From Colwellia sp. TT2012 (lineage in GTDB: Bacteria > Pseudomonadota > Gammaproteobacteria > Enterobacterales > Alteromonadaceae): a DNA stretch of 64,000 bases. The stretch is from the NCBI RefSeq assembly GCF_001440345.1, contig NZ_LJYX01000016.1, positions 124,001 through 188,000 on the forward strand, written 5' to 3'. The notes under the pieces were generated by a model, which was given only the letters and a program-made list of their open reading frames with translations, was not told the origin of the DNA and made no database searches. Below, in pieces: positions 1 through 64,000 of this stretch; position 1 is the stretch's first letter, and every line of letters begins with the position of its first letter. The position numbers were made by a program, and so were the translations under genes.

Positions 1-157
1 TTGCACGTTCAATAAGGGCTTTAGAGGCGGTAACCCCAGTGATCACTTTATTGATGTCTTTACACCCTTGAATTTGTAAACCATTAGGGGTGAAGTCTTT
101 TATTTGCTCTGGCTTTAATAAAGCAGTTAAATAATCTTCTAAATCTTTACTTTGCAT
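1..157 (-). CDS. Nif3-like dinuclear metal center protein (YbgI/DUF34 family), N-terminal part
   Basis: The first 52 codons of a gene reading leftward out of the window; the start ATG is the complement of 155-157. The translation contains the N-terminal block FTPNGLQIQG followed by ITGVTASKALIE, which matches the family start known from E. coli YbgI (PNGLQVEG...VTGVTAS). The family forms toroidal hexamers with a dinuclear metal site, and its cellular role is not firmly known. Most of the protein, including the remaining metal ligands, lies outside the window, so intactness cannot be judged. The start is set by the family alignment rather than by a strong ribosome binding site. Confidence 0.85.
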   Translation of the reverse strand, partial: MQSKDLEDYLTALLKPEQIKDFTPNGLQIQGCKDINKVITGVTASKALIERA

Positions 158-223
158 AAGTCAGGTACTTTTTAAGTATGGGCAATAATGAATAGCTAAT
201 CGTTCATTTCAAAAGATAAATAG

Positions 224-1000
224 CTATCTACTCTTAGGGATTTTTTTGTTATTTTCGACTGACTCTCTATGTGTATTCATAGTAGTCACTTTTACTGGAT
301 TAAACTCAGGCCGTATTTGCCATTTAGGTTTAATGGGTGTTAGCGGTAACACGCGTTTTTTCGCTACAATCACATAAACAGAGCCCAAGGCAGGTAAATA
401 GTTTTTAGCAAAATTATGCCAACTGCTATTTAAGGTGTCAGTGCTCAACTTCCCTGTTAATCCGGAATGTAAACAGCGTTGGTCGGCTAAAATTTCAAAG
501 CCCATTAAGTGCAGCCAATCTTTGACTCGCATCGGTGAGAAAAAATGTTCATTCCATGGTGTTTTACTGCGCCGATAGGGTAATAGCCGATTTAAACCGA
601 CCAGGCTTAACGGATTAAAGCCCGTTAACACTAAATAGCCATTAGGGATCAACACTCTATTAGCTTCACGTATGACATGATGAGGATCAAGAGAAAACTC
701 TAAGGCATGACTCAACAAACAAACATCGACACTATGCTCTTGCAAGGGTAAATCATCAATATCTCCGAGCACATCCGCTAAATTACTTTTACCGCTGATG
801 CTGACTTGATGGTTTATGGTGCAATTGCTTATCTCTATTTCACTACTTAAGGCACCCAGTTTAACCAAATGATAACCGAAGAATTTTTGCCACCAAGGAG
901 CAAGCTCTTGCTCAATGGCTTTTTTAATGACCTCACCATTAGGTAAAGCCTGCCACGAGCTTGGATAATACGGTTGTCGAAAAGCTAACGCTGGTTTCAT
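224..1000 (-). CDS. YafS-like class I SAM-dependent methyltransferase
   Basis: A 258-residue protein resembling E. coli YafS, which also sits divergently beside gloB. The start MKPALAFRQP matches the YafS start (MKPA...); an in-frame ATG 78 nt upstream exists but would add 26 residues without family support. The central part carries a Methyltransf_11-type fold: DIDDLPLQEHSVDVCLLSHA (SAM-binding and hydrophobic strand), then REANRVLIPNGYLVLTGFNP. The family is presumed to methylate a small molecule or RNA, but the substrate is unknown. The glycine-rich motif I is poorly recognisable, as it also is in YafS. It is transcribed away from gloB, with about 130 nt between the two starts. Confidence 0.82.
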   Translation of the reverse strand: MKPALAFRQPYYPSSWQALPNGEVIKKAIEQELAPWWQKFFGYHLVKLGALSSEIEISNCTINHQVSISGKSNLADVLGDIDDLPLQEHSVDVCLLSHALEFSLDPHHVIREANRVLIPNGYLVLTGFNPLSLVGLNRLLPYRRSKTPWNEHFFSPMRVKDWLHLMGFEILADQRCLHSGLTGKLSTDTLNSSWHNFAKNYLPALGSVYVIVAKKRVLPLTPIKPKWQIRPEFNPVKVTTMNTHRESVENNKKIPKSR

Positions 1001-1128
1001 AGAGTCTTCTTTAGGCGTATAATGAGAAAAATTGTTGTGATGCCACAAATAGCGCCAATGTAAAAGCTTTATTTGCAAGTTAACACGGTAAACACTAAGT
1101 ATATAACGAACGAAAGGTAAAATCTCAT

Positions 1129-1926
1129 ATGTCTAATACTCATCATATTGTTAGCGCAATAAAGGCCTTTAACGATAATTATATTTGGGCGCTAGCAAGT
1201 GAAAATAGTGATAAAATTGCCCTAGTTGATCCCGGTGATGCCTTGGTATGTATTGAGTATTTACAAACGAATAAGTTAGTTTTATCAGCCATTTTGATCA
1301 CCCATCATCATCGCGATCATGTCGGTGGTATCGAAAAATTACTGGCTTATGCCAAAAATAATGCATGGCCGGTGACTGTTTATGGCCCAGCTAATGAAAA
1401 TATTGCTCAGCTCGATGTTACCCTTAAAGAAAACGATATTGTCACCTTAACAGAGCTCAATTGTCAGTTGCACATACTCGACCTTCCCGGTCATACTAGC
1501 GGCCATATTGCTTATTACAATAATGACCTGCTATTTTGTGGCGATACCTTATTTTCAGGTGGCTGTGGTCGGTTATTTGAAGGCACAGCGGAGCAAATGC
1601 ATAGTTCACTGACTAAATTAGCAAATTTACCCACAAATACCCTAATTTACTGTGCCCATGAATATACTCAAGCAAACTTAGCATTTGCCTTAGCTGTTGA
1701 GCCCAGTAACAGCGACCTGCATACCTATGCCGAGCAGGTAAATTTAAAACGTCAGCAAAACCAAACAACTCTGCCCAGTAATATAGCGTTAGAACGTCAA
1801 ATTAATCCTTTTTTACGTTGTCATAAAGCCAGCATTAAATTAGCAGCACAAGCTTATACTAACCAAAGTCAAAGTAGCGACAGTGAAGTTTTTGCCGCTA
1901 TTCGAGCGTGGAAAGATAATTTCTAG
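1129..1926 (+). CDS. gloB: hydroxyacylglutathione hydrolase (glyoxalase II)
   Basis: Cytosolic metallo-beta-lactamase-fold enzyme that hydrolyses S-D-lactoylglutathione to D-lactate and glutathione, the second step of methylglyoxal detoxification. The 265 residues match the usual family length. The dinuclear metal motif THHHRDH is at residues 58-64, followed by GHTSGH, CGDTLFSGGCGR and CAHEYT, which supply the other metal ligands and the bridging Asp. The C-terminal HAGH domain with the RQINPFLRC block is present. The start follows a purine-rich AAAGG site. Gene order with the divergent YafS-like methyltransferase is the same as in enterobacteria. Confidence 0.96.
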   Translation: MSNTHHIVSAIKAFNDNYIWALASENSDKIALVDPGDALVCIEYLQTNKLVLSAILITHHHRDHVGGIEKLLAYAKNNAWPVTVYGPANENIAQLDVTLKENDIVTLTELNCQLHILDLPGHTSGHIAYYNNDLLFCGDTLFSGGCGRLFEGTAEQMHSSLTKLANLPTNTLIYCAHEYTQANLAFALAVEPSNSDLHTYAEQVNLKRQQNQTTLPSNIALERQINPFLRCHKASIKLAAQAYTNQSQSSDSEVFAAIRAWKDNF

Positions 1927-2030
1927 CAACTTAGCTTATATCGGAAGTTATTTACCGCCCAAGACTAGTTAGGTGAATTATGCTAATCTGCTAAATCATT
2001 TTTATTTCCCGCTGATTTTACTGGTTATCC

Positions 2031-3680
2031 ATGAAGTATTTATTATTACCTGCAATTGTTCTTTTAGCTGGCTGTCAAAGCCTTTCCCCAAATGATGTTA
2101 ATACCGATAATGACTCCGTTGCTACCCCCCATCTTGAAGCGGCAAATTCCGTAGAAATTAATCAAGCACTGTTAGCCGACGAAAACATTGATGTTATTCA
2201 CCCCTTTGCTGATGTAGACATCGTTTTAACAGACCAAGACAGTGTTGAACAGCATAACATTTGGCCACGCATTCGCAGCCAACTAAGCTTTGATATTCCT
2301 GAAGAAAAGCGCCTTATAGCGCAGCGTAATTGGTATGTTAACCACCCAAGTTACCTGAAACGTGTCGCTAAACGCGCCGAGCCCTTTCTTTATTATATTG
2401 TTGAAGAATTAGAAAAAAATGATATGCCTATTGAATTGGCTTTATTACCCGTGGTTGAAAGTGCCTTTGACCCTTTTGCCTATTCACACGGCAGGGCTTC
2501 AGGTATGTGGCAATTTGTCCCAGCCACAGGTGAACGCTTTGGCATGAAACAAAACTGGTGGTATGACGGCAGGCGAGACATTGTAGCCTCGACCGAAGGT
2601 GCCATTAAATACCTTAAGTATTTGCATAAATTTTTCGATGGCGACTGGATGTTAGCGCTGGCCGCTTATAACTCAGGTGAAGGTCGAGTCAGGAATGCCG
2701 TTAGAAAAAATAAACGTTTAGGTAAACCAACCGACTTTTGGTCGCTCGACTTACCAAAAGAAACTCGCGCTTATGTGCCAAAACTATTAGCCTTAGCCGA
2801 TATTATAAAGCGCCCGGAAGATTTTAATTTATCACTTTACCCCATAGACAATAAAAGTGTTTTGACACAAGTTGATATTAAATCACAACTTGATTTAGCA
2901 AAAGCGGCAACATTGGCAGGTTTGTCATTAGCAGAATTACAACGCTTAAACCCTGGTTTTAATCGTTGGGCAACGGATCCTGACGGACCACATAGGTTAT
3001 TATTACCCTCGCATACGGTAGAAAAATTTGAGTTGGGCTTAAGTAAACTCAGTAAAAATGACCGTCTAGCTTGGCAACGCTATAAAATCAAAAACGGTGA
3101 TAATTTAGGTGTCATTGCCAATAAATTTAATACTCGTATTGATTTGATACAACAAGTTAATAATATCAACGGTAATCAAATTCGTGCTGGTAAATATTTA
3201 CTTATTCCAGTAGCCGCGAAGTCACTCGACAGCTATGTATTCTCACAAGATCAACGCATTGCAAAAAAACAAAATAGACCTCAAAAAGGTCGTAAGATTG
3301 TCCATACAGTAAAATCCGGTGATAACCTGTGGGACATTGGCCGTAAATATAAAGTCAATGGTAAAAGTATTGCTAAGTGGAATGGTTTTGCCCCAAGAGA
3401 TACCTTAAAGCTAGGTCAAACATTAGTAATTTGGCAGAAGAATGGCCGTAAAACCAACGCATCGAACTACGCCAATAGTAAAATGGGTAACATTGTAGAA
3501 AATGCAATCATACGTAATATTACTTATAAGGTACGTCGGGGTGACTCTTTTGCTCGTATAGCGGATAAATTTAATGTCCGTATCCGTGATATTGAGCGGT
3601 GGAACAACCTTGATAGAAAAAAATACCTTCAACCAGGTCAACGCTTAAAACTATCGGTTGATGTGACCAATAATATTTAA
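2031..3680 (+). CDS. mltD: membrane-bound lytic murein transglycosylase D
   Basis: Outer-membrane lipoprotein that cleaves peptidoglycan glycan strands to form 1,6-anhydro-muropeptides. It has a lipoprotein signal with lipobox LLAGC (lipidated Cys15). The SLT domain follows: VVESAFDPFAYSHGRASGMW holds the predicted catalytic Glu, and LALAAYNSGEGRV is the downstream SLT motif. The C-terminal half has three LysM peptidoglycan-binding repeats (starting near YKIKNGDNLG, HTVKSGDNLW and YKVRRGDSFA). The 549 residues exceed E. coli MltD (about 450), mainly through the third LysM. It lies about 100 nt after gloB and may have its own promoter. It is followed by a strong terminator. Confidence 0.95.
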   Translation: MKYLLLPAIVLLAGCQSLSPNDVNTDNDSVATPHLEAANSVEINQALLADENIDVIHPFADVDIVLTDQDSVEQHNIWPRIRSQLSFDIPEEKRLIAQRNWYVNHPSYLKRVAKRAEPFLYYIVEELEKNDMPIELALLPVVESAFDPFAYSHGRASGMWQFVPATGERFGMKQNWWYDGRRDIVASTEGAIKYLKYLHKFFDGDWMLALAAYNSGEGRVRNAVRKNKRLGKPTDFWSLDLPKETRAYVPKLLALADIIKRPEDFNLSLYPIDNKSVLTQVDIKSQLDLAKAATLAGLSLAELQRLNPGFNRWATDPDGPHRLLLPSHTVEKFELGLSKLSKNDRLAWQRYKIKNGDNLGVIANKFNTRIDLIQQVNNINGNQIRAGKYLLIPVAAKSLDSYVFSQDQRIAKKQNRPQKGRKIVHTVKSGDNLWDIGRKYKVNGKSIAKWNGFAPRDTLKLGQTLVIWQKNGRKTNASNYANSKMGNIVENAIIRNITYKVRRGDSFARIADKFNVRIRDIERWNNLDRKKYLQPGQRLKLSVDVTNNI

Positions 3681-3718
3681 CACTTAGCTCAATAACTTAT
3701 TCAAGCCCTCCTCTGACA

Positions 3719-3746
3719 AAAAAGCGAGCAACACGGCTCGCTTTTT
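3719..3746. terminator. bidirectional intrinsic terminator between mltD and a convergent lipoprotein gene
   Basis: Stem AAAAAGCGAGC (3719-3729) pairs with GCTCGCTTTTT (3736-3746) around a six-base loop. It has A-run and T-run flanks, so it can act on both the mltD transcript and the convergent gene. Confidence 0.85.
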
Positions 3747-3748
3747 CC

Positions 3749-4246
3749 TTATAGACGCTGACTGGTAAAGTCGACAAAAAATGTTTGCTCCTGCCCCTTT
3801 AACTCTACCGTAAGCCATAAACGCCAAGCCATATGTTCATCACCGCAACTGGCCAGCAAGCTTTGCGCTATAAACACCCCGGTATTATCGGTTTGTTCAA
3901 AAAAAACCGGCACCTTGCCCATAAACATTTCCTTACCCTCTAAATAAGCTGAGATGTGAGTTATGTTTTGCTTAGTAACTTGTTCAGATTGAGATGACTC
4001 AGCTAATTCAACTAATTCAGTTAACTCAATGAAAAAAGGTAACTCTGTTTTAATCTTATCGGCTAACTGCGGCTGCGAAAATTTAATGGTAAAATCAGCC
4101 AGATCTGTATTGATTTGGCATTGACTCTGACTAGTAATGCATAAGGGCGCCAAGGTATGCAGACTATCAGCCAAACCCTGTTCACTTACTGGCTTACAAG
4201 CACTAATAAAGAATAAAAAACCTACCAGGGGGAGTTGTTTGAACAC
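3749..4246 (-). CDS. putative small lipoprotein of unknown function
   Basis: Not recognised. With the GTG start at the complement of 4244-4246 the protein has 165 residues and begins VFKQLPLVGFLFFISAC, a compact lipoprotein signal with lipobox ISAC. A purine-rich AAGGTAGG lies about 10 nt upstream of this GTG in the transcript. An ATG 99 nt further upstream (4345) would bury the signal behind 33 residues, so it is less likely. The mature part is acidic with few cysteines (ITSQSQCQI and LLASCGD), and ends LTVELKGQEQTFFVDFTSQRL-like beta-rich sequence. It is convergent with mltD and divergent from ccoN. Its place upstream of the cbb3 genes suggests, but does not show, a link to the envelope or respiration. 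Confidence 0.6.
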   Translation of the reverse strand: MFKQLPLVGFLFFISACKPVSEQGLADSLHTLAPLCITSQSQCQINTDLADFTIKFSQPQLADKIKTELPFFIELTELVELAESSQSEQVTKQNITHISAYLEGKEMFMGKVPVFFEQTDNTGVFIAQSLLASCGDEHMAWRLWLTVELKGQEQTFFVDFTSQRL

Positions 4247-4580
4247 GTTATAGCCTACCTTCTCTGAAAAAAAGCTATTATCCACTAACGTCAATAAACT
4301 AGCCACTATTAGTCTTAGCGGGTTGAGCTTAATGCAGAACATCATTCATCAAAGCAACGGACTAAAGCTATTAATAGTCACCTTGCTAACGATTAATAGC
4401 TTAGCCGCACTGTTAATTTGTTGAGAAACGTCTATAAATAAGGTTATTCCGGTGCGTGGCAATGTTGGTGAATTGATAAAAAGTGAACCACATCGAATGT
4501 TTTTTAACTCATTGAGGTTACTATTGTATTTTTATTGTTCAGTTAATATCCACCCCTAATTACAGAGTAATTATCATTTA

Positions 4581-4630
4581 TTGATCTACATCAAATTAAA
4601 ACGCGCATAGTTGTTGATTTATAGCCTCGC
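4581..4630 (+). promoter_or_regulatory. FNR box and class II promoter upstream of ccoN
   Basis: TTGATCTACATCAA at 4581-4594 is a perfect FNR palindrome (TTGAT-N4-ATCAA). A -10-like element (GATTTATAG region, 4616-4624) lies where a class II FNR promoter with the box centred at -41.5 would need it, which puts the transcript start near 4629 and gives ccoN a leader of about 180 nt. The rest of 4247-4811 is AT-rich and shows no convincing gene. Activation of cbb3 oxidase genes by FNR-type regulators is well established in proteobacteria, and an fnr gene lies 8 kb downstream. Confidence 0.8.
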
Positions 4631-4811
4631 CAAAGGGTAAAATTACTGGGATTTTGACACATTTGCTTACAGCGATGCTACATATCTCACGGCTCAATGA
4701 GCAAACACATAGAATTAGTATAAATTGTGTCCTATACCTAAGACTTTTCACGTTTAGGTATTACAGCAAGAAATACTTTCTGATTAATAATAACACTGCG
4801 GAATTCTTAAC

Positions 4812-6236
4812 ATGACCACAAGTAATACGTCAGCAGTAGACTACAACTTCGATGTTGTACGTCAGTTTACTGTAATGACTGTAATCTGGGGAATCTTTGG
4901 TACACTTGTAGGTGTACTTATCGCGGCACAATTAATTTGGCCTGCGTTAAACTTTGATACACCTTGGTTAACCTACTCCCGTCTTCGTCCACTTCATACT
5001 AATGTTGTAATTTTTGCATTTGGTACAAGTGCTTTATTTGCCACATCTTATTACGTTGTCCAGCGTACCTGCCAAACACGACTGTTTGGTGGTAAGTTAG
5101 CAGCTTTTACCTTCTGGGGCTGGCAAGCAGTCATTGTAGCCGCAGTTATAAGCTTACCTTTAGGTTATACCTCTTCAAAAGAATACGCTGAGCTAGAATG
5201 GCCAATCGATATTCTTATTGCCGTGGTTTGGATTAGTTATGCTGTTGTATTTTTTGGCACACTGGTCAAACGTAAAACCTCACACATCTATGTAGCTAAC
5301 TGGTTCTTTGGTGCCTTTATTCTGGTTATTATGGTTTTGCATATTGGTAACAGTATGGCGATACCTATTTCAGCAATGAAATCCTACTCCATTTATTCTG
5401 GTGCCATTGATGCCATGATGCAGTGGTGGTATGGACATAATGCCGTTGGTTTCTTATTAACTGCTGGTTTCTTAGGTATGATGTATTACTTTGTTCCTAA
5501 ACAAGCAGAGCGTCCAGTCTATTCTTATCGCTTATCCATTGTACATTTCTGGGCGTTAATCTCGCTTTATATTTGGGCCGGTCCTCATCACTTACATTAC
5601 ACGGCATTACCTGATTGGGTACAAACCGTGGGTATGACCATGTCTATCGTATTATTTCTGCCTTCATGGGGCGGCATGATTAACGGTATTATGACGTTAT
5701 CGGGTGCTTGGCATAAACTTCGTACTGACCCTATTTTACGTTTCTTAATTGTTTCTTTATCTTTCTACGGTATGTCTACCTTCGAAGGACCTATGATGGC
5801 AATTAAATCAGTTAATGCTTTATCTCATTATACTGACTGGACTATTGGCCACGTTCATTCTGGTGCCCTAGGTTGGGTTGCTATGATTTCAATTGGTGCC
5901 ATGTACCACTTAATCCCAATATTGTTTAACCAAGGTCGCATGTACAGTATTCGCCTAATCAACGTGCATTTTTGGATTCACACCTCGGGTGTTATTCTTT
6001 ACATTGTCGCCATGTGGATTTCAGGTGTTATGCAAGGGTTAATGTGGAGAGCAGTTAATACGGACGGTACCTTAACTTACAGTTTTGTCGAAAGTTTAAC
6101 CGCATCATACCCCTTCTATTTTATTCGTTTCATTGGTGGTGTGTTAGTCGTGTCTGGCTTTATCTTAATGGGCTACAACATGTTTAAAACCATTTATGCG
6201 AAAGACGGAAGTCTGCAGCCTGTTGAAGAAACATAA
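4812..6236 (+). CDS. ccoN: cytochrome c oxidase cbb3-type, subunit I
   Basis: Catalytic subunit of the high-affinity cbb3 terminal oxidase in the inner membrane. It reduces O2 to water using heme b and the heme b3-CuB centre and pumps protons. The 474 residues show about 12 membrane segments and the haem-copper oxidase ligands: [10 protein letters not shown] (low-spin heme His), WYGHNAVGF (CuB His-Tyr region), [13 protein letters not shown] (two CuB His), and [12 protein letters not shown] (heme b3 and b His). First gene of ccoNOQP; ccoO follows after 11 nt, so they are co-transcribed. Predicted to be induced at low oxygen from the FNR box upstream. Confidence 0.97.
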
Positions 6237-6247
6237 GGAGAACAAAG

Positions 6248-6892
6248 ATGAAAAACATACATGAAAAAGTTGAAAAGAATGTTGGCTTGTTCTTTCTGTT
6301 TACGGTAATGGCTATCAGTATTGGTGGTTTAGTCGAAATAACCCCCTTATTTTTTCAAAAAGAGCTAGCACAACCGGTTGATAACTTAAAACCTTATACT
6401 GCCTTGCAAATGGAAGGACGTGACATTTATATTCGTGATGGTTGTCACGTATGTCATAGCCAAATGATTCGTCCATTTAGAGCAGAAACCGAGCGTTACG
6501 GTCACTATAGTGTTGCGGGTGAACACGTTTGGGAACATCCATTCTTATGGGGTTCAAAACGTACTGGCCCTGATCTAGCACGTGTTGGTGGCCGTTACAG
6601 TGACGATTGGCATAGAGCACATTTATTAGACCCTCGTTCGGTTGTACCTGAGTCTAATATGCCCTCGTTTAAATGGTTAGCTGAGAATATCCTTGATGGT
6701 GAATTAACGGGTAAGAAACTAGCTACCTTTAATTGGTTAACAAAAAACCGTAGTCATAAAGACGAAAATGGCAAAGCAATTCCGCTTTATACTCAAGCAG
6801 AAATTGATGGCGCTAAAGATGCGGTTAAAGGTAAAACAGAAATGGATGCCTTGATTGCTTACTTGCAATCACTTGGCCATGCTTTGAAGTAG
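6248..6892 (+). CDS. ccoO: cytochrome c oxidase cbb3-type, subunit II (monoheme cytochrome c)
   Basis: Membrane-anchored periplasmic cytochrome c that passes electrons to CcoN. One N-terminal membrane segment (about residues 12-33) is followed by the c-type heme site DGCHVCHSQ (C66, C69, H70). The probable distal Met ligand is in [10 protein letters not shown]. The 214 residues agree with the family. A GGAG Shine-Dalgarno lies just before the ATG, and ccoQ starts 8 nt after the stop. Confidence 0.97.
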
Positions 6893-6900
6893 CCGGAGTA

Positions 6901-7107
6901 ATGATGGATTACGGAACACTTAGAGGGCTAGTGGCCCTCCTTATATTCGCCTTGTTTATTATTATTGTCATGTGGAGTTATTCGAAAAAACGAAGTGCTG
7001 CATTTCAAGATATAGCAAATTCTATTTTTGAAGAAGATGAACTAAACAAGCAAACAAAACAAAGCCACCTTGGCATAAACAACAAACAGGAGACTAATAA
7101 TGTCTAG
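6901..7107 (+). CDS. ccoQ: cytochrome c oxidase cbb3-type, subunit IV
   Basis: A 68-residue single-span protein with one hydrophobic segment (RGLVALLIFALFIIIVMWSY) and a charged tail rich in D and E. This is typical of CcoQ, which stabilises the cbb3 complex or guides its assembly. CcoQ is poorly conserved, so the call rests on size, topology and position between ccoO and ccoP. A GGAG ribosome site precedes tandem ATG codons (6901 and 6904). The last 8 nt overlap the start of ccoP, which suggests translational coupling. Confidence 0.92.
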   Translation: MMDYGTLRGLVALLIFALFIIIVMWSYSKKRSAAFQDIANSIFEEDELNKQTKQSHLGINNKQETNNV

Positions 7108-8071
7108 CTTCTGGAATATATGGATTTGGGTGCTCACCCTAGGTTCACTCGTTGGTTGTTTTCTACTACTACGTTGGTGTTTAAACGACCATACTGGTGT
7201 TAAAGAAGGTGAGTCTATGGGGCACTCCTTCGATGGTATAGAAGAATTAAATAATCCACTACCAAAATGGTGGAGCACATTTTTCTTATGTACCATTGTT
7301 TGGGCCTTTGGTTATTTGTCACTTTATGGCCTAGGCAGTTGGGGTGGGCTTTTAGGTTGGAAAAGCTCGAATCAAGGCATACTAAACCTGGCGGAATCAA
7401 AAGCTAAAACGGCCGCAAGTTTAGCGGAAGGCTCTCAGCTTTTGGTGCAGTATGACCGTGAAGTAGCACAAGCAGATGCTAAGTACGGTCCGATTTTTAC
7501 GGCTTACGCAGCGCGTAGCATTGAAGATTTAGCCACTGATGAGGAAGCATTAAAAATAGGCCAACGCTTATTTATTCAAAACTGTTCACAATGTCATGGC
7601 TCTGATGCACATGGTACGACAGGCTTCCCTAACCTAGCGGATAAAGACTGGTTATACGGCGGCAGTCCGCAAACCATTAAAGAAACCATTATGAATGGTC
7701 GTAAAGCATCTGGCATGATGGCTTGGCAAGGCGTATTAGGCGGCGAGCAAGGTGTTAAAGAAGTTGCCGCTTACGTTATTAGTTTAAGTGGTCGCTCTGT
7801 TGACCCTGAATTAGCGAAAGCGGGTCAAGGTAAATTTGCTTTATGTGCTGGTTGTCATGGCCCTGAAGGCAAAGGTAGCATAGCCTTAGGTTTACCAATG
7901 GGTGCTCCAAACTTAACCGATAACATCTGGTTGTATGGTGGTTCAAAACGGGTAATTGAAGAGTCAATCCGTAATGGTCGTGCCGGTGTTATGCCTCCTT
8001 GGAAAGACATTCTTGGTGAAGAGAAAGTTCACCTAATTAGTGCCTATGTTTATAGTCTTTCTCAAGATTAA
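7100..8071 (+). CDS. ccoP: cytochrome c oxidase cbb3-type, subunit III (diheme cytochrome c)
   Basis: Diheme periplasmic electron-entry subunit of the cbb3 oxidase. It has an N-terminal pair of membrane segments (about residues 5-27 and 57-80; FixP_N-type), then two cytochrome c domains with heme sites CSQCH (162-166) and CAGCH (249-253). Distal Met residues are likely in SGMMAWQG and AGVMPPWKD. The 323 residues fit the family. The start overlaps ccoQ by 8 nt and has an AGGAG ribosome site. It is the last gene of ccoNOQP; a strong terminator follows about 180 nt downstream. Confidence 0.97.
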   Translation: MSSFWNIWIWVLTLGSLVGCFLLLRWCLNDHTGVKEGESMGHSFDGIEELNNPLPKWWSTFFLCTIVWAFGYLSLYGLGSWGGLLGWKSSNQGILNLAESKAKTAASLAEGSQLLVQYDREVAQADAKYGPIFTAYAARSIEDLATDEEALKIGQRLFIQNCSQCHGSDAHGTTGFPNLADKDWLYGGSPQTIKETIMNGRKASGMMAWQGVLGGEQGVKEVAAYVISLSGRSVDPELAKAGQGKFALCAGCHGPEGKGSIALGLPMGAPNLTDNIWLYGGSKRVIEESIRNGRAGVMPPWKDILGEEKVHLISAYVYSLSQD

Positions 8072-8179
8072 TAATCAAAAAACACTAAGGTTAAGCGGTG
8101 TTGCTTACAGCCATCAGGACAATGTGCATCCTGCATTGCCTAGTAAGCTACATCCGTGTAGCGTCATGGCACCGTGAGC

Positions 8180-8249
8180 TACCGTTATCCTGAACATACT
8201 CTCTCCTTCACATCCTTGTGATCGAGAAGTACCGTTCATCCTGAACATA
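8180..8249. repeat. short direct repeat pair in the ccoP-ccoH spacer
   Basis: Two copies of TACCGTT(C)ATCCTGAACATA at 8180-8198 and 8230-8249 differ by one inserted base and are 50 nt apart. The otherwise gene-free stretch 8072-8372 also holds the terminator at 8253-8284. The ATCCTGAAC core resembles short interspersed repeats common in marine proteobacteria, but its function is unknown. Confidence 0.5.
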
Positions 8250-8252
8250 AAG

Positions 8253-8284
8253 CCCTTGTTACACATTGTAACAAGGGTTTTTTT
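8253..8284 (+). terminator. intrinsic terminator after ccoNOQP
   Basis: An 11-bp perfect stem, CCCTTGTTACA (8253-8263) with TGTAACAAGGG (8267-8277), a CAT loop, and seven T residues (8278-8284). It separates the structural oxidase genes from the assembly genes. Confidence 0.92.
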
Positions 8285-8330
8285 ATGCCTTTAACCGAGG
8301 AGAAAACTAGCTGCTAGTTGATAAAAAAGG

Positions 8331-8336
8331 TATAAT
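8331..8336 (+). promoter_or_regulatory. possible -10 element upstream of ccoH
   Basis: A perfect TATAAT lies 36 nt before the ccoH start and directly after the ccoNOQP terminator, which is where a separate promoter for ccoH-ccoI would be needed. No good -35 box is visible at the right distance. Confidence 0.35.
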
Positions 8337-8372
8337 CACACCCCCTATCCTACTGTCAAAATAAGCTATTTT

Positions 8373-8867
8373 ATGAAAACCTCTTGGTACCGCGAGCCTT
8401 GGGCTTGGTTAGTTTTTATCCTTCCTTTTACTGCTGTTGTAGCAGGTATTACTACTTATATTATTGCCAATACTAATCCCGATACCTTAGTTATTGGTGA
8501 TTATTATAAAAAAGGCAAAGCCATCAACTTAGAAGTTGGCAAAGTAAAAATGGCGCAAAAATTGGGTATGCGCTTTGCGCTGCAGCTAAAGGATAATGAG
8601 TTAATAATTAAACCAACGGGTATTGAAAAATCTTTTCCGTTACTCAATGTGACTTTTTTTCACCCTACCCTTGAAGACAGAGATTTTTATCTGGCGCTAA
8701 CACAAGATGGTAATGGTTATTTCAGACACCACTTTGAGCAAGCAGTTACCGGCAAGTGGAAACTCACTATCAGTCCTTTTGAAGGCCATTGGAAAATTCA
8801 AGACACCATTTACTTACCACAAAGTGATTTTATCGATTTAATTCCAAATCCGATTAAAGCTCAGTAA
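8373..8867 (+). CDS. ccoH: FixH family cbb3 oxidase assembly protein
   Basis: A 164-residue inner-membrane protein with one N-terminal span (PWAWLVFILPFTAVVAGITT) and a periplasmic domain. The motif VIGDYYKKGKAIN is the FixH signature (DYYKKG). FixH/CcoH is required for stable assembly of cbb3 oxidase. It is the first gene after the ccoNOQP terminator and precedes ccoI, the usual ccoHIS arrangement. No ccoG (FixG/RdxA) lies between ccoP and ccoH, where many proteobacteria carry it. Confidence 0.92.
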   Translation: MKTSWYREPWAWLVFILPFTAVVAGITTYIIANTNPDTLVIGDYYKKGKAINLEVGKVKMAQKLGMRFALQLKDNELIIKPTGIEKSFPLLNVTFFHPTLEDRDFYLALTQDGNGYFRHHFEQAVTGKWKLTISPFEGHWKIQDTIYLPQSDFIDLIPNPIKAQ

Positions 8868-8914
8868 ATGCTCAATAAGTTAAACTCCGCTAAACATATC
8901 AACATTACATTATT

Positions 8915-8944
8915 ATAGTGAGCACCTATCGCTCACTATTTTAT
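8915..8944 (+). terminator. hairpin in the ccoH-ccoI spacer, possible weak terminator
   Basis: ATAGTGAGC (8915-8923) pairs with GCTCACTAT (8931-8939), followed by the short T-rich tract TTTTA. It may reduce ccoI expression relative to ccoH or act as an mRNA stabiliser. It lies 25 nt before ccoI. Confidence 0.5.
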
Positions 8945-8968
8945 TCCCAGCCCTTAAGAAAGTAAGCC

Positions 8969-11449
8969 ATGACTAGCCAATGTTTTCACTGCAATGAAGC
9001 AATTCCCTCGGGTATTAAGCTGTTTGTTACCATTAATAACACAGCAAAAATAATGTGTTGTGTGGGTTGCCAAGCGGTAGCTCAAACCATTGTTGATAAT
9101 GGTTTAACGCAATATTATGCCGTAAGAACTGAACCGGCGCATAAAAGCCAAGCGTTAGTGCCTGAACAATTACAAAAGCATAAATTACTTGATGAAGCGG
9201 TATTGCAAAGTGAGTTTATTTATCAAGATAAAGAAAGTAAAGAGGCGATACTAAGTATTGATGGCATGAGTTGTGCTGCCTGTGCTTGGCTTATCGAGAT
9301 GAAGCTAGGTAAACTAACCGGCCTGCTTAGTATTAACGTCAATGCGACGACCCAAAGAGCCACGGTTAAATGGCGAGATAGTGCGATAAAATTAAGTGCT
9401 ATTTTATTAGCTATCGAAAAAGTTGGCTACCAAGCACTGCCTTTTAAAGCCAATGATGCGGAATTAAGCAATAAAAAACAAAGTAAAGCTTTTATTAAAC
9501 GCTTGGGTATTAGCGGTATTTTAATGATGCAAATCATGATGATAGCCTTTGGTCTTTATTTTGGTGCCTTTACAGATATGACTGAACACAATAAAGTCTA
9601 TTTACGCTGGGTCAGCTTTATATTGACTACACCCATTATTTTTTATGGTGCCTGGCCCTTCTATATTGGGGCAATAAAAGCCCTTAAAGCCAAGCGTTTA
9701 TCTATGGATGTGCCCGTCTCTATTGCCATTATTTTAGCCTTTACCGCCAGTGCTTGGGCAACAATTACCCAACAAGGAGAAGTGTACTTTGAGTCAGTTG
9801 CTATGTTCACCTTCCTGCTGCTTATTGGTAAATTTTTAGAATTTAGAGCCCGCTCGCGCGCCGCACAAGTATCGGCTAACTTATTAAAATTAATGCCGAT
9901 GATGGCAACCAAAGTGCTTTCTTTAAATGATAGCAAGGTGGGCGATAGTATTGACGCTAAAACGCAAAACAAAGAAACTTACAGCAAAGAAGTATTAGTA
10001 GCCGCAAAGCAGTTGCTTAAAGGCGATATCGTTATTATAAAACCCGGTGAAGTAGTCCCCGCTGATGGTGTTATTATTTCGGGTATTAGCCAATTAAATG
10101 AGGCCATGCTCTCGGGCGAGCAATTACCTATTAGTAAAACAATAAATGACAGTGTTTTCGCTGGTACACTCAACGGTGACGGCAATATTACCGTACAAGT
10201 AAAACAAGCGACTAGCCAATCTTTTTTGAGCCAACTGATTCGTTTAAGTGAGCAATCACAAGCCCACAAACCCAAAATTGCCCAGTTATCGGATAAAATA
10301 GCTCAGTACTTTGTTGCCCTTATTCTATTAACCTCCATTGCTACGGCAATTTATTGGCAGCAACACCTGCCAGAAGAAGCCTTTTGGATTACCCTTTCCG
10401 TTTTAGTCGCTACCTGCCCTTGTGCACTTTCTCTTGCAACACCTACCGGCTTAACGTGTGCAACCACGCGGTTAAATCGCGCTGGCATTATGATTAAAGG
10501 CGGTCATGTTATGGAGACCATGCCAAAAATAAATTGTTTTGCTTTTGATAAAACGGGTACCTTGACCACGGGTGAATTTACCATTCACCAGGTTGAGTTA
10601 ATCGATAACGATGCAAGTATTACTGGTTCAAAATACAGCAAAGAGCAAGTACTCGCCATTGCCGCAGCATTAGAAGCGCACTCTGAGCACCCTATTGCCA
10701 AGCCTTTTGGCGAACATAGAGATTACAGTTTAACGACGCAACAGATAAAAGTACATTCTGGTCAAGGTGTTAGTGGTATTATTGATAACATTGACTATGC
10801 CATTGGTAAACGCTCCTGGTTAGAGAAAAACGCTGTTCTAAAGGATAGTCATACACCATCATTTAATGGTACCAGCTGCCTTTTAATGGCTAATAAAAGG
10901 ATTATTGCTGCTTTTTACTTAATTGATAAAGTTCGCGATGAAGCCTTTGCCACCATATCTAGCTTAAACAAAGACAACAAAACCTTATTGTTATCGGGTG
11001 ATGGTCAAATAGCTTGCGACAATTTAGCGCAAACACTGCCGCTTAATATCGTCTTGGGCGGATTAAGTGCCCAAGATAAAATGCAGCAAATTAAATATGC
11101 CCAAGAGCAAGGTTTTAAAGTCGCTATGATCGGAGATGGTGTTAACGATTCACCGGTATTTGGCGCGGCCCATGTGTCTATTGCCATGGGCTGTGGTGCA
11201 GATATTACTAAAAGTGGCGCCGATGTCATATTGCTTAATAACAAACTAAGCAGTATCAATACCTTGATAGAAATCTCTCGTAGAACGCGTCGAATAATTT
11301 TCCAAAATTACTTATGGGCCTTTGGTTATAATGCTATGGTATTACCCTTAGCTGTGACAGGTTATATAACACCTTATATGGCAGTCATTGGTATGTCGGC
11401 CAGCTCGATTCTAGTGATTACTAATTCATTACGTATACTTAAACAGTAA
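8969..11449 (+). CDS. ccoI: P1B-type copper-exporting ATPase for cbb3 oxidase assembly
   Basis: Inner-membrane Cu-ATPase of the FixI/CcoI type, which supplies copper for the CuB centre of CcoN. The N-terminus has a cysteine-rich metal-binding segment (CFHC at 5-8; MCCVGC at 29-34), then an HMA domain with GMSCAAC (Cys102, Cys105). Membrane segments include the CPC transport motif (VATCPCALSLATP). The catalytic parts are complete: phosphorylated Asp in DKTGT, SEHP, and GDGVNDSP. The 826 residues are typical of FixI with the extra N-terminal cysteine domain. It follows ccoH and precedes ccoS. Confidence 0.95.
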   Translation: MTSQCFHCNEAIPSGIKLFVTINNTAKIMCCVGCQAVAQTIVDNGLTQYYAVRTEPAHKSQALVPEQLQKHKLLDEAVLQSEFIYQDKESKEAILSIDGMSCAACAWLIEMKLGKLTGLLSINVNATTQRATVKWRDSAIKLSAILLAIEKVGYQALPFKANDAELSNKKQSKAFIKRLGISGILMMQIMMIAFGLYFGAFTDMTEHNKVYLRWVSFILTTPIIFYGAWPFYIGAIKALKAKRLSMDVPVSIAIILAFTASAWATITQQGEVYFESVAMFTFLLLIGKFLEFRARSRAAQVSANLLKLMPMMATKVLSLNDSKVGDSIDAKTQNKETYSKEVLVAAKQLLKGDIVIIKPGEVVPADGVIISGISQLNEAMLSGEQLPISKTINDSVFAGTLNGDGNITVQVKQATSQSFLSQLIRLSEQSQAHKPKIAQLSDKIAQYFVALILLTSIATAIYWQQHLPEEAFWITLSVLVATCPCALSLATPTGLTCATTRLNRAGIMIKGGHVMETMPKINCFAFDKTGTLTTGEFTIHQVELIDNDASITGSKYSKEQVLAIAAALEAHSEHPIAKPFGEHRDYSLTTQQIKVHSGQGVSGIIDNIDYAIGKRSWLEKNAVLKDSHTPSFNGTSCLLMANKRIIAAFYLIDKVRDEAFATISSLNKDNKTLLLSGDGQIACDNLAQTLPLNIVLGGLSAQDKMQQIKYAQEQGFKVAMIGDGVNDSPVFGAAHVSIAMGCGADITKSGADVILLNNKLSSINTLIEISRRTRRIIFQNYLWAFGYNAMVLPLAVTGYITPYMAVIGMSASSILVITNSLRILKQ

Positions 11450-11468
11450 GTTACAGGGTAAATTAAGA

Positions 11469-11684
11469 ATGAGCATTATGTATATTTTAATCCCAGTCGC
11501 CGTTATATTAAGCATTTTAGCGATTTACCTATTTTTCTGGGCGGTGAAGGCTGAACAATTTGATGACCTTGAAAAACAAGGCATGAGTATTCTTTTTGAT
11601 GAAGAACAACCGCCTAAAAGTAACAAAGAAAGGCCTGATGATGAAATAGCAAGCAGTACCAGACCACAGAAAAGTCCCAAATAA
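11469..11684 (+). CDS. ccoS: cbb3-type cytochrome oxidase assembly protein CcoS
   Basis: A 71-residue protein with one membrane span (MYILIPVAVILSILAIYLFFWAVK) and the characteristic following sequence FDDLEKQGMSILFD (family pattern Q[FY]DDLE..). CcoS is needed for cofactor insertion into cbb3 oxidase. It starts 19 nt after ccoI and ends 3 nt before the next gene, so it is clearly in the same operon. The hydrophilic tail is slightly longer than in short CcoS proteins. Confidence 0.93.
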   Translation: MSIMYILIPVAVILSILAIYLFFWAVKAEQFDDLEKQGMSILFDEEQPPKSNKERPDDEIASSTRPQKSPK

Positions 11685-11687
11685 CCA

Positions 11688-12434
11688 ATGAGCTTAGATC
11701 TATTTTCCGCTTTTATCATCGGTTTACTCGGCTCTGGTCACTGCTTGGCTATGTGTGGAGGCATTACCACTATGCTGACCTCGGCTATCAAACCGACTCA
11801 CTTAGCAAGGGCTAAAAACACCAGCCCAGGCGATATCCCAGTTAAGGTAAACCTTGCACCGTCTAACTGCTCCCCACCAACATCTCGTTTGAATTTAGTC
11901 TTTTTCTACCATATGGGACGTATTGCCAGTTATTGTTTAATTGGCGCGATTGTCGGTTTTACTGGTTCTATTGCCGCTAAGAATATTGGTGTACCTATTG
12001 CTGGCTTGCGTTTACTCGCCGCTGTTTTCCTTATTTTATTGGGTTTATATATAGGACAATGGCTTTTCTGGCTTAACCGAGTCGAATCACTTGGTAAAGG
12101 TTTATGGGCTTTTATATCGCCCTTGGCCAAACATGTGATCCCTGTTGATAATAGTAAAAAAGCACTGGGCTTAGGCGCTTTATGGGGCTGGTTACCTTGT
12201 GGCTTAGTCTATTCGACCCTAACGTGGGCACTCGCTAGCGGTAGTAGCCTAACAGGCGCAGCCATTATGCTTTTTTTCGGTTTAGGCACATTACCTGCCT
12301 TAATAGCATTATCACTGGGGATCGTTAGCATAAAAAAACTACTAGTCAACCACGTTTTTAGGAAAATCATGGCAATTACACTTATTGGCTATGGCTGCTA
12401 TAGTTTTATTGTTGCATATCAACTTATGTTCTAA
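11688..12434 (+). CDS. TauE/SafE-like (DsbD_2 domain) membrane protein of the cbb3 cluster
   Basis: A 248-residue polytopic inner-membrane protein with six or more hydrophobic segments. The N-terminal GSGHCLAMCGGI motif and the later LGALWGWLPCGLVYS are hallmarks of the DsbD_2/UreH-like transmembrane family, usually named sulfite exporter TauE/SafE family. Such genes commonly follow ccoS and are thought to move metal ions or reducing equivalents during oxidase assembly; the substrate is not established. It starts 3 nt after ccoS, which supports translational coupling. A hydrophilic insertion lies near residues 35-65 between the first two membrane segments. Confidence 0.85.
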   Translation: MSLDLFSAFIIGLLGSGHCLAMCGGITTMLTSAIKPTHLARAKNTSPGDIPVKVNLAPSNCSPPTSRLNLVFFYHMGRIASYCLIGAIVGFTGSIAAKNIGVPIAGLRLLAAVFLILLGLYIGQWLFWLNRVESLGKGLWAFISPLAKHVIPVDNSKKALGLGALWGWLPCGLVYSTLTWALASGSSLTGAAIMLFFGLGTLPALIALSLGIVSIKKLLVNHVFRKIMAITLIGYGCYSFIVAYQLMF

Positions 12435-12487
12435 TAACATAGACTTGCCTTATTTTAGTGTAACTAGTTAGATCACAGAGTAATAAC

Positions 12488-13207
12488 ATGCCCAATATAA
12501 ATTGTCCTTCGACACAACATATCAATTGTCAAAACTGTAGTATTAGTGAGCTATGTTTACCCTTTTCTCTCAATGATAAAGAACTTGATACCCTTGACGG
12601 AATTATTGACCGTAAACGTCCGGTTCATAAAGGCGATAAAATTTTTCATGATGGCCAAAAATTTAATGCCTTATATGCCATACGTTCAGGTACATTCAAA
12701 ACATTCACCGTTAATAAACAAGGCGAAGAGCAAATTACTGGCTTTCATTTAGCGGGTGATTTACTTGGCTTTGATGCCATCGCTGAAGATTCTCACCCAA
12801 GTTTTGCCCAAGCACTAGAAACCTCAATGGTCTGTGAAATTCCATATACTCAGTTAGATGTATTATCTAATACTATGCCTAAGCTGAAAAAACAGGTATT
12901 ACGCTTGATGAGTCACGAAATTAAAACCGATCAGCAAATGCTTACCCTGCTTAATAGGAAGAATGCCGAACAACGTGTCGCCACTTTCATCGTTAACTTA
13001 AGTGAGCGCTACCATGCCCGTGGTCTATCTGCGACAGAGTTTCGTTTGACCATGACCCGTAGTGACATTGGTAATTATATTGGTTTAACCGTGGAAACGG
13101 TTAGCCGCTTATTTAATCGCTTCCATAAAAGTGGTTTAATCAAAGTCGATGGTAAATTAATTACCATCTTAGATACCGAAAAACTCTGTGAGACTGCCGC
13201 GCTCTAA
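12488..13207 (+). CDS. fnr: FNR/EtrA oxygen-responsive transcription regulator
   Basis: CRP-FNR family regulator active as a dimer when its [4Fe-4S] cluster is intact under low oxygen. The cluster ligands are all present: Cys14, Cys17 and Cys23 at the N-terminus ([12 protein letters not shown]) and Cys116 (SMVCEIPY). The effector domain closely follows E. coli Fnr ([18 protein letters not shown]). The C-terminal helix-turn-helix carries [12 protein letters not shown], with the E..SR residues that read TTGAT half-sites. The 239 residues are normal for the family. It lies 53 nt after the TauE-like gene, and FNR boxes occur before ccoN and uspE. Confidence 0.96.
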
Positions 13208-13278
13208 CGCCCCCCAACTAGTTTCTTGCTCTTGATTTTATTTCTTTTAACAAAGAATAAAACCAAAGAAAATTAAAC

Positions 13279-13320
13279 TTGATTTAAAACAAGCATTAAT
13301 TTGTCAACTTTGCTATAAAT
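13279..13320 (+). promoter_or_regulatory. FNR-dependent class II promoter upstream of uspE
   Basis: TTGATTTAAAACAA (13279-13292) matches the FNR palindrome in 9 of 10 defined bases. An extended -10 (TGCTATAAAT, 13311-13320) lies downstream. Taking TATAAA as the -10 places the start near 13326-13327, exactly 41.5 nt from the box centre, the spacing of class II FNR promoters. Confidence 0.7.
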
Positions 13321-13366
13321 AAGCTAGCGTTGCTGAACTTTACATTTTATTTTGCTAGAGGTTGCC

Positions 13367-14314
13367 ATGGACATGTATCAAAATATCCTTGTTGTGATTG
13401 ATCCGACAACAGAAGAACAAAAAGCACTTAAAAGAGCTATAGACCTTGCTGAAAGAATTCACACGGCTCGCCCTGATCAGCAAATAAATATTACCGCTTT
13501 TTTTAGTATTTTTGATTTTTCTTATGAAATGACCACTATTTTATCCAGTGTCGACCGGGATAACATGCGCCAAATGGTTATTAATGAAAGACAAGTATGG
13601 CTAGATGACATTATCTCAGAAACAAATTGCCAAATGAAGATTACCAGCCAAGTGGTTTGGCATAACCGACCTTTTGAAGCCATTATCAAGCAAGTTATTG
13701 CACATAATTATGACTTGGTAATTAAAGGCACACATCAACATGATAAGTTTAAATCGGTGGTCTTCACCCCAACTGATTGGCATATATTGAGAAAATGTCC
13801 TTGTCCGGTGTTACTCGTTAAAGAGCACAAGTGGCCACTACAAGGCAATATATTAGCGGCGGTCAATGTTGGTAGTGATGAAACTGAACACTTATCTTTA
13901 AATAATACCATAACCACACACGCAAAAAATCTTGCGCAGTTAATTACTGCAAATGTGCACTTAGTTAACTCTTACCCGGGCACACCAGTCAATATTGCTA
14001 TTGAAATCCCAGAGTTTGATGCCAGCGAATACAACAGTACCATGCAAATACACCATCAAGAAGCGATGAACCAGCACGCGAATAGCTTTGACATTCCCTT
14101 AGCTAACACTTATGTTGAAGAAGGCTTGCCCGAAAGCGTTATTGAGCAAGTCGCGTTAAAAATTGATGCCGAATTAGTTATCTTGGGTACTGTTGGTCGT
14201 ACCGGCATCTCTGCGGCGCTGATTGGTAATACTGCCGAACATGTTATTGACCAGTTAAACTGTGATGTACTGGCCCTCAAACCTGATGGTTATGTGTCAC
14301 CACTTGCTGATTAA
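13367..14314 (+). CDS. uspE: tandem universal stress protein UspE
   Basis: Cytosolic protein of two fused Usp domains, 315 residues, strongly similar to E. coli UspE. Domain 1 runs about 1-150 (MYQNILVVIDP; FSYEMTT; HNRPFEAII; FTPTDWHILRKCPCPVLLV). Domain 2 runs about 155-310 (NILAAVNVGSD; TPVNIAIEIPEF; ending GTVGRTGISAALIGNTAEHV, an ATP-binding-type G-2X-G-9X-G pattern). The start MDMYQN matches MAMYQN in E. coli and has an AGAGG site five nt upstream; an in-frame ATG 15 nt earlier is less likely. The FNR-type promoter upstream points to induction on oxygen limitation. Confidence 0.94.
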   Translation: MDMYQNILVVIDPTTEEQKALKRAIDLAERIHTARPDQQINITAFFSIFDFSYEMTTILSSVDRDNMRQMVINERQVWLDDIISETNCQMKITSQVVWHNRPFEAIIKQVIAHNYDLVIKGTHQHDKFKSVVFTPTDWHILRKCPCPVLLVKEHKWPLQGNILAAVNVGSDETEHLSLNNTITTHAKNLAQLITANVHLVNSYPGTPVNIAIEIPEFDASEYNSTMQIHHQEAMNQHANSFDIPLANTYVEEGLPESVIEQVALKIDAELVILGTVGRTGISAALIGNTAEHVIDQLNCDVLALKPDGYVSPLAD

Positions 14315-14343
14315 ACGGACCGCGCAGACGAATAGCTTAAATG

Positions 14344-14380
14344 AACGGCAAAACTACCCTAGTGTTGCCGTTTTGTCTTT
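14344..14380 (+). terminator. intrinsic terminator after uspE
   Basis: AACGGCAA (14344-14351) pairs with TTGCCGTT (14365-14372). The stem extends inward with ACTA/TAGT around a CCC loop after one mismatch, and is followed by the T-rich tract TTGTCTTTT. Confidence 0.85.
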
Positions 14381-14402
14381 TAAATATTGGTAATGCCGCT
14401 AG

Positions 14403-15383
14403 TTATAAGTGAATAAGCTGCGTTTGTTTAAGTCGACTTAAGCTAAGGTGAAATAAGTTATCTGCTTGTGACATGGAAATAGCCTCAAAGTGCACACTAT
14501 CACCTTGGCGTAATTGCGAAAGCTTCGCGCAATCGGATGAAATAACCGCACCAATTTTAGGATAGCCGCCAATAGTTTGTCTGTCATTAAGTAACACTAT
14601 CGGCTGACCATCTGCCGGTATTTGCACCGCGCCATAACAAATTCCTTCCGATAATATGCCATTAATATCAGCCTTTATCGCTCGCCCTTGCAAACGATAG
14701 CCCATACGATCCCAGTGTTTACTAACTTGATATTCATTAGTAAAGAACAACCTTTTCTCTATCGCAGAGAAATGTTGCTGCTGATAACTGAGTACCGTGT
14801 GTAATAGCACCTCTTTAGCATAGTGAGGTTGTCGATGCTCAGGTAGCATTAATTGTTTTCGCTGATAACCTTCTCTCGACACAATATGGCAAGGTAATAC
14901 CTCATTGACGGCAAGTTTCTCACCATTTAAGCCGCCGACCGACTCTCGACAAACGGTGGCTGTGCTACCAAAACTGGCTTTAATGACAAAGCCACCCGCT
15001 ACCGCTAAATAGCAACGTACACCAACGGGCGCAAACCCAAAGCAAACACTATCACCGGCTTTAACAAGGAAGCTTTGCCAAAGTGCTTTTGCGCGGCCAT
15101 TGACGGTTAGCGGCATGGGTGCACCGGTAACCGCAATAATACAATCGACTTGTGCTATTAACTGTAAACCACCTAAACTAATTTCAATAACGGTCGCATT
15201 AAGTGCATTACCACATAAGCTATTGGCCCAATAAAAGGCTAAGGAGTCTGCAGGGCCGCCGTTGGTCAATCCTAAATTAAAGACGCCAAAACGGCCAGCA
15301 TCTTGAACTAAGCTCAACACCCCTGCATTAGTGACTAAAAAGCCGCGGGGCTTATTATCCGCTTTAGTTAGTACTTTACTCAT
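14403..15383 (-). CDS. pxpC: 5-oxoprolinase subunit C (biotin-dependent carboxyltransferase family, KipA-like)
   Basis: Subunit of the prokaryotic ATP-dependent 5-oxoprolinase PxpABC, which opens 5-oxoproline (a spontaneous damage product of glutamine and glutamate) to L-glutamate. The 326-residue protein shows the family blocks VQDAGRFGVFNLGLTNGGP, VTGAPMPLTVNG, and GYRLQGRAI, then SEGICYGAVQIPADGQPIVL and TIGGYPKIGAVISSD. The length agrees with E. coli PxpC. It is the last gene of pxpA-pxpB-pxpC, with 79 nt between pxpB and pxpC, so it is probably the same transcript. Confidence 0.93.
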   Translation of the reverse strand: MSKVLTKADNKPRGFLVTNAGVLSLVQDAGRFGVFNLGLTNGGPADSLAFYWANSLCGNALNATVIEISLGGLQLIAQVDCIIAVTGAPMPLTVNGRAKALWQSFLVKAGDSVCFGFAPVGVRCYLAVAGGFVIKASFGSTATVCRESVGGLNGEKLAVNEVLPCHIVSREGYQRKQLMLPEHRQPHYAKEVLLHTVLSYQQQHFSAIEKRLFFTNEYQVSKHWDRMGYRLQGRAIKADINGILSEGICYGAVQIPADGQPIVLLNDRQTIGGYPKIGAVISSDCAKLSQLRQGDSVHFEAISMSQADNLFHLSLSRLKQTQLIHL

Positions 15384-15462
15384 AAGGCTATAACCTTCAT
15401 ATCCGTACTCACCGGCCCTCGTCTAACCTTATTTAAATAACTATTGAATATCGTCACAAACA

Positions 15463-16179
15463 TCAAGATAATTTACCACCTAGGTTAAGATACTGCTGTC
15501 TATCAATGGCGATGAACTTTACCCTATCGCCTACTGCAAGTGGCATTACCGGCTTTGCCTGCGGATTAAACATATCAACAGGACATAAACCTATGATATT
15601 CCAACCACCGGGAGATTGGGCTGGATAAACTGCTGTTTGTCTATCCGCAATAGCGACCGCTCCTTTGGGCACTTTTAATCTAGGGCTAGTTAGCCTTGGC
15701 ATGGCAATGCGCTCATCAACTTCACCTAGATAAGCAAAACCTGGGGCAAAACCTATGGCATAAACACGATACTCTTGCCCTTGATGTAAAGCGATAACTT
15801 GCTCGACACTCAGCTTGGCGTGTTTAGCAATGCGCACTAAATCCATGCCTGATTCGAGCGAATAATAACTAGGTAGCTCAATTAACCTGCCCGGCTTACT
15901 GTTGGCCTGGTTACATTGCTTTAATAGTTCTTGCAGCTGGTTACGTAAATGGTGATGGTCAATTTTAAGTAAATCGAATACCACTAAAATAGAGGCATAT
16001 GAAGGGATAAGATCAACAATCACGGCTGATAGATGTTGCCGAATAAGCTGCTCTGCTTGCTGAACTGTGCGGTTAATTTCAGCAGAAACAACAAGCGAAC
16101 TCTGCTCACGGGGTGAGAAATAAAGTATCAGAGCATTTTCACCGGCAACGTCGAGGTGGATAGTATCGTTAATTTTCAT
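15463..16179 (-). CDS. pxpB: 5-oxoprolinase subunit B (KipI-like)
   Basis: A 238-residue KipI/AHS1-family subunit of 5-oxoprolinase, which works with PxpC as the heteromer that couples ATP to ring opening. Family motifs are present: GFAPGFAYLGEVD, AMPRLTSPRLKVPKGAVAIA, and the tail QTAVYPAQSPGGWNIIG followed by FNPQAKPVMPLAVGDRV. The length is close to E. coli PxpB (218), with a slightly long N-terminus (NDTIHLDVAGENALILYF). It lies between pxpA (36 nt) and pxpC on the same strand. Confidence 0.93.
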   Translation of the reverse strand: MKINDTIHLDVAGENALILYFSPREQSSLVVSAEINRTVQQAEQLIRQHLSAVIVDLIPSYASILVVFDLLKIDHHHLRNQLQELLKQCNQANSKPGRLIELPSYYSLESGMDLVRIAKHAKLSVEQVIALHQGQEYRVYAIGFAPGFAYLGEVDERIAMPRLTSPRLKVPKGAVAIADRQTAVYPAQSPGGWNIIGLCPVDMFNPQAKPVMPLAVGDRVKFIAIDRQQYLNLGGKLS

Positions 16180-16215
16180 CGGCGGTAAGTATCATTAGTC
16201 TTTACTACCATGGTA

Positions 16216-16947
16216 TCAGCTCAGTAAAGCTTTAATTTCGCTAATGGCTTGCACCCCGGCAAGGTTATCTCCATGAACACATAAACTATCGACGTTCAGT
16301 GCAAGTACCTTACCTGATACAGTAGTGATTGTGCCCTGTTCAACTAGTTGCTTAACTTGCGCCAACATGGCAGATTTATTTAACACGGCCCCTGCTTGAC
16401 TACGTGCTAGTAACCGACCTTCATCGTCATAACAGCGGTCGGCAAAGGCTTCTGCGTATACTGAGATGCCAAACGTATTAGCTTGTGTTTTAAACGCCGC
16501 CAACTCGGGCGTAGCTTGTAACATCAGAGTGAGTTGCTGTGGATATTGACTTAAGGCCATTAAAATAGCGGTAAATACTGCCGGCTTTTGCATCATATCG
16601 TTATAAAGCGCACCATGTGGCTTTACATAATCTATCGACAGTCCTTGTGCCCTTGCCATACCGTCTAATGCTGCTACTTGATAGTGGATTAGGGCAATAA
16701 TTTCCTCGGTTGAGCAAACCATAGCACGTCGGCCGAAACCAACTAAATCAGGGTAGCTAGGATGTGCACCGACACTCACTTGATGTTGTTTTGCTAAGGC
16801 CAATGTTTTTTGCATGACTAAGGGGTCGCCGCCATGAAAGCCGCAGGCAATATTTGCTTGGTCAATATGGGGTATGACTTCATTATCGAGTCCCATGGTC
16901 CAAGCGCCAAAGCTCTCCCCTAAATCACAGTTTAATTTCATTGCCAT
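16216..16947 (-). CDS. pxpA: 5-oxoprolinase subunit A (LamB/YcsF family)
   Basis: First gene of the pxpABC operon; TIM-barrel-type LamB/YcsF protein of 243 residues. The N-terminus KLNCDLGESFGAWTMGLDNE and the next block IDQANIACGFHGGDP are the family signatures; SVGAHPSYPDLVGFGRR and YVKPHGALYNDM follow. The C-terminus NVDSLCVHGDNLAGV is also typical. PxpA is thought to supply the carbohydrate-like catalytic subunit of the 5-oxoprolinase complex. No dedicated regulator gene is seen next to the operon. Confidence 0.95.
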   Translation of the reverse strand: MAMKLNCDLGESFGAWTMGLDNEVIPHIDQANIACGFHGGDPLVMQKTLALAKQHQVSVGAHPSYPDLVGFGRRAMVCSTEEIIALIHYQVAALDGMARAQGLSIDYVKPHGALYNDMMQKPAVFTAILMALSQYPQQLTLMLQATPELAAFKTQANTFGISVYAEAFADRCYDDEGRLLARSQAGAVLNKSAMLAQVKQLVEQGTITTVSGKVLALNVDSLCVHGDNLAGVQAISEIKALLS

Positions 16948-17276
16948 TATTTGTCGCCAGTGTTTTATTTAATGAATCATCTAATCAATCAAAACATATT
17001 GTTATCAAGGATTATATACCCAAAATTAGTGGTTAAAATAGTAACTGAATATATGTTTAATAGAAAGAAATTGGCAAGAACAACGATTGGCGTGGTTAAC
17101 TAAGTTAAGATGATTCAGTTAAGTCGACTTTTTAAATATATTTATTACAGACGCTGTCAGCACTTAGTTAATGCCAAAGTGCAGGGATAATATAAAGCAA
17201 CAACCCAAATGATTATTGCTTTATATTGATAGCGAAAACTTAACTTGGGTAATTCAGCTTTTATAGGCGACTAGAG
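16948..17276. other. intergenic stretch between rimO end and pxpA start, with an inverted repeat
   Basis: No gene is seen. A 12-bp perfect inverted repeat, AATATAAAGCAA (17189-17200) with TTGCTTTATATT (17216-17227), has a 15-nt loop and no T-run on the strand of rimO, so it is a weak candidate for an mRNA-end structure rather than a clear terminator. The pxpA promoter must lie in the AT-rich part near 16950-17050 but no convincing boxes stand out. Confidence 0.45.
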
Positions 17277-18722
17277 TTAAGCCTCTTCATCTTCTACTCT
17301 AACGCCCCAAACATCATGTTCATCGGCGTGAATAATTTGTACCCAAATCAGATCGCCAGGCTTGGCATCAAAATCATCAGACAAATAAACTTTACCATCA
17401 ACTTCTGGAGCATCCGCATAAGATCGCCCTACCGCACCAAGCTCATTAACTTCATCAATGAGAATTAAATATTCTTGGCCAATGCGTGCTTGTAATTTAT
17501 CAGCACTAATTTTGGCTTGCACCGCCATAAATTTTTGTAAACGGGCTTGTTTAGTCGCTTCATCAACATGGTCTGGCAAATTATTGGCGGTAGCGCCGTC
17601 CACATCGGAATAGGCAAAACAGCCAACACGGTCTAATTGTGCTTCTTCTAGAAAATCTAATAACTCTTGAAACTCGTCTTCGGTTTCACCTGGAAAACCA
17701 ACAATAAAGGTTGAACGAATGACTAATTCAGGGCAAATTTCACGCCATTTTTTAATGCGCTCTAGTGTTCTATCTGAACTACCAGGGCGTTTCATTAACT
17801 TCAAAATACGTTTACTGGCATGTTGTAATGGTATATCGAGATAAGGAAGGATTTTACCTGCCGCCATTAACGGAATAACTTTATCAACACTTGGGTACGG
17901 ATAAACATAATGCAAACGTACCCAAATCCCTAATTTACCAAGCTGCTCACATAACGCCAGCATGCTTGTTTTTACCGGCATACCATCCCAGAAATCAGTT
18001 TTATTTTTAACATCAACACCATAAGCCGAGGTATCTTGAGAAATAACCAATAGCTCTTTAACGCCAGCATTCTTTAATCGCTGCGCTTCTCCTAAGACAT
18101 CACCAATGGGGCGTGAGTCTAAATCGCCACGCATTGATGGAATAATGCAAAAAGTACAACGATGATCACAGCCCTCTGATATTTTTAAATAAGCATAATG
18201 CTTAGGCGTAAGTTTAACCCCTTGTGGCGGAACCAAGTCAATAAATGGATTATGTTCAGGTTTAGCAACATGTTCATGCACTTGTTTTAATACTTCATCA
18301 TAAGCATGGGGGCCAGTGACACCGAGGACATTAGGGTGAAGTTCAATAATTTCATCTTTTTTAACACCTAAACAACCAGTAACCAACACTTTGCCATTTG
18401 CAGCTAAGGCTTCACCGATGGTATCTAAAGACTCTTGTACTGCGCTATCAATGAAACCACAGGTATTAACAATCACCAGTTCAGCATCTTCGTAGCTATT
18501 GGTTACATCGTAACCTTCGGTACGAAGTTGAGTAAGAATACGCTCTGAGTCGACTAAATTTTTTGGACACCCAAGAGAGACGAAGCCTATCTTTGCAGCG
18601 CGAACTGGACTTTGCTCACCTTGATTAGCTTTAGAGGTGAAAATAATTGACTGCTCTTCAATGACCTTTTTAGGTGTTTCTAGGGTGGTAGTTTGTTTCG
18701 GGTCAAATTGAGTAACTGTCAT
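17277..18722 (-). CDS. rimO: ribosomal protein S12 methylthiotransferase
   Basis: Radical-SAM methylthiotransferase that adds a methylthio group to a conserved Asp of ribosomal protein S12 (Asp89 in E. coli numbering). Domains in order: N-terminal MTTase domain with [10 protein letters not shown] and VNTCGF; radical SAM core with CDHRCTFC (4Fe-4S ligands); C-terminal TRAM domain. The 481 residues include an N-terminal extension of about 40 residues ([17 protein letters not shown]), which is also seen in Shewanella RimO, so the start is kept. A truncated copy of its 5' part lies at 19862-20018. YcaO, which is known to assist RimO, is encoded about 4 kb away. Confidence 0.96.
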
Positions 18723-18770
18723 AGGGCGCCTTTACAATAGTAAATGATTCAGGTGAATTTTAGTGCGCAG

Positions 18771-18799
18771 ATTATACAGGAAATTGACGGAGATGTCTT
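18771..18799 (-). promoter_or_regulatory. sigma70-type promoter of rimO
   Basis: On the minus strand, -35 AAGACA (complement 18794-18799) is separated by 17 nt from a perfect -10 TATAAT (complement 18771-18776). This places transcript start about 40 nt before the rimO ATG. Confidence 0.55.
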
Positions 18800-19025
18800 T
18801 AGTGTTTGGACTTGGTGATTACAGCACCATAAGTGGTTGTTTAACTGCCTTTATTGCAAATTCAATGATCACATAGGCATTTATTTAAAGCACGGGAATT
18901 ACAGGAATCTATTAGGGCCTAGCTATTAGCACTTGTTAAATGATAACGACAATAATAATTACTTACGATTATTTAAGTGTCTGATTACTTTAATCCTTTT
19001 AAACTTAATTTTTCAACAAAACGAA

Positions 19026-19842
19026 TCAAGGGGTCAGAACCCTTGATTTTTTTGTTTATACACTGAAGATTTTCGATCACCGCCATGGCTATCAGAAATA
19101 ACTTTTCTTCCTAATAAGTTTTCAAGTTCAACAATGAACTTTTTATTACCAAGCGCTTGTGATTTATGTGCCGATAAACGCAACTCAGTAAGAACTTTTA
19201 ATGGAATTGTATTTTCAAATAGTGATTTGTAATTTTTTTGTCTTTCTAAATTCGTTTTTCCCAACATCATGAAGCATTGGTGGTGTGTTATTAGTTCATC
19301 AAAATATCCTAATGCATTAGTACGATAACTCGACCAATCATAGTTTTCTGGTTTTTCAACCATATTAGCCCTCACTGGGTTTAACTCGAGGTAACGACTA
19401 ACAATCAAGAAATAATTTTCACTGTCAATCAATGAAGATTTGAAACGCCCTTCTCACAAGGTGCCGCTTCGCTTATAACTTTTGTTAAAATAACGTACAT
19501 AACTTCTACCAAGGGACTGCATTAACAGACTTACTGAAAACTTTTCTTCTGGTGAAAGCAATAAATGGACATGGTTATTCATCAGCACATAAGCATGAAT
19601 TTTGACTATATTCTTGCAGTTTGTTCAAGTAATATTGCCTATCCCTGTCTAATAAAAAACAAGCATTTCGATTATTACCACGTTGTATCACATGCTGTGG
19701 AATATTTGCTAAATTAAGGCGGGGTAATCTAGGCATAGTGTAAGTCCATTTACGTGATGATAATTTAAACTTAGCGTGTATTTAATTAATTACTATGTAC
19801 TTGGCTAGTAAGTAAATTAAATTAACAGTTCTGACCCCTTGA
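19026..19842. mobile_element. decayed RAYT (REP-associated tyrosine transposase) element with 15-bp inverted ends
   Basis: The two ends carry the same 15-bp sequence in inverted orientation: TCAAGGGGTCAGAAC at 19026-19040 and its complement at 19828-19842. Between them lies a single broken transposase gene of the IS200/IS605-related Y1 family. The left end also folds as TCAAGGG-GTCAGAA-CCCTTGA (19026-19046), the REP-like palindrome expected for RAYT systems. The GGGGTCAG motif is a known flank of this transposase type in gammaproteobacteria. No target duplication could be made out by eye. Confidence 0.72.
19034..19736 (-). pseudogene. REP-associated tyrosine transposase (Y1_Tnp), frameshifted and interrupted
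   Basis: The gene starts MPRLPRLNLANIPQHVIQRG at 19736 (complement), typical of TnpA-REP proteins (IPQHVIQRGNNR). About codon 48 the frame is lost (stop near 19590); the next frame continues KIHAYVLMNNHVHLLLSP, holding the HUH motif (HVH). A TGA then replaces the conserved Trp in SGTLWEGRFKSS (near 19455). The third part, 19034-19432, runs SENYFLIVSRYLELNPVRA to the natural stop and is complete. The catalytic Tyr region (YLELNPVRA) is present. With one frameshift and one nonsense codon the transposase is almost surely inactive. Confidence 0.82.
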
Positions 19843-19861
19843 ATATACAAAACAACGCTTG

Positions 19862-20018
19862 GATTAGTTTAGGTCGCCAAGAGAGACGACTCCTATCTTT
19901 GCAGCGTGATTTGAACTGTGTTCACCTTGGCTAGCATTGGCTGTGAAAATAACTGACTGCTCTTCAATGACCTTTTTAGGTGTTTCTAGGATGATTGTTT
20001 AACTGTCTTTATTGCAAA
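19862..20018 (-). pseudogene. truncated, decayed duplicate of the rimO 5' region
   Basis: The sequence repeats the early part of rimO: translated on the minus strand it reads [18 protein letters not shown], then QGEH and AAKIGVVSLG before a stop, equivalent to rimO residues 14-51 with several substitutions. The right 25 nt (19994-20018, TTGTTTAACTG.CTTTATTGC) match 18837-18861, which lies upstream of rimO. The copy therefore lacks the rimO start codon and promoter (equivalent of about 18687-18836). It has no start and cannot make a functional protein. Beyond it, 20019-20208 shows no feature. Confidence 0.8.
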
Positions 20019-20208
20019 GTGAAGACATTTACTAGGGCAATTGTCTAATTCGAGGGAATATACTGGAAAAGTCCATTTATTGTCAGAACTTGAAACGCCT
20101 TTAATTACTCATTACGGGGGTTGTCTAAGGTTTGTATTGTTGCTTAATAGTAATGGATATTTAATAGCAGCTTTCAATTACTTACTCCTACTGTGGAAAA
20201 TAAAGTGC

Positions 20209-21786
20209 TCAGTATGAGTTAAATACCTGCTGATAATACTGTTCGAATAGGACAGAGTCCTGCATTGCCACTCCTTTTCGTAAGTTTTTTTTGAATATGT
20301 CTTTACCATAAAGCCCTGTTAAATAATGGTTTAATTGCCCAATAAAATCGTTATTGGCAGGGGTTTTGTTACACATTATATGACCTACGGCGTAAGCAGA
20401 AGATGCTGCCAAAGGCGCATTGCTAAATTGCACTTTATCATCTGTTTGACTTAAAAAGTTATTGGCTATGTTTGGATATTCAATAAGGTAGTCAAATTTA
20501 CCCTGTACCAATAATTGCAACATGCTATCTTCACGCAAGGCCTTTTCGGTGGTATATCGACTACTTTCAGGTAGGTGGGAAATTTGTTGGTCCAGTGCCT
20601 TGCCATAAGAGCGCGCTTTGACCAGTCCTAGGCGTTTACCCGGTTGTTGTGCCATAAATGCAGTTAAGAAAATAGGCTCCTCTGTTTTGTTATTATGTTT
20701 TGCCACATAATACAGCCTTTGCCCTAATGAAAAAGTATATGGCTGGCTAAACAGGTACTTACCTACCCTTTCTGGGGTTTTTAACTGCTCCCCCATACAA
20801 ACATTGTAATTTTGTTCCAAAAGCATTGAGGCTTGGTCCAAGGATATTACATGGGCTTCAATGTCATAGTTATTCAGTTGAGAAAACAACAGCTTGCGGC
20901 TCTGTAGCTCGCTAGACAAATATTTATAATCAATTTGACCTATATAAGATTTAGCATTATCAACCAACCAGATTATTTTGGGCTTTTTTACATCTACTGT
21001 AGCCAGTATGCTTCTATCATATAGGTCACCAAATATGCGCTGTAACTCACCACTTTCTCTTAGTTTAGCCATACCTAAATCCAATTGCTTGGCTAGCTGC
21101 TCCCCCTTTGGCGAGTTTTGAAATGCAGCATAAATTCGTTTAGCTGGCGCAATTTCAAAACTCGTCAAATTTTTTGGTCGAGTACCAGGTAACATATAAT
21201 CGTAATCAATAAAGGCATCAATCCTGTTGCCCTGTAATAATTTCATACCCAGTTCAAAGTTGTCCACTGGGTAGTGCTGTAAATGCTCACCAATAAAGCG
21301 ATTAATATTGTAGCCATCAACCCAAGCAAGTTGTAAATTTTTGAGTTGCCATTTTTTGCTCAGATGCACACGATTTTTGTTATAAAAAGCTAACAAGGGG
21401 GCTTCCATATCCAGGTGCCACCGAGGAAGTACAGCATGCTCAACATCTTCACGATAAACCCCAAGAATGATGTCGACATCACTGTCTGCGAAGCTACGTA
21501 ATGCACGGTTATACGGTAAGACATCGAATTGCAAGGGATATTCCCCGTATAGTGCACGCATCAGGTTCCAGTAAATACCGGTGCCGTCAACTTCACTGTA
21601 ACCTTGCCATTCGCCGCTGACGACACGCAATGACTCATTTGCAAACGTAGTGCTAATACATGAGCATGTCAGTATCAATAAGAGTATTAATTTTTTAAGA
21701 AAACTACTCACGGATACACTCAAAATGGCATGCAACTTGACTAAGGAAGGTTTTATCTGAAAAGTTTTGATTTGGAAAAATGGCAT
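20209..21786 (-). CDS. periplasmic solute-binding-like protein with two SBP_bac_3-type domains
   Basis: A 525-residue exported protein. The signal peptide (about residues 30-49) has the core KKLILLLILTCSCISTTFA. Two bilobed periplasmic-binding domains follow: about 50-258 (LRVVSGEWQGYSEVDGTG; RALRSFADSDVDIILGV) and about 260-515 (KIIWLVDNAKSYIG; KFDYLIEYPNIAN; GKDIFKKNLRKG). No permease or ATPase gene lies nearby, so it may sense or bind a ligand without forming a classical ABC importer. The ATG at 21786 has AGGGAG about 8 nt upstream, which supports the start despite the long N-terminus. A c-di-GMP-I riboswitch precedes it. The ligand is unknown. Confidence 0.8.
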   Translation of the reverse strand: MPFFQIKTFQIKPSLVKLHAILSVSVSSFLKKLILLLILTCSCISTTFANESLRVVSGEWQGYSEVDGTGIYWNLMRALYGEYPLQFDVLPYNRALRSFADSDVDIILGVYREDVEHAVLPRWHLDMEAPLLAFYNKNRVHLSKKWQLKNLQLAWVDGYNINRFIGEHLQHYPVDNFELGMKLLQGNRIDAFIDYDYMLPGTRPKNLTSFEIAPAKRIYAAFQNSPKGEQLAKQLDLGMAKLRESGELQRIFGDLYDRSILATVDVKKPKIIWLVDNAKSYIGQIDYKYLSSELQSRKLLFSQLNNYDIEAHVISLDQASMLLEQNYNVCMGEQLKTPERVGKYLFSQPYTFSLGQRLYYVAKHNNKTEEPIFLTAFMAQQPGKRLGLVKARSYGKALDQQISHLPESSRYTTEKALREDSMLQLLVQGKFDYLIEYPNIANNFLSQTDDKVQFSNAPLAASSAYAVGHIMCNKTPANNDFIGQLNHYLTGLYGKDIFKKNLRKGVAMQDSVLFEQYYQQVFNSY

Positions 21787-21837
21787 TTATTACACTCCCT
21801 AAAAACATCTAAAATTCAGGGCGCAATAATGTTAAGA

Positions 21838-21950
21838 CAAAAATCAATCATTCCGTTCGATGAAGCCCCGCTGTCATAAGTATTAACCCACAGACCGGTT
21901 GCTTTGCGTGCGTAGACTTTCGTCAATGCTTGCCCTGAAGAACTAGGCAT
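21838..21950 (-). ncRNA. c-di-GMP-I (GEMM-I) riboswitch
   Basis: On the minus strand the leader holds the conserved GEMM-I blocks in order: AGGGCAAGC (near 21936), a GNRA tetraloop hairpin GAC-GAAA-GTC (near 21915), CACGCAAAGC (near 21900), ACCGGTCTG (near 21892), and AGCGGGGCTTC (near 21865). The order and spacing follow the Vibrio Vc2 aptamer (CAGGGCAAACC, CGAAAG, GACGCAAAGCC, CCGGCC, AGCGGGG). It lies about 50-160 nt before the start of the solute-binding protein gene on the same strand. GEMM-I RNAs bind cyclic di-GMP and usually control surface, motility or extracellular-binding genes. The exact 5' and 3' ends are approximate. Confidence 0.8.
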
Positions 21951-22545
21951 ATCTTATAGTTAATTGTTATACATGCAACATAAATATCAACTGATACAAA
22001 GCAAATAACAACCATATTGTTGGTAATTCATACTAATTATTAGCTAAGCTTGTACTATATCAGCAATATTTCTTAAAAAATATCTGTGCTTTTTTGCAAG
22101 TTTTAACTTTTTCCTGTGTTATTCCTATACTGGGTAATGGAAGATTATTTGATGACCATTTTATCCGCATGAATTTGAGGGTTGCTAATGAGCGCAGTGT
22201 GGCAAAAGTGAATATTAGATTGTCTTAATTGAGTTTCCCCCAAAATCACATACTATAAAACCAAGTTTGAGCAATGCAACTTACCATGCCATTTATTGAA
22301 ATCAACTCAAAGTTCGACTGTCAAATTTTAAAACTAATCAAAGTCTAGTTTCATCAAATCGTTTATGATTTGTTATTAAAGGAGTTATAGGAACGATTGA
22401 AATGGGTATGCGCACTGTTGTATCTCTACAACAATTATAGTGTGTCCACGAAAACGGGCTAAGACAACAGAAAAGTCATTACAGCTTATTCATTAAATAA
22501 CTATATTTGTATCAAAACAGTAGATTATGAGATTGTTTTTTACAG
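21951..22545. other. gene-free AT-rich stretch upstream of the riboswitch
   Basis: No gene is recognised. The promoter for the riboswitch transcript should lie in 21951-22050. A 20-codon reading frame at 22286-22348 (starts MPFIEINSKF) is too short and unsupported. The stretch looks like decayed sequence with scattered stops. Confidence 0.4.
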
Positions 22546-22583
22546 ACAAAAAAGCCAATATTCATTACAAATATTGGCTTTTC
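22546..22583 (-). terminator. intrinsic terminator after the OsmC-YcaO gene
   Basis: AAAGCCAATATT (22551-22562) pairs with AATATTGGCTTT (22570-22581), a 12-bp perfect stem with loop CATTACA. Read on the minus strand it ends in a T-run (TTTTTTG). Confidence 0.9.
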
Positions 22584-22663
22584 ATCATTGAGTTTTCTAC
22601 CGTACTAGTTTTCTCACATAAAGGTTTTCTATCAAGTAATTTTTATGTCTGAAATGTGACTAA

Positions 22664-24856
22664 TTAGGCTGTTTTCTCTGCCGCAAGTTTACGTGCTTGA
22701 TGCAGTTTCTTGTAGCTCTCAATCAAACGTTGGTGTTTATCTAAACCTTCAAGTTTCATGCTCGTAGGTGTTAGACCAAAGAATCTTACTTCACCAAATA
22801 CTGAGCCAACAACATTGGCCATATTCTCTTCACCAAACATGCGATTAAAGTTGCCGATAAAGTCTTCCAGTTCCATCTCTTCATCGATAGTAACTTCAAG
22901 GACAGCATGAATTGCTTGATAGAATAAACCGCGCTCTACGGTATTATCGTTATATTGTAAAAACTCGGCGACTAACTCAATAGCATCTTCAAGTGCGCCT
23001 AATGCTAAGCAGATGAGAATTTTCAATTCAAGAATCGTTAACTGGCCCCAAACGGTATTTTCATCAAATTCAATACCAATTAAGGTTTTGATGTCGATGT
23101 AATTATCTTGTTGGCTTTCTTCTAAACGGTCAAACAAACTGGTTAATTGCGCTTCACTTAAGCTGTGTAGATTTAAAATATCTTCGCGATAAGCAAGTGA
23201 CTTATTAGTATTATCCCAAATCAAGTCTTCTACTGGATAAATTTCTGAATAATCTGGTACTAGAATACGACAAACAGTAGCACCCAGTTGATTAAACTCA
23301 GCAATATACACTTCTTTACCTAGGTCTTTTAAAATGGCCATTAAACCGGCGTTTTCTTCTTCATTGCTGCCAGAGAAATCCCATTCAACAAAATCATAAT
23401 CATGCTTGGCACTAAAGAAGCGCCATGAGATAACACCGGTTGAGTCAATAAAGTGATCAACAAAGTTTTCCGGCTCAGTTACCGCCATGCTATTAAACGT
23501 TGGCTTAGGTACGTCATTTAAACCTTCAAAGCTACGACCTTGCAATAATTCAGTTAAGCTACGCTCTAACGCTACTTCGAAACTTGGATGGGCGCCAAAG
23601 GAGGCAAATACACCACCATTTTTAGGATTCATCAAGGTGACGCACATCACTGGGAATTTACCGCCTAACGAGGCATCTTTTACTACCACAGGAAAGCCCT
23701 GTTTTTCTAAGCCTTCAATGCCCGCTAAAATAGCAGGGTATTTAGCAATAACTTCTTTAGGGACATCAGGTAAAACAATTTCTTCGGCGATAATTTGCTT
23801 TTTAACCGCACGTTCAAATATTTCTGACAAACATTGTACTTTCGCTTCGGCTAAGTTGTTACCGGCGCTCATGCCATTACTTAAAAATAAATTTTCAATT
23901 AAGTTGGATGGAAAGTAAACCGTTGCACCATCAGACTGACGTACATAAGGAATTGAACAAATACCACGTTCAGTCATACCTGAGTTAGTATCTATCAGAT
24001 TTGAACCGCGCAACTCGTCTTCAGGATTGTATATAGCTAAACAATAGTCATCTAAAATGTCCTTGGGTAGCGCATCATCATTGCCCGGCTTAAACCATTT
24101 TTCATTGGGGTAATGCACAAAGTCACTGTTAGCAATGTCTTGACCGAAAAATTGATCGTTATAAAAGAAGTTACAGTTAAGGCGTTCAATGAACTCACCT
24201 AAGGCTGAAGCAAGTGCACTTTCTTTGGTTGCGCCTTTACCATTAGTAAAACACAGTGGCGATGCCGCATCACGAATATGTAATGACCATACATTAGGGA
24301 CTATATTGCGCCACGATGAGATTTCGATTTTCATGCCAAGGTCAGCCAAAAGGCCTGACATATTGGCAATGGTTTCTTCTAGTGGTAAATCTTTACCTAA
24401 AATAAAGGTGCTAACACCATCTTCAGGTCGTTGCATCAACATAGCTTGAGCATCTTCTTCAAGGCTAGTAACGGCCTCAACTTTAAATTCTGGCCCATTC
24501 TGCACGACTTTTTTCACGGTACAGCGGTCAATTGACCTTAAAATACCTTTTTTGTCTTTTTCAGAAATACTGTCAGGCAACTCCACCTGAATTTTAAAGA
24601 TTTGCTTATATCTGTCTTCGGGATCAATAATATTATTTTGTGACAAACGAATATTATCGGTTGGGATATCACGAGCATTACAATATACCTTAACAAAGTA
24701 CGCTGCACAAAGCGCCGAAGATGCTAGGAAGTAATCAAAAGGACCTGGTGCTGAGCCGTCACCTTTATAGCGAATAGGCTGATCAGCAATGACAGAAAAG
24801 TCGTCAAACTTGGCTTCAAGCCTTAGGTTGTCGAGAAAGTTAACTTTGATTTCCAT
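22664..24856 (-). CDS. OsmC-YcaO fusion protein
   Basis: A 730-residue cytosolic protein. Residues 1-135 are an OsmC-type domain with both family cysteines (Cys50 in ASSALC and Cys112 in IDRCTVKK). Residues about 150-730 align along their length with E. coli YcaO: FTNGKGATKESALASALGEF (ATP-binding), LIDTNSGMTERGICSIPY, VYFPSNLIENLFLSNGMSAG, FASFGAHPSFEVALERSLTE. YcaO proteins use ATP to activate amide bonds; E. coli YcaO enhances RimO methylthiolation of S12. The start MEIKVNF has a GGAA site upstream; an ATG 30 nt earlier is less likely. E. coli YcaO (586 residues) lacks the OsmC part. Confidence 0.92.
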   Translation of the reverse strand: MEIKVNFLDNLRLEAKFDDFSVIADQPIRYKGDGSAPGPFDYFLASSALCAAYFVKVYCNARDIPTDNIRLSQNNIIDPEDRYKQIFKIQVELPDSISEKDKKGILRSIDRCTVKKVVQNGPEFKVEAVTSLEEDAQAMLMQRPEDGVSTFILGKDLPLEETIANMSGLLADLGMKIEISSWRNIVPNVWSLHIRDAASPLCFTNGKGATKESALASALGEFIERLNCNFFYNDQFFGQDIANSDFVHYPNEKWFKPGNDDALPKDILDDYCLAIYNPEDELRGSNLIDTNSGMTERGICSIPYVRQSDGATVYFPSNLIENLFLSNGMSAGNNLAEAKVQCLSEIFERAVKKQIIAEEIVLPDVPKEVIAKYPAILAGIEGLEKQGFPVVVKDASLGGKFPVMCVTLMNPKNGGVFASFGAHPSFEVALERSLTELLQGRSFEGLNDVPKPTFNSMAVTEPENFVDHFIDSTGVISWRFFSAKHDYDFVEWDFSGSNEEENAGLMAILKDLGKEVYIAEFNQLGATVCRILVPDYSEIYPVEDLIWDNTNKSLAYREDILNLHSLSEAQLTSLFDRLEESQQDNYIDIKTLIGIEFDENTVWGQLTILELKILICLALGALEDAIELVAEFLQYNDNTVERGLFYQAIHAVLEVTIDEEMELEDFIGNFNRMFGEENMANVVGSVFGEVRFFGLTPTSMKLEGLDKHQRLIESYKKLHQARKLAAEKTA

Positions 24857-24975
24857 TGATATATTTCCGAAGTTGTATGCAGCCAATCTATAGACTGGTG
24901 TTAATGGCGTTAATTATCGGATTTTTTGCGCCATTAGTCTTGGATTAATTAAGCAATAATGAAATAAAATGAATA

Positions 24976-25004
24976 AAGCGCTATTTCTCGATGAAATAGC
25001 GCTT
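24976..25004 (-). terminator. hairpin downstream of sulP and a gene remnant
   Basis: AAGCGCTATTTC (24976-24987) pairs with GAAATAGCGCTT (24993-25004) around five bases. On the minus strand it is followed by TTATTCATTTTATTT, so it may terminate leftward transcripts from sulP. Confidence 0.65.
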
Positions 25005-25012
25005 ACTTCAGG

Positions 25013-25117
25013 TTAAGTTTTAAAAGTAAAGCTGACCGTCTGTTCTTCAGCTTCTGTTGGCTTAATAGTAAAATCTTGATCAGAGTAGTTACCATCAGGC
25101 AATGAGGTTGCCAAACC
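25013..25117 (-). pseudogene. C-terminal remnant of an unidentified gene
   Basis: An open frame of about 34 codons without an ATG, bounded upstream by TAA. It reads SLPDGNYSDQDFTIKPTEAE and ends VSFTFKT before a stop and a hairpin. The beta-strand-like, well-formed C-terminus directly before a terminator suggests the tail of a lost gene. The family is not identified. Confidence 0.3.
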
Positions 25118-25162
25118 TTATTCAGTATTTGTTAACAGTCTATATTTTCTTTAAACTCTTCC

Positions 25163-26767
25163 TTAAGCCCTTTCCTTAAGGTAAGTCAGTGCATCTAAGC
25201 GGGTTGCAAAGACATGCTCAGCAGGAATTTTATCAAGTAATTTTAATTTATTAAAATCTTCTCGTACACGCTCACAGACACTCGATAGTAAAATATCGCG
25301 CCCTTGATTTCGATAACTGACAATAATTTCTTCGATAGCAATGGTACTGGTAATACCAACAAAGCGGGCATCGGTTAAATCAATCAATAACGTTTTATTT
25401 TGATCCGTCTCTGAAACACTTTGTTTTAATCCGCGCGCCACACCAAAGCCGATTGGACCTGAGATATTAAGTAATAACACGCTATCATCCATAGATTCTA
25501 ATAACTGTCTCTCTGGCTTTGATAGATGCTCGGCCTCTTTGGCGGTGCATAGCTTTATATTATCGAGTTGGATGTCTGACAAACGGCGAATTGTCACTAG
25601 GTTTGCTATAAAAACACCCACTAATACCGCGGTAACTAAATCAAAGGCGACTGACATTATCATAGTAGAGATCATCAAGCCGACACTAAACAAAGGCACT
25701 TGATGAAGGCGTTTAAGGAAGTTCCAATCAATAATGCTGATGCCAACATGGGTCAAAATTGCCGCTAACACAGCCACAGGAATATACGCTGTGTATTCCC
25801 CTGCCCATAAGACAATAGCTAAAATAAACAGTGCATGAAGAATGCCCGATAAAGGCGTAGTACCTCCAGCCCTTAAATTGGTTACTGTGCGCATAGTCGC
25901 GCCACCACCCGGTAATGCGCCAAAAAGGCCGGCAACAATATTACCAATACCCTGGCCGACAAGCTCTTGGTCAGAGTCATGTAATTCGTTGGTGATACTA
26001 TCCACCGTTAATGAAGTCATTAACGAATCTAAAGTGCTTAAGGTGGCAATTAATAACGCCGATTTAATCATTTCACTGGCTAAAGAACTCTCCCACACCG
26101 GCATATTAAAAGCAGGTAATTCGCTGGCAATAGCGCCTACAACCGGCATTTCTGCGCCAGAAAAAACATAAAAACAGGTTGCGCCAGCAACCGCGATAAT
26201 ACTGGCGGGTACTACCCGACTATATTTTTGCGGCCAAATGAAGAGTATTGCTAAACAAGCTAAACCCAATAAAGTATTCGTGCTAGTTAAAGTGCTTAAT
26301 GACAGCTCTAATTCAGCTAATGAGTGACCAAATAAGGGCTCAATTTGCGAGAGAATAATGAGTATGCCAATACCCGAGGTAAAACCTGAAATAACCGGAT
26401 ATGAGACTAAAATGAAGTACTTACCTAGCTTAAAAAATCCAAATAACATTTGAAATAAACCCGCCAGACTGACCACAGTAAATGCTGCGGCAATACCATT
26501 GTCCGGAGATTGCGCGACAAAGCTGGTTAATATAGCAACCATAGCAACCGTTAAACCGGTATTAGGGCCCGAAATTTGTTGATTGGTACCACCAAATAAA
26601 GAAGCAAATAATCCGGTTATAATCGCACAATAAATACCGGCACTAGCACCCGCGCCCGAGGTGACGCCGAAAGCTAAAGCAAAAGGTAGAGCAACGATGG
26701 TTGATGTTAACGCACCAAAAATATCACCTTTAATGGTTTTTCGGTTAAAATGTGCTAGAGAAAGCAT
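25163..26767 (-). CDS. SulP family inorganic anion transporter with STAS domain
   Basis: A 534-residue inner-membrane carrier of the SLC26/SulP family. About 10-14 membrane segments include GDIFGALTSTIVALPFALAF, GTNQQISGPNTGLTVAM (the conserved QISGPtg region), and GQGIGNIVAGLFGALPGGGA. The C-terminal STAS domain (about 425-530) contains VLLLNISGPIGFG and TLLIDLTDARFVGITSTIAI, the anti-sigma-antagonist-like fold. SulP proteins carry sulfate, bicarbonate or dicarboxylates; no partner gene such as a carbonic anhydrase is present, so the substrate is open. It is divergent from the purine permease. Confidence 0.9.
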   Translation of the reverse strand: MLSLAHFNRKTIKGDIFGALTSTIVALPFALAFGVTSGAGASAGIYCAIITGLFASLFGGTNQQISGPNTGLTVAMVAILTSFVAQSPDNGIAAAFTVVSLAGLFQMLFGFFKLGKYFILVSYPVISGFTSGIGILIILSQIEPLFGHSLAELELSLSTLTSTNTLLGLACLAILFIWPQKYSRVVPASIIAVAGATCFYVFSGAEMPVVGAIASELPAFNMPVWESSLASEMIKSALLIATLSTLDSLMTSLTVDSITNELHDSDQELVGQGIGNIVAGLFGALPGGGATMRTVTNLRAGGTTPLSGILHALFILAIVLWAGEYTAYIPVAVLAAILTHVGISIIDWNFLKRLHQVPLFSVGLMISTMIMSVAFDLVTAVLVGVFIANLVTIRRLSDIQLDNIKLCTAKEAEHLSKPERQLLESMDDSVLLLNISGPIGFGVARGLKQSVSETDQNKTLLIDLTDARFVGITSTIAIEEIIVSYRNQGRDILLSSVCERVREDFNKLKLLDKIPAEHVFATRLDALTYLKERA

Positions 26768-27439
26768 GGCTACCTAATTTAATTTATTGTTAGTGGCATT
26801 TACTTACCTTAAAAGTATTCTCGCAGATAGATATCGCATACTTTTCTCGCGTAATGCCATGAAAACACTATTACTAAACGATTTACAACATTATTGCTAT
26901 AACTCGAATCAGAACCTAATTCAAATTGTACACTAAAAAGACATTCTTGACACTATTGACAAGTTTTCTATTTTAAGGATAGGATGAAGTGGTAATTATC
27001 AGATAAAAAACCAAAGACAATAACGACTTTAACAAGAATGAAATTCTGAGAGCCATGTTTAAACCTTTGAATTTATATAATTAAGTTCAACTCGATTTAC
27101 CAAGTAAAATTGTAACATTTAATTTTTCACCGTACTTCTAGTCAACTTAAATTTTATAGGCTATAGCGAATACCCTATAGTTTCGATGAGTTTCACCATG
27201 TGGAATTAACAAACTGTTATACTTATTAACTTTAAATTTTATTTGTGCACTAATGAGTCAGTTAAACGGAAATGGGTCTAACACAACCTCTTTCTAATAC
27301 TTAGCAAGCGCTGGCATTACCTGCTTTATCGGTAGCACTACGACAAACAGGTCAAACTTTAAAATCATTACAAGCAGGTCACACTTAAAAAAACACTAAT
27401 AAACGACCTTAAATATAAACCAATGAGAGAACTGTACTT
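26768..27439. other. long divergent intergenic region between sulP and the purine permease gene
   Basis: About 670 nt without a gene. It holds an extended -10 (TGTTATACT, 27215-27223) facing the permease and a PurR-like palindrome (27302-27317). A short frame at 27303-27388 (QALALPALSVALRQ and onward) looks protein-like but is preceded by TAG and has no start, so it may be a decayed gene tail or chance. Confidence 0.45.
27302..27317. promoter_or_regulatory. PurR-like operator upstream of the purine permease
   Basis: TAGCAAGCGCTGGCAT fits the E. coli PurR consensus (ANGCAANCGNTTNCNT) except at the first base and one central T. It lies about 120 nt before the permease start. E. coli PurR controls related permease genes, so a role is plausible, but no purR is in the window and the site is imperfect. 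Confidence 0.35.
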
Positions 27440-28894
27440 ATGGAACAGGTTAGTAAATCTTACAAAAACGAAGAAGACCAAGAAGATAAAACTAATGACG
27501 TCGGTCTGTTAGAACGTCTTTTTAAACTATCAGAGCATAATACATCGGTAAAAACTGAGCTTATGGCCGGTCTTACCACCTTCGTGACCATGTCATATAT
27601 TATGTTTTTAAACCCGGTTATTATGTCAAATACCGGCATGCCATTTGATGGTTTGTTCTTAGCAACCTGTTTAGGTGCTGCTATTGCCACTATCATAATG
27701 GGTATGTACGCAAACTGGCCTGTTGGTCTTGCGCCAGGAATGGGCTTAAATGCCTTCTTCACTTTCTCCGTCGTCGGTGGCATGGGTTATAGTTGGCAAA
27801 TTGCTTTAGGTGCGGTATTCCTGTCAGGGGTTCTTTTTGTTTTTATGAGTGTTACCCGACTTAGGGAATGGATGCTTGACAGTATTCCCATGAGCTTGCG
27901 GCTTGCCATGACCGCAGGTGTTGGGCTTTTCTTAGGCTTCATCGGCCTACGTTTCACCGGTATTATTGTTGCTAGTCCTGATAACATAGTTGCCCTTGGC
28001 GACATGACTCACTTTGGCTTTGGTCAATTTGGGCCAGAAGCACCAGCACTAGGTTTCTTAAGTTTCTTACTTATTTCTGTGCTTAGCTATCGTAAAGTCT
28101 TTGGTGCGGTAATCATTGGTATTGCGTCAGTAACCTTACTTGCATTTGTTATGACTTGGGTGTTACCTGTTGATTTCTTTGTTGTTGCAGAGGCTGCTGA
28201 ATCTTTTGCTCCTCAATCTGGTTTTGTTGCTTATAATGGCATACTAGCTGTTCCTGAGTTTTCTGCTCTTGAACCCATTTTATGGAAAGCCGATATTGCT
28301 GGCGCTTTTCAAGTAGCGTTAATTCCTGTCATTGTAACTTTCTTATTCGTTAACATTTTTGATACCGCGGGTACCTTAATGGGTGTTGCTGAGCGCGCTG
28401 GCTTACAAGACAAAAATGGTAAGATTAAAGGCTTAAGCAAGTCTTTAAAAGCTGACTCTATTGCTTCTGTTATTGGTACAGGTTTTGGTTGTCCTCCGGT
28501 AACTTCTTATGTTGAGTCTGCTGCTGGTGTAGCTGCTGGTGGTCGTACTGGTCTAACCGCAGTAACCATCGGCTTATTATTTGCTGTTGGTATGTTCTTC
28601 TTACCCCTGGCAAAAATGCTACCTGCCTTTGCCGTAGATGGCGCGCTTATCTATGTAGCTATGTTAATGATGAGTTCACTTAAAGGTTTAGATTGGGATG
28701 ACTTGACGGAATACGCTCCAGCTGTGTGTACTACGATTATGATGGCGTTTACTTTCTCTATTGCTAACGGTATTGCTTTTGGTTTTATCACTTACACTGT
28801 CTTAAAAGTGGGTACAGGTAAATCTAACCAAGTATCTAAAGGTGTTTGGGCGTTAACTGTTTTATTTATTGCTAAGTTTATCTTCTTAAACTAA
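27440..28894 (+). CDS. NCS2 family purine permease (AzgA-like)
   Basis: A 484-residue inner-membrane permease of the AzgA/PurP branch of NCS2, importing adenine, guanine or hypoxanthine with protons. Signature segments: TELMAGLTTFVTMSYIMFLN at the N-terminus, NWPVGLAPGMGLNAFFTF, FVNIFDTAGTLMGVAERAG, and SVIGTGFGCPPVTSYVESAA, which carries the substrate-site residues. About 12-14 membrane segments are visible. It is followed by a strong terminator, then hpt, so uptake and salvage of purines are encoded side by side. Confidence 0.92.
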   Translation: MEQVSKSYKNEEDQEDKTNDVGLLERLFKLSEHNTSVKTELMAGLTTFVTMSYIMFLNPVIMSNTGMPFDGLFLATCLGAAIATIIMGMYANWPVGLAPGMGLNAFFTFSVVGGMGYSWQIALGAVFLSGVLFVFMSVTRLREWMLDSIPMSLRLAMTAGVGLFLGFIGLRFTGIIVASPDNIVALGDMTHFGFGQFGPEAPALGFLSFLLISVLSYRKVFGAVIIGIASVTLLAFVMTWVLPVDFFVVAEAAESFAPQSGFVAYNGILAVPEFSALEPILWKADIAGAFQVALIPVIVTFLFVNIFDTAGTLMGVAERAGLQDKNGKIKGLSKSLKADSIASVIGTGFGCPPVTSYVESAAGVAAGGRTGLTAVTIGLLFAVGMFFLPLAKMLPAFAVDGALIYVAMLMMSSLKGLDWDDLTEYAPAVCTTIMMAFTFSIANGIAFGFITYTVLKVGTGKSNQVSKGVWALTVLFIAKFIFLN

Positions 28895-28920
28895 TAAAAC
28901 AGCATTTCCTTAACGTTAAT

Positions 28921-28949
28921 AAAAAGCCTTTGCTCGCAAAGGCTTTTTT
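28921..28949 (+). terminator. intrinsic terminator after the purine permease gene
   Basis: AAAAAGCCTTTGC pairs with GCAAAGGCTTTTT across a very short loop (functional loop CTCG), ending in six T residues (28944-28949). Confidence 0.92.
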
Positions 28950-29060
28950 ACATGAATAATAGTTACAAAAAGCTAACACCTACTATTGATATCAGTTCGA
29001 TATCCGACCAGGCAGCTAATCGCTGCCTTTAATAATTAATTCAATAAGAAATAAATAACA

Positions 29061-29612
29061 ATGAAACATACCATTGAGGTAATGATCTCAGAAGAGCAAA
29101 TCAAAACACGGGCAAGCCAATTAGGCCAACAAATCAGTGAACATTATCAAGATAGTGATAACTTAGTTATGATTGGTTTACTGCGAGGTTCCTTTGTATT
29201 TATGGCTGATTTAACCAGAGCCATTTCTGTTAATCATAGCGTTGATTTTATGACCGCATCGAGCTATGGCAATAACACGGAAAGCTCTCGTGATGTTCAT
29301 ATTCGAAAAGACCTTGATGATAATATTGAAGGAAAAGATGTTTTGCTGGTAGAAGATATTATTGATACTGGCAATACTTTAAGTAAAGTGCTGCAGATAT
29401 TAAATTTACGTGGCCCTAATTCTATCCAAATATGTACTTTATTAGATAAACCGACTCGCCGTAAAAAACATGTCGATGTTAAATGGGTAGGTTTTGAAAT
29501 TGCCGATGAGTTTGTCGTTGGTGTCGGCATTGATTACGCGCAAAAATATCGTCAGCTGCCTTATATACCCGTTACCATTCAAAGTGCTCGATTTCAGTGG
29601 GAATTTAAATGA
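29061..29612 (+). CDS. hpt: hypoxanthine phosphoribosyltransferase
   Basis: Cytosolic purine salvage enzyme that converts hypoxanthine (and guanine) plus PRPP to IMP (GMP). The PRPP-binding motif [14 protein letters not shown] is at about residues 94-107, with [16 protein letters not shown] and [20 protein letters not shown] downstream. The 183 residues match the family. It is close to a purine permease gene but separated by a terminator, so it is expressed on its own. Confidence 0.95.
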
Positions 29613-29977
29613 CTTTAGGCAAGGAGAAAAACGTAAACATAGTCAGTCTATATTTTTGTTATTTAACGCTGCATAAAGTCGTTTAAAACCCATCGCAGAA
29701 GCGCTTGAGCAAAATCACTTCATCGTTACATCCATTTGAAATGGAATAACCATGGCTACATTGATATGCCTTGAATTGAAATAGCTCAAGCACTCTGAAA
29801 CATGCATCTTGAGTGGTAACGGGTATATAGGTAGATAATTGCTACTGAGTAACTTAGCTTTTCTATACAAGTCAGACGATGAAGTGTCACTTGATAAAAT
29901 AGCCAATGGCAAGCTTTGATGGCAAAGGTTTGCCATTGCTAACGGCTAACAACAAGATGCATTGACACCTATTGTCG
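29613..29977. other. decayed stretch between hpt and a kinase pseudogene
   Basis: No intact gene. A stretch of 20 codons on the plus strand (29677-29736, SRLKPIAEALEQNHFIVTSI) looks like real protein but is bounded by stops, and several more stops follow. It is likely an old gene remnant; the family is not identified. Confidence 0.35.
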
Positions 29978-31946
29978 CTAACTCTTTAGCCGGACAATTT
30001 CACTGATAACATCCCCAATATTAATAGGTTTACCAACAAAACCCACCATGCCAGCCTCAAAACATCTATTTTTGTCTTGTGGCAAGACATTGGCGGTCAT
30101 GGCAACGATGGCAATATTATCGCTGCCAGGGAGTTTCAGGATTTCTTTCGTCGCTGTGACACCATCCATTTCTGGCATTTACATATCCATAAACACCATA
30201 TCGTACGTTTTATTTTCTATGGCTTTTACCGCTAATAAACCATTGACGACAATATCTACTTTATAACCCAGTTTGCTAAATAACTTACCCACAATAATTT
30301 GATTAATTTTATTATCTTCTGCAACAAGGATAGTTAATGGAATGTCACAGGCTAGATCATCTTGATGATTATCGGCTAAGGTCCGCTTATTTAGCTCTAC
30401 ACTTTTTTCTTTATGGTCAATGACTAAGCTTAGCTTTAATGAAAAAGTAGAGCCCTGTCCCATTTTACTTATAACGGTGATACTACCCCATCTGCTTAAC
30501 AAGCTGCGCACAAATGATTAACCCTAGACCTGTACCGCCGTATAATCGAGTTGTTGAATTATCAACTTGAGAGAATGGCTTAAATAATTTATCAATATCC
30601 TCGGTAGAAATGCCAATACCTTGATCAATAATTTCTAAATTAATATTGCAATGATTATCAGTCATTGAGTCAATAGTAAGGATAATTTGAACATCGCCTT
30701 GATTGGTAAATTTAATGGCATTACTTAATAAATTTAATAATATTTGCCTTATGCGTAATCTGTCCCCTACGAGGTAACCAGGGAGATTATTATCCATTGA
30801 GATGGAAATAGTTAACCCTTTTTGTGATGCTAAACTATCCAATAAAAAACAAATTTCATTAATCAATGCCCTCAAATCAAACGATTGCTGCTCAAGCGCT
30901 AACTTGCCTGCCTCTAATTTTGAAATATCAAGAATGTCATTGATAACAACCAATAAACCGTCACCGCAAGAACGAATACTTTCAATATACTCTGACTGTT
31001 GTTTATCAAGATGAGTATCTTCCAACAAGGTAAGCATACCTAATATGCCATTCATTGGTGTGCGTATTTCATGAGACATATTTGCTAAAAAGTCAGTTTT
31101 GACCTGAACCGCCGACTCCATTTTTTCAATCGATTGTTTTACCGAGGTTGTCATGCGGTTAAAACTATCGGCAAGTAAAGAAAACTAATCTTGAGAGTTT
31201 ACTTGTATTTTATGGTCATAGTCGCCCTCTGATATTTTTTCGGTGCTACTTACTAGAATTTTAAGGTTTTTGACAAGCTGAGTGGTTATGTACAAAGCAA
31301 TTAATATTGCTAGCATAACGGCTGATGCACCGCCAACTAAAACCACTAGTTTAGCATGGTTAATCGCTTGACTTGCTGCCTGTTGCCGCTCGGTCATTAA
31401 CCTTTGTTCTACCTGAATAAACTGCTGTTTAATTTGCCTAATTCGATCAATAATATTTTTGCCCGTTTGCGCTTCAATTAACTGAATGACTTTTTCCATA
31501 GTCGCTAATTCAGTATCATTTATCTGCCTTCTCGCCGTTATTTCTTTCTCTGCAGCTTGTGTTAACCACTGTTGTTGTAAGGCATCTATTTTATTTAATC
31601 GCTCTACCTGATCTTGATTATCGGCAACCAACTCGGTTAAATTAGTTATTTTAGCTGACCAAACCTCTAGTGCATTATCAAAGGGCTCTAAAAACAATGA
31701 ATTTCCTGTGATAAGGAAACCACGTTCACCCGTTTCCATATCCACTAATAATTTTATTAACTCATGCCCTTGTGAAATAACCTGATGGGTATGCTCAACC
31801 CACTTAGCCGTAGCATGTTGTCGCTCGGTGCTCACATATAAAAGCGTAGAAATAACCACCATAAGCAACAAAGGTACACAAAAGCCCAAAATTATTTTAT
31901 TGCGTATTGATAAATTAAAACGCTTTAAGAAGTTATTAGCTGGCAA
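29978..31946 (-). pseudogene. CHASE3-HAMP hybrid sensor histidine kinase, broken by three mutations
   Basis: Reading leftward from 31946 the order is: membrane segment; CHASE3 sensor (METGERGFLITGNSLFLEPF); second membrane segment; HAMP; HisKA with [16 protein letters not shown]; HATPase with IDQGIGIS and [13 protein letters not shown]; and a receiver domain (AEDNKINQ, PEMDGVTATKEIL, GKPIN). Lesions: TAG at 31185-31187 inside HAMP (expected [13 protein letters not shown], so GAG to TAG); a one-base loss near 30497 in the run after QLVKQMG; TAA at 30179-30181 in MDM-stop-MPEMDG (expected Gln). All domains remain recognisable, so inactivation is recent in evolutionary terms. Confidence 0.88.
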
Positions 31947-32180
31947 AGTTATTTACTCGGGCGTAGGTTTATCTTTTTTTATCGATGTGAGAATCGAAAA
32001 AAACTGATTTTAATGCTAGTAAAAATGGCAGGTTTTTTAGGATTTTGCAAGGTTAGCAAAGTAATATGCTATTGATTAATTGGCTTAATTGGATTTGATG
32101 GCTTAGTTGACTTTACCTTGAATAAACTCAATACCAGGAGTGATGTTCAATTAACAGGGGGGTTAAGAAATAGCTGAATA
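31947..32180. other. intergenic stretch upstream of the kinase pseudogene
   Basis: AT-rich sequence with no recognised gene; it should hold the former promoter of the kinase gene. Nothing else stands out. Confidence 0.4.
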
Positions 32181-32207
32181 AAAAAATCCGACACTCGGTC
32201 GGATTTT
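32181..32207 (-). terminator. intrinsic terminator after the PEP-CTERM gene
   Basis: AAAATCCGAC (32183-32192) pairs with GTCGGATTTT (32198-32207) around ACTCG. On the minus strand it ends in seven or more T residues. Confidence 0.9.
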
Positions 32208-32243
32208 GTATATTTTACAGGACGTATAGTTTAAAACTACAGT

Positions 32244-32864
32244 TTAGCGCTTACTTTTACGACGAGAAGCACCAATACCTGCAAGACCTAAACCAAGTAA
32301 TAATAATGAAGCTGGCTCAGGTACCGCTGTTGTTAGCGTAGAGATATTTACTTCAGTACCAAAACCGGCTAATTGCGATAAAGTATAAGTACCGACTGTT
32401 TTTAAGCCATTATCAAAATACGCGGTAACAGTTGCGCCAACAAATTGATTGCCATCAATGCCTGGTTGGTCAATGGCATTAAATTTATCGGTATCAACAC
32501 CAAACGTGAACGTTTCACCAACACTAAAATTTAAGAATGAAATTTCTAAAATACTAGACCCATCAAGAGCTGAATTTGAGGGGAAAAGATGACCAACATT
32601 GTCAGATAAACTACCTAAAGTTAGCGGCTTAGGTTGAGTACCTGGCGCAGTGCCATAACTATCAAAAAAACCATTAATAGGACTTAAATCCCATACTAGT
32701 TTAATAATACTCTCACCAGCGTCAGAGGTATTAGTAAAACGAAAAGCATTAGTATTATTGTAAGTAGAGCCATCCTGAATAAGGCCAGTTGCCATTGGTG
32801 TTGCTTGAGCAAAACCTGCCATTGACATTAAACCAACAACCGTAGCAATTTTTAAAAGATTCAT
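32244..32864 (-). CDS. PEP-CTERM sorting domain protein
   Basis: A 206-residue exported protein of unknown function. The signal peptide is MNLLKIATVVGLMSMAGFAQA. The C-terminus has the sorting signal VPEPASLLLLGLGLAGIGAS, followed by RRKSKR: a PEP motif, a hydrophobic helix and a basic cluster. Such proteins are processed by an exosortase (EpsH) and often belong to biofilm or exopolysaccharide systems. The middle part is beta-rich with no catalytic motif. No exosortase gene is in the window. It has its own terminator and appears monocistronic. Confidence 0.87.
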   Translation of the reverse strand: MNLLKIATVVGLMSMAGFAQATPMATGLIQDGSTYNNTNAFRFTNTSDAGESIIKLVWDLSPINGFFDSYGTAPGTQPKPLTLGSLSDNVGHLFPSNSALDGSSILEISFLNFSVGETFTFGVDTDKFNAIDQPGIDGNQFVGATVTAYFDNGLKTVGTYTLSQLAGFGTEVNISTLTTAVPEPASLLLLGLGLAGIGASRRKSKR

Positions 32865-33051
32865 TTTTCATCCTAATTAATGAGTTTGTTATTTTAATAA
32901 TAACATTACAAAGTTACTCGCAACATGCAAATACCAGACCAATAATAATTAACACATCAAAAACAATAACTTAGTATCACAAAATTATTTTAAGCTATTA
33001 AATTTTCACCTAGGTGTAAATTTATCGGACACCTTTATTGAATTCAAAAAG

Positions 33052-33083
33052 TTCAAACAATTCAAACAATTCAAACAATTCAA
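33052..33083. repeat. 9-bp tandem repeat behind the Spy-like gene
   Basis: TTCAAACAA is repeated three times (33052-33060, 33061-33069, 33070-33078) plus a partial copy, ending three bases before the stop codon of the Spy/CpxP-like gene. It is a simple slippage-prone repeat with no coding role seen. Confidence 0.75.
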
Positions 33084-33086
33084 ATC

Positions 33087-33545
33087 TTAACGCTGTGAAC
33101 GTTTATTTTTCATGGTGCGAAATTTTTCACGTTGCTCCTTAGTCAAGATACTTTTCATGGCAAACTTACTCTTAGCCTTAATTAGCGCCATAGCCGCAAA
33201 CACATCTTGGTTACTTGCTTGTAATTGGCTAAAAGCTTGTTCATCTAAGCTTTCTGCCGACATTAAGGTTTTAACTTGTTCTCGAAAAGCAAGCATTGCT
33301 GGCTTTAATGCTTGCATATCTATCTTCGCTTCACTTTTAAGGGCCTTAAACTCAACTAGTTGAGACTCTGACAACCCCAGTTTTTTGCTAAGTTTAGCCA
33401 GTTTTTTTTCACTCATTTGCTGATGGTTTTTATCATGGCCAGCTTGATGGGTTGAACTGTCATTACCAGCAAAACTTACCGGCGTTAAAACCAGCGCTGA
33501 ACAAAGTGACGTGGCAATGGCAATATTTTTAAGTACATTTTTCAT
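33087..33545 (-). CDS. Spy/CpxP family periplasmic protein
   Basis: A 152-residue periplasmic protein with signal peptide MKNVLKNIAIATSLCSALVL and cleavage near VSFA-GND. The mature part is helical and charged, with two LTxxQ-type motifs (LSESQLVEFKAL and LTKEQREKFRTM), the signature of Spy and CpxP. Those proteins chaperone misfolded envelope proteins and, for CpxP, damp the CpxA kinase. It is divergent from cpxRA, with a CpxR box between the genes, as for E. coli cpxP. The role is therefore most likely CpxP-like. Confidence 0.85.
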   Translation of the reverse strand: MKNVLKNIAIATSLCSALVLTPVSFAGNDSSTHQAGHDKNHQQMSEKKLAKLSKKLGLSESQLVEFKALKSEAKIDMQALKPAMLAFREQVKTLMSAESLDEQAFSQLQASNQDVFAAMALIKAKSKFAMKSILTKEQREKFRTMKNKRSQR

Positions 33546-33674
33546 GTGATGATTCCTTTGATAACTATTATGAGTTTATTGATAAAGAGCTAACATTAGT
33601 TCTCTTCAGTTTTAGTTCTGTTTTAGTTCTGTTTTAGTATATCGAGGTTTTTTGCAAATACAGTGCAAGGCAGT

Positions 33675-33689
33675 GTAAAGCTATGTAAA
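33675..33689. promoter_or_regulatory. CpxR box between the cpxP-like gene and cpxRA
   Basis: GTAAAGCTATGTAAA is a perfect CpxR site (GTAAA-N5-GTAAA). It lies 130 nt before the Spy/CpxP-like gene and 89 nt before cpxR, so one operator could serve both divergent transcripts and give autoregulation. Confidence 0.75.
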
Positions 33690-33777
33690 GTTATTTTCTG
33701 CTTAGCTAAGATGACGTAAACTAGTAATGTGCAACCGACGGTGATCCCCGCTTAACATTCAAAAAGAAGCCATTGAA

Positions 33778-34506
33778 ATGACCCCGCAGCCAGAGCAAAC
33801 TAAACACATTTTACTGATAGATGGTGATAATGTACTTGCCGAGCTACTTACTGAGTACCTTGCCTGCGAAGACATCCGCGTGACCTATTGTTTAGATGGT
33901 GCCAGTGGTTTAGCGAAAGCATTTGACGACTGCTTTGATTTGATTTTACTTGATGTCATGATGCCAGTACTCAATGGCTTTGAAGTGCTAAAAGCATTAG
34001 GAGGCAATCATAAAATCCCTATTTTAATGCTAACAGCTAGAGGCGATGATAATGATGAAATTTTAGGCCTAGAGTTAGGTGCCGATGATTACCTAGCAAA
34101 ACCGTTCAAACATAGAGAGTTATTAGCACGTATAAATGCCATTTTTAGACGTATCGCCATTGTAAAAAACCAAAATACCACAGCGATAAATGAACCGACC
34201 GAGCAACTTTTCATTAATCAGGTCAGGATAAACCAAGCGACTCGTGAAATATTTTGTCGAAATAAATTACTTGAACTAACGGGCACTGAATATTTAGTAC
34301 TGGTTTATATGCTTAAACATCACGGTAAAATTCTCAGTAAAGCAGAAATATCCGAGCAAGTGTTACAACGTAAACTAAGCCCGTATGATAGAACTGTCGA
34401 TGTGCATGTCGGCAATGTCCGTAGAAAGCTACTCGCTATTGACCCAATAGATAAGATAAAAACAGTGCGCGGAGCGGGTTATGTGTTTTTACAAGGAGAA
34501 CAGTAA
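33778..34506 (+). CDS. cpxR: CpxR-like response regulator (OmpR family)
   Basis: A 242-residue response regulator. The receiver domain (about 8-125) has the phosphorylation site in DLILLDVMMPVLNGFEV and the switch residues in LTARGDD and LAKPFKHREL. The C-terminal winged-helix DNA-binding domain has LTGTEYLVLVYML and DRTVDVHVGNVRRKL. The sequence order and the adjacent cpxA and Spy-like genes identify CpxR. The stop is 2 nt before cpxA. Confidence 0.9.
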   Translation: MTPQPEQTKHILLIDGDNVLAELLTEYLACEDIRVTYCLDGASGLAKAFDDCFDLILLDVMMPVLNGFEVLKALGGNHKIPILMLTARGDDNDEILGLELGADDYLAKPFKHRELLARINAIFRRIAIVKNQNTTAINEPTEQLFINQVRINQATREIFCRNKLLELTGTEYLVLVYMLKHHGKILSKAEISEQVLQRKLSPYDRTVDVHVGNVRRKLLAIDPIDKIKTVRGAGYVFLQGEQ

Positions 34507-34508
34507 CT

Positions 34509-35933
34509 ATGCTCAAGCAATTATCACAGTGGTATAAAAATTTTTCTTTAGGCATTAGCTTAAAGCTCTTTCTGGCGTTTTGGCTGGTCATTCTCACCTC
34601 AGTACTGATCAGCTACCTAGTGACCATACAATTTAGGCATACTCCCACTCAGGAGCAAGCCAACCCTGAGCAATTAAAGCTATTAACAAACTACCAGCAG
34701 AAACTGGCGGGTAAATCGCACATTAGACTTAGGGAAATACAGCATAAGTTTCACCAAAAACATCAACAGTATTTAATTTTTAAAAGACTAAGTACCAACG
34801 ATATCTATACACCAAGGCAGCGTATTTGGTCAAAAGTAAAAAACTATTTAAAAAGACACCCGTTAGAGAACCCAGTCACTATTGATTTTGCCTTTACCCA
34901 AGTGACCAGTTCGCAACCTATGATGCTCAATGGTCAATGGTTTCAATTATTTATTGCCAGTGAACCACACCATAAACGCTTGGTTAGCTTGGTCTACCAA
35001 CTCCCGGTTGCTTTGCGTCTGATCTTGTTGCTTGCTATTAGTTTTTTGTGTTGCTGGTTACTAGCAAAAAGTTTTACTAGCCCCTTAATCGCACTGCAAA
35101 AAGCCAGTAAAGCCTTAGGTGACGGTAAATTAGCAACCCGCATCACAAAATTTGATCAACGCTCAGATGAATTTGGTGATCTAGCACGAAGTTTTAACCA
35201 AATGGCGCAGCAATTAGAAAACAATATTACCACGCATCAACGTTTATTAGGTGATGTCTCCCATGAACTAAGGTCGCCACTAACGCGCTTACAGTTAGCC
35301 ATCGCTTTAGCAGAAAAAAATATCGGCAATAGCGCTGAGCAACAAAAACATTTGACCCGTTGTGAAACTGAAGTCGACCGTCTAGATGAAATGATAGCCG
35401 ATGTACTCACGCTCTCAAGACTCGAGCATAGCCATAATAATTTTACTGTCGATGAGGTAGAGTTAAAGACATTACTCACCCAGGTTGTTAATGATTGCCA
35501 ATACTTTGCTACCAGTAAAGATGTCACGATAGCGATAAAGGGGCTAGTTAGCTGCACCCTTTTCGCCGACAGTAAACTGCTCGCCAGTGCTATTAGTAAC
35601 ATATTAAATAATGCGATAAAATATTCGCCTAATGGACAAGTAGTGACGGTAGCATTATCTCAGCAAGATGAGAAAATAAGGCTAAGTGTTGTCGATCAGG
35701 GTTCTGGTGTACCAAGTGATATGATAGCAAAAATTTTCACGCCATTTTTTCGAGTTGCTGATGGTAGAGAACGCAGTAGCGGTGGCACAGGTTTAGGCTT
35801 AGCCATTGCCCAGCAAGCTATCCATTTACATCAAGGTCAGATATTGGCACAAAACCAACCAAAAGAAGGATTAAAAGTAACCATTACATTACCGGCATTA
35901 TTGAATAAAAATAAAAGCAATACGTCATTCTAG
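34509..35933 (+). CDS. cpxA: CpxA-like sensor histidine kinase
   Basis: Inner-membrane kinase of 474 residues. Membrane segments lie at about 17-37 and 165-190 with a periplasmic sensor domain between. HAMP (SPLIALQKASKALGDGKLAT), HisKA with phospho-His in GDVSHELRSPLTRLQL, and HATPase with NILNNAIKYSPNG, VVDQGSGVP and GGTGLGLAIAQQAI follow. It senses envelope stress and phosphorylates CpxR. It is translated from the cpxR transcript, two nt apart. Confidence 0.9.
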   Translation: MLKQLSQWYKNFSLGISLKLFLAFWLVILTSVLISYLVTIQFRHTPTQEQANPEQLKLLTNYQQKLAGKSHIRLREIQHKFHQKHQQYLIFKRLSTNDIYTPRQRIWSKVKNYLKRHPLENPVTIDFAFTQVTSSQPMMLNGQWFQLFIASEPHHKRLVSLVYQLPVALRLILLLAISFLCCWLLAKSFTSPLIALQKASKALGDGKLATRITKFDQRSDEFGDLARSFNQMAQQLENNITTHQRLLGDVSHELRSPLTRLQLAIALAEKNIGNSAEQQKHLTRCETEVDRLDEMIADVLTLSRLEHSHNNFTVDEVELKTLLTQVVNDCQYFATSKDVTIAIKGLVSCTLFADSKLLASAISNILNNAIKYSPNGQVVTVALSQQDEKIRLSVVDQGSGVPSDMIAKIFTPFFRVADGRERSSGGTGLGLAIAQQAIHLHQGQILAQNQPKEGLKVTITLPALLNKNKSNTSF

Positions 35934-35993
35934 ACAAGAAGAAATTCAAGCTTTCTATTGTCGATTTTAATCAAGACCTCTTCGAATAGGTCT

Positions 35994-36029
35994 AAAAAAA
36001 GGGTCTCAGATATTAATCTAAGACCCTTT
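35994..36029 (-). terminator. intrinsic terminator after tRNA-Ser, probably also ending cpxRA
   Basis: AAAGGGTCT-C-AGAT pairs with ATCT-A-AGACCCTTT (one internal mismatch, loop ATTA). On the minus strand it runs into seven T residues (complement 35994-36000). It also lies 60 nt after cpxA and can fold in that direction. Confidence 0.85.
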
Positions 36030-36034
36030 AATAA

Positions 36035-36124
36035 TGGCGGAGAGCATGAGATTCGAACTCACGGAAGGGATAAACCTTCACTCGCTTTCCAAGCGAGCGC
36101 CTTAAACCACTCAGCCAACTCTCC
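36035..36124 (-). tRNA. tRNA-Ser (anticodon GGA)
   Basis: A 90-nt type II tRNA with encoded CCA. Acceptor GGAGAGT pairs with the 3' strand ending CTCTCCG-CCA; the anticodon arm is CGCTTGGAAAGCG (anticodon GGA); a long variable arm and a T-loop GTTCGAATC follow. It is read on the minus strand and followed by a strong terminator. Confidence 0.95.
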
Positions 36125-36241
36125 AAAACTTTCTCAATCCCGATAGTATAAAAAACTGTCTATCGAAATTGTATAATTACTGTATAACAATCTCTTTTTC
36201 AGCATTCTAAGTTATTTTTTTAGTAATAACTCTACACGTGA

Positions 36242-36330
36242 TGGTGTGCATTTAAACTCTCGTTAGGGAGTAAATCTAAACACTCTTCCATGTGTGTCAA
36301 TTCAACTTACCAACCACTCAGCTAGCGCAC
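36242..36330 (-). pseudogene. decayed tRNA-Ser(GGA) copy
   Basis: An 89-nt stretch upstream of the intact tRNA-Ser follows its layout: GCTGAGTGGTT D-arm, ATGGAAG at the anticodon position, AGTTTAAAT in place of the T-loop, and an ACCA end. Acceptor pairing holds for only about four base pairs, and the T-arm has lost its conserved bases. It is probably a dead duplicate. The rest of 36125-36475 has no other feature. Confidence 0.6.
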
Positions 36331-36475
36331 TACAATTTAACAAGCGCTATGGTAAAAAAAAAGCTGCACAGGTGCAAGGCTATTTTAGCTTAATTGTTGT
36401 TTAATTTGAGCAAAACAGTTTAACTGCTGTTTATTTATTCATAAATACCAAGAAATGAATAAACTAGGCGACTAA

Positions 36476-37534
36476 CTAAGTATTACCTTTAACTTTTAAC
36501 TTATTTTTAGCAGCAAAGTTAAGCATTCTATTTAACGGAATTAATGCTTTTTCAGCTAAGTCTTCATCTACGTTTATTTCTTTACCCACTGGACTTACTA
36601 ACGCATCATGAATCGATTTCAAGCCATTCATTGCCATCCAAGGGCAATTAGCACAACTACGACAGGTTGCGCCGTTACCGCCTGTAGGTGCAGCGACAAA
36701 GGTCTTTTCTGGGCTGGCTTGTTCCATCTTATAAAAAATGCCTTTATCGGTTGCGACGATAAAATGTTTATTCGGCATATCTTTACTTGCTTGAATTAGC
36801 TGACTAGTAGAGCCCACTGCATCAGCAAGCTCTATGACATTGGTAGGCGATTCAGGGTGTACTAATACCGCAGCATCCGGATATTGCAGCTTAAGGTCAC
36901 GTAGTGCCGAGGCTTTAAACTCATCATGGACAATACAAGTGCCCTGCCACATCAGCATTTTGGCACCGGTTTCTTTTTCTATATATGCACCTAAGTGACG
37001 GTCAGGACCCCATAAAATCGGCTTACCTTGACTATCAAGCATATCGACTATTTCTAAGGCTATACTCGAAGTAACCACCCAGTCAGCTCGCGCTTTAACG
37101 GCAGCAGAGGTATTAGCATAAACTACCACGGTGTGATCTGGGTGCTGATCACAAAAAGCTGAGAACTCTTCAATGGGACAACCTAAGTCTAATGAGCAAG
37201 TTGCTTCCAGTTCAGGCATCAATACTCTTTTTTCGGGCGTTAAAATTTTAGCCGTTTCGCCCATAAACTTAACACCAGCAACGATTAATGTTTCTGCTGA
37301 GTGTTGCTTACCAAAACGAGCCATTTCAAGAGAGTCAGCAACACAGCCTCCCGTTTCTTCGGCAAGCGCTTGAATTATAGGATCAGTATAGTAATGAGCA
37401 ACCAATACGGCATTTTTTTCGACTAAGAGCAGTTTAATTTTCTTTATGTATTGCGCCTTTTCATCATTTGTTAAAGGCTTTGGCTTAGCTGGGAATTGAA
37501 AATCAAAATCTACCGCGATATTACTTACACTCAT
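36476..37534 (-). CDS. nadA: quinolinate synthase A
   Basis: A 352-residue 4Fe-4S enzyme that condenses iminoaspartate with dihydroxyacetone phosphate to quinolinate in de novo NAD synthesis. The three cluster cysteines are in [18 protein letters not shown] and [10 protein letters not shown]. Other family blocks: [38 protein letters not shown] and [11 protein letters not shown]. nadB is not adjacent. No regulatory gene or operator is evident. Confidence 0.96.
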
Positions 37535-37804
37535 GGGTTCTCTCTAAATCAGGACACGTTCAAACGCGGTAATTATAAGGGAAAGTGCTACTAATGTGTA
37601 GTATAGAATAAGCAGTATAACCGCTTCGCTATAGAGTAACTGTCAGCTATCTATCAAGACATGTTAATAAAGTGTTTTAACTGAGTGAAATTGGCTTAAA
37701 TAAGCTAGCTAGGGTAAATGAGGTGTATTAAATTTTATTCAGGGAGTTATAAGTAATAATTTTTTATTTATTAGTAGGGCTGGGGATTTTATCTGTATTA
37801 GCAG

Positions 37805-38093
37805 TGGTCAGCCGTGAAGGATTTGAACCTTCAGCTAACTGGTTAACGGTTAAGAGCTTGGCTTGAATTATGAGTAAGTGCTTTCAATTAGGAGTGGTCG
37901 GCCGTGAAGAATTTGAACCTTCGAGCTAACTGAGTTAACGGTTAAAAGCTTGGCTTGAATTATGAGTAAGTGCTTTCAATTAGGAGTGGTCGGCCGTGAA
38001 GAATTTGAACCTTCGAGCTAACTGAGTTAACGGTTAAAAGCTTGGCTTGAATTATGAGTACTTGAATTACCAGTAAGTGTTATCAATTAGGAG
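37805..38093 (-). pseudogene. three tandem truncated tRNA-Lys copies
   Basis: Three units of about 90 nt (CCA ends at 37805, 37895 and 37987) each keep the 3' part of tRNA-Lys (acceptor strand and T-arm, complement of TGGTCGGCCGTGAAGGATTT, and up to CCTTC). They then jump to the tRNA 5' end (GAGCTAAC). The anticodon and D arms are deleted, apparently at a GA microhomology. The shared spacer (GAATTATGAGTAAGTG...) is nearly identical in all units. They cannot work as tRNAs but lie at the 3' end of the tRNA-Lys transcription unit. Confidence 0.78.
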
Positions 38094-38169
38094 TGGTCGG
38101 CCGTGAAGGATTTGAACCTTCGACAAATTGGTTAAAAGCCAACTGCTCTACCAGCTGAGCTAACGGCCG
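38094..38169 (-). tRNA. tRNA-Lys (anticodon TTT), copy 6 in transcription order
   Basis: 76 nt with encoded CCA. Acceptor CGGCCGT pairs with ACGGCCG; anticodon loop CTTTTAA; T-loop TTCAAATC. It is the last intact copy before the truncated ones. Confidence 0.97.
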
Positions 38170-38204
38170 TGCCTAATTGTGAGTAAACGATAAATAGTCT
38201 TGAA

Positions 38205-38280
38205 TGGTCGGCCGTGAAGGATTTGAACCTTCGACAAATTGGTTAAAAGCCAACTGCTCTACCAGCTGAGCTAACGGCCG
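38205..38280 (-). tRNA. tRNA-Lys (anticodon TTT), copy 5
   Basis: Same 76-nt sequence and fold as the neighbouring copies, with encoded CCA. A 35-nt spacer separates it from copy 6. Confidence 0.97.
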
Positions 38281-38390
38281 ATTCAAGTTTCTACTTTACA
38301 TTTACTTGCTCCACTACCTATGACGATAAGGAGACTTTTTATTCAAACTCAACTTAACAACTTTTAAAGTCATTACTTTGAATTAGAAAG

Positions 38391-38466
38391 TGGTCGGCCG
38401 TGAAGGATTTGAACCTTCGACAAATTGGTTAAAAGCCAACTGCTCTACCAGCTGAGCTAACGGCCG
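38391..38466 (-). tRNA. tRNA-Lys (anticodon TTT), copy 4
   Basis: Same sequence and fold. The 110-nt spacer to copy 5 closely resembles the spacers on the other long intervals, showing duplication of tRNA plus spacer. Confidence 0.97.
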
Positions 38467-38579
38467 AGTCAAATTTTCTATTTTACAATTTACTTGCTCC
38501 ACTACCTATTTACGATAAGGAGACTTTTTATTCAAACTCAACTTAACAACTTATAAAGTCATTACTTTGAATTAGAAAG

Positions 38580-38655
38580 TGGTCGGCCGTGAAGGATTTG
38601 AACCTTCGACAAATTGGTTAAAAGCCAACTGCTCTACCAGCTGAGCTAACGGCCG
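38580..38655 (-). tRNA. tRNA-Lys (anticodon TTT), copy 3
   Basis: Same sequence and fold with encoded CCA; preceded by a short 36-nt spacer matching the one between copies 5 and 6. Confidence 0.97.
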
Positions 38656-38691
38656 TGTCTAATTGTGAGTAAACGATAAATAGTCTTGAAT

Positions 38692-38767
38692 TGGTCGGCC
38701 GTGAAGGATTTGAACCTTCGACAAATTGGTTAAAAGCCAACTGCTCTACCAGCTGAGCTAACGGCCG
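38692..38767 (-). tRNA. tRNA-Lys (anticodon TTT), copy 2
   Basis: Same sequence and fold with encoded CCA; separated from copy 1 by a 113-nt spacer. Confidence 0.97.
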
Positions 38768-38880
38768 ATTCAAGTTTTCTATTTTACAATCTACTTGCTC
38801 CACTACCTATTTACGATAGGGAGACTTTTTATTCAAACTCAGCTTAACAACTTATAAAGTCATTACATTGAATTAGAAAG

Positions 38881-38956
38881 TGGTCGGCCGTGAAGGATTT
38901 GAACCTTCGACAAATTGGTTAAAAGCCAACTGCTCTACCAGCTGAGCTAACGGCCG
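38881..38956 (-). tRNA. tRNA-Lys (anticodon TTT), copy 1
   Basis: First copy after the promoter. Same sequence and fold as the other five, with encoded CCA. Confidence 0.97.
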
Positions 38957-38991
38957 ACGTTGTGTTGAGTCACTGCCTCAACGCGGGGCAT

Positions 38992-39019
38992 ATAATACTC
39001 ATAATATATTTAAGTGCAA
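38992..39019 (-). promoter_or_regulatory. promoter of the tRNA-Lys cluster
   Basis: On the minus strand, -35 TTGCAC (complement 39014-39019), a 16-nt spacer and -10 TATTAT (complement 38992-38997), then a GC-rich discriminator (GCCCCGCG). This layout is typical of stringently controlled stable-RNA promoters. The start would be near 38985, about 30 nt before copy 1. Confidence 0.7.
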
Positions 39020-39128
39020 CAATAAATTCAATTTTTATCGATATTATTTTCTGTTAGTGCGTTTTCTCAACAATACGCTAGTTTTATCGACAACGAAAAC
39101 CAATAACTGTGATTTTTGTCCAATTAGC

Positions 39129-39920
39129 TTAATTTGTTAAACTAGCTAAGCGGGGCTTGGCAAGTTTTGCTGCAGTTGATTCCGGGTATTCTTTTAATAA
39201 TTGCTGATAGCGAGCAATGGCTTTTTTATTATCATTTTGCTTTTGAGCAACAATAGCAAGTTTTAATAGCGCATCAGGACGCTTAGATGAGCCTTTATGC
39301 TGGTTAACGACAATGATAAACTCTTGGCTTGCTTGGGCAAGTTTCCCTTGATTAAAGAGCAACTGACCTAACCAGTAATGGGCATTGGGTGCGTAATTAG
39401 AATTTGGAAAGTGCTTATTAAAGCCTTTAAATTCTAGAATAGCTTGCTGATAACGTTTATCCTTTAACACTAAATTAAGGGCACGGTCATACGCTTCATT
39501 TTCAGTTAAATTATCGCTATAACTGCCCGCATTGACTACCGTATTAAGACTCGTACTAAGACGAGTAGTCACTGAAGCAGGCTTACTGGTTGAGGCAAGT
39601 ACTTCATTGACTCGTCTATCAATTTCTTGATAAAGCTCTCGTTGGCGCTCTAATACTTGGCCTAATTTATGAGTATGTAATTCTGTTATACCACGAAGTT
39701 CATTGACTTCGCTTTGTAATTGGTCCAACTGACGCTGAATATTTACTTGCGCCTTATTACGTGAGTCTAACTTACGTGACAAGGTGCTTAATTGCTCTAT
39801 CAATGCAGCAGAATCAATAGAATTAGCGTTAACATCAATGACTGGCGCTTTAGCTACAGCTAACGCACTCATGGCGCTAGCTGTAATCATCATGCCAAAT
39901 AAAACTTTATTTAGTTTCAT
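39129..39920 (-). CDS. cpoB: cell division coordinator CpoB (YbgF)
   Basis: Periplasmic protein of 263 residues that couples the Tol system to PBP1B and septal peptidoglycan synthesis. It has a signal peptide (MKLNKVLFGMMITASAMSAL to about residue 24), an N-terminal coiled coil (about 40-100, QLSTLSRKLDSRNKAQVNIQ), and C-terminal TPR repeats (about 140-260, LNLVLKDKRYQQAILEFKGF; NYAPNAHYWLGQLLFNQGKL). It is the last gene of the Tol-Pal operon, 43 nt after pal. Confidence 0.94.
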   Translation of the reverse strand: MKLNKVLFGMMITASAMSALAVAKAPVIDVNANSIDSAALIEQLSTLSRKLDSRNKAQVNIQRQLDQLQSEVNELRGITELHTHKLGQVLERQRELYQEIDRRVNEVLASTSKPASVTTRLSTSLNTVVNAGSYSDNLTENEAYDRALNLVLKDKRYQQAILEFKGFNKHFPNSNYAPNAHYWLGQLLFNQGKLAQASQEFIIVVNQHKGSSKRPDALLKLAIVAQKQNDNKKAIARYQQLLKEYPESTAAKLAKPRLASLTN

Positions 39921-39963
39921 TCAGTTACCTGTTTAGTTGAGACGTATTAAGTCTTAGTAAGTA

Positions 39964-40518
39964 TTAGTAAACTAATACGGCACGACGGTTTTTAGCAAAA
40001 GCATTTTCGCTACGATCTTTAAGCATTGGTTTTTCTTCACCATAGCTAACCACAGTAATTTGGCTAGCGGCAACACCCATATTTTCTAAATAAGTAACGA
40101 CAGCTTTAGCACGACGTTCACCTAAAGCGATGTTGTATTCTGGCGTACCACGTTCATCGGCATGTCCTTCAACTAAAATTTTAACCTCTGAATTAGCAGT
40201 CAAAAATTGAGCATGAGCATCTAAAATTGCTGAAAATTGCTCATTTACATTTGAAACATCAAAGTCAAAATAAACAATGTGCTCTGCACGTAATGTATCT
40301 AACTCTTGACGTTTTTGTTCTTCAATTTCTGCAGCACGTTTAGCAGCAGTAACGAGTACGGCTTCTTGCTCTTTTTGAGCGGCTTCAGCATTTTGAGTAA
40401 CTTGGGCATTAGTATCTACTTGGCTTTGCTCATCTGTATCTGAGTTTGAGCTACAAGCTGACAAAACGGTAAGAGGTAAAGCAATTGCTAAGCATTTTAC
40501 TATGTTATTAAAGCGCAT
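39964..40518 (-). CDS. pal: peptidoglycan-associated lipoprotein Pal
   Basis: Outer-membrane lipoprotein of 184 residues. Signal with lipobox LSAC (MRFNNIVKCLAIALPLTVLSAC), a flexible linker rich in Q, E and A, and a C-terminal OmpA-like peptidoglycan-binding domain with VYFDFDVSNV, VEGHADERGTPEYNIALGER and NRRAVLVY. The meso-diaminopimelate contacts are expected in the HADERG region. It anchors the outer membrane and partners TolB. Confidence 0.96.
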   Translation of the reverse strand: MRFNNIVKCLAIALPLTVLSACSSNSDTDEQSQVDTNAQVTQNAEAAQKEQEAVLVTAAKRAAEIEEQKRQELDTLRAEHIVYFDFDVSNVNEQFSAILDAHAQFLTANSEVKILVEGHADERGTPEYNIALGERRAKAVVTYLENMGVAASQITVVSYGEEKPMLKDRSENAFAKNRRAVLVY

Positions 40519-40575
40519 TTTATTTTCCTTTATTCTAAAATATAAATTAAAAGTTCATTCGATTTTTGTATATTA

Positions 40576-41925
40576 TTATAAAAATGGCGACCAGGCTGGT
40601 GCCTTCACTTGACCATCAAGTGCCGGCAATCTAGCTTTAAATCGTCCATCTACCGACACTAAACCCAACACTTGTCGATTATTATGTAAGGTACTGTATA
40701 TGATCATACCACCATCAGGTGACACACTTGGCGACTCATCTAACCGTGTTTCGGTTAGTACCTGGAATAAGCCTGAAGCTAAGTCTTGTTTCGCTAAACG
40801 ATATTTACCGCGAGTTCTATTGACCATGATCAGCTGTTTACCATCAGGGGTTACTGAACCTCCAAGGTTCATTTCACCATCAAATGTCAAACGTCTTACT
40901 TTTCCCCCGGCTAAATCTACGCGATATAGCTGAGGTTTTCCACCCCGTTCTGAACTAAATATCAATGATTTACCATCAGGGGTCCAACTTGGCTCAGTAT
41001 CAATAGCTCTATTACGAGTTATACGACGTAATTTCATCGTAGCTAACTCCATAATATATAAATCAGGATTGCCATCTTTTGACAATACCATAGCCATACT
41101 TTTGCCGTCAGGAGAAAAACGCGGCGCACTGTTTATGCCTTTAAATGAGCTGATCAGCTTTCGCTCACCAGTATAGATATCAATGGTATGTATTTGTGCT
41201 TGACGATTTTCAAAGGAAACATACGCCAACTGCTCGCCATTTGGTCGCCAGGTGGGCGACATTAGTGGTTCTTTAGAACTTAACAAGACGTGTTCGTTAA
41301 AACCATCATAATCAGAAAAAGCGAGTTGATATGGGTATTTCCCTTGATCGCGAACAATAATATAGGCAATTTTACTTAAAAAGGCCCCTTTGGTGCCGGT
41401 GAGTTTTTCATAGATAACATTACTAATACTATGAGCATAACGACGAGCCTGGTTAGTATTAATATTGGCACTGCTTTGCGCTAAAATATGATCTTGCGCT
41501 TGCACCAGTTTACCATTACTGAGCATTGACGTTTGACCGCCGGTAATTTGACCGCGAATAACATCAACTAATTGGTAGCTTACTTGATAACGGCCGATGG
41601 AAATTTCTTTGATTTGACCAATAACAAGGGCTTCAGCACCCAAGCTAGCCCAAGCACTGTAATCAATATTTTTCTCATCAATAATAGTCTCAGGAAATTT
41701 GTTTGCTGCAATAGGACTAAATTTACCACTGCGCAATAAATCATCACTAATAACCTGTGCTAATGACTCAGGTCTGACGCCACTACCCATCCATTGAAAA
41801 GGAACTATAGCAATAGGACGAGCACTATCTACGCCGCCGGTAATGACTATTTCTAATGCTGCCATCGCACGAGGTGAGGCCAACACTATAAGTGCGCTGA
41901 TTAGTATGCTTGGTAATAATCTCAT
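40576..41925 (-). CDS. tolB: Tol-Pal system protein TolB
   Basis: Periplasmic beta-propeller of 449 residues that binds Pal and TolA. Signal peptide [20 protein letters not shown], an N-terminal domain ([35 protein letters not shown]), then WD40-like PD40 repeats ([60 protein letters not shown]), ending [19 protein letters not shown]. The ATG at 41925 gives a normal signal peptide; an ATG 33 nt upstream is in frame but less likely. Confidence 0.95.
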
Positions 41926-42037
41926 GTTCTCTATTTTATTCCTTTTAACTAGATGCACTTTTAACGTAATACCTAGGGCAAAACTACGTCCTGCACTAAA
42001 TATACTCTACTTATAACCACGTTATCGCTAATGAACG

Positions 42038-42982
42038 CTAAAACTCAGGTACAACGGTTACCGCTAATCGACGCATTTCTTTAAAGACTTCAGGATCTTT
42101 AGATACAGGTAACGTACCCGCTTTATAAATAGCATTTTTAGCCGCAGCACATACCGTTTTATCACCTTGCCCCACTTTAACGTCGGTAACAAAGCCTGAA
42201 GGCGCCAAACTGATGGTCAATTTACAAGACTTATCAGCCATGGTGCTACGATCTTTTCTCATATGACGGTTAATACTCTGGGTGATCAAGGCGGAATACC
42301 GTGCTATCTCGGTCATCACTTGTTGCTGACGAGCTTGATTACGACTTACCATTTCAGCCGCCATTTGTTTTGCTAACATATCATCTTGAATTGCTTGTTC
42401 TTTAGCGGCTATTTCTTGTCTCTTACGTTCAGCAATTTTTTCAAGACGAAGCTCTGCTACTTTTTTAGCTGCAGCTTCTTCTTTTAAACGCTTTGAGCGA
42501 GCAACAGCAGCCGCTTTTTCAGCCGCTTGCTTTTCTTGCTCCTTTTGCTGACGAATTTTTTCAGCCTTGGCCGCTTTTGCATTCGATAACTTAGCCGCTT
42601 TATCCGCTTTAATTTTTTCTTGTTCTTTTTGCTTACGCTGACGCTCTAATTTCTTGATACGAGCTTCTTCTCTGGTCCGACGTTTTTTGGCATCAGTTGC
42701 CCGTTTTTCTACCGCCTTTAAACGTTTTTTCTCTGCATCAAGTTGTGCTGATTTTTGTTGCTGTATTCTCTTTATTGCTTGTTCAAATTTTGCTTTGTCG
42801 ATAATCACAGCTTTTATCGGCTCTAAAGTTTGTGCTGACGGGGTGGGTTTCGGCTCGGGAATGGAGGAAAAATCCCCGGCAAACAAGCCAAAAAGTAACA
42901 CTAGGTGTAAAGCAATACTGAACAAGATAGCTTTGAAGTAAACTGATTCAACAGTAAAAATTGAAGCTCGTTGCTGTGCCAC
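42038..42982 (-). CDS. tolA: cell envelope integrity protein TolA
   Basis: Inner-membrane protein of 314 residues that bridges to the outer membrane. One N-terminal span (YFKAILFSIALHLVLLFGLF), a long K/A/E-rich helical domain (about 65-215), and a C-terminal domain ending YSALITQSINRHMRKDRSTM and CKLTISLAPSGFVTDVKVG, with two cysteines in the usual positions. TolA is slightly shorter than in E. coli (421) because the helical domain is compact. It starts one nt after tolR. Confidence 0.94.
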   Translation of the reverse strand: MAQQRASIFTVESVYFKAILFSIALHLVLLFGLFAGDFSSIPEPKPTPSAQTLEPIKAVIIDKAKFEQAIKRIQQQKSAQLDAEKKRLKAVEKRATDAKKRRTREEARIKKLERQRKQKEQEKIKADKAAKLSNAKAAKAEKIRQQKEQEKQAAEKAAAVARSKRLKEEAAAKKVAELRLEKIAERKRQEIAAKEQAIQDDMLAKQMAAEMVSRNQARQQQVMTEIARYSALITQSINRHMRKDRSTMADKSCKLTISLAPSGFVTDVKVGQGDKTVCAAAKNAIYKAGTLPVSKDPEVFKEMRRLAVTVVPEF

Positions 42983-42983
42983 G

Positions 42984-43409
42984 CTATTCCCCTATAGAGT
43001 CTGTCATTAAACCTATCGATGGCACACCGGCAACAGTTTGCAACAAGACCATAAGTTGAATAACCGCATTATAAGAAACAGCGCCGTCACCATTTACCAG
43101 CACAGGTGTTCCCGGTTCAATCGCTAGATGCGCTTTTACTAATATTGCCACTTCTTCTGCCGACATAGGTTCTTTATCGTTGGCCCCGACGGTGAGGTAA
43201 TACCGTCCTTGCGCATCAACACTGGCCACTAATGGCGTTTTACTTTGCTCATCTAAGGGCTCGGCGTCCGCTTGTGGTAAGTCAACTTTAACCCCTTGGG
43301 TAATTAACGGGGTGCTAATCATAAAAACAATTAGCAATACCAACATTACATCGATATAGGGTACTACATTAATTTCAGCCACTATACGGCGTCTAACTCT
43401 TTTGTACAT
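42984..43409 (-). CDS. tolR: Tol-Pal system protein TolR
   Basis: A 141-residue ExbD/TolR protein with one N-terminal span containing the ion-channel Asp (NVVPYIDVMLVLLIVFMIST) and a periplasmic dimerisation domain. It works with TolQ to convert the proton gradient into TolA motion. It lies two nt after tolQ and one nt before tolA. Confidence 0.96.
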   Translation of the reverse strand: MYKRVRRRIVAEINVVPYIDVMLVLLIVFMISTPLITQGVKVDLPQADAEPLDEQSKTPLVASVDAQGRYYLTVGANDKEPMSAEEVAILVKAHLAIEPGTPVLVNGDGAVSYNAVIQLMVLLQTVAGVPSIGLMTDSIGE

Positions 43410-43411
43410 AG

Positions 43412-44104
43412 TTATGCCTTACGTGCAGATTGCTCAGCGGCGGATTGACGTTGTAATATACTTGAAAATTCATCCATAAAATTGCCATAGCTGTTCTCCA
43501 GCTTTTCTACTTTATGACTAAAACGGTTAAAAGCAATGACGGCAGGAATAGCAGCAAAAAGCCCCATGGCGGTAGCGATTAATGCTTCGGCAATGCCGGG
43601 GGCCACCATAGCAAGTGTCGCCTGTTTTACCGCACCTAAAGCAATAAATGAAGTCATGATACCCCACACGGTACCAAATAAACCAATATATGGACTAATA
43701 GAGCCAACGGTTGCCATAAAGGGCAAGTGGGTCTCTAAACTATCTACTTCTCGGGATAATGCGACACGCATGGCACGATAAGTACCATCGATAATAATTT
43801 GTGGGTTATCAATATGACTTTTTCTTAATCGGGCAAATTCTTTAAAGCCGGCAATAAATAAGGTTTCAATACCTTGCACTTGAGGTTTAGCCGAGATATC
43901 ACTATAGAGCTTACTTAAATCGGCACCACTCCAAAATTTATCTTCAAACGCCTTTAACGCTAACTCGGCCGTTTTCAGTACGTTTCTCCGCTGGAATATC
44001 ATTGCCCAGCACATAATTGAGAAGATGAGTAAAACAAGCATAACAAATTGCACTAATATGCTTGCTTCTATGACTAATCGAAAAAAGGAAATTTCAGCTG
44101 ACAC
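43412..44104 (-). CDS. tolQ: Tol-Pal system protein TolQ
   Basis: A 230-residue MotA/TolQ/ExbB proton-channel protein with three membrane segments: [20 protein letters not shown] at the N-terminus, then [20 protein letters not shown] and [20 protein letters not shown]. The conserved Thr/Ser channel residues (GTVWG) and Pro residues are in place. Its start overlaps the end of ybgC by 11 nt. Confidence 0.96.
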
Positions 44105-44528
44105 GTTTAAAGGCTCCTAGTATTTTTTTGGGAATAGCACAGGGTTTATGCTGGCTAAAGTCAACACAAGCAACACGTATTTTAGCGGTACAAAGTACTT
44201 GCTGTGCTTGGTTGGTTATTTGTTGTTGAAACACTAAACTGGCACGTTTCAAGGTTATTATCGTTGTCTTTACCTCAAGTAAATCATCGAGCTTGGCTGA
44301 GGCTAGGTTATCCATTTCAACCTTTCTGACCACAAAACCTAGTTTTTGTTGCAAAAAACTTTGTTGATTTATCCCTATTTCTCGTAACCACTCGGTACGT
44401 GCTCGCTCAAAAAACTTTAAGTAATTGGCATAATAGACAATACCGCCAGCATCCGTATCTTCGTAATAGACCCGAATAGCGAAATGATGCGCTGTTGCTT
44501 TTGATAATTTAGAGACTTCTTCAGACAT
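44094..44528 (-). CDS. ybgC: tol-pal system-associated acyl-CoA thioesterase
   Basis: A 144-residue hotdog-fold thioesterase, first gene of the Tol-Pal operon. The active-site motif [20 protein letters not shown] carries the catalytic Asp. YbgC hydrolyses short-chain or malonyl-type acyl-CoA and binds acyl carrier protein in E. coli, linking envelope and phospholipid metabolism. It overlaps tolQ by 11 nt. The operon promoter is probably in 44529-44640. Confidence 0.94.
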
Positions 44529-44676
44529 ATACTATGGGTATTATTTTGTAGTTGATTGATGACTTAAGCGAGATGGCTCTATAGTAATAGATAAAGCAAC
44601 AGGCAAACAAGGTGGCAGAGATAAAAACTTACATTATTTAGCATAAAAAGTGATAAAAATACTTTTCTTATATTAA

Positions 44677-44707
44677 AAAACAAAAAAAGCGCCATCAGGC
44701 GCTTTTT
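44677..44707 (-). terminator. intrinsic terminator after deaD
   Basis: AAAAAGCGCC (44684-44693) pairs with GGCGCTTTTT (44698-44707) around ATCA. On the minus strand a long T-rich tract follows (TTTTTTTGTTTTTT). Confidence 0.93.
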
Positions 44708-44731
44708 AAAAGACAATTAAGTCATTATCAA

Positions 44732-46564
44732 CTAGTTATTACGTGGCGCTCGTTCAGCACGACGAGGGGTACGATTTTGGCTAACAATAACTTCGTCTGA
44801 AGTAGTTATAGCAAGAGGTTGACGACGAACACGTACACTTTTCAATTGATTGAACAAGTCAGCCGGGATGCCTTTTGGCAATTGTACAAATGTATGCTTC
44901 TCGTGCAAGTTAATCGCACCAATATAGCTACTATCAAGTGAAATTTCGTTGGCGATAGCACCAACAATATCACCTGGACGTGCCCCATGATCTTTACCTA
45001 CTTCAAGACGGTAAGTCTGCCAATCGACATCGTTACGGTTTACTTTTTCTTTACGAGGTCTGTCATCACGTGAACCACGGTTGCCATTTCGGTCGCCACG
45101 GCTATCACTACGGGCGTCACGACGATTATCTCTACCACCGCGGTCATTACGATCTCGGCTGCTTCTGTCGCGATTATTATCACGAGAATCACGAGTATCT
45201 CGACGCGGCTTAGGATCTTCTTTCGGCTGTAGTGGTTGCTTTAACTGTTTTTGATATAACAAAGCAGCGGCTAAATCAGTCATTGACAACTCAGACTCTG
45301 CAGCCATGGCTTCAATAATTTCGCGCATATTAGTTAAGTCTTTATCACTGACAATAGTTGAAATTTCAACACGAGCACGTTCAATACGTTTTTTACCAAG
45401 TTCTTCAATATTTGGTAACTCATACATATTCACTGTGCCAGAGGTTAAACGCTCATAGTGACGTAATGAATACATTTCACGAGGACGAACAAATGAGATT
45501 GCCGTGCCTTCACGACCTGCACGTCCGGTACGACCAATGCGATGCACATACGCTTCGTTATCACCAGGCAAGTCATAGTTAATTACATGAGAAATACGTG
45601 GGATATCTAAACCACGGGCAACAACGTCGGTTGCTACTAAGATAGACGATTGACCCGACTTCATTTGAGTAATACAACGTTCACGTTGTGCTTGGTTCAT
45701 ATCACCATTTAAGGCTAGTGCTGGATAACCAGCACGCTCTAACTTTTCAGCAACATCAACGGTATCATTACGTGTACGAACAAAAATAAGCATGGCATCA
45801 AATTCAACAGTTTCAGCAATACGCTCCAATGCCGTCATTTTGCTAATGCCGCTAACTTTCCATGCATATTGAGTAATATTTGCTTTGGATTTTTTTAATG
45901 CTGCAATTTTTATATGCTCCGGATCTTTTAAGAAACGGTTAGCAATTTTTCTGATTGCTGGTGGCATAGTTGCCGAGAACAAACACATTTGTGTGGCTTT
46001 TGGTAAGTGATCTAAAATCCACTGGATATCTTCTAAGAAACCCATGTTTAACATTTCATCGGCTTCATCTAATACACAGACGCGTAAGTCATCTAATTTT
46101 AAGCTTTTACGACGTAAATGGTCCATTAAACGACCTGGAGTACCGACAACAACTTGTGCGCCACGTTCTAGTTGTTGAAATTGTGGTCCATAGGATTGAC
46201 CACCATATAAGGTAGCAACACGTAAACCTTTCATGTTTTTACCGAAAGATTCTATGGCTTCAGCAACTTGCATTGCTAATTCACGTGTTGGTGCTAAAAC
46301 CATCAATTGTGGTTTTTTAATTGAAGTATCTATTTTTGCTAGTGCAGGTAAGCCAAAAGCGGCGGTTTTACCTGTACCTGTTTGCGCTTCACCTAAAACA
46401 TCTTTACCAGCTAAAAGCGGAGGAATAGTTTGTACTTGAATATCAGTTGCTGAGGTGAAACCGATAGACGTTATCGCTGATAATAAATCTTTAGGTAAAC
46501 CTAAAGAATCAAAAGAAACAGCTTCAGTATTTTCGGTATTTTCAGTATTGCTTTGATCGGTCAT
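44732..46564 (-). CDS. deaD: DEAD-box ATP-dependent RNA helicase (cold-shock DeaD/CsdA)
   Basis: A 610-residue helicase that unwinds structured RNA in cold ribosome assembly and mRNA decay. Motifs in order: Q motif (PKDLLSAITSIGFTSATDIQ), Walker A AQTGTGKT, PTRELA, VLDEADEML, SATMPP, VATDVVARGLD and HRIGRTGRAG. A basic R/D-rich linker (RDSRDNNRDRSSRDRNDRGG; about 455-510) leads to a C-terminal DbpA/CsdA RNA-binding domain (DVDWQTYRLEVGKDHGARPG; GAINLHEKHTFVQLPKG). The long leader upstream is in keeping with cold induction. Confidence 0.94.
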   Translation of the reverse strand: MTDQSNTENTENTEAVSFDSLGLPKDLLSAITSIGFTSATDIQVQTIPPLLAGKDVLGEAQTGTGKTAAFGLPALAKIDTSIKKPQLMVLAPTRELAMQVAEAIESFGKNMKGLRVATLYGGQSYGPQFQQLERGAQVVVGTPGRLMDHLRRKSLKLDDLRVCVLDEADEMLNMGFLEDIQWILDHLPKATQMCLFSATMPPAIRKIANRFLKDPEHIKIAALKKSKANITQYAWKVSGISKMTALERIAETVEFDAMLIFVRTRNDTVDVAEKLERAGYPALALNGDMNQAQRERCITQMKSGQSSILVATDVVARGLDIPRISHVINYDLPGDNEAYVHRIGRTGRAGREGTAISFVRPREMYSLRHYERLTSGTVNMYELPNIEELGKKRIERARVEISTIVSDKDLTNMREIIEAMAAESELSMTDLAAALLYQKQLKQPLQPKEDPKPRRDTRDSRDNNRDRSSRDRNDRGGRDNRRDARSDSRGDRNGNRGSRDDRPRKEKVNRNDVDWQTYRLEVGKDHGARPGDIVGAIANEISLDSSYIGAINLHEKHTFVQLPKGIPADLFNQLKSVRVRRQPLAITTSDEVIVSQNRTPRRAERAPRNN

Positions 46565-46926
46565 AATAAATTTTCATCTTCTCAAGGCAGGCATATTACT
46601 TGGGAGCAATATTAAAAATCAATCACAAAGATGCCGCTAAATTAACGGTTGTTAATTAGCTGCACTTATATAGCATTTGATTTAAATTGCTAAGTCTTAA
46701 CCTGCGTAAATATACGAGGAAACCACCAGGAAGACTTTAGGCATATAGCGTGCTCTTGACGCTATATTTCTTGCTAATTCTAGGGGCGAATTAGCTGGGC
46801 AAGTCTATTGGGCGGTAAAACCCCACTCATCTCGATATACTTATACATTTGTTTAACTATTTGATAATTAGTATAAGTAAGCCGTCGGACTAACTTAAGG
46901 TGAAAAACATTCACCTTGTTATCGAG
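46565..46926 (-). promoter_or_regulatory. long structured 5' leader of deaD
   Basis: About 360 nt separate the predicted transcript start from the deaD ATG. Hairpins: AAGGTGAA/TTCACCTT (46897-46904 with 46910-46917) at the 5' end; CTAATTC/GAATTAG (46774-46780 with 46788-46794); ATATAGCGT/ACGCTATAT (46743-46751 with 46759-46767). A 16-codon frame with ATG start (complement 46780-46830, MSGVLPPNRLAQLIRP) ends inside the second hairpin and might be a leader peptide, but its ribosome site is weak. Confidence 0.5.
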
Positions 46927-46932
46927 GCGCGC

Positions 46933-46960
46933 ATTATACAGAGAACGATACAATTAACAA
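46933..46960 (-). promoter_or_regulatory. sigma70-type promoter of deaD
   Basis: On the minus strand, -35 TTGTTA (complement 46955-46960), 16-nt spacer, and a perfect -10 TATAAT (complement 46933-46938), then the GC-rich GCGCGCC. The start near 46926 fixes the leader length. Confidence 0.65.
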
Positions 46961-46965
46961 GAACT

Positions 46966-47571
46966 TTATAAAATAACGTCTTGATATAGGTTGGGGTATT
47001 TGATTTTGTGTGAATTAAATAGAAAGGTTCTTAATGCCTCCCGACCTTGTTGTAAGTCTTTAAATTTAGCGGCAACAACATTTTTTTCATGTCGAACCAA
47101 GTCAAGTTCGAGTTTTAGCGGCTCTTCACCCGCTAAGCTCATTTCTAATGAAGCCTGCTGTAGATCTAAGATCTTACCCTCGGAGCTAGCAATTTTTAAC
47201 GTTAACCCAGTGGCAGAAAGTGATAGAATTTCAATTTTTCGCTCATGAAATACGTCAAAGATTGCCACATTTTTAGGTGTATTAACTCGCCAACTACGGC
47301 CACTACCATTGACATCAATTATTTCGGGAGTACCTAACTTAGGTGAGAACTCACCTTGTTTATTCAGTGATAGTGAGACAGGAAACAATAATTGATAGTG
47401 ACTAATTTCTGCTAATAGTGTTAATTTACTGCCAACTAACACTTGTTTTAATGATTGAGGCACATCTGTCTGCGTACTGAGCTGGTGTTGTGTACCAGTC
47501 TCCATACAATCAGTTGATGTTTTAGTAAAAATATTATTGAAAAAATCCAATTCTTCCGTCGAGAATTCCAT
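46966..47571 (-). CDS. PilZ-like domain protein
   Basis: A 201-residue cytosolic protein. The central part (about 85-170) resembles a PilZ domain, with SWRVNTPKN in the RxxxR position and IEILSLSATGLTLKI in the D/NxSxxG position. The first motif has only one of its two arginines and the second lacks the Asp/Asn, so c-di-GMP binding is uncertain. The N-terminus (MEFSTEELDFFNNIFTK) is acidic. It lies downstream of the Lon-like gene with a 132-nt spacer on the same strand. The role is unknown. Confidence 0.65.
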   Translation of the reverse strand: MEFSTEELDFFNNIFTKTSTDCMETGTQHQLSTQTDVPQSLKQVLVGSKLTLLAEISHYQLLFPVSLSLNKQGEFSPKLGTPEIIDVNGSGRSWRVNTPKNVAIFDVFHERKIEILSLSATGLTLKIASSEGKILDLQQASLEMSLAGEEPLKLELDLVRHEKNVVAAKFKDLQQGREALRTFLFNSHKIKYPNLYQDVIL

Positions 47572-47586
47572 TTAAATGTCATGCCG

Positions 47587-47623
47587 CAGGTTTTGTTAGG
47601 TAAAATACCATAACAAAAACCTG
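47587..47623. repeat. long imperfect inverted repeat between the Lon-like and PilZ-like genes
   Basis: CAGGTTTTGTTAGG (47587-47600) pairs with CC-A-TAACAAAAACCTG (47608-47623) around TAAAATA, with two bulges. No T-run follows on either strand, so it is not a standard terminator. It may be an mRNA-processing or protein-binding site. Confidence 0.5.
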
Positions 47624-47703
47624 GACACAGTGCAATTATTGAGCTACCGAAGCTTATATTTCCACTAGGCATGAATACAAATAAGATTACTCTTCGGCGC
47701 CAT

Positions 47704-50121
47704 TTATTCCTCAGCACCATTAAGTAAATCGGCAAAGTTTTTGAGTTTATCAAGGGCTAAACCATGAATAGATTTACGTGGATAGCGCCCAGTTCGACTA
47801 ATAACACCGGCATCAACTTTCATTAAGAGTTCCAGTGCTTGATCAATAGTTTCAACGGCATAGATGGAAAATTCACCGCGAGTAACCGCCGCTATCACCT
47901 CATCATTAAGCATTAAATTAATAACATTGGTTTGTGGAATGATGACCCCTTGGTTTCCAGTTAAACCTTTGTCTTGGCACAACTGGAAGAAGCCTTCTAT
48001 TTTCTCATTAACACCGCCAATAGATTGCACTTCACCATGTTGATTAATGGAACCTGTTATCGCGAGGCTTTGATCTATCGGTAATAAGGTAATGGCAGAG
48101 ATAAGTGCACAAAGTTCAGCCATTGAGGCACTATCACCATCAATATGGCCATAGGATTGTTCTATGGCAATATTAGCGGAAATATTTACCGGAAAATTTT
48201 GCCCGTATTTATGGCCTAAATATCCCGTTAACAGTAAAACCCCTTTTGAATGAATAGACTTGCCTAAATCTACCTCTCCTTCAATATCGGTTACGCCTTC
48301 ACTACCCGCATAAACGGTTGCGGTTATACGAGCTGGGGTACCAAAAACACTATCACCTATTTCTAATACAGTTAAACCATTTACCTTAGCGAGGCACTCC
48401 CCTTCTGTATTGATTAAAACTTGCCGCTCTTTAATTTCACTGAGCCAGGTTTCACTGATTCGACCAATACGACGTTTTTTAGCCGCTTGTGCCAAAGCAA
48501 TATGCTGTGCGGTTAAATTACCCGTAGCGCCTTGCTGTTGCCAGCAATAATTTGCTTCATCGAGTAAATCATTTACTTGCACTATATTGGCTGAAATTTT
48601 GTATTTATGTTCACCGCGTCTTAGTGCATAACGAACTAGCTCTAATACGGCTTCATTACTAACCTCGGGGTAATTATATTGCTCAGCACGTCGCCTTATT
48701 AAACGACCAAAAGCAATTAAATTACTATCTGTTTTATCGAGATGGCGATCAAAATCAGCTAACACCCGAAAAAGTTCAGTAAACTCTTGATCATAATCTT
48801 GTAAGGTATAATAAATTTCGGCATCACCAAGTAGTACCACTTTAACCTGCAGAGGGATTTTTTCTGGCTGCAAGCTATAGCCATTTGGCTGACTATATTC
48901 CGAATGAGGATTTTCAATGGTAATTTGCTGAGTTTTCAAGGCAAGTTTTAAGCGCGACCACACCATAGGTTGGCTTAACACTTTATCGGCATCTAATAAT
49001 AAATAGCCGCCATTAGCCTTATGTAAAGCACCAGGTCTGATTAAACGATAACTCGTATAACTACTGCCTTGAAAGCTAGCAAAATCGACATGACCAAATA
49101 GGTTTTGATAGCTTGGGTTTTGCTCATAAATGACCGGAGCGCCTTGAGATTCATCACGAGGCACAAGTAAATTGGGCAAAAAACGCTCCACCATCAATTT
49201 TCGTAACTCTTTATCTGTTGGTGCATCATCAGATTCGCTGACTAAAATCTCTAATACCACATCTACTACATGGTTTTTTACTGTCTCTAAATATTTCAAT
49301 ACATCTTGATTATTACTAAACGATTTTTCTAATTCAGTTAAATAAGGTTTAATGGCTTTTTCAGCGGTATCATTTTTAAGTTTTCTTAATTGTTCAAAAG
49401 ACAGCCGTTTCCACAGTGGTAATTCTAATAATTGCTCAGAAAGAACATTCTCTAACACGCTCAGTAGTTGATAAAACTTGGTTCGTTCTGTTTCCTTTAA
49501 ATTAGCAAATTCTTTATCACTTAAGGGTTTACCGTCAACCAAAGGCGAGAAGCCCAATTCGCCATTTTCTTCATATAAAACCACGTTATCTTTTAAGGCG
49601 GCGTCTTCCACAATACCAATGGCCTGATCGTATTTTTTATTAAACTCCCTATCAATGGCTGATTTTTGTCTTTGGTAACCTGGGTTATCGAAAACATCAG
49701 GGAATAAACTGAGTAAACCATCAATAAACTTATTCATGCTGACTAATAATTGCTTACCTTCGCCAGGTTTAAGGGACAAGGTTAATGGAATATGGCTTTC
49801 ATCAAAATTATTGATGTAGCACCATTCATCAGGTGCTTTTTTCTCAGTGGCCAGCGAGGTTAACATTTGCTTAATTAATGTTTGTCGCCCCGTGCCGTGT
49901 TCACCCATAGCAAAAACATTAAAACCTATGGTCGACATTGATAAACCGAATGCTAAGGCCTCTTTGGCCCGTTCATGGCCAACAAAGCCTTGTGAGTCAG
50001 CATCAAGGGCGGTACTGGCTGATTTTTGATTATCGGAAAATAATGAAGCTGACAAGGGAGACGTTAGATCATCTACCCCAATACGGGTTTGATCTGCAAG
50101 GGAAGTAAAAGTTTTAGTCAT
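47704..50121 (-). CDS. Lon family ATP-dependent protease (LonB/YcbZ type)
   Basis: An 805-residue AAA+ protease related to E. coli YcbZ but longer. The N-terminal ATPase part has the Walker A-like GEHGTGRQTL (about 75-84), then a helical insert and a second ATPase stretch (ANGGYLLLDADKVL; FGRLIRRRAEQYNYPE). The C-terminal Lon protease domain (about 570-770) has the catalytic Ser in GHIDGDSASMAELCAL and Lys in GGVNEKIEGFFQLC. A GGATTT-type site precedes the ATG. Substrates are unknown. It is followed by the PilZ-like gene on the same strand. Confidence 0.9.
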   Translation of the reverse strand: MTKTFTSLADQTRIGVDDLTSPLSASLFSDNQKSASTALDADSQGFVGHERAKEALAFGLSMSTIGFNVFAMGEHGTGRQTLIKQMLTSLATEKKAPDEWCYINNFDESHIPLTLSLKPGEGKQLLVSMNKFIDGLLSLFPDVFDNPGYQRQKSAIDREFNKKYDQAIGIVEDAALKDNVVLYEENGELGFSPLVDGKPLSDKEFANLKETERTKFYQLLSVLENVLSEQLLELPLWKRLSFEQLRKLKNDTAEKAIKPYLTELEKSFSNNQDVLKYLETVKNHVVDVVLEILVSESDDAPTDKELRKLMVERFLPNLLVPRDESQGAPVIYEQNPSYQNLFGHVDFASFQGSSYTSYRLIRPGALHKANGGYLLLDADKVLSQPMVWSRLKLALKTQQITIENPHSEYSQPNGYSLQPEKIPLQVKVVLLGDAEIYYTLQDYDQEFTELFRVLADFDRHLDKTDSNLIAFGRLIRRRAEQYNYPEVSNEAVLELVRYALRRGEHKYKISANIVQVNDLLDEANYCWQQQGATGNLTAQHIALAQAAKKRRIGRISETWLSEIKERQVLINTEGECLAKVNGLTVLEIGDSVFGTPARITATVYAGSEGVTDIEGEVDLGKSIHSKGVLLLTGYLGHKYGQNFPVNISANIAIEQSYGHIDGDSASMAELCALISAITLLPIDQSLAITGSINQHGEVQSIGGVNEKIEGFFQLCQDKGLTGNQGVIIPQTNVINLMLNDEVIAAVTRGEFSIYAVETIDQALELLMKVDAGVISRTGRYPRKSIHGLALDKLKNFADLLNGAEE

Positions 50122-50268
50122 ATAAATCCTTTAAAGAGCGTTATTAAATAACGAGTCTAATAAATAACGAATCGACGCTAATATTTGGAAATCATTGCAT
50201 CGAATTAAGGTATCGGAAATTGCGCTAGTGTACTGGCAAACATTTAGGCTAACAAGTTGATTATAAAA

Positions 50269-50754
50269 CTAAGGGTTGAGGGGCAGACGAATAAAGTCTG
50301 TTGAGCCACAATGAACACAGTCACCAATTTCACTAAAATGCAAAATAGTTATTTTTTCATCGCATTGTTGACATTGCAGCTCACCAAAGCCAATGAAGTC
50401 ACCACTTTTGTATAAACCATCATGATTAAAGTCTTCAATAAGCTCTGCCCATTCCACTTGTGATTTATCGGTTAACTTGGCAAGAGTATCCCAAAGGCTT
50501 TCATTTAATAAACCCAAGTAGAGCGAATGTTTGGCTTGTGAGCGATTTAATTGATAAAAATCATGGAGATCATATTTTAAATTATCGGTAAATTGTTTTA
50601 GCTTTTCTTCAGACATAGCTTCAGCGGCATTAGCATACAACTTTGCCTGTTTAATAAACTCATCAATGTGTGGCTTTTGCTCAGCTTTTACTGAGACTAA
50701 CCAGTTATTGAGACTTTTGTAGATATCAGCAAAGTAATCATTTTGATGTGACAT
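50269..50754 (-). CDS. ybeL: zinc ribbon protein YbeL (DUF1451)
   Basis: A 161-residue protein that aligns with E. coli YbeL. An N-terminal helical region (LKQFTDNLKYDLHDFYQLNR; LNESLWDTLAKLTDKSQVEW) is followed by a C-terminal zinc ribbon with two CxxC pairs (CQQCDEK and CVHCGS). The function is unknown. The gene lies divergent from leuS, the same neighbourhood as in E. coli. Confidence 0.88.
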   Translation of the reverse strand: MSHQNDYFADIYKSLNNWLVSVKAEQKPHIDEFIKQAKLYANAAEAMSEEKLKQFTDNLKYDLHDFYQLNRSQAKHSLYLGLLNESLWDTLAKLTDKSQVEWAELIEDFNHDGLYKSGDFIGFGELQCQQCDEKITILHFSEIGDCVHCGSTDFIRLPLNP

Positions 50755-50950
50755 TAGTATTCTCCCTCACGCGTATTACTTTCACTATAAATTCAAGTAT
50801 AGGAAAAGTTGAAATATATGCTTGTTGTTACCCAACGAGATAAGGTATTCTACTGCGATAATCTAACATTGGTTTATTCACTATTCATGCAAATTCCCCT
50901 TGGGTAGTAAGCAAGCTGGTAACACCTTAAAAGCATTCGAGAAAACCTTA

Positions 50951-53545
50951 ATGGAAGCCATTTATAATCATCAAGCGATTGAAGCAACAGTACAAAAATT
51001 TTGGACTGATAACAACACATTTAAAGCGACCGAAGACCCTGACAAAGAAAAGTTTTATTGTTTAGCTATGTTCCCTTACCCAAGTGGTCGGTTACACATG
51101 GGACATGTGCGTAATTACAGCTTAGGTGATGTTATTTCTCGCTACCAACGTATGCAGGGCAAAAATGTTATGCAGCCTATGGGTTGGGATGCTTTTGGTT
51201 TACCCGCTGAAAATGCCGCCATTAAAAATAAAACCGCACCCGCTAAATGGACCTATGAAAACATTGATTATATGCGTAACCAATTACAATCATTAGGTTT
51301 TTCTTATGACTGGTCTCGAGAGTTAACAACATGTAAAAAAGATTATTACCGCTGGGAACAGTGGTTCTTCACTAAGCTTTATGAAAAAGGTTTAGTTTAT
51401 AAGAAAAATTCTACCGTCAATTGGGATCCCGTTGATCAAACTGTGCTAGCAAACGAGCAAGTGATTGACGGTCGTGGCTGGCGTTCAGGCGCTATTGTCG
51501 AGCGTAAAGAAATTCCACAATGGTTTATCAAAATTACCGATTACGCCGAAGAATTACTCGATGACTTAGATCAGTTAACTGAATGGCCTGAGCAAGTAAA
51601 AACCATGCAGCGCAACTGGATTGGTCGTTCGCAAGGTGTTGAGATGACTTTTGTGCTTGCAGATTCAACAGAAAGTTTTGATATTTACACCACCCGACCT
51701 GATACCTTAATGGGTGTTACCTATGTAGCGCTCGCCGCGCAGCATCCATTAGCGCTAGCAGCAGCAAAAGACAATGCCGATTTAGCGGCTTTTATTGCTG
51801 AATGTAAAAACAGTAAAACCACTGAAGCCGACATGGCAACAATGGAAAAGAAAGGTGTCGATACCGGTCTTAAAGCTATTCACCCTATTACGGGTAAGTT
51901 AGTTCCTGTTTGGGCGGCTAACTTTGTCTTAATGGATTATGGCTCAGGTGCAGTTATGTCAGTACCCGGTCATGATCAACGCGATTATGAGTTTGCCACT
52001 AAATATGGCTTAGCCATAGAGCAAGTAATTGCTGGTCAAGAGTCTGATGATATTAGCAAAGCCGCTATCACAGAAAAATCGACCTTAATTAATTCTGGTG
52101 AGTTCGATGGTTTAGATTTTGAACAAGCATCTAAAGCCATTAGCGATAAATTGATCCGTGAAAATAAAGGTAAAGTTACCACAAAGTACCGTTTGCGTGA
52201 CTGGGGCGTTTCTCGTCAACGTTATTGGGGTACACCTATTCCAATGATCAACCTTGCTAATGGTGAGTCTGTCCCTGTACCTGAATCTGAACTGCCGGTA
52301 GTATTACCAGAAGATGTGGTAATGGATGGTGTTACCTCACCTATTAAAGATAATTCTGCTTGGGCAAAAACCACCTATAATGGCGAAGACGCTTTACGTG
52401 AAACTGACACCTTTGATACCTTTATGGAATCATCTTGGTATTACGCGCGTTACTGTTCACCCAATGACGATAGCCAAATGATTGATCCAGAAAAGGCCAA
52501 CTATTGGTTACCGGTCGATCAATATATTGGTGGTATTGAGCATGCTATTTTACATTTGTTATATTCACGTTTTTTCCATAAATTATTACGTGATTTCGGG
52601 CTAGTAAAAGGCGATGAACCGTTTAAAAAGCTGTTATGTCAAGGCATGGTATTAGCTGAAACTTATTACCGTGAAGCTGACAATGGCGCGAAAGATTGGA
52701 TTGCACCAACTGATGTTGAAGTATTAGAGCGTGACGATAAAGGTCATGTTACTTCAGCAATAAGTAAACTTGATGGTCAGCCAGTATTATCTGCTGGCAT
52801 GAGCAAGATGTCTAAATCGAAAAATAACGGTATTGACCCACAAAAAGTGATTGAAAAATACGGTGCTGATACCGTGCGTTTATTTATCATGTTCACTTCA
52901 CCACCAGAGCAAACTTTAGAATGGTCTGATGCCGGTGTCGAAGGCGCGTATCGTTTTGTTAAACGTGTTTATAAATTAGCCCATGATTTCGTTGAAATGA
53001 CCACGGATACCCCCGTGGCTGATATTACTGGCTTAACCTTAAACAGTGACCAGAAGAAGTTACGTCGTGAGTTACATAAAACCATTGCAAAAGTAACCGA
53101 TGATATAGGTCGTCGTAATACCTTTAACACGGCTATTGCTGCCATCATGGAGTTAATGAATCACTTAGGCAAAGCTAAACTTGAAAGCGCTGAAGATAAA
53201 GCGGTAATGCAAGAAGCTATTCGTGCTGTGGTGTTAATGCTAACACCTATCACCCCGCATGTATGTCATCACTTATGGCAAGCGGTTGGCGGTAGCGACT
53301 TACATGTTGAAGATGTCAGCTGGCCAGTCGTTGACCAAAGTGCTCTCGTTGAAGATGAAAAATTGATTGTGGTACAAGTGAACGGCAAGTTACGGGCAAA
53401 AATCACCGTTGCTATTGATGCCAGTAAAGAAGAGGTTGAAACACTGGCTTTAAATGATGTAAACGTGTTGAAATTTACCACGGGTAAAACGGTACGAAAA
53501 GTTATTTATATCCCAGGTAAGTTACTTAATATTGTCGCTAATTAA
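50951..53545 (+). CDS. leuS: leucine--tRNA ligase
   Basis: Class I aminoacyl-tRNA synthetase of 864 residues. HIGH-type motif [13 protein letters not shown], editing domain ([39 protein letters not shown]), and KMSKS ([10 protein letters not shown]). The C-terminal tRNA-binding part ends [11 protein letters not shown]. The ATG at 50951 aligns with the E. coli start (residues [10 protein letters not shown]... against RPEEIESK); an upstream in-frame ATG at 50900 adds 17 unsupported residues. No leucine leader or T-box was found. Confidence 0.97.
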
Positions 53546-53560
53546 CGTGGTAAATGCCCA

Positions 53561-54079
53561 ATGACTAAATTAAGCCTTGTCATTAAAAGCTTAACCTTTA
53601 GAAAATTAGCTATCGCTCTGTTAACCACAAGCTTATTGTCTGCTTGTGGTTTTCAACTTCGCGGTGATTATTTACTCGACGATGAGTTGCAAACACTTTA
53701 CCTTAGTTCAAGTGATGTGCACGGTGAATTAACTCGCTTAGTTAAACTCAGTTTAACTCGCAACCAAGTTAACGTATTAAAGCACGCTAAAACTGACATT
53801 CCTGAATTACGTATTCTTGCTGATAAATTAGATAGACGAACCTTATCAGTATTTTCTAACGGTCAGGTGGCAGAATATGAATTGATTTATTCAGTGCATT
53901 ATCAAGTACGCTTTACCGGCGAAGATGCGCTAGATTTTCGCTTTGAACTCTATCGCGATTATCAAGACGATCCTAACCTCGCCCTAGCAAAAAGTCGCGA
54001 GTTATCATTATTGTTGAGTGAAATGAGAACATCAGCGGCCGATAAAATACTACGTGATTTAGCAAGAATCCAACGTTAG
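53561..54079 (+). CDS. lptE: LPS-assembly lipoprotein LptE
   Basis: A 172-residue outer-membrane lipoprotein that forms the plug of the LptD LPS translocon. The signal has lipobox LLSAC (ALLTTSLLSACGFQLRG); the GFQLRG sequence after the Cys is typical of LptE. The rest matches the LptE fold (LSVFSNGQVAEYELIYSVHY; LARIQR C-terminus). It starts 15 nt after leuS, so it is probably co-transcribed. Confidence 0.93.
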   Translation: MTKLSLVIKSLTFRKLAIALLTTSLLSACGFQLRGDYLLDDELQTLYLSSSDVHGELTRLVKLSLTRNQVNVLKHAKTDIPELRILADKLDRRTLSVFSNGQVAEYELIYSVHYQVRFTGEDALDFRFELYRDYQDDPNLALAKSRELSLLLSEMRTSAADKILRDLARIQR

Positions 54080-54144
54080 TTATTTGTTATTAGCAAAGCG
54101 ATTTTGTTAAAAATCCCGTTACTGTAAACTTACCTAGGGTATTT

Positions 54145-55209
54145 ATGAAAATTTACCATAACCAGCTAGACAATACCTTACGACAGGGGTTAAAACCTGT
54201 TTGGTTGGTTTTTGGTGATGAGCCTTGGCAAAAAGATAATAGCCTAGCGGTTATTAAAGCTCATGCAAAAAACCAAGGTTTTAGTGAAGTTATTCGTTTT
54301 AGCAGTGACGCCAGCTTTGACTGGCAACAATTACTTGATGAGTATCAAGCGTTAAGTCTTTTTGCCAGTCAACGTATCATTGAAGTGGAGTTAACTACGG
54401 TAAAAGTAGGCGATTCAGGTAATAAAACCTTATTAGCTTTAGCAGAACGATTAACACAAGACTTCACGGGTGCCCATGCCCCACAAGATGTAATGTTCAT
54501 ATTTCACGGCGCAAAACTTGATGCGGCGAGTGCTAATCGAAAGTGGTTTAAGAGTCTATCGCAATTAGGCTGCTATTTACCCTTGTACGATATTGAATTA
54601 AAAGCCATGCCGCAATGGTTGAATAATCAAACCAGACAGCGGCACGTTAATATATCTAGCGAGTTAAACGCGCTACTTATTGAACTTTATGAAGGTAATT
54701 TACTCGCCCTTGCCCAAGAGCTAGATAAACTTGCTTTAGTATTTGGCTCACAACCCATCAGCATTGAGCAAGCCGAGCCGTTAATACTAAAACAAGCAAA
54801 GTTTAACCCCTTTCAAGTTATCGATGCCTTACTTAGAGGAGATTGCGCAAAATGTATCGTTATGCTCGATCAACTACAGCAAGAAGGCATGGCACCCGCA
54901 CAATTAATTTGGGTTTTCCATAAAGAAGTAAACCAGCTCTACACTATGCTAACTCAATTGGCTCAAGGTGAGAGTCTTGCTAATATTTATAAACAATATC
55001 GTATTTGGGACAAGCGTAAACCCTTGTACCAACATGCCTTAACTCACATCAAACTTGATAACATAAAACGTGCCATCAGTCGTATTGCAGATATAGATTT
55101 ATTAAGTAAAACCAGCAGCGAATTTAATGTTTTTATCTTGTTAGCTGACTTGTGTATCACTGTGTATCACGGCGAAAAAACTGCCGCCTTTAGCCTTAAC
55201 TATGGCTAA
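54145..55209 (+). CDS. holA: DNA polymerase III subunit delta
   Basis: A 354-residue clamp-loader subunit that opens the beta clamp. Family landmarks are KPVWLVFGDEPWQKDNSLAV at the N-terminus, the mid-part ELYEGNLLALAQELDKLAL, and NPFQVIDALLRGDCAKCIVM. It has the degenerate AAA+ fold without Walker A, as expected. Order after lptE is the same as in E. coli. Confidence 0.94.
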   Translation: MKIYHNQLDNTLRQGLKPVWLVFGDEPWQKDNSLAVIKAHAKNQGFSEVIRFSSDASFDWQQLLDEYQALSLFASQRIIEVELTTVKVGDSGNKTLLALAERLTQDFTGAHAPQDVMFIFHGAKLDAASANRKWFKSLSQLGCYLPLYDIELKAMPQWLNNQTRQRHVNISSELNALLIELYEGNLLALAQELDKLALVFGSQPISIEQAEPLILKQAKFNPFQVIDALLRGDCAKCIVMLDQLQQEGMAPAQLIWVFHKEVNQLYTMLTQLAQGESLANIYKQYRIWDKRKPLYQHALTHIKLDNIKRAISRIADIDLLSKTSSEFNVFILLADLCITVYHGEKTAAFSLNYG

Positions 55210-55214
55210 TACTG

Positions 55215-55898
55215 ATGACTAGTGACATGACTTCAGCAACGCTTGCTATGACTAAGGGTATCGGTATTTTAGGCGGTACTTTTGATCCAATCCACTTAGG
55301 GCACACTCAATCAGCGCAAGCGGTTGCCAATGAATTGGGTTTAACTAAGGTACTGTTAATTCCTGCCCATATCCCCCCCCATAAAGCCTCAGCAGAGCTT
55401 GTGCCCAATGCCAGTGCTGAGCAACGCGCTGCTATGGTAGAAATTGCTTGCCTGGACAGTAGACTATTTAGCTGTGATCAACGAGAAGTAAAACGTGCTG
55501 GCCACTCTTACACTGTTGATACCCTGAAAGAGTTAAAGCTGCAGTACCCTGAGCAACCCCTTTATTTTATAATTGGTATGGACTCACTGATGAGTTTTAC
55601 CTCCTGGTATCAATATCAGCACATATTAACCCTTTGTCACCTAGTGGTTAATACCCGGCCTAACTACCCCATGGCACAGTTTAATGAGGCCACAAAAAAG
55701 TTGCTCGCTAATTATCAAACAACTGATATTACACAGTTATCTTGTAAAACATCCGGTAATATTTTTTTTGCCCAAGCGAATTTCTTTGATATTTCATCAA
55801 CACAAATTCGTCAACGTTTAGCGCATCAACAAAGTTGTCAGCAGCAGCTACTACCGGCAATAGCAGAATTTATTCACAAAAATAAGCTTTACCGTTAA
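55215..55898 (+). CDS. nadD: nicotinate-nucleotide adenylyltransferase
   Basis: A 227-residue enzyme that makes deamido-NAD from nicotinate mononucleotide and ATP. The nucleotide-transferase motif GILGGTFDPIHLGH is at about residues 17-30, RPPHK-type block AHIPPHKASAELVPNASAEQ, and ISSTQIRQRL at the end. Start codons at 55215, 55227 and 55248 are all possible with no clear ribosome site; 55248 (MTKGIGILGG) would give the most typical N-terminus. nadA is elsewhere in the window. Confidence 0.94.
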   Translation: MTSDMTSATLAMTKGIGILGGTFDPIHLGHTQSAQAVANELGLTKVLLIPAHIPPHKASAELVPNASAEQRAAMVEIACLDSRLFSCDQREVKRAGHSYTVDTLKELKLQYPEQPLYFIIGMDSLMSFTSWYQYQHILTLCHLVVNTRPNYPMAQFNEATKKLLANYQTTDITQLSCKTSGNIFFAQANFFDISSTQIRQRLAHQQSCQQQLLPAIAEFIHKNKLYR

Positions 55899-55991
55899 CC
55901 CTGAGCGTAAAAAGTGTTAATATTGCAATATTATGTATTGTTGCTCGTAAAGAGCAGCTCAAACGTTACGATTAACGATAGGAATAACACC

Positions 55992-56312
55992 TTGCAAACT
56001 GAACAACTTAAAGCATTTGTCATAAAAACACTTGAAGACATGAAAGGCAGAGATATCATCGCCCTTAATATTAGCGACAAAGCAAGCTTTGCTGATTACA
56101 TGATTATTTGTTCAGGTAATTCAAAACGCCATGTAAAATCTATTGCGCAATCGGTAGCTATTGAGTATCGAGCTCAAGGCCAAGAGCCGCGTGGTATGGA
56201 AGGTCTCGATGTTGGTGAGTGGGCATTAGTCGACTTAGGCGATATCATTGTTCATGTAATGACGGATGAACAGCGTGATAAATATAACCTAGAGCAGCTT
56301 TGGGCAGAATAG
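55992..56312 (+). CDS. rsfS: ribosomal silencing factor RsfS
   Basis: A 106-residue protein that binds ribosomal protein uL14 and blocks subunit joining during starvation. The sequence DIIALNISDKASFADYMIIC, SGNSKRHVKSIAQ, WALVDLGDIIVHVM and YNLEQLW matches the family. A TTG start at 55992 has AGGA eight nt upstream and gives the same length as E. coli RsfS (105); the upstream ATG at 55914 would add 26 residues (QYYVLLLVKSSSNV) without family support. Confidence 0.9.
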   Translation: MQTEQLKAFVIKTLEDMKGRDIIALNISDKASFADYMIICSGNSKRHVKSIAQSVAIEYRAQGQEPRGMEGLDVGEWALVDLGDIIVHVMTDEQRDKYNLEQLWAE

Positions 56313-56353
56313 TTAACTTTGCTTAATGAAAAAACGAGTGCGAGTGGGTTTTA

Positions 56354-56404
56354 AACGAGAGGACGTACTGTCCTCGGTCAACCGCCAGCTCTCGTTACTT
56401 TTTT
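56354..56404 (+). terminator. branched terminator-like structure between rsfS and rlmH
   Basis: Outer stem AACGAGAG (56354-56361) pairs with CTCTCGTT (56389-56396). Inside, GAGGAC/GTCCTC competes or stacks around GTACT. A run of six T residues (56399-56404) follows. It would separate rsfS from rlmH, although the layout is unusual for a simple terminator. Confidence 0.5.
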
Positions 56405-56509
56405 CAGTAGCATTTCGCTTGAGTCTACTTTGCAGCGCGTTAGTTTTAACCGAACAAAGAATGCAATAACCTTTTCTATGATAATAAACCTAATAATCAA
56501 AATAGATTT

Positions 56510-56980
56510 ATGAAACTCACCTTATATGCTGTTGGCAACAAAATGCCTGCATGGGTTAGCCTAGGCTTTGCTGAATACAGCCGTCGCTTCCCCCGTGATT
56601 TAAGCTTTCATCTAGTTGAAATTCCCGCAGGAAAGCGCGGTAAAAATGCAGATATCACCCGTATCCTAGCGAAAGAAGGTGAATTGTTATTGGCGGCAAT
56701 CCCTAAGGGCAACCGTATTGTCACCCTTGAAGTTGAAGGACAAGCATGGACAACACCAAAACTTGCCAAGCAACTGCAAAGCTGGCAACTTGATGGCAGA
56801 GATGTCGCTTTACTTGTCGGTGGGCCTGAAGGTTTAGCGCCCGCGTGTATTAAAGCCTCTGAGCAAAAGTGGTCATTGTCCGCCTTAACACTACCTCACC
56901 CCATGGTACGAATACTCATCGCAGAGAGTCTATATCGCGCTTGGAGTGTCAATACTAACCATCCTTATCATAGAGAATAG
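56510..56980 (+). CDS. rlmH: 23S rRNA (pseudouridine1915-N3) methyltransferase RlmH
   Basis: A 156-residue SPOUT methyltransferase acting on 70S ribosomes. Motifs: [47 protein letters not shown], and the knot [16 protein letters not shown], ending [20 protein letters not shown]. Every family landmark is present. It probably has its own promoter after the terminator upstream. Confidence 0.96.
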
Positions 56981-57045
56981 CTTGTGTTGATGACTACGTT
57001 AGCCATACTTTTAGTAAATAATTTTATTTTTGATAGCGTGCGCTA

Positions 57046-59007
57046 GTGTCTCCACGTCGTATTGTCATTCGCAATCGCTCCGCTGAAGCAAACTTATTTG
57101 CCCGACGGACTTTTATTGCTTTTATCGGCGTGGTGCTAGTAGTGCTGATACTCTTTGCCAATATTTATAACTTACAAGTTGAATCTTTCGAGAAATATCA
57201 AACACGCTCAAACTCTAATCGTATTAAGCTACTGCCGGTAGCGCCAAATCGTGGTTTGATTTATGACAGAAATGGCGTATTACTTGCTGATAATAAGCCA
57301 GTATATAGTTTAGAAGTGATAGCCGAGGATGTCGACGATATAAAAGCCAGCATAGCGCAAGTAAGCCTGTTGCTAAATATCAGCGCAGACCGACAACGTA
57401 AGTTTTTCAAATCGATGAAACGCAAGCGTCGCTTCAAACCTGTAGAATTGCACTCGCGTTTAAGTGATCAACAAGTGGCTTTGTTCTCGGTAAATCAACA
57501 TAAATACCCCGGAATTTTTGTTAATGCCCGTTTAAAACGCTATTACCCTTTTGCTGATTTAACCACCCATACCCTGGGGTATGTGGCTCGTATCAATAGA
57601 AAAGATCTCAATAAATTAGAGCAAGCAGATCAGTCTGAAAACTATGCAGCCACCTATGCTATTGGCAGGTTGGGTATTGAAAGATATTATGAAAACATGT
57701 TGCATGGCACCATTGGCCATCAAGAAGTAGAGGTCAATAACCAAGGCCGAGTGATCCGCACGCTAAATTACACGCCGCCTATACCGGGCAAAGACCTGAC
57801 CTTGACCTTAGATATTGAATTACAAATGATCGCTAAACGTGCCTTATCCGGAAAACGAGGTGCTGTAGTTGCTATGGACCCACGAACGGGGGGCATTTTA
57901 GCCATGTATTCAAATCCAAGTTACGACGGTAATTTGTTTGTTCATGGTATTAGCACTAAAAACTATAAAAAGTTACTTGAATCAAAGGATCTACCGCTTA
58001 TTAACCGCAGTGTACAAAGTGGTTATCCACCCGCCTCTACTGTTAAGCCCTTTCTGGCGTTAACCGGTTTAGAAGAGAATGTGATCACGCCAAGCACAAC
58101 CATTAACGATCCAGGCTGGTATCAGTTGGCAGGTTTACCTAATAAATACCGTGATTGGAAGCCCTGGGGCCATGGTATAGTGAATTTAAACAAGGCGATT
58201 GAACAGTCTTGTAACATCTACTTCTATGATCTCGCCTTTAAATTAGGTATCACCAAAATCAGTAATATGATGCAACGATTTGGCTTTGGCGAACGTACCG
58301 GTCTCGATATTCACGGAGAAAGCAAAGGTATTATGCCCAGTATCGCTTGGAAGCGTGCCCGTTATAATGAACCTTGGTACACCGGAGAAACACTTTCAGT
58401 GGGCATTGGCCAGAGTTTTTGGACCGTTACACCACTGCAACTAACCCAAGCGTTAACAACCTTAGTAAATCATGGTGAGCGTAAAATCCCACACCTATTA
58501 AAAGCCAATACTGAGTTGATTATTGAAAGTAATGGCAATACTTATCATCAAATTACGCCCATCAATTATGAGCCACCCGCTCCTTTAGTATTAAAGCAAG
58601 AAAAAAATTGGGATCTGGTCTTAAATGCCATGCATAATACCGTGCAAAAATTTGGTGCTACCGCTTACAAACCGTTTAAAGGCACTACCTATGATGTCTC
58701 AGGTAAAACTGGCTCAGCTCAGGTTGCACGTATCAAACAAGATGAAAAATATGACGCTAAAACCACATCCGAAAACAAACGTGATAACGCCATGTTTATT
58801 GCTTTCGCTCCCTTTGATAACCCTGAAATTGTCATTGCGGTAGCCATTGAAAATGTCGCCAAAGGTGGTGGTGCCACTAATGCTGCGCCAGTGGCAAGGC
58901 AGATTATGGATCAGTATTTTGGTGACAGAGTGATTACCAGCCAAGCGTCTACCATGACATACCAAATACCTGCAGCCATAGCAATGTTACCCCAAGAGGC
59001 TGACTAA
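57046..59007 (+). CDS. mrdA: penicillin-binding protein 2 (peptidoglycan transpeptidase)
   Basis: Elongation-specific class B PBP of 653 residues. One N-terminal membrane span (FIAFIGVVLVVLILFANIYN), a dimerisation domain (PVAPNRGLIYDRNGVLLADN), and the transpeptidase domain with SxxK (PPASTVKPF; Ser331, Lys334), SCN (EQSCNIYFYD) and KTG (SGKTGSAQVA). It forms the elongation complex with RodA. GTG start at 57046. The stop overlaps the rodA start by one base. Confidence 0.94.
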   Translation: MSPRRIVIRNRSAEANLFARRTFIAFIGVVLVVLILFANIYNLQVESFEKYQTRSNSNRIKLLPVAPNRGLIYDRNGVLLADNKPVYSLEVIAEDVDDIKASIAQVSLLLNISADRQRKFFKSMKRKRRFKPVELHSRLSDQQVALFSVNQHKYPGIFVNARLKRYYPFADLTTHTLGYVARINRKDLNKLEQADQSENYAATYAIGRLGIERYYENMLHGTIGHQEVEVNNQGRVIRTLNYTPPIPGKDLTLTLDIELQMIAKRALSGKRGAVVAMDPRTGGILAMYSNPSYDGNLFVHGISTKNYKKLLESKDLPLINRSVQSGYPPASTVKPFLALTGLEENVITPSTTINDPGWYQLAGLPNKYRDWKPWGHGIVNLNKAIEQSCNIYFYDLAFKLGITKISNMMQRFGFGERTGLDIHGESKGIMPSIAWKRARYNEPWYTGETLSVGIGQSFWTVTPLQLTQALTTLVNHGERKIPHLLKANTELIIESNGNTYHQITPINYEPPAPLVLKQEKNWDLVLNAMHNTVQKFGATAYKPFKGTTYDVSGKTGSAQVARIKQDEKYDAKTTSENKRDNAMFIAFAPFDNPEIVIAVAIENVAKGGGATNAAPVARQIMDQYFGDRVITSQASTMTYQIPAAIAMLPQEAD

Positions 59008-60122
59008 TGCGCAGAAACAGACAAGAGCAACAAAAAAATCACAGTATTGCCCAGCGGCTTCATATAGATATACCCTTGTTGTTAGGTATTTTATCCTTAT
59101 TAGCTTTAGGGCTTTTTCTGGTCTATAGCGCTGGTGGTCAGGAAACCGCCGTGGTTTATCGAAAAGCTCGAAGTATCGGTGTAGCTCTGGTTGGCATGTT
59201 TGTTGTCGCGCAAATTCCGCCACTGGTATATCGTAAGTGGGCGGTACCGGTTTTTGTCTTAGGTTTATTATTGCTGATCAGTGTCTTAATTTTTGGTCAT
59301 GTCGGTAAAGGTGCACAGCGTTGGCTTGATTTAGGTTTTATAAAGTTTCAGCCCTCTGAGATTATGAAATTGATCGTCCCTATTATGATTGCTTGGTTTG
59401 TTAGTCAAGAAAACTTACCGGTAAAAATATCAACGGTGATACTTGCTTTTATTCTAGTACTACTACCCACATTACTTATCGCTAAGCAGCCTGATTTAGG
59501 CACATCCTTGCTTATAGCAAGTTCAGGGATTTTTGTTATTTTTCTTGCGGGTGCCAGTTGGCGGTTAATTGTTGTTTGTCTTGGTTTAGCTTCAGCCTTT
59601 GCACCTATTTTATGGTTCTTCTTGATGAAAGAGTATCAAAAACAACGGGTTTTGACCTTTCTAAATCCAGAGAAAGATCCCCTAGGCTCAGGCTACCACA
59701 TTATTCAATCTAAAATAGCCATTGGCTCAGGGGGTATTGACGGTAAAGGCTGGTTACAAGGTACCCAATCTCAATTAGAGTTTTTACCAGAACGCCATAC
59801 CGACTTTATCTTCTCGGTATTCAGTGAGGAGTTTGGCTTAATTGGTGTTGCCGCCCTGCTTGGCGTCTATTTATTTGTGGTAATGCGCGGTTTGTGGATT
59901 GCCGTCAATGCTCAACACGCCTTTACTAAGTTACTCGCTGGCAGCCTGACGCTAACGTTTTTTGTTTATGTTTTTGTCAACATAGGTATGGTGTCTGGCT
60001 TATTGCCGGTTGTTGGTGTGCCATTACCTTTAGTGAGTTATGGCGGTACTTCTATGGTGACATTAATGGTAGGTTTTGGCATATTAATGGCCATTAGTAC
60101 CCATAGACGTATCCATGTTTAA
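59007..60122 (+). CDS. rodA: rod shape-determining SEDS glycosyltransferase RodA
   Basis: A 371-residue inner-membrane peptidoglycan polymerase of the SEDS family. About ten membrane segments with the blocks GLFLVYSAGGQETAVVYRKA, KGAQRWLDLGFIKFQPSEIM, LIAKQPDLGTSLLIASSG, ERHTDFIFSVFSEEFGLIG and PLPLVSYGGTSMVTLMVGFG. The conserved catalytic Asp is in the ERHTDFIF region. Also named MrdB in enterobacteria. It overlaps mrdA by one base and rlpA by eight. Confidence 0.96.
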   Translation: MRRNRQEQQKNHSIAQRLHIDIPLLLGILSLLALGLFLVYSAGGQETAVVYRKARSIGVALVGMFVVAQIPPLVYRKWAVPVFVLGLLLLISVLIFGHVGKGAQRWLDLGFIKFQPSEIMKLIVPIMIAWFVSQENLPVKISTVILAFILVLLPTLLIAKQPDLGTSLLIASSGIFVIFLAGASWRLIVVCLGLASAFAPILWFFLMKEYQKQRVLTFLNPEKDPLGSGYHIIQSKIAIGSGGIDGKGWLQGTQSQLEFLPERHTDFIFSVFSEEFGLIGVAALLGVYLFVVMRGLWIAVNAQHAFTKLLAGSLTLTFFVYVFVNIGMVSGLLPVVGVPLPLVSYGGTSMVTLMVGFGILMAISTHRRIHV

Positions 60123-61038
60123 GCTGAGCTTAAAAATGTCCCCTATTCCCTGTACGATGAAAGTAATAAAAGTGATGAACCAAAAACTGCTACTGCTCTT
60201 GTTAATATCCATGCTAACTTTGTTAAGTGCTTGCAGCTCTGGCCGCTATCAACAAAAGCATGACAGTATACCTACGCGTCTACCAAACCAAGCAGAATTG
60301 AAAGATGCTATAGCCCGCGCAGAGCCCTATAGTCGCGGCGGTAATAAAGATTATCAAGTATTTGGTAAACCTTACCAAGTTTTAACCACGGCGCAAGGCT
60401 TTGAACAAACCGGCACTGCCTCTTGGTACGGGAAAAAGTTCCATGGCCATCTCACCTCCAATGGTGAAATCTATGACATGTATGCCATGAGCGCCGCCCA
60501 TAAAAATTTACCTTTACCCACCTATTTAAAAGTCACTAATACTGCCAATAATAAATCGGTTATTGTCCGCGTGAACGACAGGGGTCCTTTTCATCAGTCA
60601 CGTATTATTGATTTATCCTATAGTGCCGCTTATAAGCTCGACATGTTAAAAACTGGCATCGCAAACGTAAAAATAAGCGCAATCACTGATTTCGACAAAA
60701 AAACGGGTAAAGTTAAAGATATCACCACTATCCAAGCAACATCTCAAGTCATAGTAAGTCCAGCCATTAAGAAAAAGCCGGTCCCCCCAAACACACAAGA
60801 TAATATGGGCATTGCCACACCTTTTATTCAAGTTTTGGCAACCCGCAACAAAGCGCTAGCTAGCAACACAGCCAAACAGCTAAAAACTCAATACAAGCAA
60901 GAAACAAGCTATGCCAAACATCAAGGGCTTTATCGTATTCAACTTGGACCTATTAGCGATCTTGCCACGTTAAATGCGCTTTTATTGGCCTTAAAACAAA
61001 ATGGCTACCCTAATGCTTATCCAAGAACCTCGCCATAA
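60115..61038 (+). CDS. rlpA: septal ring lytic transglycosylase RlpA
   Basis: Outer-membrane lipoprotein that cleaves naked glycan strands at the septum. The lipoprotein signal is MNQKLLLLLLISMLTLLSAC (start at 60175); ATG codons at 60115 and 60157 give longer versions, and 60115 overlaps rodA by eight nt. It has a double-psi beta-barrel domain (GTASWYGKKFHGHLTSNGEI; VRVNDRGPFHQSRIIDLSYS, with the catalytic Asp/Glu region) and a C-terminal SPOR domain (about 235-305, FIQVLATRNKA; YRIQLGPISDL). The length is typical. Confidence 0.92.
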   Translation: MFKLSLKMSPIPCTMKVIKVMNQKLLLLLLISMLTLLSACSSGRYQQKHDSIPTRLPNQAELKDAIARAEPYSRGGNKDYQVFGKPYQVLTTAQGFEQTGTASWYGKKFHGHLTSNGEIYDMYAMSAAHKNLPLPTYLKVTNTANNKSVIVRVNDRGPFHQSRIIDLSYSAAYKLDMLKTGIANVKISAITDFDKKTGKVKDITTIQATSQVIVSPAIKKKPVPPNTQDNMGIATPFIQVLATRNKALASNTAKQLKTQYKQETSYAKHQGLYRIQLGPISDLATLNALLLALKQNGYPNAYPRTSP

Positions 61039-61188
61039 CCAGGCTAAAAAGAAGCCAGCACCAAGCTTGAGTCAAATCAGCAGCAGTAGCTACAACAAAT
61101 GGTTATAAACCTTGTTACATTTATAACGATTTTTCTGCGAATTTATTGATAATATCGGTTTTTTTCCCGTAGCCAAGCTTTTTAGAAG

Positions 61189-61197
61189 TGGTATACT
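61189..61197 (+). promoter_or_regulatory. extended -10 promoter element of dacA
   Basis: TGGTATACT is an extended -10 (TGN plus TATACT). The transcript would start near 61204, which lies past the GTG at 61201 and so argues for the ATG at 61243 as the dacA start. A -35 box is not obvious, as expected for extended -10 promoters. Confidence 0.4.
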
Positions 61198-61242
61198 TTC
61201 GTGCAGTTGCTTTCCCTTAACTTTTCACACACGACTAATACT

Positions 61243-62442
61243 ATGACTAAAACAACAAATTTCTCTGGCAAATATAACGTCAACAAATTATTTACCTTTT
61301 TCAGTGGCGCTGTTTTTAGCGCGGCGGTTATTCTTACGCCAACGGCTTATGCCATTACCATTATCCCCGATGCACCACAAATTAATGCCAAAGGTTTTAT
61401 CTTAATTGATTACACCACAGGTAAAATTATTGCTGAAGAAAATGCAGATACTCTATTAGCGCCAGCAAGTTTAACCAAAATAATGACCAGTTATATTATT
61501 GGTAAAGAGCTTCAGAACGGTAATATTAAAAACACTGACAAAGTGATGATCAGTGAAAAGGCTTGGGCGAAAAATTTCCCTGACTCTTCTAAGATGTTTA
61601 TTGAAGTGGGCACTGAAGTATCGGTTAGCTTGTTAAACCAAGGAATAATCGTTGCCTCGGGTAATGATGCTTGTGTTGCTATGGCTGAGCATATTGCCGG
61701 CAGTGAAAGTGCCTTTGCAGATTTAATGAATGCCCATGCCGAACAACTTGGTATGACCAGCAGCTTCTTTGAAAATAGTCATGGTTTAGACAGCGACTCA
61801 CATATGACTACGCCTAGAGATATGGCAACACTAGCTATCGCGTTGATCCGCGATGTGCCAGAAGAGTATGCGATATATAAACAAAAATCTTTCACCTATA
61901 ACAATATCAAACAGTATAACCGCAATGGTTTATTATGGGATAAAAGCTTAAACGTTGACGGTATGAAAACCGGTCACACATCCAATGCTGGTTACAGTTT
62001 AGTGACCTCAGCAACTAAAGGCGATATGCGTTTAGTTACCGTTGTTATGGGCACTGCAAGTGAACGAGCACGAAAAGTAGAAAGTAAAAAATTATTAAAT
62101 TATGGCTTCCGCTTTTTCGAAACCATCACCCCTTATAAAGCCGGTGAAATATTTATTGCTAACCGTGTTTGGATGGGCGACAAAGAGAATGTTGACTTAG
62201 GCATTATCTCTGATACGCCGATCACTATTCCTCGCGGCCAACGTAAAAATTTAAAAGCAAACTTTGAATTAAACCAACAATTAACAGCGCCATTAGCTAA
62301 AGGTACGGTAGTTGGTACTTTATTTTTACAACTCAATGATAAAGATATAGCGCAATACCCTCTGGTAACACTGGAGGAAATAAATGAAGGCAGCCTATTT
62401 AGTCGTTTGGCTGACTATGTAAAACTACAGTTTGCTAATTAA
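61243..62442 (+). CDS. dacA: serine-type D-Ala-D-Ala carboxypeptidase (PBP5/6)
   Basis: A 399-residue low-molecular-weight PBP that trims pentapeptides and controls cross-linking. Signal peptide up to about residue 37 (FFSGAVFSAAVILTPTAYA). Active-site motifs: SxxK in LAPASLTKIM (Ser76, Lys79), SGN in VASGNDACVAMAEH, and KTG in DGMKTGHTSNAGYS. A C-terminal PBP5 beta domain and an amphipathic membrane anchor (SLFSRLADYVKLQF) follow. A GTG 42 nt upstream is in frame but lies before the likely transcript start. Confidence 0.95.
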   Translation: MTKTTNFSGKYNVNKLFTFFSGAVFSAAVILTPTAYAITIIPDAPQINAKGFILIDYTTGKIIAEENADTLLAPASLTKIMTSYIIGKELQNGNIKNTDKVMISEKAWAKNFPDSSKMFIEVGTEVSVSLLNQGIIVASGNDACVAMAEHIAGSESAFADLMNAHAEQLGMTSSFFENSHGLDSDSHMTTPRDMATLAIALIRDVPEEYAIYKQKSFTYNNIKQYNRNGLLWDKSLNVDGMKTGHTSNAGYSLVTSATKGDMRLVTVVMGTASERARKVESKKLLNYGFRFFETITPYKAGEIFIANRVWMGDKENVDLGIISDTPITIPRGQRKNLKANFELNQQLTAPLAKGTVVGTLFLQLNDKDIAQYPLVTLEEINEGSLFSRLADYVKLQFAN

Positions 62443-62490
62443 TTAACGCTCCTTATGGTATAAAAGAAATTATTAATAATGAATGAATAA

Positions 62491-62516
62491 AAAAGCCTCT
62501 TGATAGAGGTTTTTTT
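62491..62516 (+). terminator. intrinsic terminator after dacA
   Basis: AAAAGCCTCT pairs with AGAGGTTTTT (one G-T pair) around TGAT and ends in seven T residues. Confidence 0.88.
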
Positions 62517-62666
62517 ATTTTTACCAAGAAAAAATTGCCCCCTTAAACACGACTAATGCTGCCCTAGCAACAAAACGTATAAGGCAAAGAATAAAAACAA
62601 TATCAGCACATGATAATTGATGATAAAATGGCGCTAAAGTAAAAACCTCGCTAGATAAAGAAGTAA

Positions 62667-62936
62667 ATGACTATGAAAACCCATTTTGACGAATTATTAG
62701 AGTTCCCAACGGTATTAAATTTTAAAGTGATGGGCCTTGCCTGTGACGAATTACCGGACTTGATCATTGCGGAACTACAAAAGCACACACCCGGCGATTA
62801 CACGCCCAAAATCAAAGCCAGTTCCAAAGGGACTTATCATGCGGTTTCTATTGCGGTAACCGTTACCAGTAAAGAGCACATTGAAACTATCTATAAAACC
62901 TTAATGGCTATTGAACAAGTACGATACGTTTTATAA
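62667..62936 (+). CDS. ybeD: YbeD family protein (DUF493)
   Basis: An 89-residue small cytosolic protein with an ACT-like fold. It aligns with E. coli YbeD over its length (FDELLEFPTVLNFKVMG; HTPGDYTPKIKASSKGTYHA; ending VRYVL). The function is unknown, but the gene is consistently found between dacA and lipB. ATG codons at 62667 and 62673 are both possible. Confidence 0.93.
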   Translation: MTMKTHFDELLEFPTVLNFKVMGLACDELPDLIIAELQKHTPGDYTPKIKASSKGTYHAVSIAVTVTSKEHIETIYKTLMAIEQVRYVL

Positions 62937-62988
62937 CCCCCTTTAACGCTATCAGTTTTCAACACCCTAGATTAACGAGGTTTGCCGA

Positions 62989-63696
62989 GTGCAGTCAAAT
63001 TCAACCGTCGAGCGAGACATTATTAACCTTGCCGACTCATTAGTCATCCGACAATTAGATACCATGGATTACTGCCAAGTTTGGCATGCCATGAAAAGCT
63101 TTACCGATAATCGTGATGACAGCATTGCTGATGAATTATGGTTAGTGGAACACCCTGCTGTTTTTACCCAAGGCCAAGCTGGCAAAGCCGAACATCTGTT
63201 ACTACCTGGCGATATTGAGGTAGTACAAGTTGACCGTGGTGGTCAAGTCACTTATCACGGTCCAGGTCAGCTCGTTATTTATTGTCTGATTAACCTGCGC
63301 CGCAAGAAAATAGGCATAAGGCAGTTAGTCACTTTGATCGAAACCAGTATTGTCTCGGCTTTAGCGGATTATAATATTGCCGCTTATGCCAAAGCCGACG
63401 CACCGGGTGTATATGTTGATGAGAAAAAAGTTGCCTCCTTAGGCTTAAGAGTTCGCAAAGGCTGCTCTTTTCATGGCTTAGCCATCAATGTGAATATGGA
63501 TTTATCACCTTTTTTACGTATCAACCCCTGTGGTTATGCCGGTCTGAAAATGGTGCAAACTGCTGATTTACAAGGCCCACAAGATACCGCTAGTGCAAGT
63601 ACTGCGTTAGTGAAACATTTAATAAACTTACTTGATGCTAATAATATTAGTTATCAAAGCGGTTTACCAAACGAGAATAACACGCATCATGAATAG
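62989..63696 (+). CDS. lipB: octanoyl-ACP:protein N-octanoyltransferase LipB
   Basis: A 235-residue enzyme that moves octanoate from acyl carrier protein to lipoyl domains. Motifs: [40 protein letters not shown] (catalytic Lys in KKVASLG), and INPCGYAGL with the catalytic Cys. GTG start with an AGG site upstream. The 3' end overlaps lipA by eight nt. Confidence 0.95.
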
Positions 63697-64000
63697 TGAT
63701 TTAACCTCAGTAACAAAAACAGCTAATCGTGCCGCTGGCGAAAAATTTCGCGATGCCGATAAATTAGCTCACATTCCAATTAAAGTAGTTAGCTCAACAA
63801 AAGCGACGATGTTACGTAAACCAAGTTGGTTACGTATCAAGTTACCTCGCTCTAGTGAACGTATTGATGCCATCAAAGCTAATTTACGTAAACACGATCT
63901 GCACTCGGTCTGTGAAGAAGCATCATGCCCCAACTTAGCAGAATGTTTTAATAACGGTACGGCTACCTTTATGATTTTAGGTGATCTATGTACCAGACGT
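63689..64000 (+). CDS. lipA: lipoyl synthase LipA, N-terminal part
   Basis: The first 104 codons of the radical-SAM enzyme that inserts two sulfurs into octanoyl groups. The auxiliary-cluster cysteines [12 protein letters not shown] are present, and the window ends at GDLCTRR, just before the radical SAM CxxxCxxC. Start overlaps lipB by eight nt (translational coupling). The rest lies beyond the window. Confidence 0.95.

Follow-up and report, generated by a model that had tools for sequence, protein, structure and literature searches.

Does the c-di-GMP-I riboswitch aptamer found in a leader of Colwellia sp. TT2012 control the gene behind it, which encodes an orphan protein with two periplasmic binding domains, and if so, does c-di-GMP raise or lower the synthesis of this protein? 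We addressed this question in the window, i.e. the whole 64 000-nucleotide stretch of DNA analysed here. The best overall explanation, which holds about half of our confidence, is a c-di-GMP-I riboswitch exerting translational OFF control over a lineage-specific orphan tandem-binding-protein gene. RNA and protein are each of known kinds; their combination is real, is seen in one genome and is mechanistically plausible. If the coupling works, an orphan tandem binding protein joins the targets of c-di-GMP riboswitches, and the locus illustrates how a riboswitch can be coupled to a gene specific to one lineage; if it fails, the locus shows that aptamers can survive as relics in variable regions.

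The aptamer and its ligand contacts

A covariance-model scan of the whole window (cmscan) returned one riboswitch, a GEMM-I (c-di-GMP-I) aptamer at 21858-21944 on the minus strand. The match spans the complete RF01051 model (positions 1-87) and scores 43.1 bits (E 4.1e-5), over the gathering threshold of 35 bits that serves as the criterion of family membership; a repeat on 901 bases of the leader found RF01051 again (E 5.7e-7). The original prediction of a c-di-GMP-I riboswitch on this strand is thus borne out, and its interval of 21838-21950 contains the aptamer, although it is slightly wide. Among the four GEMM-I RNAs of the genome (78, 75.9, 60.2 and 43.1 bits), the window copy scores lowest. 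We aligned 107 distinct GEMM-I aptamers, obtained from 120 loci of the genus and family; the window aptamer retains 33 of the 36 columns that are conserved in at least 90% of them, and 94 of the 107 miss two of these columns at most.

Residues G20, A47 and C92 of the Vibrio cholerae Vc2 riboswitch touch c-di-GMP, and C36-G90 is the interhelical pair of Vc1, as given in passages of PMC4744006; by our own count, the latter pair corresponds to C44-G83 in Vc2 numbering. We mapped the Vc2-equivalent positions from the Rfam alignment and found all of them retained on the minus strand, namely the contacts G20 (21934), A47 (21905) and C92 (21862) and the C44-G83 pair (21908 and 21871). The A47 equivalent follows the G20 equivalent by 29 nt rather than 27 nt because P2 is longer. 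A table in PMC11352751 gives GEMM-Ib and G20A GEMM-I RNAs as cAMP-GMP sensors, so that a G at this position is consistent with c-di-GMP as the ligand. The window RNA shares its aptamer fold (by covariance model), its contact residues and its place in a leader with Vc2 and Vc1, and c-di-GMP binding is predicted for it. In contrast to both, the window RNA precedes another kind of target gene, its P2 is two nucleotides longer and mismatched, and its tetraloop receptor is a variant. Of the P2 tetraloop-receptor pairing, whose lack in homologous leaders the original prediction had named as counting against it, one half is seen in the window copy: the GAAA tetraloop is present at 21918-21921, whereas the P3 receptor region (21875-21893) carries CUGUG (21889-21893) with UAUG (21875-21878) instead of the CUAAG of most relatives. 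The receptor column concerned is A in 98% of the 107 aligned aptamers and G in the window copy.

The window RNA is a genuine, slightly degenerate c-di-GMP-I riboswitch of known kind, and we are nearly certain that it is a real aptamer. From its sequence it is expected to bind c-di-GMP, perhaps more weakly than usual. The lowest score in the genome, the receptor variant and the mismatched P2 would also suit a relic, i.e. an aptamer stranded in a variable stretch after its old gene had been lost or replaced, which binds weakly and leaves the new gene uncontrolled. We consider such a history possible although the less probable course; the retention of every ligand-contact residue and of 33 conserved columns argues against it.

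The tandem binding protein and its possible role

The next ORF on the aptamer strand runs from an ATG at 21786 to 20209 and encodes 525 amino acids. The aptamer ends 71 nt upstream on the same strand, and so does lie in the leader of a double-domain protein gene as originally proposed. An AlphaFold2 model of the protein (22 sequences; pLDDT 82.5, pTM 0.69) contains two SBP folds, at residues ∼49-263 and 268-525, in agreement with the two solute-binding domains claimed at the outset. Pfam SBP_bac_3 (PF00497) exceeds its cut-off in the C-terminal half only (29.5 versus 26.4 bits) and is matched at E 0.01 by 14 of the 22 aligned members; PF00497 membership is thus assigned by profile for the second domain and by structure for both. 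The N-terminal hydrophobic helix suggests that the protein is exported. No output domain was found: a Pfam scan at E up to 1 gave SBP_bac_3 and one sub-threshold match, and no GGDEF. A hand alignment puts Arg340 at the carboxylate-binding arginine, and all 22 aligned sequences have it; in domain 1 this arginine seems to be missing, since the same kind of alignment puts E116 there. The protein also matches the TIGR02285 family, through its second domain and at 53.7 bits, below the cut-off of 143.3; the model has 268 positions, roughly one domain. All 22 aligned members match it at E 0.01 or better (best 1.3e-25), and a literature search on TIGR02285 returned nothing.

The top Foldseek rows for the model are the GlnPQ SBD1-SBD2 tandem, BvgS, EvgS and, in fifth place, 5gzs, in whole-length matches that are loose (TM-score 0.30-0.34, rmsd 15-22). 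The last of these structures is CdgH of V. cholerae (PDB 5GZS), a diguanylate cyclase that has a tandem of two binding domains; according to PMC5431781, L-arginine is bound by the first. The tandem periplasmic binding domains are common to CdgH and the window protein; CdgH, however, is a diguanylate cyclase, whereas no GGDEF domain was detected in the window protein, and sequence identity is 12%. A second precedent for a binding protein that influences the c-di-GMP level is NspS-MbaA of V. cholerae, in which a periplasmic binding protein passes ligand information to the c-di-GMP level via its partner (PMC8967002). This system has another ligand and a partner enzyme, whereas no partner gene was seen beside the window gene. 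By analogy with these two systems, a ligand sensor for the lifestyle switch is a plausible role for the window protein.

The protein might instead capture nutrients for a remote transporter, with the riboswitch merely tuning uptake to lifestyle. The modelled folds lend this some weight, as binding proteins of transporters, and the GlnPQ tandem too, are among the close ones. The genome has seven matches to the ABC permease family PF00528, six of them over the cut-off, but none is on the contig of the window, so that the earlier statement that a transporter partner is missing holds for the neighbourhood. The four SBP_bac_3 proteins of the genome that we examined likewise speak against nutrient capture, since two also have an SLT domain, another a symporter domain and the fourth a GGDEF domain; we regard this role as improbable. 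The GGDEF protein (967 amino acids, with three SBP_bac_3 stretches; G000:C177:80113-81834) is encoded on the same contig outside the window, and hence the genome has such domains fused to a c-di-GMP enzyme. Homology between this protein and the window protein was considered and rejected (25.4 bits only).

Leader pairings and the direction of control

We found a perfect 8-nt complement, newly described here, between the 5′ strand of the aptamer and a hairpin-forming segment of the leader. The aptamer partner, UUCAGGGC (21932-21939, minus strand), contains the G20 equivalent together with the first part of P2; the leader partner, GCCCUGAA (21815-21822, minus strand), can pair either with it or, by folding, with the Shine-Dalgarno region. 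The Shine-Dalgarno sequence as read by us is AGGGAG (21795-21800), 8 nt ahead of the ATG. The hairpin that covers it (21787-21829) adjoins the start codon and pairs 21815-21821 with 21797-21803 and 21822-21829 with 21787-21794; the fold of 21784-21830 has −12.6 kcal/mol. This hairpin and the UUCAGGGC/GCCCUGAA pairing are mutually exclusive.

These two pairings suggest a translational switch. With c-di-GMP bound, the aptamer would keep its own 5′ strand, GCCCUGAA would be left free to form the hairpin over the Shine-Dalgarno sequence, and translation would drop; without ligand, GCCCUGAA would pair with the aptamer 5′ strand and free the ribosome site. On this model, cells would produce the protein chiefly when c-di-GMP is low, and it would act untethered, sensing or scavenging a ligand that resembles an amino acid. 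When the aptamer was forced in folding calculations, the Shine-Dalgarno hairpin had a probability of 0.86 and the alternative pairing of 0.00, in all 12 combinations of transcript ends, which argues for a translational OFF switch. Ligand-free folds shifted with the 3′ end of the transcript. With the end at 21780 the hairpin predominated (0.73-0.85, alternative pairing 0.02-0.16), with the end at 21760 the alternative pairing reached 0.51-0.94, and with the end at 21740 it reached 0.96-0.99 while the Shine-Dalgarno sequence paired elsewhere (unpaired 0.03-0.06). The mean unpaired fraction of the Shine-Dalgarno sequence was 0.03-0.36 ligand-free versus 0.33 with the aptamer forced; no ligand-free fold exposed it clearly more than the folds with a forced aptamer did.

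The complementarity itself was gauged by shuffling. Of 20 000 dinucleotide shuffles of the leader, 254 contained a complement of at least 8 nt to the 20 initial nucleotides of the aptamer; with the whole aptamer allowed as partner, 244 of 4000 shuffles had an 8-nt complement. The test is unspecific, as 34 of 69 other leaders also fell below 0.05, each via an A-rich string. The start codon is uncertain too, because the homologue N-termini begin near residues 26-30 of the window protein. A GTG at residue 26 (21709-21711, minus strand) is nearer these starts and may be the true one, which would leave the hairpin ∼75 nt away. Given the shifting ligand-free folds, the shuffle rates, the unspecific complement test and the uncertain start, we infer the OFF direction with moderate confidence. 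No terminator-like site for intrinsic termination was present in 21700-22150, and a clear promoter was lacking (three sites versus 2.2 expected). According to PMC11477304, the class I c-di-GMP riboswitches in C. difficile are OFF switches that act by transcription, a precedent in favour of the OFF direction.

If the switch were ON, c-di-GMP would increase the production of the binding protein by attached cells, in the manner of Vc1 and gbpA. Vc1 is an ON switch for a surface-binding protein in the passages cited above (PMC4744006), and a subtilase that carries bacterial Ig domains and an LPMO resembling GbpA are among the representatives of the family's other GEMM-I targets. The nearest aptamers by blastn, L143 (80%) and L131 (76%), each over 71 nt, both precede exported lipoprotein-like ORFs, a large one in the case of the better match, L143. 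By global alignment the nearest aptamer is another, L319 (68 of 87 positions), with no downstream ORF called. The folds speak against the ON reading, as forcing the aptamer favoured the Shine-Dalgarno hairpin in 12 of 12 cases, and we think it unlikely. Folding does not settle the direction; it suggests a translational switch for which OFF at high c-di-GMP is more likely than ON, and to OFF we assign an even chance.

That the aptamer controls the gene at 20209-21786 in some way is probable in our judgement, and a gene free of effective control by the aptamer is correspondingly the weaker prospect. The ligand-free folds without a freed Shine-Dalgarno sequence are what a relic might give; the common strand, the distance of 71 nt to a start with a good Shine-Dalgarno sequence and the pairing that connects the aptamer with the ribosome site oppose it. 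A further extension of the OFF reading, which we rate as a long shot, is that the sensor shut off by the riboswitch is an untethered tandem-domain protein which in turn signals to a diguanylate cyclase or a phosphodiesterase. If true, this would be a recently assembled feedback loop, and at high c-di-GMP the cell would no longer respond to an amino-acid-like cue from outside.

Distribution of the RNA, the gene and their pairing

To place the locus among its relatives, we compared 249 GEMM-I loci, comprising all 90 matches of the genus (found in 38 of 39 genomes) and 159 of the family, with up to 2.5 kb downstream of each. The family loci were taken from the strongest matches among those listed, so that weak family copies are under-sampled except, in part, in 18 genomes. 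The 249 loci are distinct places, four pairs of which, from different genomes, are identical over 200 nt; in two loci the downstream sequence is shorter than 1200 nt. Profiles of either binding domain (E 0.1) detected no relative of the window protein near any of the other 248 loci. Conversely, none of the 22 checkable loci of two-domain homologues has a GEMM-I RNA beside the gene; a 23rd (L033) starts at a contig edge, where the upstream side is not checkable, and one of the 22 (L103) was counted via its genome, G451, whose one GEMM-I is on another contig. A search of 38 relatives' loci yielded no GEMM-I at the gathering threshold, at which weaker copies would be missed. Three further two-domain matches (in G286, G258 and G357) are far from every GEMM-I among the matches listed for their genomes. 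The closest approach seen, ∼6 kb on contig C9 of G160, was too distant for us to count. That relatives conserve the combination of RNA and gene, which the original prediction had named as a test, is therefore rejected for the loci examined: the pairing is seen here only, and comparative support for the switch is absent because it was found nowhere else. A literature search pairing c-di-GMP-I riboswitches with periplasmic binding proteins gave no paper; a solute-binding passage in PMC11477304 appears to belong to a T-box table.

The two-domain homologues are scattered in the family at ≤ 37% identity, and in a class sample of 369 genomes the window protein was matched at E 1e-30 in one, the source genome itself. 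Plasmid origin was considered and rejected, as the two records that tblastn returned each match a single domain (29.0 and 26.4% identity). The region that holds RNA and gene is bounded by ycaO and rimO; most of the genus retains these two genes, but the intervening sequence is variable. The genome closest by its flanking ycaO (G431, 94%) has neither the protein nor a GEMM-I on its ycaO/rimO contigs. A pairing found once, in a region that differs between genomes and contains transposase pieces, adds to the case for a relic. An older aptamer, or its relic, may have been joined to an incoming sensor gene.

The transposase-like pieces are three ORFs in different frames at 19034-19736 (minus strand), which resemble a REP-type transposase; the largest has no Pfam match, and the segment has two 96% matches on one contig of G431. 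Elsewhere in the window, there is a 57-bp element (22415-22471) to which five further genomes from the genus have matches (88-96% identity). Six tRNA genes with UUU anticodons and equal scores stand in a row at 38097-38956 (minus strand), identical in the five alignments compared, and another tRNA is at 36038-36124. Among the homologue loci, 11 of 23 (L017, L018, L021, L026, L031 and others) have, after the two-domain gene, a gene that falls into one common cluster; its member at L017 encodes a FUR-family regulator.

Other sense ORFs downstream of the 249 GEMM-I RNAs, in clusters each named from one representative, include those for DUF3718 (75 loci), GGDEF (24 loci) and OmpA/MotY-like (11 loci) proteins, subtilases (five), GbpA-like LPMOs (three) and chemotaxis receptors (three). 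The 24 GGDEF loci (L054, L208 and others; L208 was the representative tested) have the RNA before diguanylate cyclase genes on the same strand, which suggests feedback of c-di-GMP on its own synthesis. At 64 of the 249 loci, no sense ORF of 90 amino acids occurs within 450 nt. Antisense c-di-GMP riboswitches are a topic of PMC9943018, a passage of which cites a Colwellia gene. The 78-bit GEMM-I of the present genome (L001; G000:C156:202742-202824, plus strand) is flanked by genes for a TPR protein and a DUF885 protein, each encoded on the other strand, and its transcript would therefore enter the DUF885 gene in antisense; out-of-frame ORFs akin to those at this locus recur in other loci of the family.
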